Source: Allomyces arbusculus (taxonomy: Eukaryota; Blastocladiomycota; Blastocladiomycetes; Blastocladiales; Blastocladiaceae). Taken from it: a stretch of DNA of 64,000 bases. The stretch's first letter is position 1, and each line of letters opens with the position of its first letter. Of the stretch, positions 1 to 64,000 are shown piece by piece. The stretch is from positions 248,001 through 312,000 of the forward strand of contig JADHYV010000002.1 of the NCBI GenBank assembly GCA_027604705.1. Reading direction: 5' to 3'. A program made the translations under genes and the position numbers. The notes under the pieces were generated by a model. That model did no database searches. It saw only the letters and a program-made list of their open reading frames with translations, and was not told the origin of the DNA.

Positions 1-3000
1 AAACGGGGGCACCTGGCGTCCGGTCTTGCCGCGTCAGGTACTGGAGCTCAGTTGGCTCGCTTCTTAAATTTGTGATCTTTGCTCACGCTGCACCTTTCGA
101 GCGTTGTAGGCCATGGGTCATCAAAGTCGACGAGGACGACGACGCGCGCCGCGCCCGATATCTTGTCGGTTTGCGCCACGATCCCGACGCCGACCGCAAA
201 CGCACACACCAGAACAGATCGCGCTGCGCCATCACCGAGATCCAGACCCGCGCTACCCTCCTCCGTCTCCTCGTCGACGCTGCGTTCGCGCCAGATCCAG
301 CTTGTCATCTTCTGCGCGTCGCGCTATTTGCTCTTCTCGGCCATCGACGGTGTTCCGCGAGTGCCCGCGACACTGCCGCCGCGTTCAACTCTCGCACGGG
401 CCAACACGTGGCACCCGGCCGCTCTCCATCTCAACCTGAACCGGCTCGACGACGCGCGCTCCGTGCTCCGTGCCCGATTTCCCGAGATTGACGGTCAATG
501 GTGGGACCTCGCCATTGCCAAGGCACAATGGGCCATCGGGGACCTGGTCGCGGCCCAATCGTGGCTTCGCCAAGCCGTTGGTCCGCTGCTTCTCGATCTT
601 GACGTGTCCGGCATGCCGGCAACTGCATCCATCTCGCGCGTGCTCTCCACACGCGCGCTCCTCTCCGACTGGGGCATCGCCGCGGTCTCGTTCAAGTGCC
701 ACCTCGAGTACTTGGACCGCAACACGGCCGCTCTGTCAGAAACGCTCGCCGCATGGGAGCGCGCCATGCACGGCACACTTCACGTCGCGACCGCGACCCC
801 GCTGCTCTCGGATCGGGACACGATCACATTCCTCCGGCATCTCGTCACGGCGATTGCGCTCGACGACGCGGGGCGGCACGCGAGTGCGCGCGACCATTGG
901 TTTCTCATTTTCCCGTTTGCGTTCCGCGCGCCCGACCTCGACTTGCCGTCCCGCAGAGACTTGGGACCCGCCACTGACAACGACGCCGCGTCCGAGATTA
1001 ACCTTTCCGATCTATTGCGCAAACACGACATTCGACTTTGGCCCATCCCGACGGGCCTGCACAAGCACTGCAGCCTGCGTCTTGTGCACCATCTGCTCGC
1101 GACGTCGGTTGCGCAACACGCCTACGACACGCTGCTCGAATTTGTCGACCTGTACGACGTGCCCATGGCCCCGTTTGCATTCCTGCTCAGCAGTTTGGCT
1201 GTGTGTATCGGGAACGTCGATGCGGCCGCCGCGTTCGCAGCTACTTGGGCACGGACGTTGCGGCTCGAGGACGGGTGGAGCACCATGTGGGCGCCGATGC
1301 TCGGCGCGTGCACCGTGACCGAGGACGACGATCACCGATTTGCCATGGGTGGGCAGCGGATCGCCGCGGGGTTGCTCGAAGTGCAGGTGCTCGAGTCCGC
1401 CGCCATGTACCTGCGCGAACACGGCACGCTCGACGGGGTTGCGTTCCAAGTGACCCACTCGCAAACGCCGGCGTTTTTGCCGCACGCGACGGTCGCGGGC
1501 GGTGTCGACTTGATGGCCAAGTCGACCGACGTGATTGTGAGCGCCGGCACGCAGCTGAGCTTCAACCGCGACCATGCGTTTGCGTTTGCGAATGTCCTAG
1601 TAGATTGGCGCGCCGAGAATAACTTGCACGACCTCGACGACCCGGTCGTGCTCGCGAGTCTTGCCGTGGGCCACGGCACGATGCGGATGCTCGTCCTGTG
1701 GTTTGATATGGTACTCATTGTCGAGACCCGGCGCGCTGACGGTGACAGCAACGGCGCGACTAAGACGGTCGTAGTCGAGGCGCGGCCCTTGGTTTCTATC
1801 GTCGCCGACTATTGCCGGATCACTGGCTCGGCGCGCGACCGGCCGCGACTGCACATCATGCTCGAACGCAAGCACCAGTGGACCGACGCGATCGTCTCCA
1901 TTTCCGGGTCCTACCGGCCCGCCTCTGTGACGTCCGCCGCACCCGGACCGGGTGATTGCGACTGTGATGCCGATAACGACCAACCGTCGACCCCATTCTT
2001 CCTCGCCCTCAATCTCGCTCACCCGACGGCCGTCTTGCACCAGGCCACGACCCAGCCCCCGCTGGCCGCGTACCACGTCGAGTGCCTACTCGATCCGCCG
2101 CGCAACGTCTACATTGACGAGAGCCGCTTCGTAGCGTCAGCGTCGATGGCGCTCGCCGTGACGCACTCGTGGGAGCAGGACACGGCCACGGGCAAGAAGC
2201 GGTACAAGACGCACCTCTACGCGATCGACCGCGCGACCGCGACTTTCACTCCGATCGAAGTCTTCGTCAATCTCCGGCTCTGCCTTGTGTGCCGCGGCGA
2301 ATGGGCAATTGGCGTGATCGCCGGCGCACGACCGCAACTCGTGAAACTCGACCCGCAGAGCCGCGAAGTCGCACGCGCCGCGCTCCCGTCACTGACGCCC
2401 GTGCACAAGCGGTCGTCTGGAAGTGGTACGGCGTTGACCGACCGCGCGACCTCCGCGTCGACGTTGACGACCGACCCGTCCGCGGCCGCGACCCGCAGCG
2501 GCGGCACTGCTACGCGCGCGAACGCCTACACTGCGCTCTATTGGCGCCACGTGCACTGTGTCGTGTTTGTCGCGTTCAATTTGGTCGCTGTCTACGACGC
2601 TAATTCGCTCGCGCTGGTCCTGCAGCTCGAGTTTGACGGTGGGAATAACCCGAAACACGCGTTGCTCGAGTCGAATTTGGCCATGCCTGTCCAGGATGAC
2701 GAGTATGCGGTGCTGGCCTGTGGGAGGAACGTGTTTGTCCTGCACGCGCCGCGCGCGAGTCCGCTGGATGGGATGAGGTTGGTCGCGTACGTGCCGGTCC
2801 CGCACCTCGTGAATTTTTTGCATCTCGAGTATGAGAGTGAGGAGGAGGTACGAAGTCCGGATTCGGAAACGGCGTCGGATGAGCGCGTCGGTAGGGTGGT
2901 TTGGGCGGCGAATGCGGCCGCCCGGCGCGTCAAGTGGATGCATGTCTTGACGTACGGCAGCTCGCATAACCATTACCTGCGGTTCGCGCTCGATGGCGCG

Positions 3001-3258
3001 CAGGTCGAGGACCCAGACGGGGAAGCGGATGCCAATGTGGTTGGAAAGCCGAGGCTCGATAAGATGATGGTCTTGCACGGGTGGAGTGGGTGGGCTGTTG
3101 ACGTGCCGACCTTGTCCACCGCGGGAGCGACCCGCAGGGCCGAGTCAGGTCGGGCAGTGAAGGTGCCGAGTGGAGAGGATGCAGACTCGCGAGGCGGACT
3201 TGGGCGACTGGTAGCCGTGGCCGATGCATTTGGCGCGCATGTTCTAGACCCAACATAG
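1..3258 (+). CDS. Unrecognised large protein, 5' end outside the window
   Basis: I do not recognise this protein. A reading frame is open from 362 to the stop at 3256-3258. An ATG exists at 79 in that frame, but codon choice says the true coding path is different. Positions 1-36 end in CAG|gtactg, and a 73 bp intron (37-109, ending ttgtag) leads to an exon at 110-303 with strong GC3 coding character. A probable 58 bp intron (304-361) then restores the downstream frame, and the phases agree. The gene therefore begins left of the window. The first half is alpha-helical and TPR/PPR-like (Ala/Leu-rich pairs such as LNRLDDARSVLRARF). The second half, from about 1430, is beta-rich with repeated V-x-V and W segments and could be a propeller. 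It lies 178 bp before CEP120 on the same strand. Coding status is firm; the 5' splicing is inferred. Confidence 0.62.
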
Positions 3259-3436
3259 TTTTATGACGTCGCTGACACCATTGTGCTGCCCGGTTCCATT
3301 GTTGCAATTGTCTGTTGCAATCGTGTGGTCGTAACAATTAGGTTTTTGCTGCGGCCTGAAGTCAGCAGAACGCAGGTCATTGTTGCAAACTGATGGACCA
3401 GCTCAACCACCACCGACGAGCACGAAACTTAGCGCA

Positions 3437-6400
3437 ATGAGCAAGAGCGGGAAATATACGATAGTCGTCGCCGTAATTGAAGGCAAGTAGTATCGCAACG
3501 ACTGGGCCCAACCTGGGACCACGAAGCAATCGCCAACATCGATCACTTTCGGCCGACCCTGACCAACGCGACCGCCCCTCGCACCATAGGCCAGTACTTC
3601 CCCGTACGCCGCGGGACCACCACTTACGTGCAGTGCAAGTTCAACAGCGAATCGCTCGTCACCGACCCGGTCGCGCTCTCCACCGACGGCAAGCCCGTGT
3701 GGGACACGGAACTCGCATGGGACCTCGATGCGCGCGCGCTCCACCTGCTGCGCACTAAGCGTGTGCCTATCAAGCTTACCGTGTTCGCGCTCTCGCCGCA
3801 GGGCGCGCGGTCCGTGATTGGCCACCTCGTACTCGACTTGCGGACCGCGAGCACCTACCCGCCGCGCGACGAGTGGAGGCCATTGCTTGTGCACTCGACG
3901 CCCGGTGGAGCGACGGGACCAAAACTGGCCACAACGGGCGCGAGGCCCGAAATTAAGATCTCGTTTGGCGCGTGGCCGCAGGGCGCCGACCAGCCGCAGC
4001 AGACGCAGCCGCCGTCCGCGGCCGTCTCGCGGCCCGTCTCGGTGGCAAGCCGGTTTGCGGTGCTGTCGCCGGCAAGTAGCCCGCCACGGCTACGGCCGGC
4101 ACGCACGTTGACGGCGCCTGGGCGCGTGTCGGAGCCGCCGTCGTTTCTCAAGGACCCGCCGGATTTCCCTCTCGATGGCACATTTCATCATACGACTATT
4201 GCCCACCTGGACGGACTCGACCGGCACGCGCTCGACGCCGATATTACTATTGGGCCGGACGGGCGGTACCACGTTGGCGGCGGTGGCGGTGGGGGCGGCG
4301 GAGGAGGTGGGGATGGGGGTACCGGTGCTATTGGCAACGGTCATCGCGAGACCACCACTGACGGGGAACGGTCATTCCGCGTGGCGATTTCGCTGCTCGG
4401 TGTGCGCGATCTACACCTGCTCTCGATTCTGCCGAGCGCAGCGAAGAAGACGTCTGCGACGGCAAACGGCACGAGCGACGGCGACTTCAACGAGCGCGCA
4501 CCCGACGCCGAACCTGTTTCGACTGTGCAGCCAGAGAAGGGCTACTTTCTCCTGCTACGATTGCTCGGCAACGAGCTGCGCACGCAGTCCTTCACGGACC
4601 CGCACCACCCAATCTTCCCGCCTGAAACTCTCACGCTCGATCTGTGCACGACCACCGACAAGATTGTGCATTTCCTGCGCGGTATCGACCGTCTGCCGAT
4701 CTACCTCTGCTACGACGACAAGGTGCTCGGCGCCGCGTCGTTTGATATTCTCGGCCTGCTGCGATCGCGGTCCGACGGTGCGGGTGGTGGGGGTAGCGAC
4801 AACGAGGACGCCGACGAGCCGAACCAGACGTTGCCGCCTGATGCGATTGTCGAGAAGCTGAATCGCAGCCAGACGCTCGATTTGGATATTTACGAGGAGG
4901 CCGCGCACGGGATCAAGTTGACGAAACGGCCGATGATGACCGTGCTCCTGTCGCTGACGGAGATTCCGAGCCATGTGTCGGCGCCGATTGATGTGGGCGC
5001 GCCGCTGGCGGACCCGGCGCTCGTCCCGACGCACTTACCGTCAGCAATCACGGAACTGATTCACGAGCATCAAGCACGACCGCACTCGCAGCTGCAGCAG
5101 TCGCTCGACCCGCCGCGCGCCATGCCCACGAATGCCTCTCCCGCCTCCACCGCGTCTCCCGCTCATCCCACCACCGCAGTCACCCTTCCACCTGCGGTCC
5201 CGACGGGCCCGACCGCGTGGCACCAGTACCGGTTCTCGATCGACATCAAGGCGATCCGCGACCTGCAGGGCCCCTACAAGTCGGCCAACGTCGTCTTCAA
5301 GTACACCTACGCCCCCTTTGGCACGCGCGCGCCCTTCATCTCGCAACCGCCCGTGCAAATTCTGCGCGGGTCCGGAGACGTGCAGCTTACAACTGCGTTT
5401 TGCGCATACGAGTTTGTCATGGCGCCGCCGCGTCTGCGCGTCTTCCTCGACGCTGTCCCGCTCGAAATCTTGGCCGTGCACAAAGACCCGTTTGCGCGCG
5501 ACGCCTGGCTCGGAACGGCGCTCGTGCACTTGAGCCGCGTCCTCGACCAGCCGTCGCGGAAGACGGAGACCAAGTCAGGGCAGCCGCTGACGGCGCAGGT
5601 TGTCGACCAGTGGGTCAATGTCATGCTGCCAGCGGCACAGCAGGGGGGTGCGCCGACCAAGGTCGCGGAAGTGCGGCTTGTCCTGTGTCTCGAGGACTTT
5701 GGCGCAATCGAGGAACAGCTTGGCGTGGGCTTGCCCGACGCATTTACGAATACGATCACGTTGCCGCCAAGTGTCACGGTGGGAGCGATCGAGCCGCCGG
5801 CCGCGAATGGACACGACGATGTGGCGCACAGGGCGAGGGCAGCGACGTCGCCGGTCGTCGTCGCGTCCCAGCCGCCTGCTGCATCAGTACCTGCTCCCGC
5901 GCTCCCGCCATCGGCGCCGTTCACCTCGGCTCACGCAAGCACCGCACCCGTGCCGACCGCCGTGTCCGCCGCAGTGTCTGCGCCGGCACCCAATTTCGCC
6001 GGCACAGTTCCGCCCGCACCTATTATCAACGAGCAGCTCCTCTGGGACGCGGCGCGGCACCAAATCGAGGAATGGAAGCGCCGGCAAGAGGAGCGGATCG
6101 AGGCCGACTTGCGTGCGCGCGAGGACCACGCGATGCGCGAGCTCGAGCGCACCATGCGCGACCGCGAGACCGCGTTCGAGCGCAAAGTCACCGAATTCCG
6201 CGACCTCGAGGCACAGCTCGAGCGGTTACTGGCCGACATGGAGCGGCGCGAGCAGGCGCTTGAGCGCGAGGAGCAGGCCGTGTTTGACCGTCGCGTCGAG
6301 CTCGAGCGCGAGTTCGAAGCCAAGTGCAGTAAAGTCGAGGAGGCAGCGCGGAAATTAGACGCTGATGCGCGGCACCGGATAGAGTTGGATCACGCGCGCG

Positions 6401-7239
6401 TGGCCGAGCTCGAAAGGCAAAAGGCGGTGCTCGTCAAGGAACGGGACGACTGGGAGGCCAAATACCGGCGATTGGACGAGGCGTTTTTCGAGTTCAAAAA
6501 TGCGAGCCTGGTCGCTAGTAAGGGCGGGCCGGACGTTCAGGACCTGCAGGCGCAGCTGAGGAAGACGAGCGACGAGCTTGTGCAGGCCGAGAAGCGCGTC
6601 GTGCTGTATCGCAAGCAGCGCGCGCACTTCAAGCAGCAGTGGCTCAAGACGCTTGCCGACTTTGTGCAGTTCAAGAAGGACACTGAGCAGCAGCACCAGG
6701 CGTTTTCCGCGACCATGCCGCTGCCGCAGCGCGACGGAGCTGGGTTGAGCAAGACGGCGTCGCCCGTGAAGGGCCGCACACTGGCGCCCGCCGTCGTTGT
6801 CGACACAGCCCCTGTATCCGCTGCACCACCACTACCCATGCCCGTGTCGACGGCCATGCCGTCGGTGTCGGTGACCAAGGACGAACAAATTGCTAAGGCC
6901 GAAGAGGAAATGCGGGCGCTGCGGCACCAGATTGAAGAGATCAAGGCCGCGCAGGAAGCGTTCCAAAAGTCGATTCTGGTCTCCTCGGGCTCGGTTCTTG
7001 GGCCGGGCGCCGGTACGACCGCAGGCGCGATAGCGGGCGCGGCAGCATTTCCAGCACCGACTGCATCCGGCATGGATCACGCTCCTTCACGCGCGTCCAT
7101 CCCGTCGCAGAACTTGGCGCAGCTCGAGCTGGCTGTGCAAGAGCGCGATTTGCTGCTCAAATCGGGCGTCTACACTCCGCACGACGAACTGATTCGCCAA
7201 CTGAACGCTCGAATCGACATGCTCTCCAAAGGTGCCTGA
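3437..7239 (+). CDS. CEP120: Centrosomal/basal-body protein CEP120
   Basis: Predicted CEP120, a C2-domain and coiled-coil protein needed for centriole elongation and basal-body maturation. Exons are 3437-3482 and 3590-7239 (1,231 aa; animal CEP120 is about 990). The short first exon reads MSKSGKYTIVVAVIEG, and exon 2 continues QYFPVRRGTTTYVQCKF, aligning without a gap to the start of animal CEP120 (EGRHFPKRPKHMLIVEAKF). Next come the family motifs TELAWDLDARALH and GHLVLDLRTA (first C2, about residues 1-135). A second C2-like block spans about 275-405. The third C2 is about 557-667, with SIDIKAIRDLQGPYKSANVVFKY. A long coiled coil runs about 835-1055, with a shorter helix at the C-terminus. 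A Gly run at 4276-4318 and Pro/Ala-rich linkers explain the extra length. The intron is GC-AG. It converges on the Mms22-like gene with 101 bp between stops. Identity is confident. Confidence 0.92.
3483..3589 (+). other. GC-AG intron of CEP120
   Basis: The 107 bp intron starts with GCAAGT after GAAG and ends in ccatag. No GT donor nearby gives the right phase. The GC donor does, and it joins two halves of a conserved CEP120 segment with no gain or loss of residues. AG|GCAAGT is the known consensus for GC-AG introns. Confidence 0.8.
4276..4318 (+). repeat. Glycine-codon run (GGN repeat) in CEP120
   Basis: A GGC/GGT/GGG/GGA run encodes about ten consecutive glycines in the linker between the first and second C2 domains of CEP120. 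The codons are mixed, so it is not a pure microsatellite. Confidence 0.85.
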
Positions 7240-7340
7240 GGGGGTGGCACGGCTTTGGCCTCGCTGCAGCAGCACCCACTCATCTATTTATTGTCCATCG
7301 AAATGGAAACCCAGATTTGCACCCTCTGCATGTATTTGTT

Positions 7341-10300
7341 TTACCAAAACACGTCGTCAGTGAGCGCCTGCCCAGTCGGCTGCATATAGCATTCGTGCCA
7401 AAGACTAGCAAAAGGCGGGTAACGCTCCTCGAGCAGTGCTTCGAATGCGCGCGACGGTCCCAGGACCCGGCGCAGCTCGTCGTCGTGAATGAAGCACGCG
7501 ACCCAAAACTGCATCACGCTCCGAAACAGGTCGTTTGTGGCCTACCATTCCCGTCGTCACTATCGTTAGTTCCAACCACACTTGCGAGCCAGGCGTGAAA
7601 ATTTTCCACCGTACCTCGATTCGCGATGGGGCATGGTGGGAATCTTGCTCAACGGCCCAGCCCGGAGGCGGGACACGTCGCAGGATCGTTGAGTCGCGCA
7701 ACAGCTGTAAGTCGGCGCGCCAGGTATTGACGTCCTCGTCGTTGTTGAGCCACGGGATGCCGCACAGCTGGCCAAGTTGGTCCACGGCGAACGGGAACAG
7801 GAGTCGGGCCATAGTCACGGCTGGATGCGACGGCGCGTGCGGGAACGCGTGGGGTACAGCATCGACGTCGGCTCGTGCGAGCAGTAACGCGACTAAGCGC
7901 CAAATGGATGCGGAAATGACACGACCGCCGTGTGACCGACCCTACAGGTTAAGAAGCGTTTGAATTCGAGCGAGGGCCGCGACGGTAGGAAAGGCACGAG
8001 GACGCACCCGCAGCACGACCGCGATTAGGTCCATCAACCCAAACAGACAGTCGAGCTCTGCCAGGCACCAGCAGGTTCCCAACCGCGCGTATGTGTCGAC
8101 CATGAGCTCCAAAACGTGCGCCACAGACGGCCAATCGCGCACGTGTTGCACGAGATGCTCGACGAGGACTTGCCGCACAATCAATTCACGGACGCGGCTG
8201 TGGTACCTGCATCCCGTGCACATAGACGAGAACCCTCGGTACTTGCTGGGAACCACAGCGTGCACTGGGACCACACCACCAGCCGTGGACGCTGGGACCA
8301 CAGATCGCAACACGCGAGCAACATCGTCGCGGCTCGCCGACCGCCAAAACCGCTGAAACTGGTTCAGCAGCATCGACTGGTCGGTGCGACTCAGCTGCGT
8401 CGATGAAGGTGCCGCAGTGGGCGGCTCCCAGGAGCGGAAGAGCCGGATCATGGCGTCGACGGGTGAACGCGCCACGCTCGCCTCGCGATGCAGCGCGTGA
8501 AAACGGTCCGGGAGCGGGTGGCCGCCGAGCTCGGCCTCAAACGCGACTTGCAGAATCAGGTCGTGGATATGGTTGACGTTGTCATTCTAATCCAAGCAAG
8601 TCAGCCCGGACCAGCGAGGCAGCCTGGAACAGAGCAATCCCATGTACCGGAAATTGGCTCGAGAGGCCCATGAGTGTCTCCAAGTGTGGAAGGAGCCGAA
8701 ACACGTTGGCCCGGTACCCGACACGGTGCGAGCGGAAGTAATGAGTGATTCCAGCAAACAGGTCTGCGGCGCGGCGTTGAACGTGAGAAAACAGGAAGGA
8801 GAACGAATCTGAGCAGGATGACGATGTGTGCACCTTGAATGACGGCGCCACGGGGGCGAGCAAATGACAACGCATCGACCCCCTCGCACATGCCCAAGAG
8901 CGAGGTCGAGCTGCGGTGCTTGACCAAGTCTTGCAACAACCGCGAAGAAATGAGGCCCGAATCGCAAAAGATCGCGAGCCCGAGTGCCTCGGTCATCTTG
9001 TGATCGCTCAGCTACACATCAGAGAATGGTCAAGTCGACTCATTCAACAGTGCCGCGAACAATGAGGAAACGAACCTTCACGCCAAAACGAAGAAGGTCG
9101 CTTATTATGATCATGGTTCGGATTGCGCGGTCAGACAACGGAATCTTGGTAGACGGCCAGCGAATAGACGTGTAGCGGTGATCTACGCGCCGGTCGGCCT
9201 CGTGCGGGTTTCCGTGGTGGAGAAGGCTCACGGCCATGGCGCTGAGTTGGATCGCTCGTCGGAATAGTGTCGCACTGGCGTCGCTTGGAGCTGCGAGGAG
9301 TGTAAACGCGGCCTCAGCGTCGCGGGTGCTGATGTAGAACTGCTGCGACACGACGTGAGTTTCGAGCAGGTCAAGGACCGGCAGCACCAGGAGCGACAAC
9401 TAGAAATACCAGCAAGGAGGCAATCGTCAATTCCAAGCACCGCATAAGATTCACAAAGCTCAGTACCTTGGCTAGAAACGAGTTCTCGGCCTCAGCCACG
9501 GCCTCCAGGAGGTTGTAGTCGTCGAGCATCAGGTCGTCCCACGAGTTCTGCGTCTCGCGGTCGGGCTCTGCTGCAGCTGCATTTGCACCATAGCCCATGA
9601 CGGCGAGCGGAGCCGAATCGGCCATGGGCACCACGTGCCGCGACAAGACTTGGTGGACCATGCCGAGCACTTCGAGCCGGATCGCGACCGGCATGTGCGG
9701 CTGCAAGAGCGTGCCGAGCGACGAAAACGTGGCGAAAAACGCGTCCTCGACCAGCGGTGCATGTTGCGCACACAGCGCACCAGCGACCTTAAGCATCGCC
9801 GTCAGAATTCGCGTATCCGACGACAAGGATATCGCGCCGATGCGGCCCACGACGAATTGGAACAGACTCCGCACACCAGAGGCGTCACCCAGCGCGTAGA
9901 ATTGCGCGAGGTCCGGCAGTAGGTCAAGCAGTGTCGGCGTGACGTCGAGCCGCGCGAGGAACTTGGAAATGTCCATGGCCGACCGGACAAAGAGAGCGAG
10001 GGAGCGAGCAAGCGCCGTCGTCGATAGGCCGGCGAGTGACGTTGGGAGCAGACGCAGCACAAAGGTCTTGCGTGTCGCGTCGTCGAGCAAGTCCACAAGG
10101 TGGAGAAAGCGGACAGCGTCGTCGTCTTCTTGCCGCACTGCGGTAGCGAGCGGCGAGCACAGCTCCATCAGTGGGCGGGTCGTCTGCGCGCGAGGATGCG
10201 GGACGCTCGCGTGATAGTAATCGCGAAGCAGCAGCAGGACATCGTGTCGGACCGGCCACGCATGGTGATCAATCAGGTCAAACACGCGCGCAAACATCGT

Positions 10301-13300
10301 CGCGACCTTGCTTTGATCGCGAGTGAGCTCCGTGAGCAGGTCAATCACAATATCCCACGCGACGATGGTCCTTTGGTCCGAAACGAGCTGCACCGCTTGC
10401 TGCAGGTAGAACACAAAGGTCCACGTCTGGTCCGGCGACAAGAGATCGGCGAACTGACCAACGACGGCGTCGCCCGCCACGTCCTGGTTCTGTAACGACA
10501 GGTGCAGCGCGAGCACGGCCAAGAATACGTCACCGAGCTGCGTCGCAGCAGGATCAGGCGTGTGGTCGAGAAGCTGGCGAAGAAATCGCAATGTAACCGA
10601 GTCGGTCAGGTTCTCGAGCTGGGATTGCCACAGCACCATCCACCCGCGAGCAATCAGAAATGGAATTCGAAAACCTCGAGCTGCCACGCCGCTGGCTTCG
10701 CCAAACCGACCGTCGACCCGCGTGCATAGGTCGAGAATCGAGTTGCGAATGGCTTGGCGGGACGTTGCGCCGTCGCGTGGAAACTGGACCTGCAAGTACC
10801 AAGTGACGAAGAGAAGAAGCGAGCTGGGCAGCTCATTGAACGCGATGCGCTGCTCAAATTCCTCCAAAATCACGTCGATCTGTTCTGCAAACAGATCCAC
10901 GTCGAGTGGCAGGCCAAAGACGGTCGGGAACTCGACATCGGTCCCAAACGTGTCGCGAGAGAGGACGACCGACGCGCAAAACGCCAGCGAGTCCGGTGCG
11001 ACACGAAGCGCCGAGGCAGGGCATTGGAACGTTGACGAGCGGGATCCCGTCACATAGACGACCTCGTCCTTTTTCTGTCGGCGCAAAATCGGCCGCGAAG
11101 GCGGTACAACGCTTGCGGGCGGCGAGTGCAATCGACCAGGTCGCGATGCTGGATCTTGCGGCGGCGGCCACGACAGCGCAGCGTCGTCACCGGAAGGAAA
11201 TGATTCGAACATGGGAGAGCTACCAGAATCAGCAAAACTCGGGCTGCGGTCCAGCTGAAAATCATGGAAAGGGATGCGCGCGAGAGCAGAAGCTGAGCGC
11301 GTTTCTTTAGGCGAGGTGAGGGCGTCGCGGACAACGTGGATAGCGCGGGCAGGCTTTCGTCGTGATCTTGGTCGCGATGCAAGACCTTGCTCGGCTGGAC
11401 GCGGCGTACGGCGCGGAGCCGCTGCAGACGCTGAGCTTAGTGCAGTGGGCGCTTGGGGCCGACGTGTACCACTCGGTCGCGCATCATCCACCCACTGCAG
11501 CACCGCGTCGTTGGCCGACTTCGCTTCGGCCCTTGCCGATCGCAGCGCATCGCGCACGTCCGCGTCGACGACCAAGTACTTGCACGCCATGTTGCCGTAG
11601 AGCGACCTCGCTCGCATCCCATCTGGTGCTCGCGTCGCAACCGTTTGAAGCCGGCGCGCAGCGATGCGCAGAAATAGCGGCGCGTCAGAATCACCGGTAG
11701 CTGCCGACACGAGAGCAAATGCCAATGGGGTCGCGACCGAGTCCACCGAGCGATTTCGCGTCGAGTCGCGCCGAGGGGGCGCGCCACGAATGACCATGCG
11801 GTCAAAGAGCTCCCTGGTATCTTCACGCAGCTTGCGTCGTCGGTTCATGACCACAGCGACCGACTTGGGCCCACGAGCTCGTCGTCGGTCGAGCAGCGGA
11901 GGCGGTGGTGGCAAGTCCAAGTCAGCAAGCGGATCATCGGCGGCCGAAATATTGGGCGCTGCGACAGGTGACGACGCAATGACGATCGGTGACGGTGGGC
12001 GAGGCGAGCCAGCACGGGGGCCCAAGAACGGCAATGGCGAGACCGGGCGAGAAAGAGACGGCAAATCCAGATTGAGTGGAGATGATGGTGGCACGTGCAT
12101 ACTGGCGCCAACGTCGGGAGTCGGTTGCGGAATTTGTGAGCCCAGCACGCTCAGCGCGACAAAGTCGTCGTCCAGGTCGGCGGCCTGGCCCGTTGATCGC
12201 TCGTGCGCCTTGAGGTGCACAAAGTCGCCGTACTTTTCAAAAAGGCCTACAATCCTGGTACGAGCCTGGTCTTTGGTCCGTCGTCGGTGACGACCGCCAA
12301 ACGTATCGTCCTCGCCGAGCTCCGCGGCCGGTGGCGGTGGTGGTGGGGCTGGTGCGGGGATTCGTGGCGTGGCATCGGCGATATCATCCCGCTCGTCGTC
12401 AAAGAGATCGCCGCGTCGCTGTATGCGGTCGAAATAGCCGTCTCCTGGTGGGTCGCTTGGGAGCTCGGCGGCAGAAGGCGGCGACACAGATCGCCGTGGT
12501 GGCGAGCTGTCGCGAGCGATCGGCGGCGTGCTCGGAACGAGATCCCAATCGACAGCAGCAAAAAATGGCGTTCTGAACTGGCCGGGCGACGAGTCCGCTT
12601 GAGTATTACCAGCGGGATATGATCCCCAAATCGCACTTTGCGCGGGCGAGCCGATGGCGACTGGTGGTGGGTCTGGGGGCCGGTCAAAGTCAGGAACTAC
12701 AGAGGTCGACGGCCCCGAAAGCACTGCCTGCTCAATCACCTCGCCGAGCCCTTGACTGACGGGAGCGTGACCGGCCTCCACAAACGGCAGGATTGGCGAG
12801 AGAGCTGGCGCGAGAGAAGCGAGCGGGACGGAATCACGGCCACCGACGCCCGTGAGCGGCGCGCTTGGTTCGTCGTCGAGATCAGAGAGGTCAGAATCGC
12901 TTGCATCAACGACGGGAACGGTCTTGAGCCGCTTGCGCTTGCGAATTGCGGCAGGATCATCCGAGTCACTCGTGTTCCCGGCGCCATTGAGTTGCGCGTC
13001 GGGCGCGTCAAATGCCCAAATGTCGGTGTCTGGCGCTGCACGTTCGGGAAGCTGCTTGGGTTCACCAGGTGGAGCGAGCGAGCCCGGCTCATGACCCGGT
13101 CGTGACCCCGCGCCGCTTGTCGTCGGCCCGACAGGCTTCGGCACGCGCAATGTAATTGACAACGAAGGACCGTCAGGGCCACGATCCTCGTCAGCACGGT
13201 CAGCGCGTCGCCGCTTACGACTCTTGGCCTTGCCCTTGGGTTTGCTGCGTGCACTCGCACTTTCGGCGGCAGGCTCTCGCAGCGGAGACGATCCGGGAAT

Positions 13301-13916
13301 CGTCCACGTGGGCTCGCGAGTAATGAGTGTAGCAGCGGACGTCGCGTCGTCGCCTTCGTCGACCCAGTGGGCGGCAGGCCGCCATCCACTCTCCATTGGC
13401 TGCCCGTCTGGTGCGGCCTCGTCGATAACGCGGCCCGTAATCGACAAAAGCGGTCCATTCTGACGCTGGGCGAGTTCCGAAAGTCGGCCGATGGCAGCCA
13501 GAACCAGCTCGTGCGCGCTTGCTGCTTCTTGGGTATGGTGTCCGCCGGCGTCGCTACCAGACGACATGAGCAGAATCGGTTCCGCGCTAAGCGTGATGCG
13601 TGCTTGCAGTTTGCAGTTGGCAGTTGCAGCAACAAAATCCGACTGGGAGCAAGTTTGATCACTGTCGCGAGTGAGTCACGGTTCGCCTTTCTTGGGAGGC
13701 TTGCAAGTCGAAACTGACCTGCAGAACTGTCCGTTCGGCAAGGTGGAGCTTGTATCGTTGAAATAGCGTCTTTGACGTGTCGATGCGATCTTGCAGCAAG
13801 TTGTCGGTAGCAAACAGTGGTGGCAATACTGGCGTTGCCGCACGCAGCGTGCAAGGCGCACAAGTCCAAAAAGCGAATGACAGAGGCGAGACGTCCTGCA
13901 AAAACCTGGCCAGCAT
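7341..13916 (-). CDS. Mms22/Mus7-like DNA-repair scaffold (tentative)
   Basis: A large nuclear-type protein, tentatively of the fungal Mms22/Mus7 family (replication-fork repair with the Rtt101 ubiquitin ligase). Exons on the minus strand: 13719-13916, 9467-13642, 9076-9399, 8834-9011, 8648-8763, 8008-8586, 7615-7941, 7341-7541. All junctions keep phase, introns are 61-76 bp, and the product is about 2,032 aa. The N-terminal 600 residues are acidic, Pro/Ser-rich and disordered, with basic KRKR-type stretches. The rest is an alpha-helical solenoid. An acidic patch NSWDDLMLDDYNLL sits at the end of the large exon, resembling the SQD...DLDDP-type patch I recall in Mus7. Length (Mus7 is about 1,900 aa), domain order and that patch are the only support. 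A start at the internal ATG 13567 would drop exon 1. It is certainly a real gene, but the family call is weak. Confidence 0.5.
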
Positions 13917-14052
13917 TGAGGAGCGTAACCTAAAAGCGTTTCCCGACCACCAATGTGCTCAAGTTTGTTCGCGTCTGCTCGTCATTTGCAGCAATGTAAA
14001 TCTGAACCGATCAAGAAGCAACTTGGCGGACCGAGCAGGTGGATGGAGATCT

Positions 14053-17000
14053 TTACTTTTTCTTCTTTGCGTCTTTCCCGCCCTTGCCCTTCCCGCCCTT
14101 GTCCTGCGGCTCCTCGGGCACCAGTCCCATGACAATTTCCCGCTTTTTGAACAGCGGTAGCTTCAATGTCCAGTCGCGAAAGTCCTGCTCCACTTTCCGG
14201 TCCGGCTCCGGCAACTTAAACAGGTGTTGCACGATCTCCTCGGTCTGAAGCGGCAGCGCCGGCAATTGGTGGATGCGCCGCGGGGTGAGCGTGCGGTATA
14301 CAACGGCCTTGATCGCCGCGGGCGAGTATCCCGCACTGATGCGCGCTAGTACGCTTGTGTTGACGCGACGCACCGTCTCGAGAAGTTCCACGGCCGACGA
14401 CGCAAATGGGCTCGTTATCGAGTAGGGCGTGCCTGCCGCCGTAGCCGCACCTGCGGGACTTGCCTCAAACACGGCGCGCTCGGCAATCCACTCGCGCCAC
14501 ATGGTCTCGCGCGACCCATAGTTGGGTCGCGGCACGTAGATTTGCCGGTGGAACGCGTCCGACATCGCCTTGGCATCCGAGTAGAAGGGGTTACGCGAGA
14601 TGCCCATGACGAGCACACGGTCCGAAGGTTTCAGGGCATTGATGGCCTTGACCAAGTCCTTGCGAATGCGCTTCGGGTCAGATGTGTCCTCCTTGGGCAC
14701 CTTTTTCGCGAACACGGCCTCGGCGTCGTCAATGACCACGACTGCTGGCGCGAGGGCCTTGGCCACCTTGAAGACCGTGTAGACCATGCGCGCCACATTC
14801 GACTTGCCCGTGTACTGGCCCGCCGTCAGCTTGGGGGACAGGTTGAAGAGCACTGCGCCCGTCTCTGTCGCAACAATGTCGACGAGCATCGACTTGCCGC
14901 ACCCGGGCGGGCCGTAGAGCAAGATCGACCGCGGTGTCATGAGCGTGTCGTCGAGCTCGTCAAGACCGAGCGGTAAGATGCAGTACTCGGTCACGACACG
15001 CTTGATCTCGTGCAGCGACGGCTCCGGGCTCAGCTTTTCCTTGGCCGTGAGCTGCGGCCGGCCCTTGAACTCGTCGAGTCGCACGCGTTCGGGAATTTGC
15101 ATGAGGCCTGCCGCCGCCAGCTCGTCGATCAGTTCTTCGATGGGCCGCCCGCCGGTCAAATCCTTTTCCTTTTTGCCCTTTTTGCCGCCGGCCTTTTTGT
15201 CCTTTTTCTTCTTCTTGCCTAAACATCGTCAAAAACAAACCAGAGTCAGGGTCAGGCGAGAGCATCGACGAGATAAGGAAGCGATAAACGAGTGTACCAC
15301 CGTCCTTCTTCTTCTTCTTGCTATCCTTCTCCATGGCCAGCTTGAGGTTCTCGAGCTCCTCCTTCAAGACGCCAAACAGCTCGTCCTTCATTTCGGCATC
15401 GACCTCGCGCCGCTTGACGTTCTTGATGATATCGATGTCGTGCCGCTGCGCGAAATTGTCGGCCTCGTTCTTCTCTTTCCATTCTTGCAAGTAGTTGGTA
15501 TTTGACTCTTGCACCTTGCGCAAGTAATTCGAGTTGGAGTTGAACAAAATCGGCTCGGGCTCCTCCTCGGCCTCCTTGCCCTTGCCACCGCCCTTCTTGC
15601 CGGCATCCTTTTTCCCGTCCTTCTTGGCGTCCTTGCCGGCATCCTTCTTGCCCGCCGCTGCCGCGCCCTTGTCGCCCTTGCCGCCCTTTCCCGCTGGCGG
15701 CGTCTCGGGCGGCGGCGCGTTCAAGTCCTCGGGCGGCGCCTGGCCAAACGCGAACCCGGGCAGTTTCCACTGCTCATCGGGCGGGAAGTCGGGGAACTTG
15801 CCGGCCTCGCGCTTGAAGTCCATGTACCACTGCCGGAACGCGTCCTGGTAGGACTCCTTGATGTCGGGCCCCTCGACTTTCCGGATTCTGAACACAGAGT
15901 CCAGTGAGTTGGGGTTGTAACAGCGGCAGGTGGAAAGGACGACAAAAAGTGCACGTACTTGTCTTTGACGCTCACGAGCGCCTGTTGGAACTCCTCCTCG
16001 TGTTGCTTTTGAATATCCTTTCGCCGGCGCATGTTCTCGCTCATGCCGGCGCGCTCCTTGAACGACGGCACTGTCGCCATACCGAGAAACTCGGCCTCGC
16101 GCTTGGCCTCGAGTTGCGCGAGTCGGCGGCCCTTGAACGCGCGCCATCTGCATCATATTCGTGAGTGCTTGGGGGTTGTAAGATGCGAGACGAACCGCAA
16201 GACGCACATCTTCTGGATCTTGATGACGCTGCTGACCATGTTACTCACGTCGTTCGCGCCGTCGAGGTCAGCGTCTTGCTCTTCTTGCAGCCTGGCAACG
16301 ACAAGCTTAGCCTCGTCATCTCACGTTTTGCCCGCGATACAATTGGGGGTGGGAAAATTTGACGCACCGAATGTCACGCATGTACTTTGCTCGAATCCGG
16401 CCCTGCCGGCCGCGCTCGTTGCGCTGCAAGGTCAGGACGGCCTCCTCGATGGTCATTTCCGGGAACGCGACGCCAGAAGATGGCTGGTACCGCTTGGCGC
16501 ATTTTCTGTCCTATCAAGGAGCAATACCACTGGGTCAATTGAGATTCGAGGGTTGGAGATGAACAAGGTGGGTGGTGATGACGCACCAGCAGCGTTTCGC
16601 GCTTGGCAGCGACCGGTGCGCGCTCTTCGGCAAAGATTTTCGGAATCGGGACATCGAGGTCTTCAGGGAGCAGCTTCAGGTCCAAGAGCACGGCATCAAG
16701 GTCGGGAAAGTCGGACGCGTCGACCTCGTAGATTTGCTAGCGGGGAACAGCGTCAATTCCCGCCGATCATGGACCCATGCGAATGGTTTACAATTTACCA
16801 GCTTGACCTCAATCAACCGTCCTATAATGCTCATGAGCAGCGACCGCAGCAGCCGGATCTTTTGTGGGTGCACCGTTTGGTCGTGCGCAATCTGGGCGGA
16901 GCCGTGCCGTTCCATTGTCAGCACACCGAGCGTCGGAGAGCGAAGGTAGTCGTCGCAATCTTCGAGGCACCTCGATCCGCTGCAAGATGCGGATGTATTT

Positions 17001-17211
17001 GGCGTAGAGAACGGTCAGGTGCAAGAGCGCGGCCTCGCGGTCTTTTGGGATCAGCGCCGGGTCGGTCGGGTTCTCATATTGCAGCTGTTGCGCAATCTCG
17101 GCCGATATTTCTTGCCATTCTTCAATGTAGGTCCTAGTGTTGGAGCCGGGATGAGCACCAGTTGACTGGCACGGCTCGAAATTCGCTGTTGGCGCCGCAC
17201 AAATTGGACAT
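14053..17211 (-). CDS. IQCA1: DRC11 / IQCA1, nexin-dynein regulatory complex AAA protein
   Basis: Dynein regulatory complex subunit 11 (IQ and AAA domain protein), an axonemal nexin-link component. Exons on the minus strand: 17201-17211, 16971-17133, 16799-16891, 16587-16736, about 16364-16510, about 16208-16311, 15959-16147, 15298-15887, 14053-15218 (about 870 aa; human about 820). Only the fifth intron junction is unsure. The 11-base first exon gives MSNL, like the animal start MSN. Family motifs are HDQTVHPQKIRLLRSLLM, LLDLKLLPEDLDVPIPKIF, the IQ motif IQKIWRAFKGRR (about residue 219) and KVEGPDIKESYQ. The AAA domain has Walker A GPPGCGKSM (about 586). Its Walker B position reads VVVIDDAEAVF, Asp-Asp where active AAA ATPases have Asp-Glu. 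A Lys/Gly/Ala-rich insert precedes the AAA domain. It is divergent from the gene at 17545, sharing about 330 bp of promoter. Confidence 0.94.
15580..15690 (-). repeat. Lys/Gly/Ala/Asp-rich low-complexity insert in DRC11
   Basis: Degenerate tandem units of the type GKKDAG/KDAKKDG encode a highly basic linker in DRC11 ahead of the AAA domain. A second short Lys/Gly run lies at 15165-15218. IQCA1 proteins elsewhere also carry basic linkers here, so length variation is expected. Confidence 0.8.
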
Positions 17212-17544
17212 GATGGCGGGTGGCGAGGTCCCACTCGTCGGATTGCATCAAGATGCAGCGTTCTTGGGTCGTCGACGGGTTCGCTGGCGAGGCTGCGCCG
17301 CGATGGACGTGCTGCAGATCAAGAGCTGAAATGAGGGAGGAGGAAGGCCGGGGAGGTCTGTTTCTGCAGCAAATCATGGCAACGTGACCGCGTCGAGAGC
17401 TTAGATGCTTCCCGAAAGCTCGTTGAGGATCCATCGTCGTCCGCGACAATCAAGTCAGCCAGTCCTTGTGCTCATTAGCCAGTGCAACTTGCTGCAGTTG
17501 TCGCCCGTCCCCGCAATTACCAGCGAAAGCGCCGCGTGGGCCTC
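17212..17544. promoter_or_regulatory. Bidirectional promoter between DRC11 and the 17545 gene
   Basis: This 333 bp gap lies between two divergent start codons. GTTGC-type half-sites (seen as GCAAC on the plus strand) occur at about 17379-17383 and 17483-17487. No long ORF is supported here. Its role is inferred from gene orientation. Confidence 0.55.
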
Positions 17545-20500
17545 ATGGCGCTTCCAAAAATCAAGCCTGGCCCGCTTGTGTTCTCGCCGGTCGAGATTGT
17601 CGTGCCAGGCAAGCAGTCGCCCGTCGACAAGAGAAAAGATGCCGCGAGCCTGGCGCTCTCGTCGGCCGGCGCCGCAGCCGCCGCCGCCGCCGCGCACGGC
17701 ATGCTCTCCACCCTGACCGAGTCAACGTCGGAGCTCAAGGCGCTGTTGGAGCAGCAGCGCCCACGTTCCGGTGCCGAAGAGTCCGATGGTACCGCCAGCA
17801 CGGCGTTCCCGACCCTTCCCTACAAGAAGCTACCACGCGAAGGCGCCGTGTCGCTGTTGCGCAAGATCAATACGCTCGACGCCGTGGCCGGCGGCAACCC
17901 AACCAACGCGGCGCTGCCGCCCGGTAAGGGGTTCCAGTATCAGCGCAAGTACAAGCGCGCGGTCGTCGCCAAGCCCATTGTGTCGCTAACCGTGTCGGCG
18001 CTCAAGCGCCGCAAGGCCAAGCGCGAAGTCACGCTGCAGTCGAACCTCGACGACGTGCGCCAGTTTCGCAAGGGGATTCCAGCGCCCGCCCCGATGCTCG
18101 GGCTCGTCAAGGACGTGCACCAGGAATTTGTTGATCCCGACGCCCGCGCCAAACGTGATGTGAGGCTAGCGTCCTTTGCTGCTGATCCAGCGGACAGCAA
18201 CGGAGCGGCTGCCAATGCCGCAACAGCGCCCAATGCGCCAGGCGGTGCTGTTGCTGCAACCGCAGCAGCCGCGACTGAACAGATCCTGAACCCGTTTGCG
18301 ATTATGTGTGACGACGTCGTGAACTCGCTCGCCGAATTCGAGTCGGCCATGCAAACGTTTTCGCAGTGGAAGAATGATTTCTTGAAACAGGTTGAGTTTT
18401 GCCCTCCTATGGTCTCTGCAAAGTCATTGGGGTTCTAACGCTCGCTCTCGCACTCTTCCGTAGAACGTGACGAGCGGCGTCAAGCTCACGCTCGCGCTCA
18501 TGGTCGCTAAGATCCTTCGGTCACAGTCGGACCTGTCGCAAATTGTGCTCGAGCTCGTGCGTGCCGTGCGCACCTTCTCCTCGGCCTGGTCCGACAAGTT
18601 GAACGCGATTGCCGAGCTCGAGGACGAGCACGCGCGACAGACGCGCGCGTTTGACGTGGCCATTCGCAAGCTCGAGTCGATGCACGGCCAAGTCACGCGC
18701 AACCGCACCAACCGGCAAACGTTCTTGTGGGAGTACCTGACGCGCAAACTCTTGCGCAAGGCCCAGGAGGAGGCGCTCTACGACGACTCGTCGGACGAGG
18801 ACGAGGACGACGACGGTGTCGGTGTCGCGGGTCGTACTGGGGTGTCGCACCCGGGGGAGAAGATGGACGGCGTTGGATCCATGCCTGGATCAGCGAGTGC
18901 GGGCCGTGTTGGTGGAGCGCTGATCCCAGCTGGAATCGGCGTCGACCATGCACCGTCTCGGCAATCTGCGCGTAGCTCACTGTCCACTGGACCGCACTCG
19001 ACGGGTGCATCCACATCCGTGGATACCGAGGAGGAGCGGCGCGCACGGAAAAAGGAAAAGAAAAAGGCCAAGAACGAGGCCGAGCGCGTCGAGGAAATGC
19101 GCGCAATTCTCGAAATGAAGAAGCGCGAGCGGAAAGAAATGGAGCTGCGCATGAAAATGACGACGGTGCCGGCAAAGGTGCTCATGGAGCGCAAATTCAA
19201 TGAGACGCTCAACAAGCACTTCCCGCACTTGCCGCGCGCGCTCTACGCCTTCCACCACTTCAAGCACCATTCCCCCATGTATTACGCGAGCGAAGTGTTC
19301 ATGCTCGAGGCCGGCGTGCACGGGATCGCGACGGAGCGCGCCAAGCGCCACCATTGGACCGCCGACGACGTGACGGCCCTGAGCAAGCCGCTGCAGCTGC
19401 GTGGCCTGGTGGGGTCCAACACCTCAAACGCACTTCACCATCTCGCGCGCGTGAGCGTGGCCTCAGCCCCGTTCAACCCGGTCAAAGAGCGCGAAGTGAT
19501 GCAGAAGGCAAGCACTGGGTTGATGACGGCGTTGCGGCGCAAGTTCCCGACCGAGGAATTGCGGTTTGACAATTTGATTGACCCCGCCAAGCTGGTTGGC
19601 TCGCCCGCAACGATTGACCCAAACAAGACGTGGTTTACGCTGCAAGACGTGGTGGAGCTGTCGCTCGTGCACATGCAACAGATCCAGCTGCTGCGCGAAG
19701 AATACGAGTGCGTCGCTCTCACAAATATCGCATCGCTTGACCAGTCACTAATCTTCCTCCGCTCCCACTAGGCAAAAAGTCCTCTACCTGACCCAGATGA
19801 CGGCCAACCACCAGTTCCTCCCGAAAAACTGGCTGATGCAGGACTTGCCGCCGCTCGACGTGGCCCTGCCGGCGCTGATTCCGAGCGAGCGCAGGGAGCC
19901 ACCACCACCGTTGCGCACCGTGCGCAAGGGCCCACCCTCGCCGGTCAAGCGACTTGAACGCTCACCGACGACTCGGCGACGCATTTCGCTGCATCGTCCT
20001 CGGATCAAGCCGAATCTCAACAGCTCGCTGCTCAACATGAACGTGCGTCTTATGCCGCTGCATTACGCGGCAAATTGCGCCGACATGACTCCCACTTACA
20101 TTGTCGGTACGGCCTAGTTCCTGGATCGTATGTCGCGCATGGCCGTCGACTCCAAGAAGCGGAAGGAGGATTTGACCGAGGCCGTGCTCCGGTCTGAGTT
20201 TGAGGCCAATCTGACCAAGGTCGTGCAGGACAAGAAGGTCTTTTCCAAGGACGAGGTCATTGCGCTCATGGAACGAGGTGCGCCTGCGCCTCGGCGATGC
20301 TAAACAGTCTTCTTGGGACCAAGTACTGAATTCCCTTTGTAGTCCTGCCGGCCGTCTTCATGCCGTTACCAGACAAGGAGCCCGAGCTACCCGCATTTCC
20401 ATCGCGCCCCGTTTCCCGAGGTATGCTGGCTCCCAATATTGATCGGGTATCCACGAGACTGGCAGCGTCTGATTACTTTTTCTGATTCACAATAGCGACC

Positions 20501-20590
20501 GAACGCCTTCGAGCCAAGTCGCCGACAAAGCACGGATTGGACGTGGGCTACAACTTGTTTGACTTGGCGCGGCCGGGATCGAGAAAATGA
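17545..20590 (+). CDS. Unrecognised coiled-coil protein, probably flagellar by context
   Basis: I do not recognise the family. Exons 17545-18390, 18464-19707, 19772-20042, 20118-20277, 20343-20420 and 20496-20590 join in phase to give about 897 aa. The first exon is Ala/Pro-rich with basic stretches. The second begins NVTSGVKLTLALMVAKILRS and is helical, with an Asp/Glu run at 18784-18815, a Lys/Glu-rich charged helix (RRARKKEKKKAKNEAERVEE) and a more conserved-looking tail (HFPHLPRALYAFHHFKHHSP). The last exons are short and end DLARPGSRK. The start ATG at 17545 (MALPKIKPG) was chosen because upstream in-frame sequence has no other ATG. It is divergent from DRC11 and converges on DNAI7 with 66 bp between stops, so an axonemal or basal-body role is plausible but unproven. 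Confidence 0.7.
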
Positions 20591-20656
20591 GGCGACTGGC
20601 ACTCGGAGACGGTGTGATTTGCGGGCGTGGAATTGAAATTGTATTTCAGGATTCAA

Positions 20657-23258
20657 TCAGGGCGAGGCCGTGTTCAGAGGGCAGATGATAGTCAACAGTT
20701 GCAGCACCAGAACAGGCACTTGCCACTTGGTCGGCAGGCCCGGCGCAATGTCCTCGAGCACAGCGAGCACGGTCCCATGCGGCTAGACGAGACGACGGAA
20801 AGTGGTCAGTGTGGCCAATTGGAACGTGGATGGACATTACGAAAAACACACCACGGTGTTCGGCTTGGGCTTGCTCAAGTCGTCCTCGGCCGCGCAATAG
20901 CACACTTTTCGCTCTTTTTCCACAATCTTGAGGTGGTAGTCGGCGACTATCGTGTAAGCCACGTCTTTGCTGTCCATGGCCGTCAAGACGCAGCCATTGT
21001 GCTGCGCGTTGGCCTTGTGCGCCTGGAACGACAGCGCGAGGCACTTGGACGCCATGGCGCGATAGCACCCGCGCTCCTCGGAGTCGACTTGGCCCATGAA
21101 CGGCGATGCGAATCCAATCCCGTAGCGGAAGAGTTTCTAGCGCAAGGACGCCGGGAATAAAGTGACTCATGTAAATCCTGCCCTTTAAATGAGGTGAGGA
21201 GGTAAGAGTGGCACGTACCATGATCAACAGCGTGGGCATGAATGACTTGCCCTGGAACTCGTCCTGCAGCCGGTCGTTCATGGGCCGGATCAGCGAGACG
21301 CCGCTCTCGGTGATCTCAAACTCGACGTCAGTCCACTTGCCGTTCACAGTCAGGCGCACGACGGGTGGGTCAACCGACATGATCCGCAACTTCCAGTCCT
21401 CAAGCGGGAAGTCAGAAACCGCATCCTAAAACGCAGACTAGCGTCAGTTCCACGTCGTGCTTGAGCGACGAATTACAACCATGACGAGCGCATATTTACC
21501 TGGACGAGCGCGCATGGCTTGAGCACCGACGACTTGAACTGCACGGTGCCCTTGGCGCGGTCAATCTCCACCTCGGTGATCCCGTCCGAGTTCCACGTGC
21601 ACGTCTCTGCGCACCACCACTTGACGGTCGCAAGCGGGTGGAGATGCAAGCCGAGCCCCACAGAAAACGAAACAAAGATCGACGCGTCGTCTTCGCGCCC
21701 TCCCTCCTGTTCGGGCGCGGCCATGTCGCCGTTGCCGCGCGCAAACGGGTACTCGACGTGCTTGACAGACAGGTTGTTGGAGAGCAGCGGGCGAATCGTC
21801 CAAAAATCAACCGTTTTCGGAAGCTCTGGCAGCTCGAGTAGCGAGAAATCGAGGCACCCGGACATGACGATTTGCTTGCGCACCGACGTTTGCTGCAGGT
21901 ACAGGTCGTTGAGCGTCAGGCCGCTGCGGTCATGCACGAGACAAATGGCCACGTTGGCGAGCGTCAGCGCCTTGGGCAACGTGACGTGAATCGTGTCAAC
22001 GTCAAACGCTTTGTGCCGCGGGCTGGTAGGTGAGTACGAGCGTCAGTCCTCGCACGAAGCGACCCAAGAACGCGATGGCGTCTCGCCGCACGTACTTTTT
22101 CGTGACGTTGCACCACAGAGCAAAAGTGACGCTGCTATGCAACTGCTGGACCACGAGTAAATTTTCGGTAGACTCGCGCGGAAATTGCTCGGAGTTCTAG
22201 TCGACAACGGCGTCATGAGAAGGAGAGGAGCAATCAAGCGAGCGGGGAGACATGAACGGCATGCCTGTAGCGAATAGGCAGTGATAGCCTCGAGTTTACG
22301 CAGCACGGCTTGGCGGAGCGAACGAATATTCTCGACGTAGCGCGCGGCTTGCTGAGCGTAACGGAAATCGACCGCTTGTGCGTATTCTTGCTCCAGGAGC
22401 ACACTTAGCTACGACGTGCGGTCAGCCAACAAACAAAAAAATCAGAAAAACAAACTAGTGACAAGTAGGGAGCGTCGCGAGCGAGCGAGTCGCGATCACT
22501 TCAGCATACCATTTCTGCTTGAACGAGGTCCTCTTGAACGCCAGCAAACGACTGCTTTTCGTCTACTTGCCGGAAAACAGACAGATACGTGGCGACGTCG
22601 CTCTCGATTTTCGGGTTCGGGATGCGAGAACATTGAATGTAAAGCTCCCACTATAAGCAGGCCGTTCGGCTCGAGTTAGACAGTGATTTTCAGGCAAAAT
22701 GCGACAAAACACCCACCGACTTGTCCCGTTCCCGTTCTTGCAACAGCGCGGTCACGTAATGTTCGGCCGCGAGCGCGACCTCGTCAGACTGGAGGATTTC
22801 TGCTGCAAATTCAGGCTCTTTCTAGATATCGATAAATCGACGTGAGCAGGTGTGACTGGTTGCAATCAGAGAGCAACGCACGCTTTCCAGTAGAGCGTCC
22901 CGCGCCTCTCGCTCTTGCTGCTCGGCAAGTTCGCGTTCCCGTTGGCGAGCAAGCTCGGCAAGACGCGCAGCTACCGCGGCATCGCAAATTGATGAGCGAT
23001 TTGAAACGTGGCCACGGTGTACGACGGGCGTTTGTGGTTTGCACCTTCTTCCTCCTTGCGTTTCTGTTCTTCGAGCAATAGTCGTTCTACATTCGCAGCC
23101 CTGTGATCAGAGCAGGTCGTCCAATCGTTGCATATTCAATTCGGCGTGGGGCCTCAAAATGACCGCGCTGCCGGGTGCCGGCAAGGTCACGACAATCAAC
23201 CTTGCTCAAGCTCCTTTTTGGATTTTTTCTTCTTCTTGGCGTCAGGTTTCGGTGGCAT
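20657..23258 (-). CDS. DNAI7: DNAI7 / CASC1, axonemal dynein intermediate chain (IC97) family
   Basis: Axonemal dynein intermediate-chain 7 family (CASC1; Chlamydomonas IC97), an inner-arm dynein accessory subunit that binds tubulin. Eleven exons on the minus strand: 23201-23258, 23045-23086, 22882-22970, 22717-22821, 22510-22650, 22265-22408, 22096-22196, 21500-22022, 21219-21425, 20852-21136, 20657-20782 (606 aa; human about 716). It starts MPPKPDAKKKKKSKKELEQ, then a Glu/Arg-rich helix, as in CASC1. Shared blocks are WELYIQCSRIPNPKIESDV, YVENIRSLRQAVLRKLE and TFALWCNVTKNPRHKAFDV, the last restored exactly across an intron. PPVVRLTVNGKWTDVEFEI also matches. All phases match. The sixth intron (22197-22264) uses a GC donor (CAG|GCATGC). 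The gene lies 367 bp downstream of the beta dynein heavy chain on the same strand. Confidence 0.94.
22197..22264 (-). other. Probable GC-AG intron of DNAI7
   Basis: The 68 bp intron begins gcatgc after CTACAG and ends gactag. There is no GT donor between the conserved block LRKLEAITAYSLQ and the intron body, and the GC donor keeps phase 0 into NSEQFPRES. This is the second GC-AG intron in the window. Confidence 0.65.
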
Positions 23259-23625
23259 CGTTGCAGCTACTTGGAAACTGTTGCAGCAAGTTCAAGCGCA
23301 GATTTGGTGATCGGAAGGAACGTTTTGAACAGCGCAGTTGGCTCGACATCGACGCTGAGCTTTCGTTCACAAAAACGCTGGATGCCGATCAGACACATGA
23401 CCGCGGAAGGACGCTTCTCTGCACCGTTTTCTGACATCTCCATGGACGACAAGTCAGGGCAGAACCGAAGTCCACAATCGAAGCAGGCTCGACCAGCAGC
23501 ATGTCCAGAAACAACCAGAACATGTATCCGCTAAATTTACAAAGTGAGCGTAGTCGACCATCCACCATGTCCGTCGTTCAAGTCCCTTCCCACCGCCACG
23601 CCGAGCAACGGACCAAACGGCTCGC
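23259..23625. promoter_or_regulatory. Gap between beta dynein stop and DNAI7 start
   Basis: This 367 bp gap holds the 3' end region of the dynein gene and the upstream region of DNAI7, both on the minus strand. Two GTTGCAG heptamers (plus-strand reading) lie at 23260-23266 and 23280-23286, just upstream of the DNAI7 ATG. No coding exon is evident. Confidence 0.45.
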
Positions 23626-26600
23626 TTACTCGGCAGACAAGAGCATGGCAACGCCAGCCAACACCCATTTGGCGGGCGCCTCCTTGGTCTTGAGGTTGAA
23701 CGTCCACACGTACGTTGGCCCACGCTGCCGCGTGCGGTACATTGGGCACTCGTAAATACCCTTGGTCTCGCGCTTGTCGACGGGGATCGCCTTGACAAAG
23801 ACGACAGGCATGGCCGGCGTGAGCTCCTTGAGCAGCGACTCAGCAATGCACCCGGCGTTACCGTCCCACCGTGCGCCCTCCATGAACAGACCGTGAATGT
23901 AGGCGCCCTCGCGCGGGGGTGCCGTGCATTCTTCGCGCGGCTTCTTGAGCACCTCGACCGTCAAGACCATGCGATCCAACGGCCACTCGTTCTTACGCGC
24001 CGTCGTTTGCATAATGGCCGTGAGGAACGACTGCGGGTTGAAGAGACCCGGCAACCAGACTACTGCGGGCAGCTGGAACTCGGCAACCCACGCCTCGAGT
24101 TCCTTAATGCGTTGCAGCAGGTCAGCGTACCACGCCGCGAGCGGGTTCAACGACGGGTAGGCGAGCTTCTCCCACGACGCTGGGACCGTGCCAAAGAAAA
24201 TTGCGTTCATGAGCGCTTCCATCGACTCGGTGATTGTCAAATCACCCTTGAGACCGAGATCGAGTTCCTTGAGCGAGCGCCGGATCTCGTTGGTGAGCAT
24301 CGACATGCGATCGCACTCTTGCAGCGCAACCGAAATGAAGGGCGTGCGCTCCTCGACGCGACTCATGAGCTCCTGCACGTTGAACGAGTCAGGCAACGAT
24401 CCCATGACCTCATCGACCATGGCCTTGACCTTTTCTTCCTTGGACACGGCCGACCCGGCTGCCGCATCTTGCGGCTGCATTTCGAGCAGCGTCTTGAACA
24501 GCTTGTCGGCCATCTTGGTCAAGACGCCAATCTCAGCGTTCGGGTGCAGGCCGTACAAGTTGGGAGACTCGGCGGGCAAACTCTCATCAATGTATCGCTG
24601 GTACTCCTTGTAGTCGAGGTTGGGCGGCGCCGCGAACCCGGGCGCGAGCTCAAAGCCCGACTCGAGCAGGTCCTCGCGCACGTAAACTTCGAGATACGAC
24701 GAGCACAGACGCCGATCCCAGTCGTCGGAAATGTGACCGCCGTACATGATCTCGCCGAAGTTGTATCGCAAGTCGGTCCACGGCACCTTGGGCGATCCTT
24801 CCAGGTAGTTGAACAACACGTCCACACTGATAGTCAAGTCGCCGGTGCTGAACGGGTATGACCGGTTCCAACCCTGCGTGCCAAACTTGCGCCGCTCAAG
24901 CACGACAGCGTGGAAGTAGCACAGTGCAAATAGAATGGCCTTGAACTCGGCCTCCTTGGAGCAACGCTCGAGCGACTCTTGGTTGAAGTTGTCGAGCGCG
25001 CGGTGCAGATTGGCGTTCATGCCCGTCGGCGGCTCGTTGGTAATCTTGATCGAGACCTGGAGAATCGACGTCGGGATGATGTGGTAGGCCGGGTCGCCCG
25101 CGGGCTCGGCGGATAGGAACACGCGGAAGTTTGGGTGCGCGTCTTGCGTGAGCGCCTCGAGCTTCTTTTCGAGTGCCGGCAACCACTTGGCGACGAGGTG
25201 AATATTTTGCAGCATGACCCAGCCGCCGTTCTTGTGTGCAATGTCAAGCTTCTGCTCGGCAATCACCTCTTGGCCCTGGCCGAGCGACACGTTGTGGAAG
25301 TTGCCGAGGTCTTCGGCGACGCCCTGCGTGCGGCCCACGGCCTCGACCTCCTTGACGGGGTCGACACCTGGCGATAAAATGAAGAAGACGGGCGTCGACG
25401 AGTTGGTCTCCTCGTAGGTCTTGGACAGCGGGATGCGCGACGAGTCAATGTACTTGGGGCCCATCTTGAGCCCAATGAACGCGCGCACGGCATACGTCAT
25501 GCGATCCGGACGCAGCGCGCGCAAGATGCACAGCTTTTGCATGGGCGTCTTGGTCTTCCATTCGGCCGGGAGATTCTCGTTCTCGGGCGCCTCGCACTCA
25601 CAGTACTTTTTCCACCGTTTGCTGCTGCCTTCAATGTCGTTGGGCAGCAGACGGAACGGTTCGAGGTTCGAGAGCGCCTTGATCGTCTGCCACGACGGCG
25701 TCGACAACCAGTCGGCGGGCGAGTTCACGTTGAACACCTTGGGCGCGCGCAGCAGGAAATCGAGCTCTTGTGGGTCGAGATCACCTTGGCCGAGCAAGAT
25801 CTGGAACGCCATTTGCGCGGCGAACGTGAGCTTGTCGCGCTCAAACAGTCCACGCGTCGTGTACAAGTAGGTGCGATGCGTAATGTTTTCGATCAGCGAC
25901 GCGACCCGCTCCTTGATATCCTCGGACGCCTCGGCCGTGTTGATCGCGTTTTGGAAGACGACCTTGTAGGCGTTGAGCGAGTACTGGTACATCGGGTGGA
26001 TCTGCCACAAATCGTTGAGCAAAAAGTAAAGGAGCGACGAGCGCGCGGCGACGGGACGGTAGAGCTCACGCGTCTCGTTGATCTTCTTTTCCGTCTTCTT
26101 GGCCTCGTCCACCTTTTGCTCAATCTCGGTGGCCGTGCGCTTGGTCGTTTCGAGGTTCTCTACAAGCGCGTAATCGCCGAGGAAGTTGCCCTGCGCCGAC
26201 GACAAGCGAGAGAGCAGCGCGTCTTCGAGTTCCGTGAGCTTGATCTTGAACTCGTTTTGCTGCTTGGTCAGTTCGGCTTTCGTGCGCTCCAGGTCCGGGC
26301 GCTCCGAGTTGACTACGTCGGCGAGCAACTGGTCCTCGAGACCGGCAATCGTGACGGTGAAATTGACGAGCGTCGTCTGTGCCTGAATCTCGGGCGGGTA
26401 GTGCGGGTTTGGCAAACGCGTCTGCAAAATGAGCTTGAAGTTCGGGTCGTATTCAATTTCGCGGTCGCCGACCTTGATGGCCTTGCCCTTTTTGATCGTG
26501 TTGCGCCCGATAATATGATCGAGCACCGCATCAATCGATGTGCCCAAGTCCTCAATGAGACACGGATCACCGGCCGACACGGCCTTTTCGATCATGTCAA

Positions 26601-29600
26601 GGTACCCACGCTGACCCAAGCGCACAATCTTGAGATTCGGGCCCTCGCGGTTCTTGATCCACTTGACTCCCTGCAGCTGCGGGTCAATGATGAGCGGCCA
26701 GCGCTTGCAGTTGGTGACCATGGTCGCATTCTCAAGCGAGACCCGATCGGTCGGGAGCCCCTCGTTGTTCCACTTGGCAATCTCAGCCGAGTTGGTCAAA
26801 ATGTCGAGCGGGTCAATGTTGTCCGACATGGGCACGCCCGTCTCGGCGCTCTTGAGGTACGGCATCCACTTTTCTTCGATGAGCTCTGTGCGGTACCGCT
26901 TGCTGAAGCACCCGACGTACGAGATGAACGCCGACGCGAGCAGCACGTCGCCGGCCAGCGTCTTTTGCTGCTCCTTGAACTTGGCGACGGCCTCGCTCCA
27001 GCGCACCTTTTCCGACGCCAAACCGCCAACGAGGCGGTTGGCCAGGACAATGGTCTCTTGCGTCGAGCGCGCCTCCTCCTCACACTTGAGCTTGTCGGCT
27101 GTTGCCTTTTCAAACGAGGCCTTGAGCGCCGACAAGTTGCTGTCGAGCTCGGCAATCTTGGCCTTGATCTCGGCAAGCTTGGCCTGCGACGCGGCCAATT
27201 CCGTCGTCGCCGATTCGAGAGCCTTTCGTTTGGGCTCAACATCACAATAGACGTGGTAGTAGCCGACAATGTTGACGACCCACGAGCAAAGACCGGCTGC
27301 GGCAATTGACTTGGACTTCATAAACTCTTCGTTGAAGTTTTCATTCTTGAGGTAGGGCGCGAGGGCGTCGAGGTTGCTCTGGTCGATCTTTTCCTTATTA
27401 AAGTTGATGAGCGTTTCGAGGAACGCGTCGACCTTGGCCATCATGTTCTTGCCGGCCTTCCAGCTGCGGTCCTTGGCAATTTTGCCGGCGGGCGATAGCA
27501 GCACCATGACAGCAGCGACCGTGTCGACGACTTCCTGCGCCGGCGAACCAAAGGACTTCAATTCCGTCAAGTTGGCCTTGTTGAGCGTGTTGAGCGCCGT
27601 GGCCGCGGCAGCGAGCGCCGGTTCGGCTGCCTGCAGATCTTCCTGACATTGCCGCGCCTTTTCTTGTACCTCCTTGGTGAACTGCGCAACCTTGCGCTCT
27701 TCCTCGTCGGCAATCGCCTTTTCCTTGTTGACCTTTTCCGTGTCGATCCCGACGCGCTCAATGAGCCGCTCAGCCTCTTCGTTCTTGGCGCGCAGCTCCA
27801 CTTCCTGTGTCGCGAGCTTGGCCTTCAAATCGTCAACTTGCGACGCTGTGCTCTCGAGCTTGGTCAGACCATTTTCGAGACGCTCCATGGACCGGGTCAG
27901 CTCGCCAGCCTTCTTCTCGAGCATCTGCTTGTAGAGATTGATGAGCTCAAGGAAACTCTTGGGCGTCGTGTAGTTGTGCCGCTTTTCGTTGAGCAAATAC
28001 TTTTTCGAGACCTCGTTGACAATCTGGTGCGCGTAGGCCATGAACTTGGTCACAGGCTTCTTGAGCTCCTTGGGGACCAAATCGCACGCGTCGATAAACC
28101 GCGTCGCTACCGACTCGAGCGCCTCCTGCGGCCACTCGTGGAACCAGTCGATTTGCGTACTGTTGACAATGGCCGGGAACTTGCGGCACCGCGACCGCAG
28201 CGTGTTGCCGACGGGTGAGAAGCACAGCACGACCTTGAGGTTGCGGCGCACGTTGCGAATGAACTGGTCCCAGCACGCTTCGCGCGTGTCGACCATGCCC
28301 AGGGCCTTCACCTCATTGCGCATAGAGTTGATGATGTTCTCGACTTCGTCGTCCGGGAACAGCTGCGGAATGTTGCCCGATGCGAGCAGGTCGTTGATCA
28401 ACACGAGGAACTTTTCGTCGGCCACTTGCGAATCGGCGAGCAAAAACATAATCTGCTGCTTCTTTTGGCCCGTCTTGATGTAGAGACCGCACAGGTCCGT
28501 TTTCAAGTCGGGAATCGCGTAGCCCTTGCGCAGCGTAATCTGGAACACACTCATCGACGACATGAACGACGCCAACCGCGAGAGCGACTGCTTACCACTT
28601 CCACCGACACCGACGAGCAACGCATTGCCACGCGGCGACTCGAGAATGCGACTGATGCGCGAAATGTGGCAAATAGCGTCCTCGAAGAGCACCAGATCCA
28701 TAGCGGCGTTGACCTCGTTGTACTGGTCAAGCGCTTCCTCGAGAATTTTCTTGAGTGATGCCCAGTCCTTGGCACCCTGGTACTTGGGCTCGCCCATTCC
28801 GCCGGCAAAGTGCGTGTAGATGAGCGGCTCGGCAAAGATGGCGGCCTGGTCGAGATCGTCAAAGTTCTTCTTGACAGCCTCCTTTTGCATGGCCACGAGC
28901 ATTTCCATGTCGGTCGTTTCAATCAGCTTGTCGCCGTAGACGCGCGTCGTCTCGTGAGCCCACAGGCGCACCAAGTCGATTGGCGTCTTGAGAACGTCCT
29001 TTTGGCCAAAGAGCACCCCTTGGAAAATGTTGGACAGGTCACGCAGGTTGAAGATGTAGTGGAACTTGATGGCCGTCGGCAGGAACGTGGACGCAATCTT
29101 CTTGTGCATGGCCAGCGCCGTGGTCACGAGCTTTTCGCCGCACTTTTGGACCGCCGAGCCCATACCCGCGAGATGCCCTTGGATGATCGAGTTGTAGATC
29201 GACTGCAGTGCCTCGACCCCAGGGAAATTGACGGCAAGCACAGCAAAGTGGCGCTGCAACCGCGACGTGATCGTGAAGTTGCCGGCCGTCGGGTTCATGC
29301 ACGCAACGTACTGGCAGTTGTGGATCTCCTTGAGCGTGAGCTTTTGCCGGTCGTACCAGTGCTTGTAGTCGAGGTGCTGGCGCAGCAGCGAGTGCGGCGA
29401 GACCGTGCCGTACTTGTCCACCTCTGGCATGTTCAAATCATCGACAAAGTAGATGAGCTTCTTGGCGCCAGGTGGGCCAAAGTTGCGACCAGCCTTCTTT
29501 TCGAGCGCCTTCTCAAGCACGGGCTGCAGCGACCACGCCGTCGTGTAGAAGTTGAACGGAATGTTAACGATCATGCGGTCCTCGCCGTAGCTGTAGAGCT

Positions 29601-32600
29601 TGTCCGACATGAGCACCGTTTTGCCACACCCGGCGTTACCGACGAGCAGCACGGGCTTGCCATTATCGGCGAGCAGATCGAGCAGGTAGCGTATGCGCGT
29701 AGTCTCGGGCGTGTGTACGAGCACGCTCTGCAGCGGCACCTCAGAATCAAACTCGAATTTGGGCACGCGATCGGTCCACGGCAGGAAGCGCTTGGTCTCG
29801 CGGTCGACGTAGTAGTCAAAGACGGTGCCGTTGGGCGGGAACTTGACCGTCTTGAACTCTTGGTTCCACCATTTCGAAAACTCGACGCGGTAGTCGATGA
29901 GCTGGTCCTGGAACAGCGCGCCGCCAAAGGCCCACACGGCCGCAAACGCGAAATAAATCTCAAACCACTCCTTGTCGCAGCCCTTGGGCGCGTTGTCGGG
30001 CGTCAAAAGCGCCTCGAGAATGTTGCACAGCGCCTGGACCATGGAGAAATCCTCGACCGGCGCCATTTTGAATTTGCCCGAGTGCACAGCGTCGAGGCAC
30101 GGGTTCACGTAGCGCTCAAACAGCACCGTCAAGCTGCTCTTTTCGGCCGCGTCCTCGCGCTTTTCGAGCCACGACTGCACGTACGGCGACCACCCGAGAT
30201 CCGACGGGTTCACGTACAAGATACCGGCGCGCGACACGGTGGCCGGCGTCGCGTACTTGAGATCCCCAATCTCGAAGATGAGACGCATGTGCGGCTTGAG
30301 CGGAATGCGTTCGTTGGACGCGAGCGTGAGTACCTTGTTGTCGTCCATGACCGTGTTGAGCGACTCGATCCAGCCCGGATCAATATCACCGTCAAGCACA
30401 ATCCATTTCGGTTCCGTGTTGGGCACGCTCGCGAAATCACGCATGAGCGATGAGAAGAGACCGTCCTTCCACTCACGCGTCGCCGGGTTGATAAACCCAA
30501 ACAGATCGTCGGTGGTCACGGCCTTGGGATCGAGATCGGCATACGTGCACTTGCGGCCCGTGTTGTTGTAGGTGCGCGCGAGCGTACGCCAAATCTGCGA
30601 CTTGCCCGTAGCCGCGTTACCAATAATGAAAACACAGTGCCGCACGACCAGCAATTCCTCCGTCTGAACGACCTTGAGAATGAAGTTTTCCTCGGTCTGC
30701 AGGCCGTTCTCGAGCGTAGCCTTGCGAATCTCTTCCTCAAACTTTTCCGACCGCTTGCGCGCGACCTCGATCTTGGGGAACAAGTCGCTGATCAGACCCA
30801 TAAACACCTGCACGTCGTCGGTGACAATCTTGGGGATATTGAAGTCGCGCAGCGCCCGCATGAGCACGTGCTCTTCGGGCAGCGTCGGTTCTGCACGCTT
30901 AAGCGACCCGGCCACGACCAGCACCGACTTGATGGCGCGCAGCCCCCAATCGTAATGATCTTGCTTGGACAACAACTCGCGGTTGAGCTTGTACATAGTG
31001 TTGAACTTCCGCGCGAGCACGCTGGCCTCAACAAATCCTTCAGCCATGAGCATGATTTCCATGATGAGCTCGAGATTGGGCACCACCATCGAGCACGGAC
31101 GGAACAGCGCCTTCAAGTTGTCGGGCAGCTCGGCACGGCCAGCGTAGCCCGGGTTCATCGTAATGAAGATGCCGACCGTCGATTGCAGCCGAATGTCCTC
31201 GCCCTGGAACAGGAACCGCTTCTTCTTGGCCTTGAGCGCGTCCTGAATCGACTTGACCTGCGTCGCAATCACCGACAGCACCTCCACAGCGATGCGGTTG
31301 AACTCGTCAAAGCAGCCCCACGTGCCCGACTGCGCCAGGCCCTTGTAGATGTTGCCGACTGACTTGTAGTCCATTTGGTCTGAGCAGTTGAACACGTAGA
31401 CCATGATGCCAAGCGCCTTGCCCAAATCCTTGGTCGTTTCGGTTTTGCCCGTCCCGGCGGGGCCCGCGGGGGCACCACCCATGATCAAGTGCAGCGACTG
31501 TGTGAGCGTAATATAGCACCGATCCGTGAGCGCCGTGACGACGAGACGCGGCGTGTTGCCGAGGTACTCGTAGTTGTACCGGAATTTCGCGTCGCAAATG
31601 TTGGCAAAACAATCGTTTTCAACATCGTCCCACCGCAGACGCAGCTGTGACTGCCAACTGAAGCACTGCGCGTTCTCGGCCTTTTCGGCCACGAGCTTGG
31701 CGACAATATCACGCGCGTGCACGTCGAGCGTACAGACGGCCATGATCATTTGCCGATCAGCCGACGAGAGCTGGCCTTGAATCAACAGGATGAGTGCCGT
31801 GAGCTGCGCGCACTGCTTCTTGTAGTAGTCTTTGATCGAGTTCTCGTAGCCTTCCTCGAGCCGGCCAAACGCCACATTGACCTCGGTCGTCCACCAAATC
31901 TGCGTGCCAGCCAGCGTGATCTGCGCCGGGTAGTCGAAAATCCACTGCTCGCGCGGCTTTTCCTCGTACGTGACCACGGCCTCGGACAGCAGCGTGCGCA
32001 GCGAGTTTTTCATGGTCGCCTCGAGCCGGTTGAGCCAGACCTCGACAGGACCCGTGCACTCGCAGGGCTCCGGGAACTGCACATACTCGTCCTCTTTACT
32101 GTACATGCCAATCGCCGTCTTGGTGACTTCCCCGTTGGGCCCTTGCTTGAACTCAAGCCGTGCCAGGTTATCAAACAGCTTGCTCAAGTGCAGCGCCACG
32201 GCCTGCGGGCGGTTGCCCTTGGCCAAAATGTCGAGCAAGTCAGACCCGGACACAAAGTAGAACCGCGGGAACGCGAGCCGCTTGGTCTCGAGGTATTCAG
32301 CGAGCGATTTCTCGCACAGCGACAGCTGGCCCTGCAGCTTTTCGAGCATCTCAAACAAACCCTCCTTGGTGCACGCCTCGACGGCGTTGGGCGTCTTGGA
32401 CGCTTCGGCCATGAGCGCCTTGTAGGTCTTGTCAATCTCGTCAAAACGCTTCGAATCCTCGGGCAGCTGCGCGCGAATGTCCTCGGACCCAATAAAAATC
32501 GACTCGAGATGCGACCACGTCGTCTGCACCTCGTTCCAGAGCGTCGACACGGAATCGACGGTACCGAGCGTGTTTTGCCACTTTGTGATTTGGTCGAGGA

Positions 32601-35600
32601 AATAACTAACGTACTTGGATGTCATCATGTTCTGCAGCATGACCTGGTTGTCCTCGAGCGTCTCGATCAGCTCCTCTGACGTCTTGAGCAGCGGAGTGCC
32701 CGTCGACTCGTGTCGCTCGTAGGAAAACTCCATGGTCGTCCACGTCTTGGTCAGGTCGTTGATCACCTTTTCCATCGACAATTCCTTGGTCGCGCGGTCG
32801 ACAATGGCCTTGACATCGTCCTCGTACTTGTGCAGCTGCAAGCTGAGCAGGTCCTGGAACTTGAGGTCATTAGTCAAAACAAACGAGACGCCTGTCGTCT
32901 TCATGAGCTGCTTCCAGTGCCGGTCGCGGATCGCGGAACTGCGCAGCTCACCGACGGCGCGCAGCGACGTGATCATGTCCTTGACCATTTGGTCGAGCCC
33001 CGAGTAGACGTCCCACCCCTTGATTTCCTTGTCCATGCGGCGCAGCTCCTTGGCGAGGTCGCGGCACTTGCCGTCCATCGAGTCAACGTCGATGGCCGTC
33101 CACAACGTCGTGCGCCACTCCTCAAACATGAACGTGACGAGCCCGACCACGTCCCACACCTGCTTGAGCATGCCGATATCGCGGCGGCAGTCGCCGAGCT
33201 GCTTGAAGTGCGGCAAATTGATTTCGAAAATCTCGCTCGACTTTTTGATAGCTGCGTGCTCCTCTTCCATGGCCGTCACGTCGGCGTGCGAGCTATCGAG
33301 CAATGTGTAAGCCTGCGTCGGCCCGACTTCAAACTTGAACGGCGCCTTTTTGCGGAAGTCCTCGCGGAATTGGTGCACCTTGACCTCAAACTTGTTGCAC
33401 TTCTTTTGCAGCGAATCGACCTCGATCGACTGCAACGGTGCCACATTGTCGCGCACCGACGTCGACAGCTTCTTCATGTCGGACCACTGCTCGGGCAAGT
33501 CGTTGAGCAGTTTGAGCGAGTCGTCGGGCAACTCCACGCCAAACTGCTTGAGCAGGTTGACCGTCTTGCGCATCGGCTCAAACATGTTGTCGGTCGTCTG
33601 CGTGCGTTGCTTGACGGCATGCAGCAGGTTCATGGCGTGCACGAGCGCGTCGTAGTCGCCCTCGGCAATCTTGTCACCGAGGCCGTCCTTGGTCGACCGA
33701 ATAAACTTGCTCAGGTCGTTGAGTGTGTTGACAGCGTCATCGAGCAAATACTTGGTCAGCGTGTAGCTCCATTTCTTGACGTTCAAGTTGAGCGCCTGCT
33801 TGAGCGGGCGCACGTCCACCTTGAACCAGCCCGAAAAAAGCACGTCCGGATCGAGCGACATGATCTTTTTGTGAATGCCCTCAAACTTTTTGATCTCGGC
33901 CTCGAATTTCTCGAGCTGCTGCGGGTTGGTCGTGACGGACCCTTTGAAGTCGTGACTCGACGCGGCCTGCGCGGCCGCGGCCGCCGCAGCGGCCTCCTCG
34001 GCATCGCCCTCGTCCTCGTCTTTGCCGTCGTCGCCGTCTTTCTTGTCGCCGTGCCGCTCCGACAAGAAACGCTCCATGTACTCGTTGCGGTTCTCAGTCC
34101 ACAGGTACGAAAACTGGTCGTACGACTCGCGGTAGGCAATGCACTCCTCCATGATCTTACGCACGCGGAACGCGACCTCGTCCTTCATATCGGACAGCGC
34201 GTCGTTGGCGATCATTTCGGCTAGGTAGTGCTTTTCCGGCGGCGGCACCTCGTCGTTCTCGGCCGCAGCCGCCTCGTGGTCCGGGTCGATGTAGATGCGA
34301 TCCATGAGTGTCGAAATGTTGTAGATGCCGTTGAGCAAGTCGCGCGAAATGTGGAATATCGACGTCTCGGCCGACTCGTCCATGCTCGGCGTGAAGACGA
34401 GCTGCGCGTTCTGCAACTCGAGCTTGGCCTCGAGCAGTGCCGGGATGTCATTGGCCTTGAGCACGGCCGCGTCCATGTTATCCATCAGGTACTGCAGGGA
34501 CAGCTTGATCACGTTGGTCAGGCCATCCGTGACGAGATCGTCAATGTACCGCAGGTACCGTTGCCAGCTCTCGGCGTCGCGGTCGACGGCCAGGGCCTCG
34601 CGCGACTGCTCGAGCAAGGACACAATCTTTTCGCCGTCTTGCCGAATCTTTTCGTAGGCGACCTTGAGTTTGGGGCCCACTTCCTCGACGTTGAGCGCCT
34701 TCTTGTTGTCCTTGCGCTCAATCAGCGGGTTCGCGCACCACTCGCGCATCGTCTCGGTCATTTTATCGACATTCGACTTGATCAGGTTCAGCGTCTGCGC
34801 GAGATGCGTGACCTTGGCGCCGAGCTCGCCGACGTACGCGGCCACGCCGGTCGATCGCCAATTGAGCGTCGTCAATGCGGCGGCGACAAAGTCGTCAATC
34901 TCCTGGATGCGCGACTGGATCAGCGGCCGCTCCACGTCGAGCGCCGTGGCGAGCACATTGTTGTAGAGCCCCGTGATATGGTTGAGCTGCTCGACAAACG
35001 TGCGTAGCGTCTCGCCGTTCGTGTAGATTAGCTCGGCCTTTTCCGGCAACGTGAACGGCGTGACAAAGACCGTATCGTCGTCGCCTGTCGGCTTCGACGT
35101 GTGCTTGAGGTAGTTTTCAAAGTACTTGACCTCGCGTAACAGCGCCACGACTTTCGGGTCAAAGTTGACGCGCAATGCGCCGAGCGCGCCGTCATCCGAA
35201 GTCTCCTCGGACCGCACGAGCAACGGCTTTGACAAGTTGGCCTCCGAGTGGTCGATGATCGACGACGTCCACGTCGAGAACGTGACCTCTTCAAACTCGG
35301 TGATGCTCGCCATGAGCGCGTTATACTTGGCGTGCATGATCGCGGCATCGTCCGAGTCGGCAAACGGGTGGTGCAGCGACTGCAACTTGTTGAACGTGCG
35401 TACGACGCGCTCGCGCAGTTCCATGCACCACAGCAACGTGCCCGTGACTGGGGCCATGTTGTTGTGAATCGGCGGGTTGGCCTTCCCGGCCTTGAAAATC
35501 AGCGCCACGTCGTCGAGCTCGCGGACCATGAGCTTGATCAGCTCGAGGTACTTTGGCGCCAAGTCGCGCTGGATCAGTTTCCGGTTGAGCAACCCCGCAA

Positions 35601-37463
35601 ACGAATCGAGCAGCCGGAAGCACGACGTGATCCCGGCGCAATCGTCAAACGCCTGGCACAGAATCGTGCCGATCCGGCGGTCGAGGTCCTCGACGATCGC
35701 GCGAAACTTGCGCACGTCCTCGTCAAACTTGACCTCGTCCTCGGGCGTCGCGCCGACGCCGGACCCGATGCAGAGAATGTCATACTTGATGTTCTTGAAC
35801 GTGAGCATCGCAGCCGAGAACTCGTTGAAGATATCGACCACCTGCGACGACAGAATCTTGCCCTTGGTCCCGCCGACCTCGATCTTTTCAAGCCGCATAA
35901 ACTCGATGATCGTTTCAAACAGCTCGGCAATTGTCGCGACGCGCGAGGCAAACGCATCAAACCGCGCAAACACGCGCTTCACGTCAAAGTTCCAAGGCCG
36001 AGGCGAGTCGGCGAGTTTGGCGCGGTACGCGAAAAACACGTTGCGGAAGGTATCGAGAAACCGCGTCGTGCCGCGCAGCTTTTCCATGGCCTCCTCGGGA
36101 TCGATCGTGAAAAGCTCGTTTGACAGGTACCCGCGCGCCTGCTCAATTACGTCGTTGCAAATCTCGCGCAGCACGACCGTCAGCCGCGGCGGTGTGTTGT
36201 AGTACTGTGAGTGCTGCCAGATCATGGCAATCGTGTGCACGAGCGGGGCAATGCACGCCGACAGCTCAACCAGGTCGCCGCCCTGCGTGAGCTTTTCGAC
36301 GTGCGGCCGCAGCGTCTGCAAGTAGAGCGAAATGTCGCTGGCCTCGTCGAGCGCTACAGAAGGAGAGCATTTTCATGAGTATGTGTGCCGCGTGTAACCG
36401 AGAAGACACGTCAAACGCGTACCGAGCTTCACGTCGTTCACAATATTCGTGAACGCCGAATAGTAGCTGCTGTTACTCTCGAGCAAGATCTTGCCAATGC
36501 GCGCAATCTTGGGGCCGTTGAGCTGGTCGTAAATGCCGCGCAGATTGGCGGCCTTGGCCTGCCAAAACTCGATCTCGACGGTCGGCCCGGGATTCCTCCC
36601 TTCCTCGAGCTGCGTCGACGACGACGATTGCAAGACAGCCTGCACTTGGTGCGACCAGTCCATGACGGCCGTCTCAAGTGAGTGCAATGCGCCGGACGTG
36701 TCGGGCGTGGGCGACACTGCCTCGGGTTCGCCGGCCTGCGGGAGCGGAAGCATCGTCTTGCCCTGGAAGTGGAGACAATGGGTGAGTCGAGGTGGAGAGG
36801 GCACGGGGGTCGCGTGGCACGAGAAAAAACAAGCGTACCTTGATCAGCCCACTCGTCACAAACACATTCCCCTGGCACTTGCGCAGCAGCCGGAGCACGT
36901 CGTTGGCCACGACCTCGGGCCATCCGTCGACATTGTGCTTGTTCGACAAGATGGGCAAGTAGACGTCCTCGAGAATCGTCGACAAGAAGTCGAGGGGATT
37001 CGGGGCGAGATCGCCAATGATAAACTCCTTGTCGAGCCGGTCCTTGGCAATGGGCCCGTCCTGCGGGATCCCGTGCAAGATGCTCAGCTTGAGAAAGTAG
37101 ATGGCCTTCTTGCGCAGCGTGCCCGGAAATGCCGGCGACCCGGCAATGAACGGCACGATTTCCTCCCGCGCGTTGAGCGTGAAGAAGAGGCACGCAATTG
37201 ATGCGTCATCGAGGAACCGCGACATGCATTCACTGGTGATGGGGGTGTAGAGACGAGCTGCGTCAGCGAGATGAACTGGTACACGACAAGCACTGCGCAA
37301 TATTGCCGTACCAGTTCTCGGGCACGGTCAGCGCCTTTTTCCACTTGTCGGCCTTGACCTTGAGAATGCGCAAGACGGGCTCGGAAAAGTAATCGAGCCG
37401 CGGGTCAACGGCGACCTGCACCGTCTCGCCCTCCTCCTTGTCGCGCTTGTCCTTGTCGGCCAT
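23626..37463 (-). CDS. Axonemal outer-arm dynein beta heavy chain (DNAH9/11/17 type)
   Basis: Outer-arm beta-type dynein heavy chain, the ATP-driven motor of flagellar doublets. Exons on the minus strand: 37312-37463, 36839-37232, 36423-36762, 23626-36353; 4,537 aa, normal for the family. The N-terminus (PRLDYFSEPVLRILKVKADKWKKAL) aligns with sea-urchin beta chain, and the spliced joint restores the five residues expected before RFLDDASI. Tail coiled coils are followed by the AAA ring. AAA1 P-loop GPAGTGKT is about residue 1928 with CFDEFNRI. AAA2 GNAATGKS is about 2204, AAA3 GNAGCGKT about 2535, and AAA4 GVGGSGKQ about 2879. Stalk helices flank a microtubule-binding domain at about 27580-27270. 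The C-terminus has the beta-class ending PREGAYIHGLFMEGARWD and RGPTYVWTFNLKTKE. An Ala run lies at about 33965-33990. The last exon alone codes about 4,240 residues with no intron. Confidence 0.97.
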
Positions 37464-38155
37464 GGTGATGAACGGCTACCGAGACAAATCGGACAGGATG
37501 CAACGTTTGCCAGCAAACGGAGCAGCGCCGGCAGAACGGTAGATAGGGCGGCGGCGATAACGTCGGGCCGAGAATGGCAGAGGTGCAATGGAAAGGACAG
37601 AGACGAGGATGTCGGTGCAAAAATACGGGGCCGAGCGTGCGGCGAGCGCCTGATCAGGATCGGGGACCGGCCCAACGAGGACGTGGCGAGGGCCCAAAAT
37701 GCCCGTCCAGCAGGCAGAGGCGGCGGCGACGGCGGCCGGAATGGCACCGAAAGGGATGCGGGGGGTCGACGACGGCGCGGTGCAACCAGTGCACGGGCGC
37801 GGTGGTGGAGGCAGCAGGAGCAAGGGGCGATCAACGCTGGCTTGCAGGAGAGAGGGGTGTGGAGCGACGAGGCAGCAAATGCCGTGCCGCGTCGGACGGC
37901 GATGCAGCAGGTGCGGTAATAAGAGAGCGCGGGCCTGCGGGCAGCGAGCCGGTCAGCGACCGTGTCGCGAGCAACGCGGGGCAGCGCGTGGATGCGGCCC
38001 CAGAGAGACGGGAGACAGTCACGCACTTGTCACGCGCAAGTCACTTGAAACGTTACGGCGCCCTGATACGCATCAACTCGTTCTTCGCCAACAAGAAAGG
38101 AACGTCTACTCGTGACAAAACTGGCTTCAACTGCCACGCTCTTCCATCTAATCAA
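37464..38155. promoter_or_regulatory. Intergenic region upstream of the dynein heavy chain
   Basis: This 692 bp gap lies between the dynein ATG and the stop of the seven-helix protein. An inverted repeat GTTTGC-CA-GCAAAC lies at 37505-37518, about 45 bp upstream of the ATG, with an adjacent GCAAC. Open frames here lack coding character. No gene is seen. Confidence 0.4.
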
Positions 38156-39689
38156 TCAAAAATAATACGACCCGGCCGGCGCGCCCCGCCGCACATTGGC
38201 CGCCGAATCGCGACGCGACTGTGACAAACTCCGCACAAGATGCGCGCCGTTTGCTCCCGGCTGCACGTTGTGCCAGGTCATCGGCTGCGAAATCGCCATG
38301 CCCGGTTCCTTGTTGCGTGACAATGACGGGAACAGCGCGTTCCCATGCGCCTGGCGGCCGCCAGCGGCCGGCATCGGGTATGCAACAGCGCCCTCGGGCG
38401 GGACCGGGTACCCCGCGTACTCAACGTTGCGCTGAGCCAGTGCTGCCGGGTACGAATGGAAGGGTCCGGCAAGCGGTCCGGCCGCGGACGGCTTTCCTGG
38501 AAGGTCCGCATCGACCTGGTACGGCCGCGAGTAGTCTGGGTAGGTCGTGCTGCCCGGACCACCGCCAAGATGCGAGGTTGACGAGTACCACGCGCCTGCA
38601 GCGTTCGGATTGGTCGTGGACGTGCCGCCGCCGTTCGTCGTGCCGTGACTCGACGACAGGCTTTGCAGCAGGTTCTTGGTCTGGTCGATCGAGTACCGGA
38701 AAAACACAAACGCGTCGACGACAGGCACGAATCTGGTTGGTTCGAGAGAGCGCGGTATCAGTGAGATGTTATGTGATGGTGGAGAAGTCTTGGAACAACA
38801 GTGCGCACTTGCCGAGCGTGTTGGCCGTGAACAGCATCGACGGAATAGTCGGCGCAAACACCGACAAAAACAGGCACACAATGTAGGCCACGGCCACAAT
38901 AATCGGCGGCGCATACGGCATCAGCACGCGCGCCTTGGTCTGCCACGCAATCGCTGCGTGTCCGCGCGACTCGGTGGTGCTGCGCACGACCACCATGTAG
39001 AAGAGCAAATCGGTCACCAGCGACATGAGCGACGTGCCCATAACGCCCGTCAAGTTGACGAAACGGTCGGTGCGTCGCAGGTCGAGCAAGTGTTGTGATG
39101 GCTTGCTGCCCACGGGGAACTTGTTTTCCTCGAGCCGCAGAATGAATGAGCTGGTGATGCACATGGCCATGAGCGCGACGACCAGCGCCGACGCACTGTA
39201 AAATATGTGCTTGGAGTGCCGTTTACGAAGCGGGGACACGAGCCGGAGCCGGAAGAACCGACAAATCGTAATGATTGCGTAGCCTGCATACATCGTGGGA
39301 GCAACGGGTGGATGTTGTGAGCACGCGAACACGAAACAGAAGTGGTGGTGGTGGTGCTGCCCATATGGCGATCAAACGACTGATCTCGTAGATCTCGTAC
39401 CGGTCCGGACAAAGCAATCGCCAATGATGGTCGTGTAGGCCGGGAACTGCCAAAGCGTCCCATTTGAGAGCCTCGAGAGCACGTAGGAGATTTCAAAGAG
39501 CGGCACCGGCATCAATAGCACCGACCCGACCAGACTCCACGTCCAGAATCCGGACCGCGACCGGCGCCAGTGCGAGACGACCGTGACCAAGTTCCAGACC
39601 AGAAGGAAAAACGAGACGGATTGAATCACGGCGCCCGTGACAAACAGGGCATCGCGCGTCGAGGAGAGGTTAATCGACCAGACGACCAT
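38156..39689 (-). CDS. Seven-helix membrane protein with long polar tail (GPCR-like topology)
   Basis: Exons on the minus strand, 39401-39689, 38809-39283 and 38156-38732, splice in phase to about 446 aa. I count seven hydrophobic helices. Helix 1 contains VTGAVIQSVSFFLLVW and helix 4 contains ALVVALMAMCITSSFIL. Helix 6 is in PPIIVAVAYIVCLFLSVF and helix 7 in FVPVVDAFVFF. The N-terminus is short, and the roughly 170-residue C-terminal tail is Ser/Gly/Pro/Tyr-rich and probably cytosolic. That layout fits a G-protein-coupled receptor or a related fungal sensor, but I see no DRY or NPxxY motif and no named family. An in-frame ATG at 39779 would add 30 residues; the ATG at 39689 (MVVWSINLSS) places the first helix sensibly. 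The first intron is 117 bp. It is divergent from the metacaspase. Confidence 0.72.
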
Positions 39690-40760
39690 GGTGCAGGCGG
39701 AAACGGCAGGAGCGCCGACAAGGACAGATGTGCGTGACGCCAGTTGCACGAATAGCAGATGTCGTGGTCGCGGCAGCACGAGGTTGATTGTTTAAGCACG
39801 GAACCAAGCTGCTTGCTGTCGGATCTGGTTCACCCGCGGTGGTTGTCAAGCCGAGATGCCGCTGTCTTGCCAGGACGAGGACGAGGGGCAAATAGAGGTT
39901 GAATGAGAGAGGAGAGAGCGTCCTTTCACATTTCCACCGTCGAGGGCAGCACGTCGCGAGCAAAAACAGGGTGAGAAAAGGTCAAGGTAAGTAGGATGCG
40001 TGCGATGGAAGCGCGACCATGACTGTCCATGAAACATCCAGATGTGCGCGCAATCGTCCATGATCAGCGCCATCCGAAAACCCGTGCGGGGGCGCGGTTG
40101 TTTTTGGGGTCGGACCCGGATTGAGATACAAATCATGGAAATGGCGCGACTAGAAATGGCGCCAGCGGCGCGACTGCGAGGGATACGATCTACCCGAAGC
40201 CACGCCGCTGTTCATGGGCAAACATTATCGGCCATTTCCCTGTTCCGCTGCCGTTCTGGCCCCATTGTCGCTTTTGGCACGCGGGCAATTCGCGGGCAAT
40301 TCGCAAGGCTGCGAAGTCGTCGCTGAGAGGATCCATTTCCCAGCATCCGAGCTCTTATCCAAGCATTGAACAAAGCTGCAGACGGCCTGCGGTATATGCG
40401 GTACATGCGGTGAGCGAGATCATGCCTCTCTCTGACGGGCGCTCAAGAGGTGTGGCAGCCCGCCCGCCGAGCCACAACGCTTGGCACGTTGCTCGTGCGT
40501 CAGTCAGCGCACTCACCACTTCGTGCTGCTGCCTGCCTGTCGTCTCACGGCACCTTTGACCCGCGCGCACGTCGCCTCGACCACGACGCACCTCGACTGC
40601 CTTCATTCGCCCGCGCTCGCCTCGCATGCTCTCCTGCCGCACGAAGCGGCGCCCGTCCGACCCGACTGCCCACGACCGCTACCCGCCGCTCCCGCCGCGC
40701 TTTCCCGCGTCACCCGACGCGTCTCCGCTCTCTCGTCCCGCCGCCACCGCGTCCCGCAAC
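39690..40760. promoter_or_regulatory. Divergent intergenic region between seven-helix protein and metacaspase
   Basis: About 1.07 kb separates two divergent start codons. It should hold both promoters and 5' UTRs. The half next to the metacaspase is C-rich. No coding exon, RNA gene or repeat is evident. Confidence 0.4.
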
Positions 40761-42441
40761 ATGCCGTTCCCGGGCTTTGCCTCGCCTTCCTACAAGAGTA
40801 CGTTCTTATTCGAATCGGTCCTCTTTGCCAATCTTTCTGCGCTGAGGAAGGTCTGACGGGCCCCGTTCATCGCAGACAACCAGCAGCAACAGCCGCAGCA
40901 GCAACAGCCGCCGCAGTACGGGTACCAGCAGCAACCCCCGCCGCAGCAATACGGGTACCAGGCGCCGCAACAGCCGCAGCAGCCGCAATATGGATATCAG
41001 CAGCAACAGCCGCAGCAGCCGCAGTACGGGATGCCGCAGGCCTCACCCTACGGCTACAACGGCCAGCAGCCGCCGATGCCGATGCCTGGATTTGGCCAGC
41101 AACCGCCGCAATATCAGCAGCAACCGCCGCAGTACCAGCAGCCGCCCGGCCAGTACCAGCAGCCGCCCGGCCAGTACCAGCAGCAACCTCCCGCGCTTCC
41201 GCCGCGCATGACGCCGTCGCAGCCGGGCCCTTACCCGGCGTACGGGCCCGGATCCGTACCGGCGCCGTACCAGACGAACCAGGTCCCGTATGCCGCGCCG
41301 CTGCCCTACAACATCAACCCAGTCCCCGTGCCGACGCAGAACGTGCCCGCACTGCCGTCCAATGTGGTCATGGTCAATGGCGTGCCGCGGCTCACGGGCA
41401 GGAAAAAGGCGCTCTTGATTGGCATCAACTATTTCGGGCAGCAGAATGAACTGCGCGGGTGCATCACCGACGTGCAAAACATGTACAAGTTCCTGACGGG
41501 CACCTACGGGTTCGTCGACTCGCCTGAGACCATGGTCGTGCTCACGGATATCCCGAGCAACCGCGACCCCTGGAAGATCCCGACTAAGCGCAGTATTGTC
41601 ACGGCCATGCAATGGCTCGTCGCTGGCGCGCAGCCGGGCGACTCGCTGTTCTTGCATTACTCGGGCCACGGTGGGTTCACCGAGGATCTGGACGGAGACG
41701 AGGACGATGGGCGTGGTACGTCGGCTCGGCATTTTCACGTTGCGATCAATCGCTCCTGTTCCTGACTATTCCTCCACGTTGACCGCCAGACGAAACCATC
41801 TACCCTGTCGACCACGCCAAGGCCGGCATGCTCACCGACGACGAAATGCACGCGATTCTCGTCAAACCGCTGCCGCCGGGCGTCAAGCTGACCGTCGTCT
41901 TCGACTCTTGCCACTCGGGCACCGCGCTTGACCTGCCCTACATCTACTTGCCGGACGGCCGGTGCAAGACGCGCGCGACGGGCATCAAGAAGGCCGGGGA
42001 GACGGCTAAGCAATTCGGCAAGGACCTGATGACGCGCGGCTCGTTGGGTGCCGCGCTCGGCCTCGCGACATCGCTCATGGCGGCGGCGCGCGCCAAGCCC
42101 GCGGAGCGGGTCACGGCCGAAAAAACGTCACAAGCCGATGTCATAATGTTTGTACGTTGGCTCTCTTCTTTTCCTGTTTTTGATCAATTGCTCTTTACTG
42201 AACCCGTCCGACTTTTTAGTCTGGTTGCAAAGACAGTCAAACGTCAGCCGACGCGACGATCCAGGGGCAGGCGACCGGCGCCATGTCCTGGGCGCTCCTG
42301 CAGGCGCTGCGTTCTGCGCCCATGCAGTCGTACGCGCAGATCATTGCGTCGACGCGCGACTTGCTGCACGGCAAGTACCACCAGATCCCGCAGTTGTCAG
42401 CGGGGCGACAAATCGATATCAATCAGCTGTTTGTGCTGTGA
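40761..42441 (+). CDS. MCA1: Type I metacaspase with Q/P-rich prodomain (YCA1/MCA1 family)
   Basis: A calcium-dependent Arg/Lys-specific cysteine protease of clan CD, linked in fungi to cell death, protein aggregate handling and ageing. Exons 40761-40797, 40876-41715, 41790-42151 and 42220-42441 give 486 aa. After a 12-residue first exon comes a prodomain of about 170 residues rich in Gln, Pro, Tyr and Gly, with repeated QYGYQQ and QYQQPPG units. The p20 domain starts [21 protein letters not shown]. The catalytic dyad is His277 in HYSGHGG and Cys333 in [10 protein letters not shown]. The splice joint restores [13 protein letters not shown] as in yeast. The C-terminal p10 part carries [11 protein letters not shown] and [11 protein letters not shown]. 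All three donors are GTACGT. It converges on the Rrn5-like gene (245 bp apart). Confidence 0.97.
40876..41200 (+). repeat. Gln/Pro/Tyr repeat tract in metacaspase prodomain
   Basis: CAG/CAA and CCG codons form imperfect repeats. QQPQYGYQQ-like units come first, then three QYQQPPG-like units at about 41110-41170. Near-identical 21 bp copies suggest recent slippage. Such tracts in fungal metacaspases promote self-association. Confidence 0.85.
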
Positions 42442-42686
42442 GCGCGCGCTGCGATGGGGCCAGGGCTGGCCCGGCTAATGGTGGAATGTATGGCTTATTC
42501 GATCGGGAGGGAAGTTTGGCCATGCCCGTTGGCGTGGTGCGGTCTGTTCATTATTTTACGTGCATGATTATAGAAGTTGAAATATCGGTCGTGTTTCGTC
42601 TGGCTCTTCCTGGGTGCCGGCCCTGCTCCGTTCTGCTCTTATCGAATCAAATCAATTCTCACGACGAATGCGCAGATAACAAAATT

Positions 42687-43962
42687 CTACTCCACATCCA
42701 TCTCGTCATTGTCACCGTCGTCGTCATCGTCACCGCTCCCCTGGCTGCTCGACTCGCTCGCGCTGCTGCTGCCAGAGTCCGACTCCTTTTCATCGCTCTC
42801 GCTCGCTTCCGACGATGTTGGCGACGCTGGTGGACGCAGTTGTTGAATCACATCAAGATCCAAGTCATATTCCTTGAACCGGTCCTTGGCGCGCGCGTAC
42901 ATTTCGTCACGAAACTCCGGGTGCGCGGGCTCGTACACGAGGTTCCACCAGTCTGCGAGTTCATGAGCGCGTGCGCTATCCGCTGCGTCGCGCGGCATCG
43001 AGGACCGGTGGAGAGCGCTCGCTACGTCGGCTTCCGTCAACTAGGGAAGGGGAATCGTGTGGTCAATGATTGCTCCATCAGCGACATGAAGCACAGCGCG
43101 TTGCGTACCTCCTCGACGACCACGATCGTGTTCGGGTGCTGTGCACGAAGCCGCAACTCGGCCGCGAGAATCGTGTCGCGGATGCGCGTGCGCAGGTACG
43201 CGACGAGCGTTTCGTGCAGGTCGAGCCAGACATCGTTCATGATCATGAGGGGCTTGCCATCGTTATGCAGTCTACCGACCAGAGTACCGGCGGTAAGTCG
43301 TGGCCAAGCGGGAACACGGGGGCGTCGAGCAAAGAGAGAACAAGAGCACACACACTTGGACATGGCCGTAGTCGCGCGGCTCAATTGGAAAATGCGCAGT
43401 CGCATCGCCTCGTCCTTGGTCAAGGGTCGGTCGTTGTTGAGCATTGCGAGTTGCTGGTCCATGAGCTGCGCAAACTCAGTGCTCGACTTCTCTTCGACAT
43501 CCAAGTCCTCAGCGTTGGCCTCGTCTGCCTCGGGCCAGTCATCGTCATTGATTGCGGCGGCAGAGGGGACGGATGCTGTGTGCGCGGCGACACAGGAGGA
43601 TCAGCACGAGCGCAATGCATTTTTCCGAACCATCTTCACCCATTCCTACCTTGCAATTGATGCAAATGGTACTGGTACGTCGAGAGATACCAATGCACCT
43701 CGGACACGGGGCGCTGGACGGCGCGAGCAATGGCCAGCGTATCCCAACGTGGTGACCGTGCGACCGCGGAGAAAAAAGCGTTCTTGGTCGCGTCATCCCA
43801 TGGATCCTTGGCGGATGGCGGCAAGGAAGCGTTGTCAATTGCTGGGCTGCCGGATTGATGGTTGAGCGGGATCTCGAGAGCGGGCAGATGCAATGGTGGC
43901 TCTGGTCGGTTCAGCGCGTCGTTGTGGTCGCTGTGCGGCGAGTCGTCTTCTGCCGTGTTCAT
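42687..43962 (-). CDS. Rrn5-like SANT protein (RNA polymerase I upstream activating factor)
   Basis: Exons on the minus strand, 43650-43962, 43356-43575, 43109-43271 and 42687-43040, join in phase to 349 aa; yeast Rrn5 is 363 aa. The N-terminal exon has a SANT/Myb-like helix set, DPWDDATKNAFFSAVARSPRWDTLAIARAV then VSEVHWYLSTYQYHLHQLQ. This matches the pattern of Rrn5 proteins (W-T-x-x-E/D-K-x-x-FF, then a V-x-x-YL-x-x-L helix). The middle is acidic and then Lys/Arg-rich. LTEADVASAL starts the last exon, followed by a Ser/Asp/Glu-rich tail. Rrn5 is part of the UAF complex that recruits Pol I to rDNA. The family call rests on pattern memory only. It is divergent from Cbr1 across about 350 bp. 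Confidence 0.5.
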
Positions 43963-44311
43963 GGTGCAGTTTCTGTGTACATTGAATATCGACGACGGTC
44001 ACGCCAAAGGGCGGGCCACTTTGATCACAGCTGATCTGGTCGGTTGAGGCCAAAACCTAGCCCAGCTTCGACGTGCACAGACAAAACCCTAATCAGGTCG
44101 TTGGCAGGGCCATGGGCGGTGCCCCACTGCGCCAACACGCGTGCCCAACACCCACCCATTCAACGACGCGGCCGAAGCCATTCTCGTCTGCCAGCACGTT
44201 GCTTGAGCAAATTCGTGCCGACAACCTCGCAGCAGGCAGCAGAGCACGTCTTCTCTCTCTTCAGCTCGCCAACCAGCACCTGCAACTGCACGCAACAGCC
44301 GTTTCAACACC
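43963..44311. promoter_or_regulatory. Bidirectional promoter of Rrn5-like and Cbr1 genes
   Basis: This 349 bp gap separates divergent start codons. No coding signal or repeat is seen. The promoter role follows from orientation only. Confidence 0.45.
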
Positions 44312-45328
44312 ATGTCGTCCTGCTCCAAGACTACGACCGGCCTGATCGCCGCGATTATTGGCGCCGCCGGGATCGTCGCTTACAAGACGCCCGGCCATAC
44401 GGCAGTGGCCGCTGCCTCGGCGCTCGTCGCGTCGCTCGTGGTTCTGCTCACGACCAGGACCGTGTGCGGCACGTCCGACGGCAAGAAACGTACGGTTTTC
44501 GCCATGCCGACCATTCGTGACGCTCAAATGATTCCGTCGCTTAACTTCGCATTAACCAAATCGCCAGGCTCGCTCGACGTTGCGCTGTCGGCCGACGAAT
44601 GGCGCGACTTCCCGCTGCATTCTAAGACGCAAATCTCGCACAACACGGCCGTCTACCGTTTTGCGCTGCCGTCGCCCGACATGACGTTTGGTCTGCCGAT
44701 TGGGCAGCACATTTCCATCAAGGCACGCATCAACGACAAGGACGTGCAGCGGTCCTACACGCCTGTCTCGTCAAACGACCTCAAGGGCTACTTTGACCTG
44801 CTCATCAAGTCGTACCCGACGGGCAACATTTCCAAGCTCGTCGCGGAGCTCAAGATTGGCGAGACCATCTCGGTCAAGGGCCCCAAGGGCCAGTTTAAGT
44901 ACACGCCCAATATGGTGCGTGCCATTGGCATGATTGCCGGTGGGACGGGCATCACGCCCATGTTCCAGGTGATCCAGGCCGTGCTCGCGAACCCCGAGGA
45001 CAAGACGCAGCTGCGGCTGATTTTCGCCAACGTCAATGAAGAGGATATCTTGATGAAGGCCGAGCTCGATGCGTTGGTGGCCGCGCACCCGGACCAGTTT
45101 GCCGTCTACTATGTGCTCAACAACCCGCCGGCCGGGTGGACCGGTGGGGTCGGGTTCGTGACCAAGGACATTGTCGCTCAGCACCTGCCCGGTGCCGCCA
45201 AGGACGTCAAGGTGCTGCTGTGCGGGCCGCCGCCCATGGTCAAGGCCCTGACGGGGTACGCCGAGGAGCTCGGGTTCGACAAGGCGCAGACCATCTCCAA
45301 GGCCAACGATCAGGTGTTCAAGTTCTAA
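44312..45328 (+). CDS. CBR1: NADH-cytochrome b5 reductase
   Basis: A single-exon, 338-residue NADH-cytochrome b5 reductase. It moves electrons from NADH through FAD to cytochrome b5 for fatty-acid desaturation, sterol synthesis and related reactions. The N-terminus has hydrophobic anchors (about residues 8-25 and 30-48), placing it in the ER or outer mitochondrial membrane. The FAD domain contains the binding motif RSYTPVSS (about 148-155) and GNISKLV. The NADH domain has GGTGITPM (about 209) and CGPPPM (about 303). It ends VFKF, as this family typically does. ATG 44312 is the first in frame and gives the usual anchor length. Cbr1 versus Mcr1 cannot be settled by eye; the double hydrophobic N-terminus suits Cbr1. 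Confidence 0.95.
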
Positions 45329-45898
45329 GTGAGCGGGTGGAGTGCGTGTGCCGTGGAGAGTAATGTACAGATCCAGTTGTTGTTTTTGTCTTGTTCGTGG
45401 CCAGCCGTTGATCGCGCGCCAGTCAGCGGCCAGCTTTGCAATCACGTCTGCGTAACCGATCGCCGTCACCGTCCGCTCGTCGTCTTCGTGCAGAACTTCG
45501 TCGCTACACCACCTTCGCACTTGGAGGTCTTTCAGATGCAGCTTTCGGGCACAGTCGCGCCGTGACCAGCGTCGTGTGTCCTTGCAAGAGTGCAAAGGGT
45601 TGTTTTGGTCGCGACCCACGTGATTTGTGATCATCCCAAAGCAAAGAGCTCTCCACGCCGGCAGGAAATCTCGTCGACGGAGACAACCGACCTAGGAGCG
45701 ACGACGGCGACCAAGACGACGACGGCGACGAGCCCCGTGGCCCGTAATCTCCGCACGCATAGTGTGAGCCCCGGCGCCCCCAATCTGCGCTCTCCCCGCG
45801 ATCCGTGGCCTGCAGCGCCCTGATCTCCCTCGTCTCCTCCAACCGCTCCCCCAAATTGTTCTTCCTCCTTTGCCCTGTCCGCACGCCCAACCATCGCC
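45329..45898. other. Intergenic region Cbr1 to MBOAT
   Basis: This 570 bp gap lies between two same-strand genes. Short open frames on both strands have no conserved look. It should contain the Cbr1 3' UTR and the MBOAT promoter, which is C/T-rich just before the ATG. Confidence 0.4.
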
Positions 45899-47485
45899 AT
45901 GGTCGTACACGCCCTCGCCGACGCTTCGGGCATCCCCGAGCCCACGTTGCGCCTGCTGCTCGCCGTGCTCGCGGCGTACCCGGCGGCGATTGTGCAGCGC
46001 GCGATGCTCACGCCCTCGGTCGGCGCGTCGACGCGCAACGCTGTCAACGTGGTCCTTGGGCTCGCCATTGCCTACTTTTTCTGCGGCACCGACCTCGTCC
46101 ACTCGTTCGCGACCATCTCCACGACATGGGCGCTGTGCAAGCTCGGCGAGGTGCTGCGTGTGCCACCCAAGTCGCGCTGGCTCGTGGCCGCAGCCTCGTT
46201 CATCTTCAACTTTGCCTACCTGCTGATCGCCTACTATTTCTACGCGTCCGAGTCGTACGACATCAACTGGACCACGCCGCAGTCGGTCTTGACGCTGCGC
46301 ATGATTGGATTCGCGTTTGACTGGGCCGACGGCGCCAAGCACCTCGCTGCCAAGCCGCCCGCCGTGACGCGCACTACCTCGGACTCGGGCACTGACGTCA
46401 AGGGCGCCAAGAGTGCCGCTGACGCCAAGCCCACGGCCGCGACTCCACCGGCGCGCGTCGTGACCGAGGACACGCGGATCCCGACCGCATGGGCCGGCGA
46501 CCTGTCGCTCGTGCACGTGCCGTCGTACCTCGAGACACTCGGGTTCGCCTACTTCACGGGCTCGTTCCTCGTCGGCCCGCAGTTTTCGTTTGCGCTCTAC
46601 CGCAAGTACCTCTCGCTCGACCTGTTTGCGACCTACGTGCCCATGGGCGCCAAGGAGGCCGTGCCCGTGAACGTGCCCGTCAAGACGCTGCTCAAGTCGA
46701 GTGCCGCGTACGCGGGCAAGACGTTTGCTAAGGCGCTGCTCTACCTCGGTGTGACGCAAGTGCTGCAAATGTACTTTACCTCATCGGTTGTGCTCGCGCC
46801 CGAATTCGCGATCGCCCCCTATTACGAGCGGCTCTACCTGGCGTGGTGGTGCGGCAAGACGGCGCTCGCCAAGTACGTTGGCATCTGGCTGCTGACCGAC
46901 GGGTCGTGCGCATTGTCGGGTCTCTCGTTTGATGGACTCTACCCTGACGGCCAAACCGCGCGGTGGACGGGTCTGAGCAACATTCGCGCCTGGGCGTTCG
47001 AGTCGGCGACGTCGCTGGGCCAAATCATTGCGCACTTCAACATCAATACCAATCACTGGGCCAAGCTCTACCTGTTCAAACGGCTCAGGTTTTTGGGCAA
47101 CAAGCAACTGTCGGCGCTCGGCACCTTGTCGTTCCTCGCCATCTGGCACGGGTTCCACCCGGGCTACGCGTTTGCGTTTGCGCTCGAGTTTGTCGACATG
47201 GAGGCCGAGAGACGGCTGACAAGCACGGTCGCGCCGCTCGTCAAGACGCTGAGCGCGACGGCGGTCGGGCGCGTGCTCGTGAACGTGACGTGCTGGCTGC
47301 TCACGACTTCGGCGCTGTATTACGCCGCGCTCGGGTTTGATTTGCTCACGTTCCAGGCGATCTGGCAGGCGTTTAACGCGCTCTACTGGGTCGGGCATGT
47401 TGCTGTCGTCGTTGTGCTGCTGATCACGTTTGTCGTCCCGGGCCCGAAGCGTGGGGGCGTGTCGGTGGCCAAGAAGACGCAGTAA
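45899..47485 (+). CDS. MBOAT lysophospholipid acyltransferase (LPCAT3/Ale1-like)
   Basis: A single-exon, 528-residue polytopic membrane-bound O-acyltransferase. It probably transfers acyl chains from acyl-CoA to lysophospholipids in the Lands cycle. The motif NINTNHWAKLYLFKRLRFLGNK carries the conserved Asn region, and AIWHGFHPGYAFAF carries the catalytic His (about residue 416). Both patterns are those of MBOAT1/2, LPCAT3 and yeast Ale1. About ten hydrophobic segments are visible. The sequence VPSYLETLGFAYFTGSFLVGP also fits LPCAT-type proteins. A Thr/Lys-rich loop lies around residues 155-195. The last four residues, KKTQ, match the KKxx dilysine signal for ER retrieval. Exact lipid specificity cannot be read from sequence. 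Confidence 0.9.
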   Translation: MVVHALADASGIPEPTLRLLLAVLAAYPAAIVQRAMLTPSVGASTRNAVNVVLGLAIAYFFCGTDLVHSFATISTTWALCKLGEVLRVPPKSRWLVAAASFIFNFAYLLIAYYFYASESYDINWTTPQSVLTLRMIGFAFDWADGAKHLAAKPPAVTRTTSDSGTDVKGAKSAADAKPTAATPPARVVTEDTRIPTAWAGDLSLVHVPSYLETLGFAYFTGSFLVGPQFSFALYRKYLSLDLFATYVPMGAKEAVPVNVPVKTLLKSSAAYAGKTFAKALLYLGVTQVLQMYFTSSVVLAPEFAIAPYYERLYLAWWCGKTALAKYVGIWLLTDGSCALSGLSFDGLYPDGQTARWTGLSNIRAWAFESATSLGQIIAHFNINTNHWAKLYLFKRLRFLGNKQLSALGTLSFLAIWHGFHPGYAFAFALEFVDMEAERRLTSTVAPLVKTLSATAVGRVLVNVTCWLLTTSALYYAALGFDLLTFQAIWQAFNALYWVGHVAVVVVLLITFVVPGPKRGGVSVAKKTQ

Positions 47486-48033
47486 ACGGCTGGACGTGCT
47501 TTTCGTTGTTGTTGGATAGGTTTGACTTGCTTTGAGGAGGGTCGGACCGTTTTGTATGTGCTTTTCATTGCATGTTTGCCGTGTGCCATCATTTGCCTGG
47601 TTGTATCGCTCCGTTCCCAACGAGCAAGCAGGAGAGTCAGAAGAGATCCACGTCAAAGAGAAAACTGTAACACGAGCTAGATGGATTAGTCTCAAAGCGG
47701 TCCCTCGCCAGCGGCAGGAGCGTCCCAGCGAAAACGCGATCACGTGTCTTGATACAGCTTGATGTCCCTTGATCTGGTCGGCCTGCTCGTTCGGCCCGCT
47801 GCCCACTTGGCTCCTGCTTCACCGACTGCCGACCGGGAGCACCGAGGACCCGTCCAACCAGAATTGGGAACCTGCCCGCGGCCCACACTCGTCTCCTCGC
47901 CTCGCCAAGCCTCTCGCTCTACACCCTGCATGCCAATCGCCGACTGCACCATCGTCCATCAGCTCGACTGCGCCGTTGCTGCAGCCGCTCTTCGCACCTC
48001 GCCCCACCCATTTCACGCAACTTGATCGGCACC
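47486..48033. other. Intergenic region MBOAT to myristoylated-protein gene
   Basis: This 548 bp gap lies between two same-strand genes. Open frames are short and not protein-like. It is expected to hold a terminator and a promoter; no clear motif is seen. Confidence 0.4.
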
Positions 48034-49136
48034 ATGGTCTGTGCACGCTCTGCTATGCCGCAACCCGGCCGTGCGAGTGGGGCTACACCCGGACCGCCCA
48101 CCCACGTCCGCATACACGAGCCCATATTGATCAGCGTCAACGCCACCGCGCCATTATAGGGATGCGGTGCGTCCAAGGCCACTCAGCACAGCGCTGTGGG
48201 GCCCGAAGAGAAGACGGGCACGAGCCCGCCGGGCAAGAATGGTGTGAAGCCTGATGCCGAATTGGGTACTTTTGCTCCGATCCGCTCGGCCGTTTTGCCC
48301 GCGTTCCTCGAGCTGATGCGCCAGTTGTCACCGTAGTCGCCGAGCCCGCCGCTGACGACACCGTGCTGCCAACCAGCACGTTCGAGGGGTACAAGAACTA
48401 CCAAATTTCCGCGTCCGGGCGCGACCTCGGCCCCGCCCGCTCCTCGGCGGCACCGCAGCTGACCCCTGCCGCCGTCACCTCTACGTCCAGCGCGCCCTCT
48501 CCCACAACCAAGCCCGCCGCAACAACCCCCATACCGACCGCAACCGACGACGTCGTCCCCGCAACCATCCCGATCCTCCCGCGACCCAACACGACGAGCC
48601 CGCGCCCGTGGTCCGCGAACGTGCGGCAATCCGCATCGAGAATCGATCCGGCGCGTGTGCCGCTGCCGTCGTCGGCCGACGCTTCGGCGCGCGCCGCGAT
48701 CCGCACGCCTCTCCCGGCGTCAGCGGATGTGGTGGCCCGGACGGCGATCAAGACGCCGTTGCCGCCGTCCATGTACTCGCTTGCGGCCGTGCATGGTGGC
48801 GGCGACGAGGAGAGCGTGCCGCACGACGCGGATCGCGCGGCGGTCAGGACGCCATTGCCGCCGTCGACCTACTCGATGACGACGGCGCCTCGGCCAAAGT
48901 CAGCGGATGTGGCGTGCAGTAACAGCAAGATCGCGCAGAATGACGCGGATGCGGACGAGTCGGCTGTGCGCCCGCGCCCGGCGACCGCTGAATTCGCGCG
49001 GTCGGCCGTCAAGACACCGCTGCCACCGTCCACGTATTCGCTGGCGGTCGAGGCCTCGGTTTTGGCTGCGGTCGAGGATGCCGCGCCGGACGTGCCGCTG
49101 CCGGCGTCGACTGACCAGCTGCGGTTCCCGGACTAA
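48034..49136 (+). CDS. Predicted N-myristoylated TPLPPS-repeat protein
   Basis: I do not recognise the family. The best model has a coding first exon of only ATG (48034-48036), then 48160-48241 and 48313-49136, giving 302 aa. Splicing creates the start MGCGASKATQ, a textbook N-myristoylation site (Gly2, Ser6, basic residue 7) with a palmitoylatable Cys3. The intron ends are gtctgt...attatag and gtgtga...ctcgag, and phases match. The rest is Ala/Pro/Ser/Thr-rich and disordered. Four copies of A-[IV]-[RK]-TPLP-[PA]-S lie at about 48693, 48748, 48839 and 49006, with looser copies (RVPLPSSAD, DVPLPASTD) on either side. The TP sites invite proline-directed phosphorylation. It lies just upstream of CFAP58, so a ciliary-membrane role is a guess. 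If exon 1 is wrong, an alternative start (MVCARSAMPQ) is in the same place. Confidence 0.58.
48685..49136 (+). repeat. Degenerate TPLPPS repeat array
   Basis: About six degenerate copies encode [IV]-[RK]-TPLP-[PA]-S-[TM]-Y-S or shortened versions. Spacing varies (55-170 bp), so these are dispersed motif copies rather than a strict tandem array. Several are followed by Tyr-Ser. Confidence 0.75.
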
Positions 49137-49499
49137 GGTGGATTGAGGAAAGGGGACGATGGAGACAACACAAGATGGATATGACTTGAGAGAGCGGCAG
49201 AGGACGCGTCCGGGTGGACAATATAGAGGACTTTGTGGCGGTTCTGTTTTCAAGGATTCTGTTGATGCCGTCTTGATTCTTGAGCGAACTGCGGGGGAAG
49301 GGGGAGGGGGGAGGGGGACGCGGGTGTTCGTCATTGGTGGGTCATGATGGGCTGCTTGCCAAATCGCGGTCACGTCGTTGATCAATGATTTGCTCCTTGG
49401 CAGCTGCCAAAGCTCATCGTCGATCTGCAATATCCAGCCCAACCCCACCCCACTCACAACTCCAGCACCTGACTCGCTGCAAGTCGCTCAGCCGGCATC
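49137..49499. other. Intergenic region upstream of CFAP58
   Basis: This 363 bp gap is G-rich near 49290-49320. No coding or RNA gene signal is seen. It is the likely CFAP58 promoter. Confidence 0.4.
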
Positions 49500-52400
49500 A
49501 TGGACCCGGCACCACCAACCTCCACCGGCTCGACCGACGCGTCGGGGGCACCAACCGGCCAACCCGCCGCCCCTGAAACAACCCAAGCAATCTCGCCCGA
49601 TGTCAGCAGCGCCCGCACCTCGCCCACAAAAATCAACACCGATGTCAATCCCAGCGCAACTGCGGCCCCCACCGGCGGCCCCACCCACCCGCCGTCGCCC
49701 GCGCGGCGCGGCAGCGTGCACCCGGACGGCACCTCCCCCTCGCCAATCCCCAGCAGCACCGCGGCCATCATCCCACCGGTCCCCGGCTCCGACGAAAAAG
49801 CCCGTATCGAAGCACTGCTCGCGAGCGCCGAGGGCGAGTTTCGCGCAACCCTCGCGGACCTGGCGGGCGACGACGACACGCTGGCCAAGTTCCGCGTCGA
49901 GTACGAGAAACTGCACCGGTCGCTGGTGCGGTCGGTCATGACGGGCTGCCGCCTGTTCGACCAGTACGCGCAGATGCACCGCGCGTTCCACGAGAACGTG
50001 CACACGGCGAAGGTGTTGTCGGAGTCGACGTCGCACGACGAGGCGACGATTCGGACGCTCCGCGGGCAGATTAAGCGCGCGAACGAGTTCTTGGAGTCGG
50101 CAAGGGTCAAGGAGGACAAGTCGAAAGATGAGTTGCGGCAGTTGCGCATCGAGGTGAATGATCTGCGCGCGACCGTCGCGCAAGGTGTCGGGCTCTCGGC
50201 CGCCCAGGAACGGACCATCAACGATCTCGTCAAGATCAAGGAAGAGGCGCTCAAAGACTTGGACATGGAGCTCGAACGCATCGCGCATTTACGCGCGCGC
50301 GTCGCGGATATGGCCGATACGACGCGGCACTTGGACGCGGAGCGGCGCTTGCTCGAGGCCGATATTCATCTGCTCAAGGAAAAAGTGGCCGCACGGAAAA
50401 TGGACGTGGATGTCGAGTTGCGCAACAAGGAGAACCTTGAGGCCGATTTGCGTGACATGCGCGACGTGGTCTCGGTCAAGATTGGCGAAGTCAAGCAGAA
50501 GCAGGATCACGTGAACCGCGCGATTGACGATATTGCGCTCTTGCAGAACCAGGCCAAGACGCAAAAGCAAATGCTCGACAAGCTCGCGCGCGACCACGAG
50601 GCGCTCGTGACCAAGGCCGACAAGTACCGCGCCGAGTGCGACGAGCAGATCATGGTGACCAACGCGCTCGTCGAGGAAAACAACGGGATTCTCAAAGAAT
50701 TGCGCAAGCGCGAGGTCGATTTGGCCAAAGTCGGCGACAATTTGGCGAAAAACACCAAGGTGCACGACGGCCTCCAAAAAAAGATTCGCGCGCTCGAGGC
50801 GAAAAAGAACGAGGCAGAGTCGACGGTGCGCACTTTGGCCGCTGAGAATGAGGCGACATATCACGCCATGGACCAGATCAAGGCCGATATCGACAAGAGC
50901 AAGAAGACGATCGAGGACCTGACGCGCGAAAAGACGCTCGTCGAGCAAAATTACAAGAAACTCGCCACCGAGACGGAGCGGGAGCAGCACTTGTCGTTTT
51001 TACTGCAGCAGACACGGCTCAATTTCGAGCAGGACCAGGCACAGTCGCTGCGCGTGATTGCCAAGCACGAAAAGTCGCTCGCTGTGCTTGAAGAGGATAA
51101 GCGCGCGTACGAGACCAAGATTGCGGCCGCACAAGAGCAGGTCTCGTCGCTGCTCGGGCACATCAAGAAGCGCGAGACCGAGGCGTTCAGCTTGAAGCGG
51201 CAAGTCGTCGACTCAGAGACCAAGCTCAAGTATCAGCAGAATTTGTACGAGACGGTGCAGTCGGACCGCAATTTGCACGCCAAGAACTTGGTCGAGTCGC
51301 AGCACGAGATTGCCGAGATGCGGCGGCAGCTCAAGGTCATGAATTTCCAAATCAATGGGCTCAAGGAAGAGCTTCAGCTCAAGCAGGACCAGCTCGCACG
51401 CGAGATTGCCGACCAGGACAAGCTGCACAAGGAGATTGAGGGCATTGATAACGAGACGCGCAACTTGAAGCACCAGAACGAGCTCGCGCAAGTCTATGTG
51501 CGGTCGCAAGTCGCCGAGGAGAACAGGCTCAGCCAGTTTGTCAAGGAGGCCGAGGGCGAAAAGCAAAAGCAAGAGCATTCGATGGCGCTCGTCGTCTCCG
51601 AGCGCGACCGGCTCTCGGCGCAGCTCATCAAGCAGGACGCCGACCTCTTACACGTCTACGACGCGATCAAGGCGCACCAGTACGCGCTCTTGCGATCGCA
51701 AAAGCATTACTTGCAAAAGAAGCAGCAGCTCACGGCGCTCGAGGCCGAGATTCGCGCGCTCGTCACGGAGCAGCGCCTGCTCGAGCTGCAGACGCGCGAC
51801 CACGGATCGCTCAAGCAGGCGGTGCACCAGCTCAAGGCCGAGCTGCTCGAGGAACAGGGCCACATCAAGGTGCTCTCCGACGAGATTCAGAAGCCCGTCA
51901 ACATTCACCGGTGGCGGCGGCTCGAGGGGTCCGACCCTGGCCAGCTCGAGACGATCCAGTTGCTGCACACGCTGCAGCGCACGTTGATTGCCAAGGCGAG
52001 CGAGGACCAGATCAAGGAGGCCGAGATTCATGCGCGCGAGGCGACTTATTTGCAGCTCAAGGAGATTCAGAGCCGGCAGGTCGGTCCCGAAGTGCTTGAG
52101 CAGTTGGCGGCCATGGAGCAGGCACTAAAGGCGCGCACGGCCAAGCTCAAGCACATGCGCACCGAGCTCGACATGCACCGTGCGCAGATCAAGGAGCACA
52201 AGTACACGCTTGCGGGGCTCGACCGCGAGCTGGCCGAGGGAAAGGCAGTCTACTTTGAGAAGCGCCGTGAAATGGCAAAGCGCGGAATTGCGCTGCCGGC
52301 GGTCGGCAAGGGCGTGTCGAGTGGAAGCAGTGGTGTGCCGAGTGGGGCAACGGTGTCATCGACCAGCGGCGGCCTCGTTCGGAGCGCGGCCGCAAGTTTC

Positions 52401-52790
52401 GACGTGAGCCTGGACGCGTCGATGGGTGGAACGGGCTCGAGGAGTGCCGCCAAGTCGACGTCGCTGTCGGGCAGCTTTCGCGAAACGCGGCTCGGGTCGG
52501 CCAAGTCGATGCGACTCGGGAGTGGTGATAGGTTTGGCGACTTGCCTGCCCTGCCGACGCGACGACAGCACATGGCCGGGTCGGGGGACTGGAATGGGGA
52601 GGGACTTGGTTTGGTCGGGCCTGTCGAGGACGAGCTGGACGAGGATGGAGGGGAAGACGGGCTGGATGGGGATGACGAGCTTGCAGGACGGCCGCTGGCG
52701 GCGCTGTCGTCGCGCGCTTCGTCGGGCGCAACACGCATGGCCGTGGCGACGCCGCTGCCTGCGGGCGAGAATGACTCGTGGACTGAATGA
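49500..52790 (+). CDS. CFAP58: Cilia- and flagella-associated protein 58 (CFAP58/CCDC147)
   Basis: A single-exon, 1,096-residue coiled-coil axonemal protein of the CFAP58 family, required for flagellar structure and motility. Residues 1-95 are Pro/Thr/Ser-rich. Heptad-rich coiled coil runs from about 95 to 940. The C-terminal family hallmark NIHRWRRLEGSDPGQLETIQ (about residue 803) is followed by LLHTLQRTLIAK and SRQVGPEVLEQLAAMEQALK. These line up with animal CFAP58 (NVHRWRKLEGSDP..., LQKRLIAKTEEV, RQPGPEVAEQL). The last 130 residues are Ser/Gly-rich and acidic, longer than in animals (human about 870 aa). The ATG at 49500 follows a pyrimidine-rich leader. Being intronless contrasts with DRC11 and DNAI7 in the same window. 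Confidence 0.94.
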   Translation: MDPAPPTSTGSTDASGAPTGQPAAPETTQAISPDVSSARTSPTKINTDVNPSATAAPTGGPTHPPSPARRGSVHPDGTSPSPIPSSTAAIIPPVPGSDEKARIEALLASAEGEFRATLADLAGDDDTLAKFRVEYEKLHRSLVRSVMTGCRLFDQYAQMHRAFHENVHTAKVLSESTSHDEATIRTLRGQIKRANEFLESARVKEDKSKDELRQLRIEVNDLRATVAQGVGLSAAQERTINDLVKIKEEALKDLDMELERIAHLRARVADMADTTRHLDAERRLLEADIHLLKEKVAARKMDVDVELRNKENLEADLRDMRDVVSVKIGEVKQKQDHVNRAIDDIALLQNQAKTQKQMLDKLARDHEALVTKADKYRAECDEQIMVTNALVEENNGILKELRKREVDLAKVGDNLAKNTKVHDGLQKKIRALEAKKNEAESTVRTLAAENEATYHAMDQIKADIDKSKKTIEDLTREKTLVEQNYKKLATETEREQHLSFLLQQTRLNFEQDQAQSLRVIAKHEKSLAVLEEDKRAYETKIAAAQEQVSSLLGHIKKRETEAFSLKRQVVDSETKLKYQQNLYETVQSDRNLHAKNLVESQHEIAEMRRQLKVMNFQINGLKEELQLKQDQLAREIADQDKLHKEIEGIDNETRNLKHQNELAQVYVRSQVAEENRLSQFVKEAEGEKQKQEHSMALVVSERDRLSAQLIKQDADLLHVYDAIKAHQYALLRSQKHYLQKKQQLTALEAEIRALVTEQRLLELQTRDHGSLKQAVHQLKAELLEEQGHIKVLSDEIQKPVNIHRWRRLEGSDPGQLETIQLLHTLQRTLIAKASEDQIKEAEIHAREATYLQLKEIQSRQVGPEVLEQLAAMEQALKARTAKLKHMRTELDMHRAQIKEHKYTLAGLDRELAEGKAVYFEKRREMAKRGIALPAVGKGVSSGSSGVPSGATVSSTSGGLVRSAAASFDVSLDASMGGTGSRSAAKSTSLSGSFRETRLGSAKSMRLGSGDRFGDLPALPTRRQHMAGSGDWNGEGLGLVGPVEDELDEDGGEDGLDGDDELAGRPLAALSSRASSGATRMAVATPLPAGENDSWTE

Positions 52791-53146
52791 AAGCGCGTCG
52801 TCGTCGATCGCCGCGACACTGATGCAGCGTGCAAACAAGGTGCGAGATGGGCGCGAGACGCGAGTCGGCGGTGTGTGTGCGGCACGCGACCGCGACAGGC
52901 ACGACAGAAAGTTCACGCCTGCCAGGGCGCCACCACCTCCACTCTCGCCAGCACGCGTGCTCCTCCACCGCCGCGACCACGACGATCCTGACTGCACCGC
53001 GAGCGCCTCGTTCCCGCCACTTGGCGCACCGCGCTAGATTCGACCACGAGAGCACTCGGACCACCGTTCCGTGTCGCCCCCACCTGCAAAGTTTTTCGCC
53101 CGCGAACGCACGCGCGCGCCCGTTTCGTTCCCTTTCACCAAATCCC
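52791..53146. other. Gap between CFAP58 and SUN gene
   Basis: This 356 bp gap lies between same-strand genes. The SUN frame stays open upstream to 52829, but that stretch is low-complexity and lacks conserved features. I read it as 5' UTR and promoter. Confidence 0.4.
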
Positions 53147-55453
53147 ATGAACGGCAGCGATCCTGCATCACGCCGTGCCCCGCTCGTGGCCATGTCTGGC
53201 AACCACAACGAGCCCGCTCAATCCGCGCCCGCTGCTGCCGTCCTGCCCGCGCTCGCCAAGCTCAAGAACTCGTCCAGACCGCCGTCCGGACCCAGCACGC
53301 CCCTGCGTGCCATGAAGTCGACGCTTGACCAGAATTTCGCAAGTCCGCGCTGGCACCAGCCAGGCGCGGGACCAAACCTGCACGACGATCGGCTTCCACG
53401 CCGCGCAGGCGCGCTCGACCTGTTCAGTATTCTCCACAAGCCGTCGCAACCCGTGCCGTCTTCCGCGGCCTCGTCGTCCTCGACTGCTGCTCCAGCTGCT
53501 GCACCTCCCGCACGCCCGCGACCCGTCCCTTCCTCTGCTGCTTCCCGCACCGATCTTGCGCCACCCGTCTCGGGGATCGGCATGCCGACGCGCGCCCCGC
53601 GTCGACGCCCGCCACGCGCCGAGCTGGCCCCCGAGGTCGCTGACGAGCCTCCTGCCGCACCCGCTGCTGACCAGCGCACGGGCCGGGCACCACGCTCGCA
53701 ATACCAGAATCTCTATCCGGATTTGTCGACGGAGCCCGCTGATCCGCACAACGGGTTCCAGCCCATCGAAGACGAGTACAAGGGCGGCGACGAGGACGGG
53801 GACGACGACGAATTTGTGCTCGTCGATGACACCGAGGCGTCCTTCCTCGACGACGAGTCCAGCGGTGGTCCCGCCATGGTCGACGCTGCCACGTCCTACT
53901 CGCTCCTAGCGACGCCCGCCGTGCGCGATTCCGGGCCGCTCCGGTTCCGGGCCGATATGACCATCAGCGACTCGGTTCTCGCGTCGCCGAGGTCCCCGTC
54001 GGCGTCTATCTCGTCGTCGTCGGGCCTGCTTGACCCGCCGCTCGCACCGACTTGGCAGGAACCTGCCGTTGCTCCACGTCGCTCGTCGCCCTACAACTTG
54101 AGATCACGAACGCAGACTCGAGGGCGCGCGGCCCCTGGGTTCGTGGCGCGCGCTGGTCAACTCATGGGCAATGTCGCGCTTTTGGCGTGGTTTATGATCG
54201 TCGACGGCGTCGTTTTCACGCACTCGTTGGCACGCAAGGCCGTCAAGCAGTCGATGGAGACGGCTCGCCAGCATGCTGGATGGATTACGCTGTTTGTCCT
54301 GCTCGCTGCCGTCATTGCCGCACTGCCCAAGTTTGACCCGTCCGCTTTCGAGGTTGACGAGACGGCCGAGCTGAGTCAGATCCTGGACCGCGTTGACGGA
54401 ATTTCTAACCAGGCGCAAAACCTGTCGGACCAAGTACATTCAGCCCTGGACGTAGCGGGTGCCTGGGCCGAGAAGCTCGTGGCCGATCCCGTGCCGGACC
54501 CGTCTACCGTCGAAATACCCGATGTGCGCCCCGTCGAGAACGACAACGATACCCCAATCCCCATGGAGCCTACGACAAGTCTCGAGTCGTTAGTGCGCGA
54601 GGCGATTGCCGCGCAGCTCGAGCGCACGCGCACGCGCATGGAGTCCCTGCTCGCCGATCACCAGACGGCGGTCGCGGCGTTGCAGGACCAGACCAAGTCG
54701 CTGATTGCGCACTTGGAGTCGCTGCCCACTCGCTCAGAGTCCGAGTCGCCTGCAACCGGCGATGCCGTGTCAGATTTGCCCGTTGTGGACCTGCCGCTCG
54801 TCGACTACGCCGCGGCCGTGTTTGGCGCGCGCGCCGTCGCCGAGGAATCATCAGCGACCTATCAGTTTCCATCATCGAGCGGATTCTTCGGATCGTGGTT
54901 CTCGACGTCTGGTTTCCCGCGGTCCGTTGCGCTGCACCCGAGTTTAGATGCGGGCCAGTGCTGGGCGACGCGTGCGCCCGCTCCCACTGCGGATTTTCCC
55001 GCCGTGCAGCCGCGCGTCCTCGACCTGGCTGACCTCGCCACTTCCCCGCGACTCACCGTGCACCTTGCGCGTCCCGTCCGTCCGGCGTCGATCGCCATCG
55101 CGCACTCGCTCGACGCATCGACGACCTCGGCGCCGCGCACGTTCCGCGTGTACGGCCGCGTCGTGGACCCAGCGACGCCCGCGGCAGATGCGCACGTTGT
55201 ACCGGGACCGCTTGCCCCGCCGCCCGCGGCTGACCGGCAGGGGCTGCGCGTGCTGCTGGCGAGTGGGACGTACAGTGTGGAGAAGGGGATGCCGGACGTG
55301 CAGGTGTTTACGGTCGATGGCGAGGTGCCGCTCGTGGACCGCGTCACGGTTGTCGTGGATTCGCACCATGGGCATGACAAGTACGTGTGCCTGTACCGCG
55401 TGAGCGTGCTCGCGGTGCCGCCGCACGCCGAGTCGGTGCCGGGGCGGGAGTAG
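53147..55453 (+). CDS. SUN-domain protein of the nuclear envelope
   Basis: A single-exon protein of 768 aa from ATG 53147. The C-terminal SUN domain (about residues 551-761) shows the family pattern: VDYAAAVFGARAV, then TYQF, GQCWATRAPAP, APRTFRVYGRV, and the end DSHHGHDKYVCLYRVSVLA. The roughly 330-residue N-terminus is Pro/Ser-rich and acidic, likely nucleoplasmic. Two hydrophobic helices lie at about 337-356 and 377-395 (WITLFVLLAAVIAALPKF), followed by a luminal coiled coil. SUN proteins pair with KASH proteins to form LINC bridges from nucleus to cytoskeleton. Fungal Sad1 tethers the spindle pole body, and in zoospores the same machinery could tie the nucleus to the basal body (inference). 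The frame extends upstream to 52829, but the 53147 start is preferred. It sits 357 bp after CFAP58. Confidence 0.87.
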   Translation: MNGSDPASRRAPLVAMSGNHNEPAQSAPAAAVLPALAKLKNSSRPPSGPSTPLRAMKSTLDQNFASPRWHQPGAGPNLHDDRLPRRAGALDLFSILHKPSQPVPSSAASSSSTAAPAAAPPARPRPVPSSAASRTDLAPPVSGIGMPTRAPRRRPPRAELAPEVADEPPAAPAADQRTGRAPRSQYQNLYPDLSTEPADPHNGFQPIEDEYKGGDEDGDDDEFVLVDDTEASFLDDESSGGPAMVDAATSYSLLATPAVRDSGPLRFRADMTISDSVLASPRSPSASISSSSGLLDPPLAPTWQEPAVAPRRSSPYNLRSRTQTRGRAAPGFVARAGQLMGNVALLAWFMIVDGVVFTHSLARKAVKQSMETARQHAGWITLFVLLAAVIAALPKFDPSAFEVDETAELSQILDRVDGISNQAQNLSDQVHSALDVAGAWAEKLVADPVPDPSTVEIPDVRPVENDNDTPIPMEPTTSLESLVREAIAAQLERTRTRMESLLADHQTAVAALQDQTKSLIAHLESLPTRSESESPATGDAVSDLPVVDLPLVDYAAAVFGARAVAEESSATYQFPSSSGFFGSWFSTSGFPRSVALHPSLDAGQCWATRAPAPTADFPAVQPRVLDLADLATSPRLTVHLARPVRPASIAIAHSLDASTTSAPRTFRVYGRVVDPATPAADAHVVPGPLAPPPAADRQGLRVLLASGTYSVEKGMPDVQVFTVDGEVPLVDRVTVVVDSHHGHDKYVCLYRVSVLAVPPHAESVPGRE

Positions 55454-56197
55454 GTTGGGGGAGGAGTCGTGGCCCGCGCGACCGGGCCGATGGGCCTCTT
55501 GTGTCCGCAATTCTTTTTTTTGCTTCGTCCTTTTGTATATCTTGCCCACCATTGATGGATACGTCATTGAAGTCCTTCCAGGCCGTGGTTGACTGTGCAC
55601 GCCGGCGGGAACATATGAGAGACGCGTTCATCGTCAGAAGGCGAAGGTGGGAGACGCGCGCAAAGCCGCGATGCGGCTGGGCCGGTTGCCCTCGCGATGT
55701 GCATTGACAGGCCATGGCGCGCGCGCACAGCCGTCTCGCTCCGCGGCCGCGGCCTTCAGGTCGGTGGCTGCTCCAAGTCAAGGCGGCCATCGCAACGGGG
55801 CAGCGGCCCGCAAATCCACTTTTCCGCATGCGCGACCGTGGGCCCACTCGTTGCAAGCTGCGCGCCCTGCCGCCCCCGATCATTTGCTTGCTCGCACCAG
55901 CGCGTGTCTGTCAAGTCCGCGCGCTCGTCATCGACACTTTCAGCTCACCAGGCCAACGCCGCGGGCGCGGTGACTTGGCTCGCAGCACCCACTTGGTATT
56001 CCGGCTCTAGATCAACACTGAATCAACGACGGCAGCAAGCGCACGGTATTCCATTGTGCTCTTTTCCCGCAGCTTCATCGGCAGGGTCTCTGCTGCCGAG
56101 GACGGTCGTGCCCGCCCAGTCGCCGGGGTGAGCAGGGACGAGCAGGGATTGCAGTCGATGGCAGCCGCGTGCGGGCTCACCGCCAATTCCAGCGTCC
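55454..56197. other. Intergenic region before the cyclase-anchor-like gene
   Basis: About 740 bp with several short open frames, none protein-like. A T-rich stretch at 55512-55535, just after the SUN stop, may be its 3'-end signal. No RNA gene or mobile element is seen. Confidence 0.35.
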
Positions 56198-56422
56198 ATG
56201 TCTGACCGTCTGGTACTCGTGCGGCCGTCTGGTGTGCGGTGCCAGCGGCCGATGCGATCCGTCGCCCCTGACGACCCGCCCTCGGCCCGTGACCGCTACA
56301 CGCACCTTCACGATCGAGCCATGGCTCACCGCGGTAGTTACACACCTGCCCTAGTGTCGGCAATAGTGTCCTCGCGTCCGCACGACGGGTGCTCCCCCGC
56401 CGCGCCCTTCCAGCCCGCCACG

Positions 56423-59400
56423 ATGCCGTTAACCGCGCCGCCACCGTCGTCTCCGCTCGCCGCTCGCCCAGCTATCCGCATGTCGGCACCCGCGAGCAGC
56501 GACGGGTCCTCGATTGCGCTCTCGCCCATCGCCATCTCCCCCGCCACAAGTACCACCGACGTGCCTGCGGGCGACGACCACCATGACGACAACGACAACG
56601 ACAACGACAACGACGGCGACGTCCCGACACCCATGGCCGCGCCCGCGAGCCCGCGCGACCGCGCACCACCATTCAACACCGCGTCGACGATGAACCCGCG
56701 CGATCGCGGTGGGACCTCGACCGCGTCCACGACCACGTTCCCGCGCACGTTCGCCTTCTTCACGACCGAGCGCATGTCAATGGGGTCGCCCAAGTCGCTC
56801 GCGACCGCTCGCAGTCGCCCGACGACCAGCGGCGCGTCGCTGGACAATTCTGTTTACATGACGCCGACTCACAGTACTGCGCAGTTGGGGCACGCAAAGC
56901 GCACTGGCGATGCGACGCCGTTGGAGCAGACTGCCGCGGCTCAGGCGCAGTCGCCTGTCAGCACGCGCGGGTCGACGCAGTGGTGCTCGTTTGATGGGAC
57001 GGACGACTTGAAGATTGCACGACGTGCGGATGCGCACGCCAATTCGCTGCGAGGAGCCGGGCCAAGGGAGGACCGTTTTGCATCGGGAGGAGGATCAGCG
57101 GCAGCGTGCAATGCTCGACCATGCGTCGAGGCTGGTCCTGTCCCCGTCCACGACAACGACGAGGACGACGAGGACACGGACGCAGATGCATCGAGCACTG
57201 ACGGTGTCGCGCATATTGATGATGTGGCTCGGGACTCGCGCACGGCAAGCGTTCGAACCCCAGTCACATCGGCGCCACTGAGCCCAGCGCACCCCAAGGG
57301 TATCAACGTTTGATCGATTTGCAATTGTCGATGAACGCTGACTTTGCCCACCCTGAACTGTCGCGATTGTAGGAGGCGACGGCGTCGACAGCCACTCGAA
57401 GCTGCTCCCACGCGTGCCATCACCCGAGGCGCACCGATCCAAGATCAGCAGCCCGACGCGATGGTTTGTTGACCGTCTCCCGAAGGCCGACTCGACCTGG
57501 CGGCTCGTCTTGCACCGGAAGCGGAACCGCGTCAGTGCGTGGACGCTGCGTTTTGAAAAGCGGACTCTAGAGGCCAAGTTCAGGGACTACGTCAACAGGG
57601 TCATGCAAGGGCCGATGCGACTGCAAATGGCACTTCTCGATGCTTTTCAGTGATAGATGTCGTGAAAGAGCATCAAAATCTCATGTCCGCTGTTACATCT
57701 AGGTGTTTCTCCTCGTGATTGCCGTGCAGAAGCTGTACCTGACGTACCGGTCTAGCGAAACCTTGACGCACGTCAACAGAACGTGCCCGTCCTTTAACCT
57801 CATGTGTCCACAACTTGCACTCACTGGATTCTTTCCGCCGGCGATCCTCCTGGCCAGCGTGCTCGCTGCACTGATTCTATTGTCGCTCAACCGGCTGCGA
57901 TCCTACGACCGGCTCGTCGCAGTGCTCCTCGTGACCATCTACTCGTTTGTCGTGATCATTGACGTGGGCCGCGTCCTCTACTTTTTCCGTTGCGTGCACC
58001 AGAGCACGGGCTTCACGTCGTTTGGCCAGTACGGGGATGTGACGACGGCATGCGATTTTTGTCCTCGCGCAGTCTCGTGCACGAACCCGGCGTTTGTCGA
58101 AAGATTACCCAATATTGCCGGCGACGTGCAGATCATGGTGCAGCACTTTGCCTCGAGTCTTGGGATCGCGTTTTTTATGCTCGTATCCGGGTCAAATTTG
58201 CCGTTTGTGCAGGGCGAGGTGATTGGCCTCGTGTTCCTCGTCATTTTTCTAGCAACCAAATTCTTATTTGACGACGATTCGTCCGAAACGTGGTTCCTGT
58301 TCACGGCTGCGCTCGACAGTTTCTTAAAGGGTGCGTCGATGTCGCAGGTCGTCTTTTTGCTCGTGCTCACCTTTTCTTTGATGATAGGCTCGTGGTCAAC
58401 CTATCAGCGCGAAGTCATTTCGCGGCTCTCATTCCTACTCAACGTGCGCATCCAGCGCTCTGCCTTTTCGCGGCACAAGCGGTCGTGGACGCGCCGCAAG
58501 GCCTTGGTCCCGAGCATGGGCCGGCGCACGCTGCCCATCAACGTGCTTGGCATGGCCATCACCGAAGCGCGGGTGCGCGGCCTGCCTGACCTGCGCGTGA
58601 GCGTGACGGATTCCGTGCAGAACACGGTGCGCCGACTGAGTAGCATCGTCCCGTGGGCTCGCACCACGTCGGCCGCGACCAGCCGCGAAGGATGGTCGAG
58701 TGCCACATCGACCGACGGCGCCGGCGACCTGAGCCGGCTCCTCGCGCCACCGCCGGGCACTGGACGGTGGAGCGTGTTCCTGCAGTTGAATACACAGCGG
58801 CACGAGACGACCACGACGTTTTCGTGGTCGACAGCCAGTGCCGTCCTCCACCCGCCGCCGCGCATGCTGCACGTGCATTCCGAACTCGCGCTGCCGTCGG
58901 CACGCGCCGACCCGTCGTTTGATCTGGATGTCCCGAAGCCGCCGTCGAGAGCACGGTCCGATGAATGGGCACGGCCGCTGCAGCAGGTACTGAGGCCGGC
59001 GCGGTCTGTGCGCGAGAGTACAGCACTCGCGGCGGCGGCGAAGAGTACGGCAGTCACGCTGAGCAGAACGCCGAGCATGGAGCGCAGTGTTGGAAATCTC
59101 GCTGTTCCGATTGTGCAGGCGAGCAGGTGCGTCCTTTTGCACATAATGGACCCCGCCAATAGACCACAAATTAACGTGGACTGGTGGATCTTGCAGTGCG
59201 TCTGTTCCGAGCCTTGCCGAAGTGCCGGGGGTCGTGCTCGAACCACAAGAATGGGCACCCGGATTACCACCGATCCCGAGCGCGCCCGTGTCGGACGAGA
59301 CCAAGTCGAACGTGTCGGCCCCTTCGGTGACCTCCCCGATCTCATGGCATGTTAACGAGGGCCGCAAGCCACCACCCGATGCCGACGTACCGCCGCGCGT

Positions 59401-60933
59401 GTTCCCGACGTTGCACGCGTCGAGCCCCTCGATGACCATGGAGCGACCCACCCGGGACGGCTTTTTGGACCCGCTCATGGCGACACTGCGGTCCGTCAAG
59501 AACGGCGGGGTCATGTCGGTCAAGCAGAGCAGCGTGTCTGTGGATGTGAGTAGCGTGCTCTTGTCGAATGTGGACATTGGGATGCTATTGACGTGTACGA
59601 CGGCCGCTACAATTGTGTCTCTGTGATAATGAAGTGGTAGCGGATTCAACTGACATACAAACCCCGCTCGAATGTAGTGCCAAGGGCCAAGTCGCTCGCG
59701 AGCGACAGCAGTCAAAACTCGGCGCTCGCTCCACCGCCCATTTCCATGGCACTCATGACAGCGCCGCAGTCGCTCCACCCGACGATGTCCCCGGACGCGC
59801 AGAGCGAGACGAGTGTCGACCATGACGTGAGAACGAACCTTTCCTTGCACCCGCGGCTTGCTGCACCCGGTTTCGACTCGACCGGTCCGCGGCCGTGGCC
59901 GCACCAGGGCGGCTTGCTCGGTGCGAGCGGCCCGTTTCCCACGAACCCCTCTACCGTAAAATCGCGCGCCGGCGATTCGAGTTCCCCGGCATCGTCGACG
60001 GCCGTGGCACACTCGTTTGTGACGCGTCCGATTACGAGCCAGTCGGGCCACCTCAAGCCATCAACGACCCCGTCGTCGGCGCGCGCGCTGTCCCCATCAC
60101 CAACACGGTCTAGGCCAGAGGCCACGGCGCCGAGGCCAGGGAAGCACGTGCGATCGTGGCCAATGCGATTTCGGCGCGCCTGGCGCCGCGTGCAGCATTT
60201 TTTCGTCTACACGTTCCCATCGCCCGAGCAGGAGGCCGTCTACCGAAGCTACTACCACCGCAAGTTGCGCGACCGGTTCATTATCACGAACTTGACTGTG
60301 ACCGTCGCGTGGTGTCTGGTCGCGGGCATAGGCCTGTTGACCAAGGCGGGGACCGCGATGGGGAGCGACCCGTACGGGATCTCATCGTTCTGGTACCGGC
60401 AACTCCCGGGGTTTGTGGCTGTCGTGCTGCCCGTCGTGGCGCTGCACGGATTCCACTTGGAGGGAGCGACGCTCGAGGTGTTTGCGACGATCTACGTGTC
60501 GACGGTGATCACGGTCGCGATTGCCATGGACGCGGCGGCACGGTACCTGACCAACAACCCGCTCGTGCAGATGTTTCTCTTCATGAGCTACCTCTCGGCG
60601 ATCATGTCCGCGACCACGCTCCGACTGCGCCCAAGGATTCACTTGTCGGTGATCGCCATGGCCACGGTCATTGACGCGCTGCGGTGGGCCATTCTTGCGG
60701 CGCTCGGGCGAGCGGGGACGGCGATTGCGGTCGTGGGCGTGTCGTGTGCGGCGATGGTGCTGTCAATCACGCTGACCTTGTTCAACGAGTCGGCGCAAAG
60801 GCGGTATTTTTACCTGCGCCGGCTCGTGGAACTCGATGCGCCCGTACGCGGCGGTGGGGGAGGGGGAGGACATAGTGGGAGGGGGAAGGACGAGGCGGGT
60901 AGAGCGCCCGTGGCGGCAAAGACTCCGGACTAG
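56423..60933 (+). CDS. Double six-helix membrane protein resembling adenylyl cyclase anchors, no cyclase domain
   Basis: Exons 56423-57299, 57373-57599, 57703-59126, 59197-59594 and 59678-60933 give about 1,393 aa. An upstream in-frame ATG at 56198 would add 75, and the exon 2/3 joint is the least certain. The N-terminal 330 residues are Ser/Thr/Asp-rich. Block 1 (about 57510-58460) has an amphipathic lead RFEKRTLEAKFRDYVNR, about six helices, then YQREVISRLSFLLNVRI. Block 2 (about 60190-60840) has FPSPEQEAVYRSYYHRKLRDR, six helices, then ESAQRRYFYLRRLVEL. The lead (F-S-x-x-LE-x-LYQRYF) and exit (E-x-x-QRxxF) patterns resemble mammalian adenylyl cyclase membrane domains. Neither block is followed by a cyclase domain. 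The 58460-60180 linker is Ser/Thr/Pro-rich, and the protein ends in a Gly/Lys tail. It could instead be two adjacent genes (break near 59626-59678). Function is unknown. Confidence 0.6.
56586..56614 (+). repeat. GACAAC microsatellite (Asp-Asn codons)
   Basis: About four near-perfect GACAAC hexamers encode an (Asp-Asn)n tract inside the disordered N-terminus of the double six-helix protein. They are likely length-variable. Confidence 0.85.
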
Positions 60934-61150
60934 TTATTGTTCATTTTTCCGTAGGACTTGCGAGTGGAGAAGGTAAATGAATGTACGAGGAGCGGTTTCG
61001 GTCGCTGTAGGATTCGAACCGTCGGGTCTGTAACATATTGGAGATCAGAGACGGGTCAGTCGACGCCTGGTCGCCGACGCGCGGTCGAGGAAGTTGTCCT
61101 GCACGATGAAAATTTATGACCTCTTCGAACAACTTAGACCACATTAACAT

Positions 61151-62641
61151 TTATCCGGACTGGGTCGCAGCGTAGCTCTGCACAACGCGATCCAAGGCAA
61201 CAGCCAACGGCCGCGTCGGGAACGGCAACTGCGTGATCCGGGCACGAACGGCTTGCAGGAGCTCGACCGTCGTCTCTTCAAGGAGCGCCACCGTCTCCGT
61301 CTGGACCACGCGGCGCGCTGCGCCCAGCAGGTACTCGAGCATTTCGACCGACTCGAGAAGCAAATCTATCACGACGGTCGCGTCATGCTGGAACACATGC
61401 GTCGCGGCCGCATTGAGCAAGCGCGCAGCTGGTGCCAGCAACAATTGCGTGACGCAGATATCGTCTGCCACGGCCGTCGCGGGCGCGAGCTGCATGTGCA
61501 GTTGGAGAATGCGCACGACGTACTTGTCGTTGATGCAAGCGACGCGCAGCGCCGCGACGAAGTCGATGGTGGAGAGTGCTGCTCGCAAGGGAGCAGACGT
61601 GGCAGCACCGTGCACGGTCGATGCGTGCAAGAACTCGAGGTGGTAGAGCAGCGTCGTCGCGTGCAGATCAAGGTCGTCGCGCACCGACCGCTGGACCAGG
61701 TCGCATGGCGTCGTGCCAGCGTCGAGCAGTTTTTGCGCGTGATCGAGCAGCCGCGGCCACACGGCTGGCGTCAGAGTCGGGACTAGCGGCGCAGAGAGCA
61801 GCGTAGTGACCGATGCCACCGCACGGGCGGGGTCGGCAGCGAGCACCGCGCGCTGGAGCCGAACGGTCCGGCGCGCCGACGCGGCATGGCACTGATGCGA
61901 TCCGTGCTCGACCTGAAAGTAACATAAATACAGCATTAATGAGGCAATTGGTTCGGTCGCAATCGAAAACACGCAACGCACCAGCAATGGCATCGAATCA
62001 ATCAGGACTGGCAGGAACTGAACCGCCAGCACCGCATCCCGCGTCGCGAGCTTGACTGCATCGATCAAGATATCGATGAATGCGGTCCACGCCGCCACAG
62101 CCAACTGTGAGAGCTCAAGTGGGGGCCAGGCTCGCGCAGCTGTCCACGGCGAGCAGGTGTCGCGCAACAGGATCAATCCCTGCACCGTCTGTCCGAGGAG
62201 CCATGGGAACGCATCCACCGCCCATGTCGCGAGCCGATGAGAGGCTTCGATGGCGGCGGCGTTGTTGCACTCGCCGTGAGCATCGCCGCACTGGTGGGCC
62301 CATCCTCGTCGCTCCAATTGGAAAATGCGATGCACGGCACGTAGAGCACGCGTCTGAGCAACAGTTTCGGCTTGCCCGTTTCCAACGACGGTGACATGAT
62401 GGTTGAGAGGCAAACTTGAGTTCGCGCGCTGCAGTTCGCCAAAGCAGTGCTGCAACAGACCCGTCAAGGCGGCCAATGCTTGCTCGGGATTAGCTGACCA
62501 GTCACTCGCGAGTTGTTCTTGCACCGTAAACGCCGACCAAGCAGCAAGCGGTGTGACAAGTTGCTGGTCGGCATCAGCGATATCGACTTGATACAGGGCG
62601 GGCGGTGTTGGCGCTCCGTAAGCTGGCCAGTGAATGGACAT
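61151..62641 (-). CDS. Unrecognised alpha-helical repeat protein
   Basis: An uninterrupted 496-residue frame with ATG at 62641 and GC-rich coding codon use. I do not recognise it. It is Ala/Leu-rich throughout, with helix pairs of 35-45 residues (for example LQLHMQLAPATAVADDICV and VIDLLLESVEMLEYLLGAA), suggesting an armadillo- or HEAT-type solenoid. A His/Cys-containing loop (AHQCGDAHGECNN) lies near residue 117, too irregular for a known zinc finger. One more hydrophobic stretch near residue 230 (PLLVRCVFSIATEPIASLMLY) could be buried helix or membrane. It converges on the preceding gene with 217 bp between stops. Confidence 0.6.
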   Translation of the reverse strand: MSIHWPAYGAPTPPALYQVDIADADQQLVTPLAAWSAFTVQEQLASDWSANPEQALAALTGLLQHCFGELQRANSSLPLNHHVTVVGNGQAETVAQTRALRAVHRIFQLERRGWAHQCGDAHGECNNAAAIEASHRLATWAVDAFPWLLGQTVQGLILLRDTCSPWTAARAWPPLELSQLAVAAWTAFIDILIDAVKLATRDAVLAVQFLPVLIDSMPLLVRCVFSIATEPIASLMLYLCYFQVEHGSHQCHAASARRTVRLQRAVLAADPARAVASVTTLLSAPLVPTLTPAVWPRLLDHAQKLLDAGTTPCDLVQRSVRDDLDLHATTLLYHLEFLHASTVHGAATSAPLRAALSTIDFVAALRVACINDKYVVRILQLHMQLAPATAVADDICVTQLLLAPAARLLNAAATHVFQHDATVVIDLLLESVEMLEYLLGAARRVVQTETVALLEETTVELLQAVRARITQLPFPTRPLAVALDRVVQSYAATQSG

Positions 62642-63067
62642 GCCAGAGTCGATGATGTTGTCGTGGTTTGCGCTGATCCTGGCAACTTATTAATATTGGG
62701 CAGTCGGATGAATTGCATGCACTTCGGGCAACAGCGCTTGGACAATGAGTGGAGGTTGCTGATCGCCATTCTCGATCGTTGGGCATGATGTTACGAAGGT
62801 ATTGCCAGCATGCAATCTTTGAGATCATATTCTCAACAGTTCTTCGCGCGGGCGGTGCCTAACACCACTGCTGCCACGCTTTGCTCATATTTCATTCCAA
62901 TTCCATACTTTCCCGTGCGTGCTCGCTTTCGGGCAATAACATTGGGATCTTTGACGGAAGAGCAAGCACGGGAGTGGAGCGATTTCTATAGGTAACTTAC
63001 CGTTGGGTAACACATCTGTAGGCATGACAGTTTCATTATTAAAAACACGAAAGCAACACCTACTCTT
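62642..63067. other. Intergenic region between two minus-strand genes
   Basis: This 426 bp is more AT-rich than its surroundings (for example 62860-63060). It holds no supported ORF. It is the expected promoter of the 61151-62641 gene and 3' end of the next gene. Confidence 0.4.
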
Positions 63068-64000
63068 TCACACCATCCCCAAATTCGTACTGCAGCGCAC
63101 CTCGGCATGATGCTCCAACTCGCACAAGCGCCGATGTATCCGTTTCTTGATATCGTTGTAGTTGTTCGTCACGAGAAGAACGGTCGGCATGATTGATGAA
63201 TCAACGCCCATATCCGTGTTTGGCGGCGGCGAGACCAGTGTGATCTCCTCTCGTGGACTAACCAAAACCTTGGATTCTCGCCGATCCGAGAGCCATGACT
63301 CAGCGCCCGACGCCGGCAAAGGACCCGAACGGTCGTTGCCCAACCATCCACTTGGACCACATGCGCTCAGCGAAGCCCGTTGTGTTGCACTATTCGACCA
63401 CGGCATGCAAACTGCGATCGATGCGCAACAATGCATGCACAACGATCTTGGACGCGACGGCGAGATGCACCGAGGCATCACGGCAGGACCAAACGGTGTC
63501 CAGACTTGCCGCTGGTCGGCGTGCACGAGTTGCACGTCAAACGCGACGGGAGGTCGCGGATCCGACGTGGCGACCAACGGATCCATGCCTGCGGGGTACT
63601 CGATCAGGGCCAGCGTCGCCCTGAATGTCAAGTCCTCGACCGGCAAAGTGTCTTCCACATCGCCGGCGTCGGGCACGTCGGCGAGTCGCGACATTTTTCC
63701 GTTAATTGGGTCGTGTCGCCGTCGAAGGTCTGGGTAAAGAAAAAGCTGCATGATGACCGTATCAAAGAGCGAGGGTAGGCGCGAGAAGCCAAGTGCGACC
63801 ACGACGACAACAATTGCGAGCGATCCGACCACTTCCCACACGTCCACGCGCACGGCGTTGATGAAGTATTGCTGTGGCCCATTCGGGTCGGTCCAGGACG
63901 GGTAAGAAGACGAGCCGTCGGCCACGATGCCGCCGGAATTGGTCATGTCGAGCTGAATTTCGGCCCAACCGTTGTGCTCGTCCTCGGCAAACTTGCCATC
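63068..64000 (-). CDS. Membrane protein, 5' part outside the window
   Basis: An open frame runs from the right edge (first visible residues DGKFAEDEHNGWAEIQLD) to a TGA at 63068-63070, about 310 residues. It has one clear membrane helix (VWEVVGSLAIVVVVVALGF), then a basic segment and a polar C-terminal region. The piece before the helix looks extracellular or luminal. Cys-rich and Ser-rich sequence from about 63480 downward has weaker coding character, so an undetected intron is possible there. I do not recognise the family, and the start lies outside the window. Confidence 0.5.
   Translation of the reverse strand, partial: DGKFAEDEHNGWAEIQLDMTNSGGIVADGSSSYPSWTDPNGPQQYFINAVRVDVWEVVGSLAIVVVVVALGFSRLPSLFDTVIMQLFLYPDLRRRHDPINGKMSRLADVPDAGDVEDTLPVEDLTFRATLALIEYPAGMDPLVATSDPRPPVAFDVQLVHADQRQVWTPFGPAVMPRCISPSRPRSLCMHCCASIAVCMPWSNSATQRASLSACGPSGWLGNDRSGPLPASGAESWLSDRRESKVLVSPREEITLVSPPPNTDMGVDSSIMPTVLLVTNNYNDIKKRIHRRLCELEHHAEVRCSTNLGMV

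Follow-up and report, generated by a model that had tools for sequence, protein, structure and literature searches.

We find in the aquatic fungus Allomyces arbusculus a gene, deposited as the hypothetical protein GGF31_002905, whose product carries two membrane blocks bounded by entry and exit segments of the adenylyl cyclase type, and which lacks the two catalytic class III domains (C1 and C2) of 12-TM adenylyl cyclases. Both blocks are probably akin to adenylyl cyclase anchors, judging by the sequence comparisons below, and the protein would then be related to the eukaryotic 12-TM adenylyl cyclases but without their cyclase domains. The gene lies in the window, meaning the whole stretch of 64,000 nucleotides that was analyzed. 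The genome has one diverged paralogue, on another contig, in which both blocks are kept in the same order, and one true 12-TM adenylyl cyclase was found, on a third contig (C45).

The gene and its parts

One forward-strand gene is supported by a single spliced model that is predicted to have 5 introns and that matches a deposited protein, P0001, of 1369 aa. The parts run from a low-complexity N-terminus through block 1, a long linker, and block 2 to a short tail (Table 1). The next long ORF downstream is on the minus strand at 61151-62686. Putative intron 2 preserves the frame and fits the Allomyces javanicus protein, which reads MRLQM/VFLL across the junction, and the paralogue has a GT-AG intron at the position of this GC-AG intron.

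Table 1. Features of the gene in window coordinates
Feature	Position	Strand	Basis
Whole coding gene	56423..60936	+	Predicted spliced model, 1384 aa, no stops inside
N-terminal region, low-complexity, rich in Asp and Ser; contains intron 57300-57372	56423..57491	+	Sequence
Membrane block 1 (residues 333-610)	57492..58455	+	Hydropathy; A. javanicus comparison
Block 1 entry segment RFEKRTLEAKFRDYVNRV	57549..57602	+	AC5-trained score 16.5
Putative intron 2, GC donor (GC-AG), within helix 1 of block 1	57630..57702	+	Inferred
Weakly hydrophobic segment ETWFLFTAALDSFLK, proposed as the true sixth of block 1	58285..58329	+	Gapless paralogue exon match
Probable 57-nt intron, translates as strong helix	58331..58387	+	Missing from P0001 and P0002; paralogue intron
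Block 1 exit segment YQREVISRLSFLLNVRIQ	58402..58455	+	AC-trained exit score 10.2
Linker, Ser/Pro-rich, 524 residues; introns 59127-59196 and 59595-59677 within	58456..60180	+	
Single-exon membrane block 2 with six hydrophobic segments (residues 1135-1353)	60181..60837	+	Hydropathy; conservation
Block 2 entry segment TFPSPEQEAVYRSYYHRK	60211..60264	+	Entry score 23.0
Block 2 exit segment NESAQRRYFYLRRL	60784..60825	+	Block's best exit position, directly after helix 6
Short tail, Gly-rich	60838..60933	+	Sequence

The absence of any catalytic cyclase motif from the linker and tail, part of the original prediction, holds up under profile search. Up to E = 1, PF00211 matches neither P0001 nor P0002, and among the matches listed, at least 24 in the genome, none is on the window's contig or on that of the paralogue. 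Pfam and NCBIfam are both empty over the linker and give no family for either block.

Cyclase-type entry and exit segments

The entry motifs, KFRDY in block 1 and VYRSY in block 2, and the exit motifs, EVISRLSF and ESAQRRYF, are literally present in the sequence. To score the surrounding segments, we used an entry position-specific scoring matrix (PSSM) trained on AC5 only, from two segments, and an exit matrix trained on AC5, AC8, and AC9; these segments were picked once the finding was already known, and the register of one of the two entry segments, AC5 TM2, depends on a 1.2-bit alignment. The top nine of 192,057 positions in six-frame ORFs carry the scores of block entries, which belong to the window gene, to its paralogue, or to the fungus's own cyclase, and the tenth-ranked score is 13.0. 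The block 2 entry, which resembles the AC5 segment KFPSDKLERLYQRYFFR, is the top of all these positions, with its score reached by 1 of 5000 and 0 of 5000 controls, and that of the block 1 entry is matched by permuted columns in 14 of 5000 and by shuffled sequence in 10 of 5000. The block 1 exit score is attained at 3 of 202,485 positions including itself (controls 12 of 5000 and 19 of 5000), and the block 2 exit score taken alone is ordinary, with controls attaining it in 781 of 5000 and 742 of 5000.

Taking entry and exit jointly as a working signature (training on AC5, AC8, and AC9), the window blocks score 26.7 and 25.6, the paralogue blocks 22.5 and 20.5, and the fungus's own cyclase, as the positive control, 23.2 and 24.6, and the best unrelated score is 15.3 among 438 ORFs, block 2 and the own cyclase being part of this set. 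For each of the four orphan blocks of the window gene and the paralogue, 0 of 2000 shuffles attain the joint score. Among 490 bacterial ORFs, one stretch without hydrophobic segments scored 20.5, which speaks against the kinship. Counted from the loop between helices 4 and 5, the exit Glu of block 1 lies 54 residues away and that of block 2 lies 58, compared with 53 in TM1 of the own cyclase and 60 in AC5 and AC8. The entry and exit segments of both blocks are cyclase-type and in the right register, with the block 2 exit weak on its own, and the resemblance of the flanks to eukaryotic adenylyl cyclase anchors that had been proposed by eye is borne out by a mammalian-trained test with the own cyclase as its positive control.

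Other comparisons weigh against the kinship. Direct profile comparison is not significant, either between the blocks and the own cyclase anchors or between block 1 and block 2 (probability below 1% in both cases), and the own cyclase TM1 compared with its TM2 does no better, at 0.2%. Pfam AC_N (PF16214) has no match in P0001 or P0002, and the own true cyclase is itself below threshold, with 19.3 of the 30.9 bits. A sequence search of the PDB gave no match to a cyclase. The predicted structure of block 2 is too poor to use (pLDDT 46) and finds no confident fold match; that of block 1 (pLDDT 64.8) finds no confident match to the AC9 or Cya fold, and the model resembles four-helix proteins within the range usual for common bundles.

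The sixth segment of block 1

Two six-helix blocks had been proposed, and block 2 does show six hydrophobic segments. The strong helix at the end of block 1, with the translation QVVFLLVLTFSLMI, comes from an in-frame stretch that is absent from both deposited proteins and lies within 1 nt of the position matching a paralogue intron, and on those grounds it is very probably an intron and not a helix. The sixth helix that the original prediction had counted is then probably this intron. The proposed true sixth segment, ETWFLFTAALDSFLK, aligns gaplessly with the paralogue's 42-nt exon YWLIMMQAADHLIR and is predicted as a helix, within a low-confidence stretch of the structure model, and its hydropathy stays below 0.9 throughout in a 17-residue scan. 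Because the conserved segment is only weakly hydrophobic, block 1 has five firm helices and one marginal one. It is conceivable, at low probability, that excision or retention of this probable 57-nt intron, which translates as a perfect sixth helix, toggles block 1 between two membrane topologies.

GC3 bias in the 57-nt stretch favors coding (p = 0.010), with a similar imbalance in 2 of the 4 stretches tested as introns, one of these 4 having had a boundary since revised. Block 1 also has six cysteines on its presumed outer side, and these, like the marginal sixth helix, weigh against kinship with cyclase anchors.

In 12-TM adenylyl cyclases, a helical-domain coil of about 40 residues is described after helices 6 and 12 (PMC12414865). 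In block 1, 33 residues separate the exit Glu from the nearest Pro or Gly downstream, close to the 36 of the own cyclase TM1, so that a helix is possible there; in block 2 the distance is only 18, which leaves no room for the coil.

Conservation and range

Identity to A. javanicus is 87.4% in block 1 (278 residues) and 94.1% in block 2 (219 residues), so the blocks are better conserved than the linker at 81.2% and the N-terminus, which is the lowest at 76.6% over 256 aligned of its 332 residues. The paralogue is 39 to 42% identical to block 2, and the linker has no believable match in the paralogue DNA, the best tblastn being E = 0.92. No homologue appeared outside Allomyces among the protein matches listed, in searches that also missed known relatives including the paralogue.

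Comparison with known systems

The window protein has the block-linker-block order of mammalian AC5, AC8, and AC9, with entry (AC5) and exit (all three) segments in register and a similar spacing from loop to exit, and differs from these 12-TM cyclases in lacking C1, C2, and the coil after block 2, and in the marginal sixth helix of block 1. The own cyclase (L016) shares the entry and exit segments in both of its blocks and has C1 and C2, and its sequence does not match the window blocks significantly in direct comparison. The six-helix anchor of mycobacterial Cya/Rv1625c, reported as a lipid-sensing domain (PMC12505454), is attached to a cyclase, unlike the window protein. Nine bacterial cyclases with at least 5 hydrophobic segments upstream (a set not including Rv1625c) are without the eukaryotic signature, scoring -3.0 to 6.6. 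A four-helix bundle as the whole membrane domain, as in tetraspan proteins of the claudin or connexin type, does not fit either block, with at least five hydrophobic segments in block 1 and six in block 2.

Alternative readings

The protein could be a two-block member of an uncharacterized transporter or channel family, its likeness to cyclases being no more than general membrane-protein grammar, which we consider unlikely. Neither block is assigned a family, and cyclase anchors were themselves first proposed as channels or transporters, according to PMC9552081. That reading has to face the shuffles that hold hydrophobic and polar positions separate, which also reach the joint score in 0 of 2000 for each of the four blocks, and the bacterial ORFs with at least 4 hydrophobic segments, whose best joint score among the matches listed is 7.9 (by the same count, the blocks have four or five). 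We give the same low standing to a block 1 that is tetraspan-like, of the claudin or connexin type, whose outer loop is rich in Cys and to which an unrelated six-helix block has been fused, with the cyclase-like flanks being convergent membrane-proximal helices; the four-helix likeness of the block 1 model and the segment counts are as given above.

A functionless adenylyl cyclase duplicate in decay is very improbable. The marginal sixth helix of block 1 and the GC donor of intron 2 would suit it, and against it the frame is open and spliceable in both the window gene and the paralogue, a second species has a deposited protein, and the membrane blocks are what is conserved best. Kinship with cyclase anchors is the preferred reading; of the original interpretation, the cyclase-like flanks and the missing cyclase domain stand, and the helix count of block 1 probably came in part from an intron.

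Origin and possible function

Most likely, a 12-TM cyclase gene would have been duplicated and both catalytic units lost before the Allomyces paralogues split, with the linker now standing in the place of C1 and the short tail in that of C2. It is conceivable, if doubtful, that the paired blocks form a receptor-like bundle binding a lipid or other ligand, or associate with the membrane part of the C45 cyclase. The protein would then act as a decoy, sink, or partner, as the cyclase-less NPR-C does for the peptide-receptor guanylyl cyclases. Natriuretic peptide receptor C is a single-helix peptide receptor, analogous to the window protein in working principle only and with no kinship to it. It is described as a cyclase-family receptor without a cyclase domain, acting as a clearance receptor (PMC8326739). 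A shade more speculative is that Allomyces has a two-member family of cyclase-less adenylyl cyclase receptors, their domains freed from the enzyme and still sensing ligand.

The role of adenylyl cyclase membrane domains is a long-standing open question, and these large domains are variously presented as anchors, assembly rails, and lipid receptors (PMC12414865; PMC9433096; PMC11606603). If the kinship is true, membrane domains that outlived the enzyme would amount to an experiment of nature favoring a function beyond anchoring, and the gene family would supply a membrane construct, free of catalytic domains, for binding assays and structural studies.

Gene model, relatives, and neighborhood

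The window gene is real and is kept in 2 species. A protein search with block 2 of its spliced model finds, as 2 of the 2261 candidates at E ≤ 1, the deposited hypothetical protein GGF31_002905 of Allomyces arbusculus at full identity and GGF32_001341 of A. javanicus at 94% over the block. The original prediction of a single gene from a zoosporic fungus agrees with this, as one deposited protein matches the spliced model and the species matched at full identity belongs to the Blastocladiomycota. The final predicted model has 6 exons and 1384 residues, versus 1369 in the deposited protein, and the two disagree at 2 junctions, mainly the GC-AG intron in the table. Using that intron brings back ten residues of block 1 (MQGPMRLQMV), found likewise in the A. 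javanicus protein, which the deposited A. arbusculus model loses by avoiding it. Conservation between the species is highest in the membrane parts, with identities of 87.4% in block 1 and 94.1% in block 2, versus 76.6% over the N-terminus (256 of its 332 residues aligned), 81.2% in the linker, and 83.3% in the short tail.

When the blocks are searched in the genome (25.9 Mb in total, with 980,400 bases on the contig of the window), the only matches besides the self-match are on contig C19, the site of the diverged paralogue, in 2 stretches per block with the order preserved. Block 2 scores E = 9.8e-23 (39% identity) and 1.6e-8 (42% identity), and block 1 weakly at E = 0.007 and 0.06; hhalign gives 99.2% and 99.9% for window against paralogue blocks. 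The window linker has no believable match in the paralogue locus (best E = 0.92).

Features of the window gene, its surroundings, and related loci (L, locus handle; G000, genome handle)
Feature	Position	Strand	Remark
SUN-domain protein	window 52823-55453	+	upstream neighbor; Sad1_UNC, E 1.9e-10
Probable GC-AG intron	window 57630-57702	+	used in predicted model; avoided by deposited A. arbusculus model
Six cysteines in presumed outer loops of block 1	window 57760-58120		TCPSFN..CP, FRC, CDFC, SC; kept in A. javanicus, mostly missing from paralogue
In-frame 57-nt probable intron	window 58331-58387		strong membrane helix if retained; candidate exitron
Paralogue tail after block 2	L015 5640-6559		much longer, Ser-rich, ~300 residues in open frame
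Complete animal-type 12-TM adenylyl cyclase (6TM-C1-6TM-C2)	L016, G000:C45:22501-32500	-	blastocladiomycete own cyclase
Cyclase loci L022 and L023	G000:C7 and G000:C15		two microbial-rhodopsin-like regions, then cyclase domains
Cyclase genes L018 and L021	G000:C102 and G000:C9		PAS-like regions upstream, in L021 also long coiled-coil regions (by eye)

Probable kinship with adenylyl cyclase anchors

Cyclase membrane domains are reported, in PMC9552081, to have sequences diverged past recognition, and hhalign finds no mutual match between TM1 and TM2, the 2 membrane domains of the own cyclase. A failed alignment therefore carries little information, and the flanking entry and exit segments were tested instead. 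The segments for the matrices were picked once the finding was known, with no Allomyces letter in the training. The entry matrix comes from 2 AC5 entry segments only, the register of the TM2 segment depending on a 1.2-bit alignment, and was run over 192,057 positions, taken from 1738 six-frame ORFs that cover the window together with further loci. The nine top scores, being 23.0, 21.0 (3 times), 16.5, 15.5, 15.0 (twice), and 14.5, with the tenth at 13.0, are those of block 2, own TM2, block 1, paralogue block 1, own TM1, and paralogue block 2, as assigned by score with the own cyclase present in repeated copies. Permuted columns reach the entry score 14 and 1 times per 5000 for window blocks 1 and 2, 6 and 26 for the paralogue, and 14 and 1 for the own cyclase. 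The exit matrix (AC5, AC8, AC9) is weaker, its controls reaching the respective scores 12 and 781, 52 and 262, and 31 and 500 times per 5000; the top exit position within each of the 6 blocks is directly after the last helix.

The joint score adds entry and exit at a spacing of 140-300 residues. It is 26.7 and 25.6 for the window, 28.7 and 25.6 for A. javanicus, 22.5 and 20.5 for the paralogue, and 23.2 and 24.6 for the own cyclase, versus 15.3, from E. coli, for the best unrelated among 438 ORFs (327 own, including block 2 and the own cyclase, and 111 E. coli). Shuffles reach the joint score in 0 of 2000 for each of the 4 orphan blocks, also with hydrophobic and polar positions kept apart, and in 1 of 2000 for own TM2. 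Among 490 ORFs from 80 bacterial cyclase loci, a stretch with no hydrophobic segments, by eye a coiled coil, reached 20.5, equal to the weakest paralogue block, and 3 further ORFs exceeded 15. The sole ORF with 4 hydrophobic segments in the best 15 of the 490 scored 7.9; by the same count all Allomyces blocks have 4 or 5. Scores ran from −3.0 to 6.6 in nine bacterial cyclases that have at least 5 hydrophobic segments upstream, so the signature looks specific to eukaryotic 12-TM cyclases and not common to all cyclase anchors. As had been predicted, the window protein is probably kin to adenylyl cyclase anchors.

Helix count of block 1

At the end of block 1, 19 residues in open frame, QVVFLLVLTFSLMI among them, are missing from the deposited proteins of both species. 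The stretch encoding them has coding-like features, namely the open frame, a length of 3 × 19, and a GC bias at third positions (p 0.010), although the imbalance is similar in 2 of 4 stretches tested as introns (the boundary of the fourth since revised). The paralogue has an intron within one nucleotide of the matching position, by our own placement of its splice sites. Its preceding 42-nt exon YWLIMMQAADHLIR aligns gaplessly to ETWFLFTAALDSFLK of the window, and in both the exit segment YQRE[VL]ISRL[ST]F comes next. Between the helix-4/5 loop and the exit Glu, block 1 has 54 residues with the intron removed and 73 if it is kept, compared with 53 in the own cyclase and 60 in AC5 and AC8. From these sequence comparisons, the stretch is very probably an intron rather than coding. 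Of the 2 six-helix blocks originally proposed, block 2 keeps its 6 segments, while block 1, with the intron removed, has 5 firm segments and one marginal.

Cyclase domains in the genome

The genome gives at least 24 cyclase-domain matches, in ten places by our own grouping. Among the 24 listed, none is on the contig of the window or on C19, in line with the predicted lack of a catalytic domain, so the window protein should not be a cyclase. The own cyclase has no clear second copy in searches with its membrane domains, which gave one weak match (C55, E = 0.10). Its TM1 with the start of C1 matches 6 PDB sequences (E = 2.3e-8 to 0.008), AC5 nearly full length; with AC8 and AC9 it is the second half that matches. 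By eye recognition of the family, L022 and L023 are likely rhodopsin guanylyl cyclases.

A possible role

Open-licence titles and abstract openings on adenylyl cyclase in Allomyces or Blastocladiomycota, and on catalytic-domain-less or zoospore cyclases, gave no description of such a cyclase-less protein. Block 2 has 18 residues between the exit Glu and the first Pro or Gly, too short for a coil coupling membrane to enzyme; block 1 has 33, close to the own cyclase's 36, and may thus retain a single helix. Loss of the enzyme could leave a paired membrane bundle and at most half of the coil. Cyclase membrane domains are reported as lipid receptors in PMC11606603 and PMC12505454, so the likeliest use would be binding a ligand or another membrane protein. 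We offer this mechanism, by analogy, as a doubtful proposal, in which the bundle would act as a sink or pair with the true cyclase, and the long cytosolic stretches of low complexity would perhaps be docking sites. A precedent in principle for a cyclase-less member of a cyclase kindred is NPR-C, described in PMC8326739 as clearing peptide while lacking the guanylyl cyclase domain that its relatives carry.
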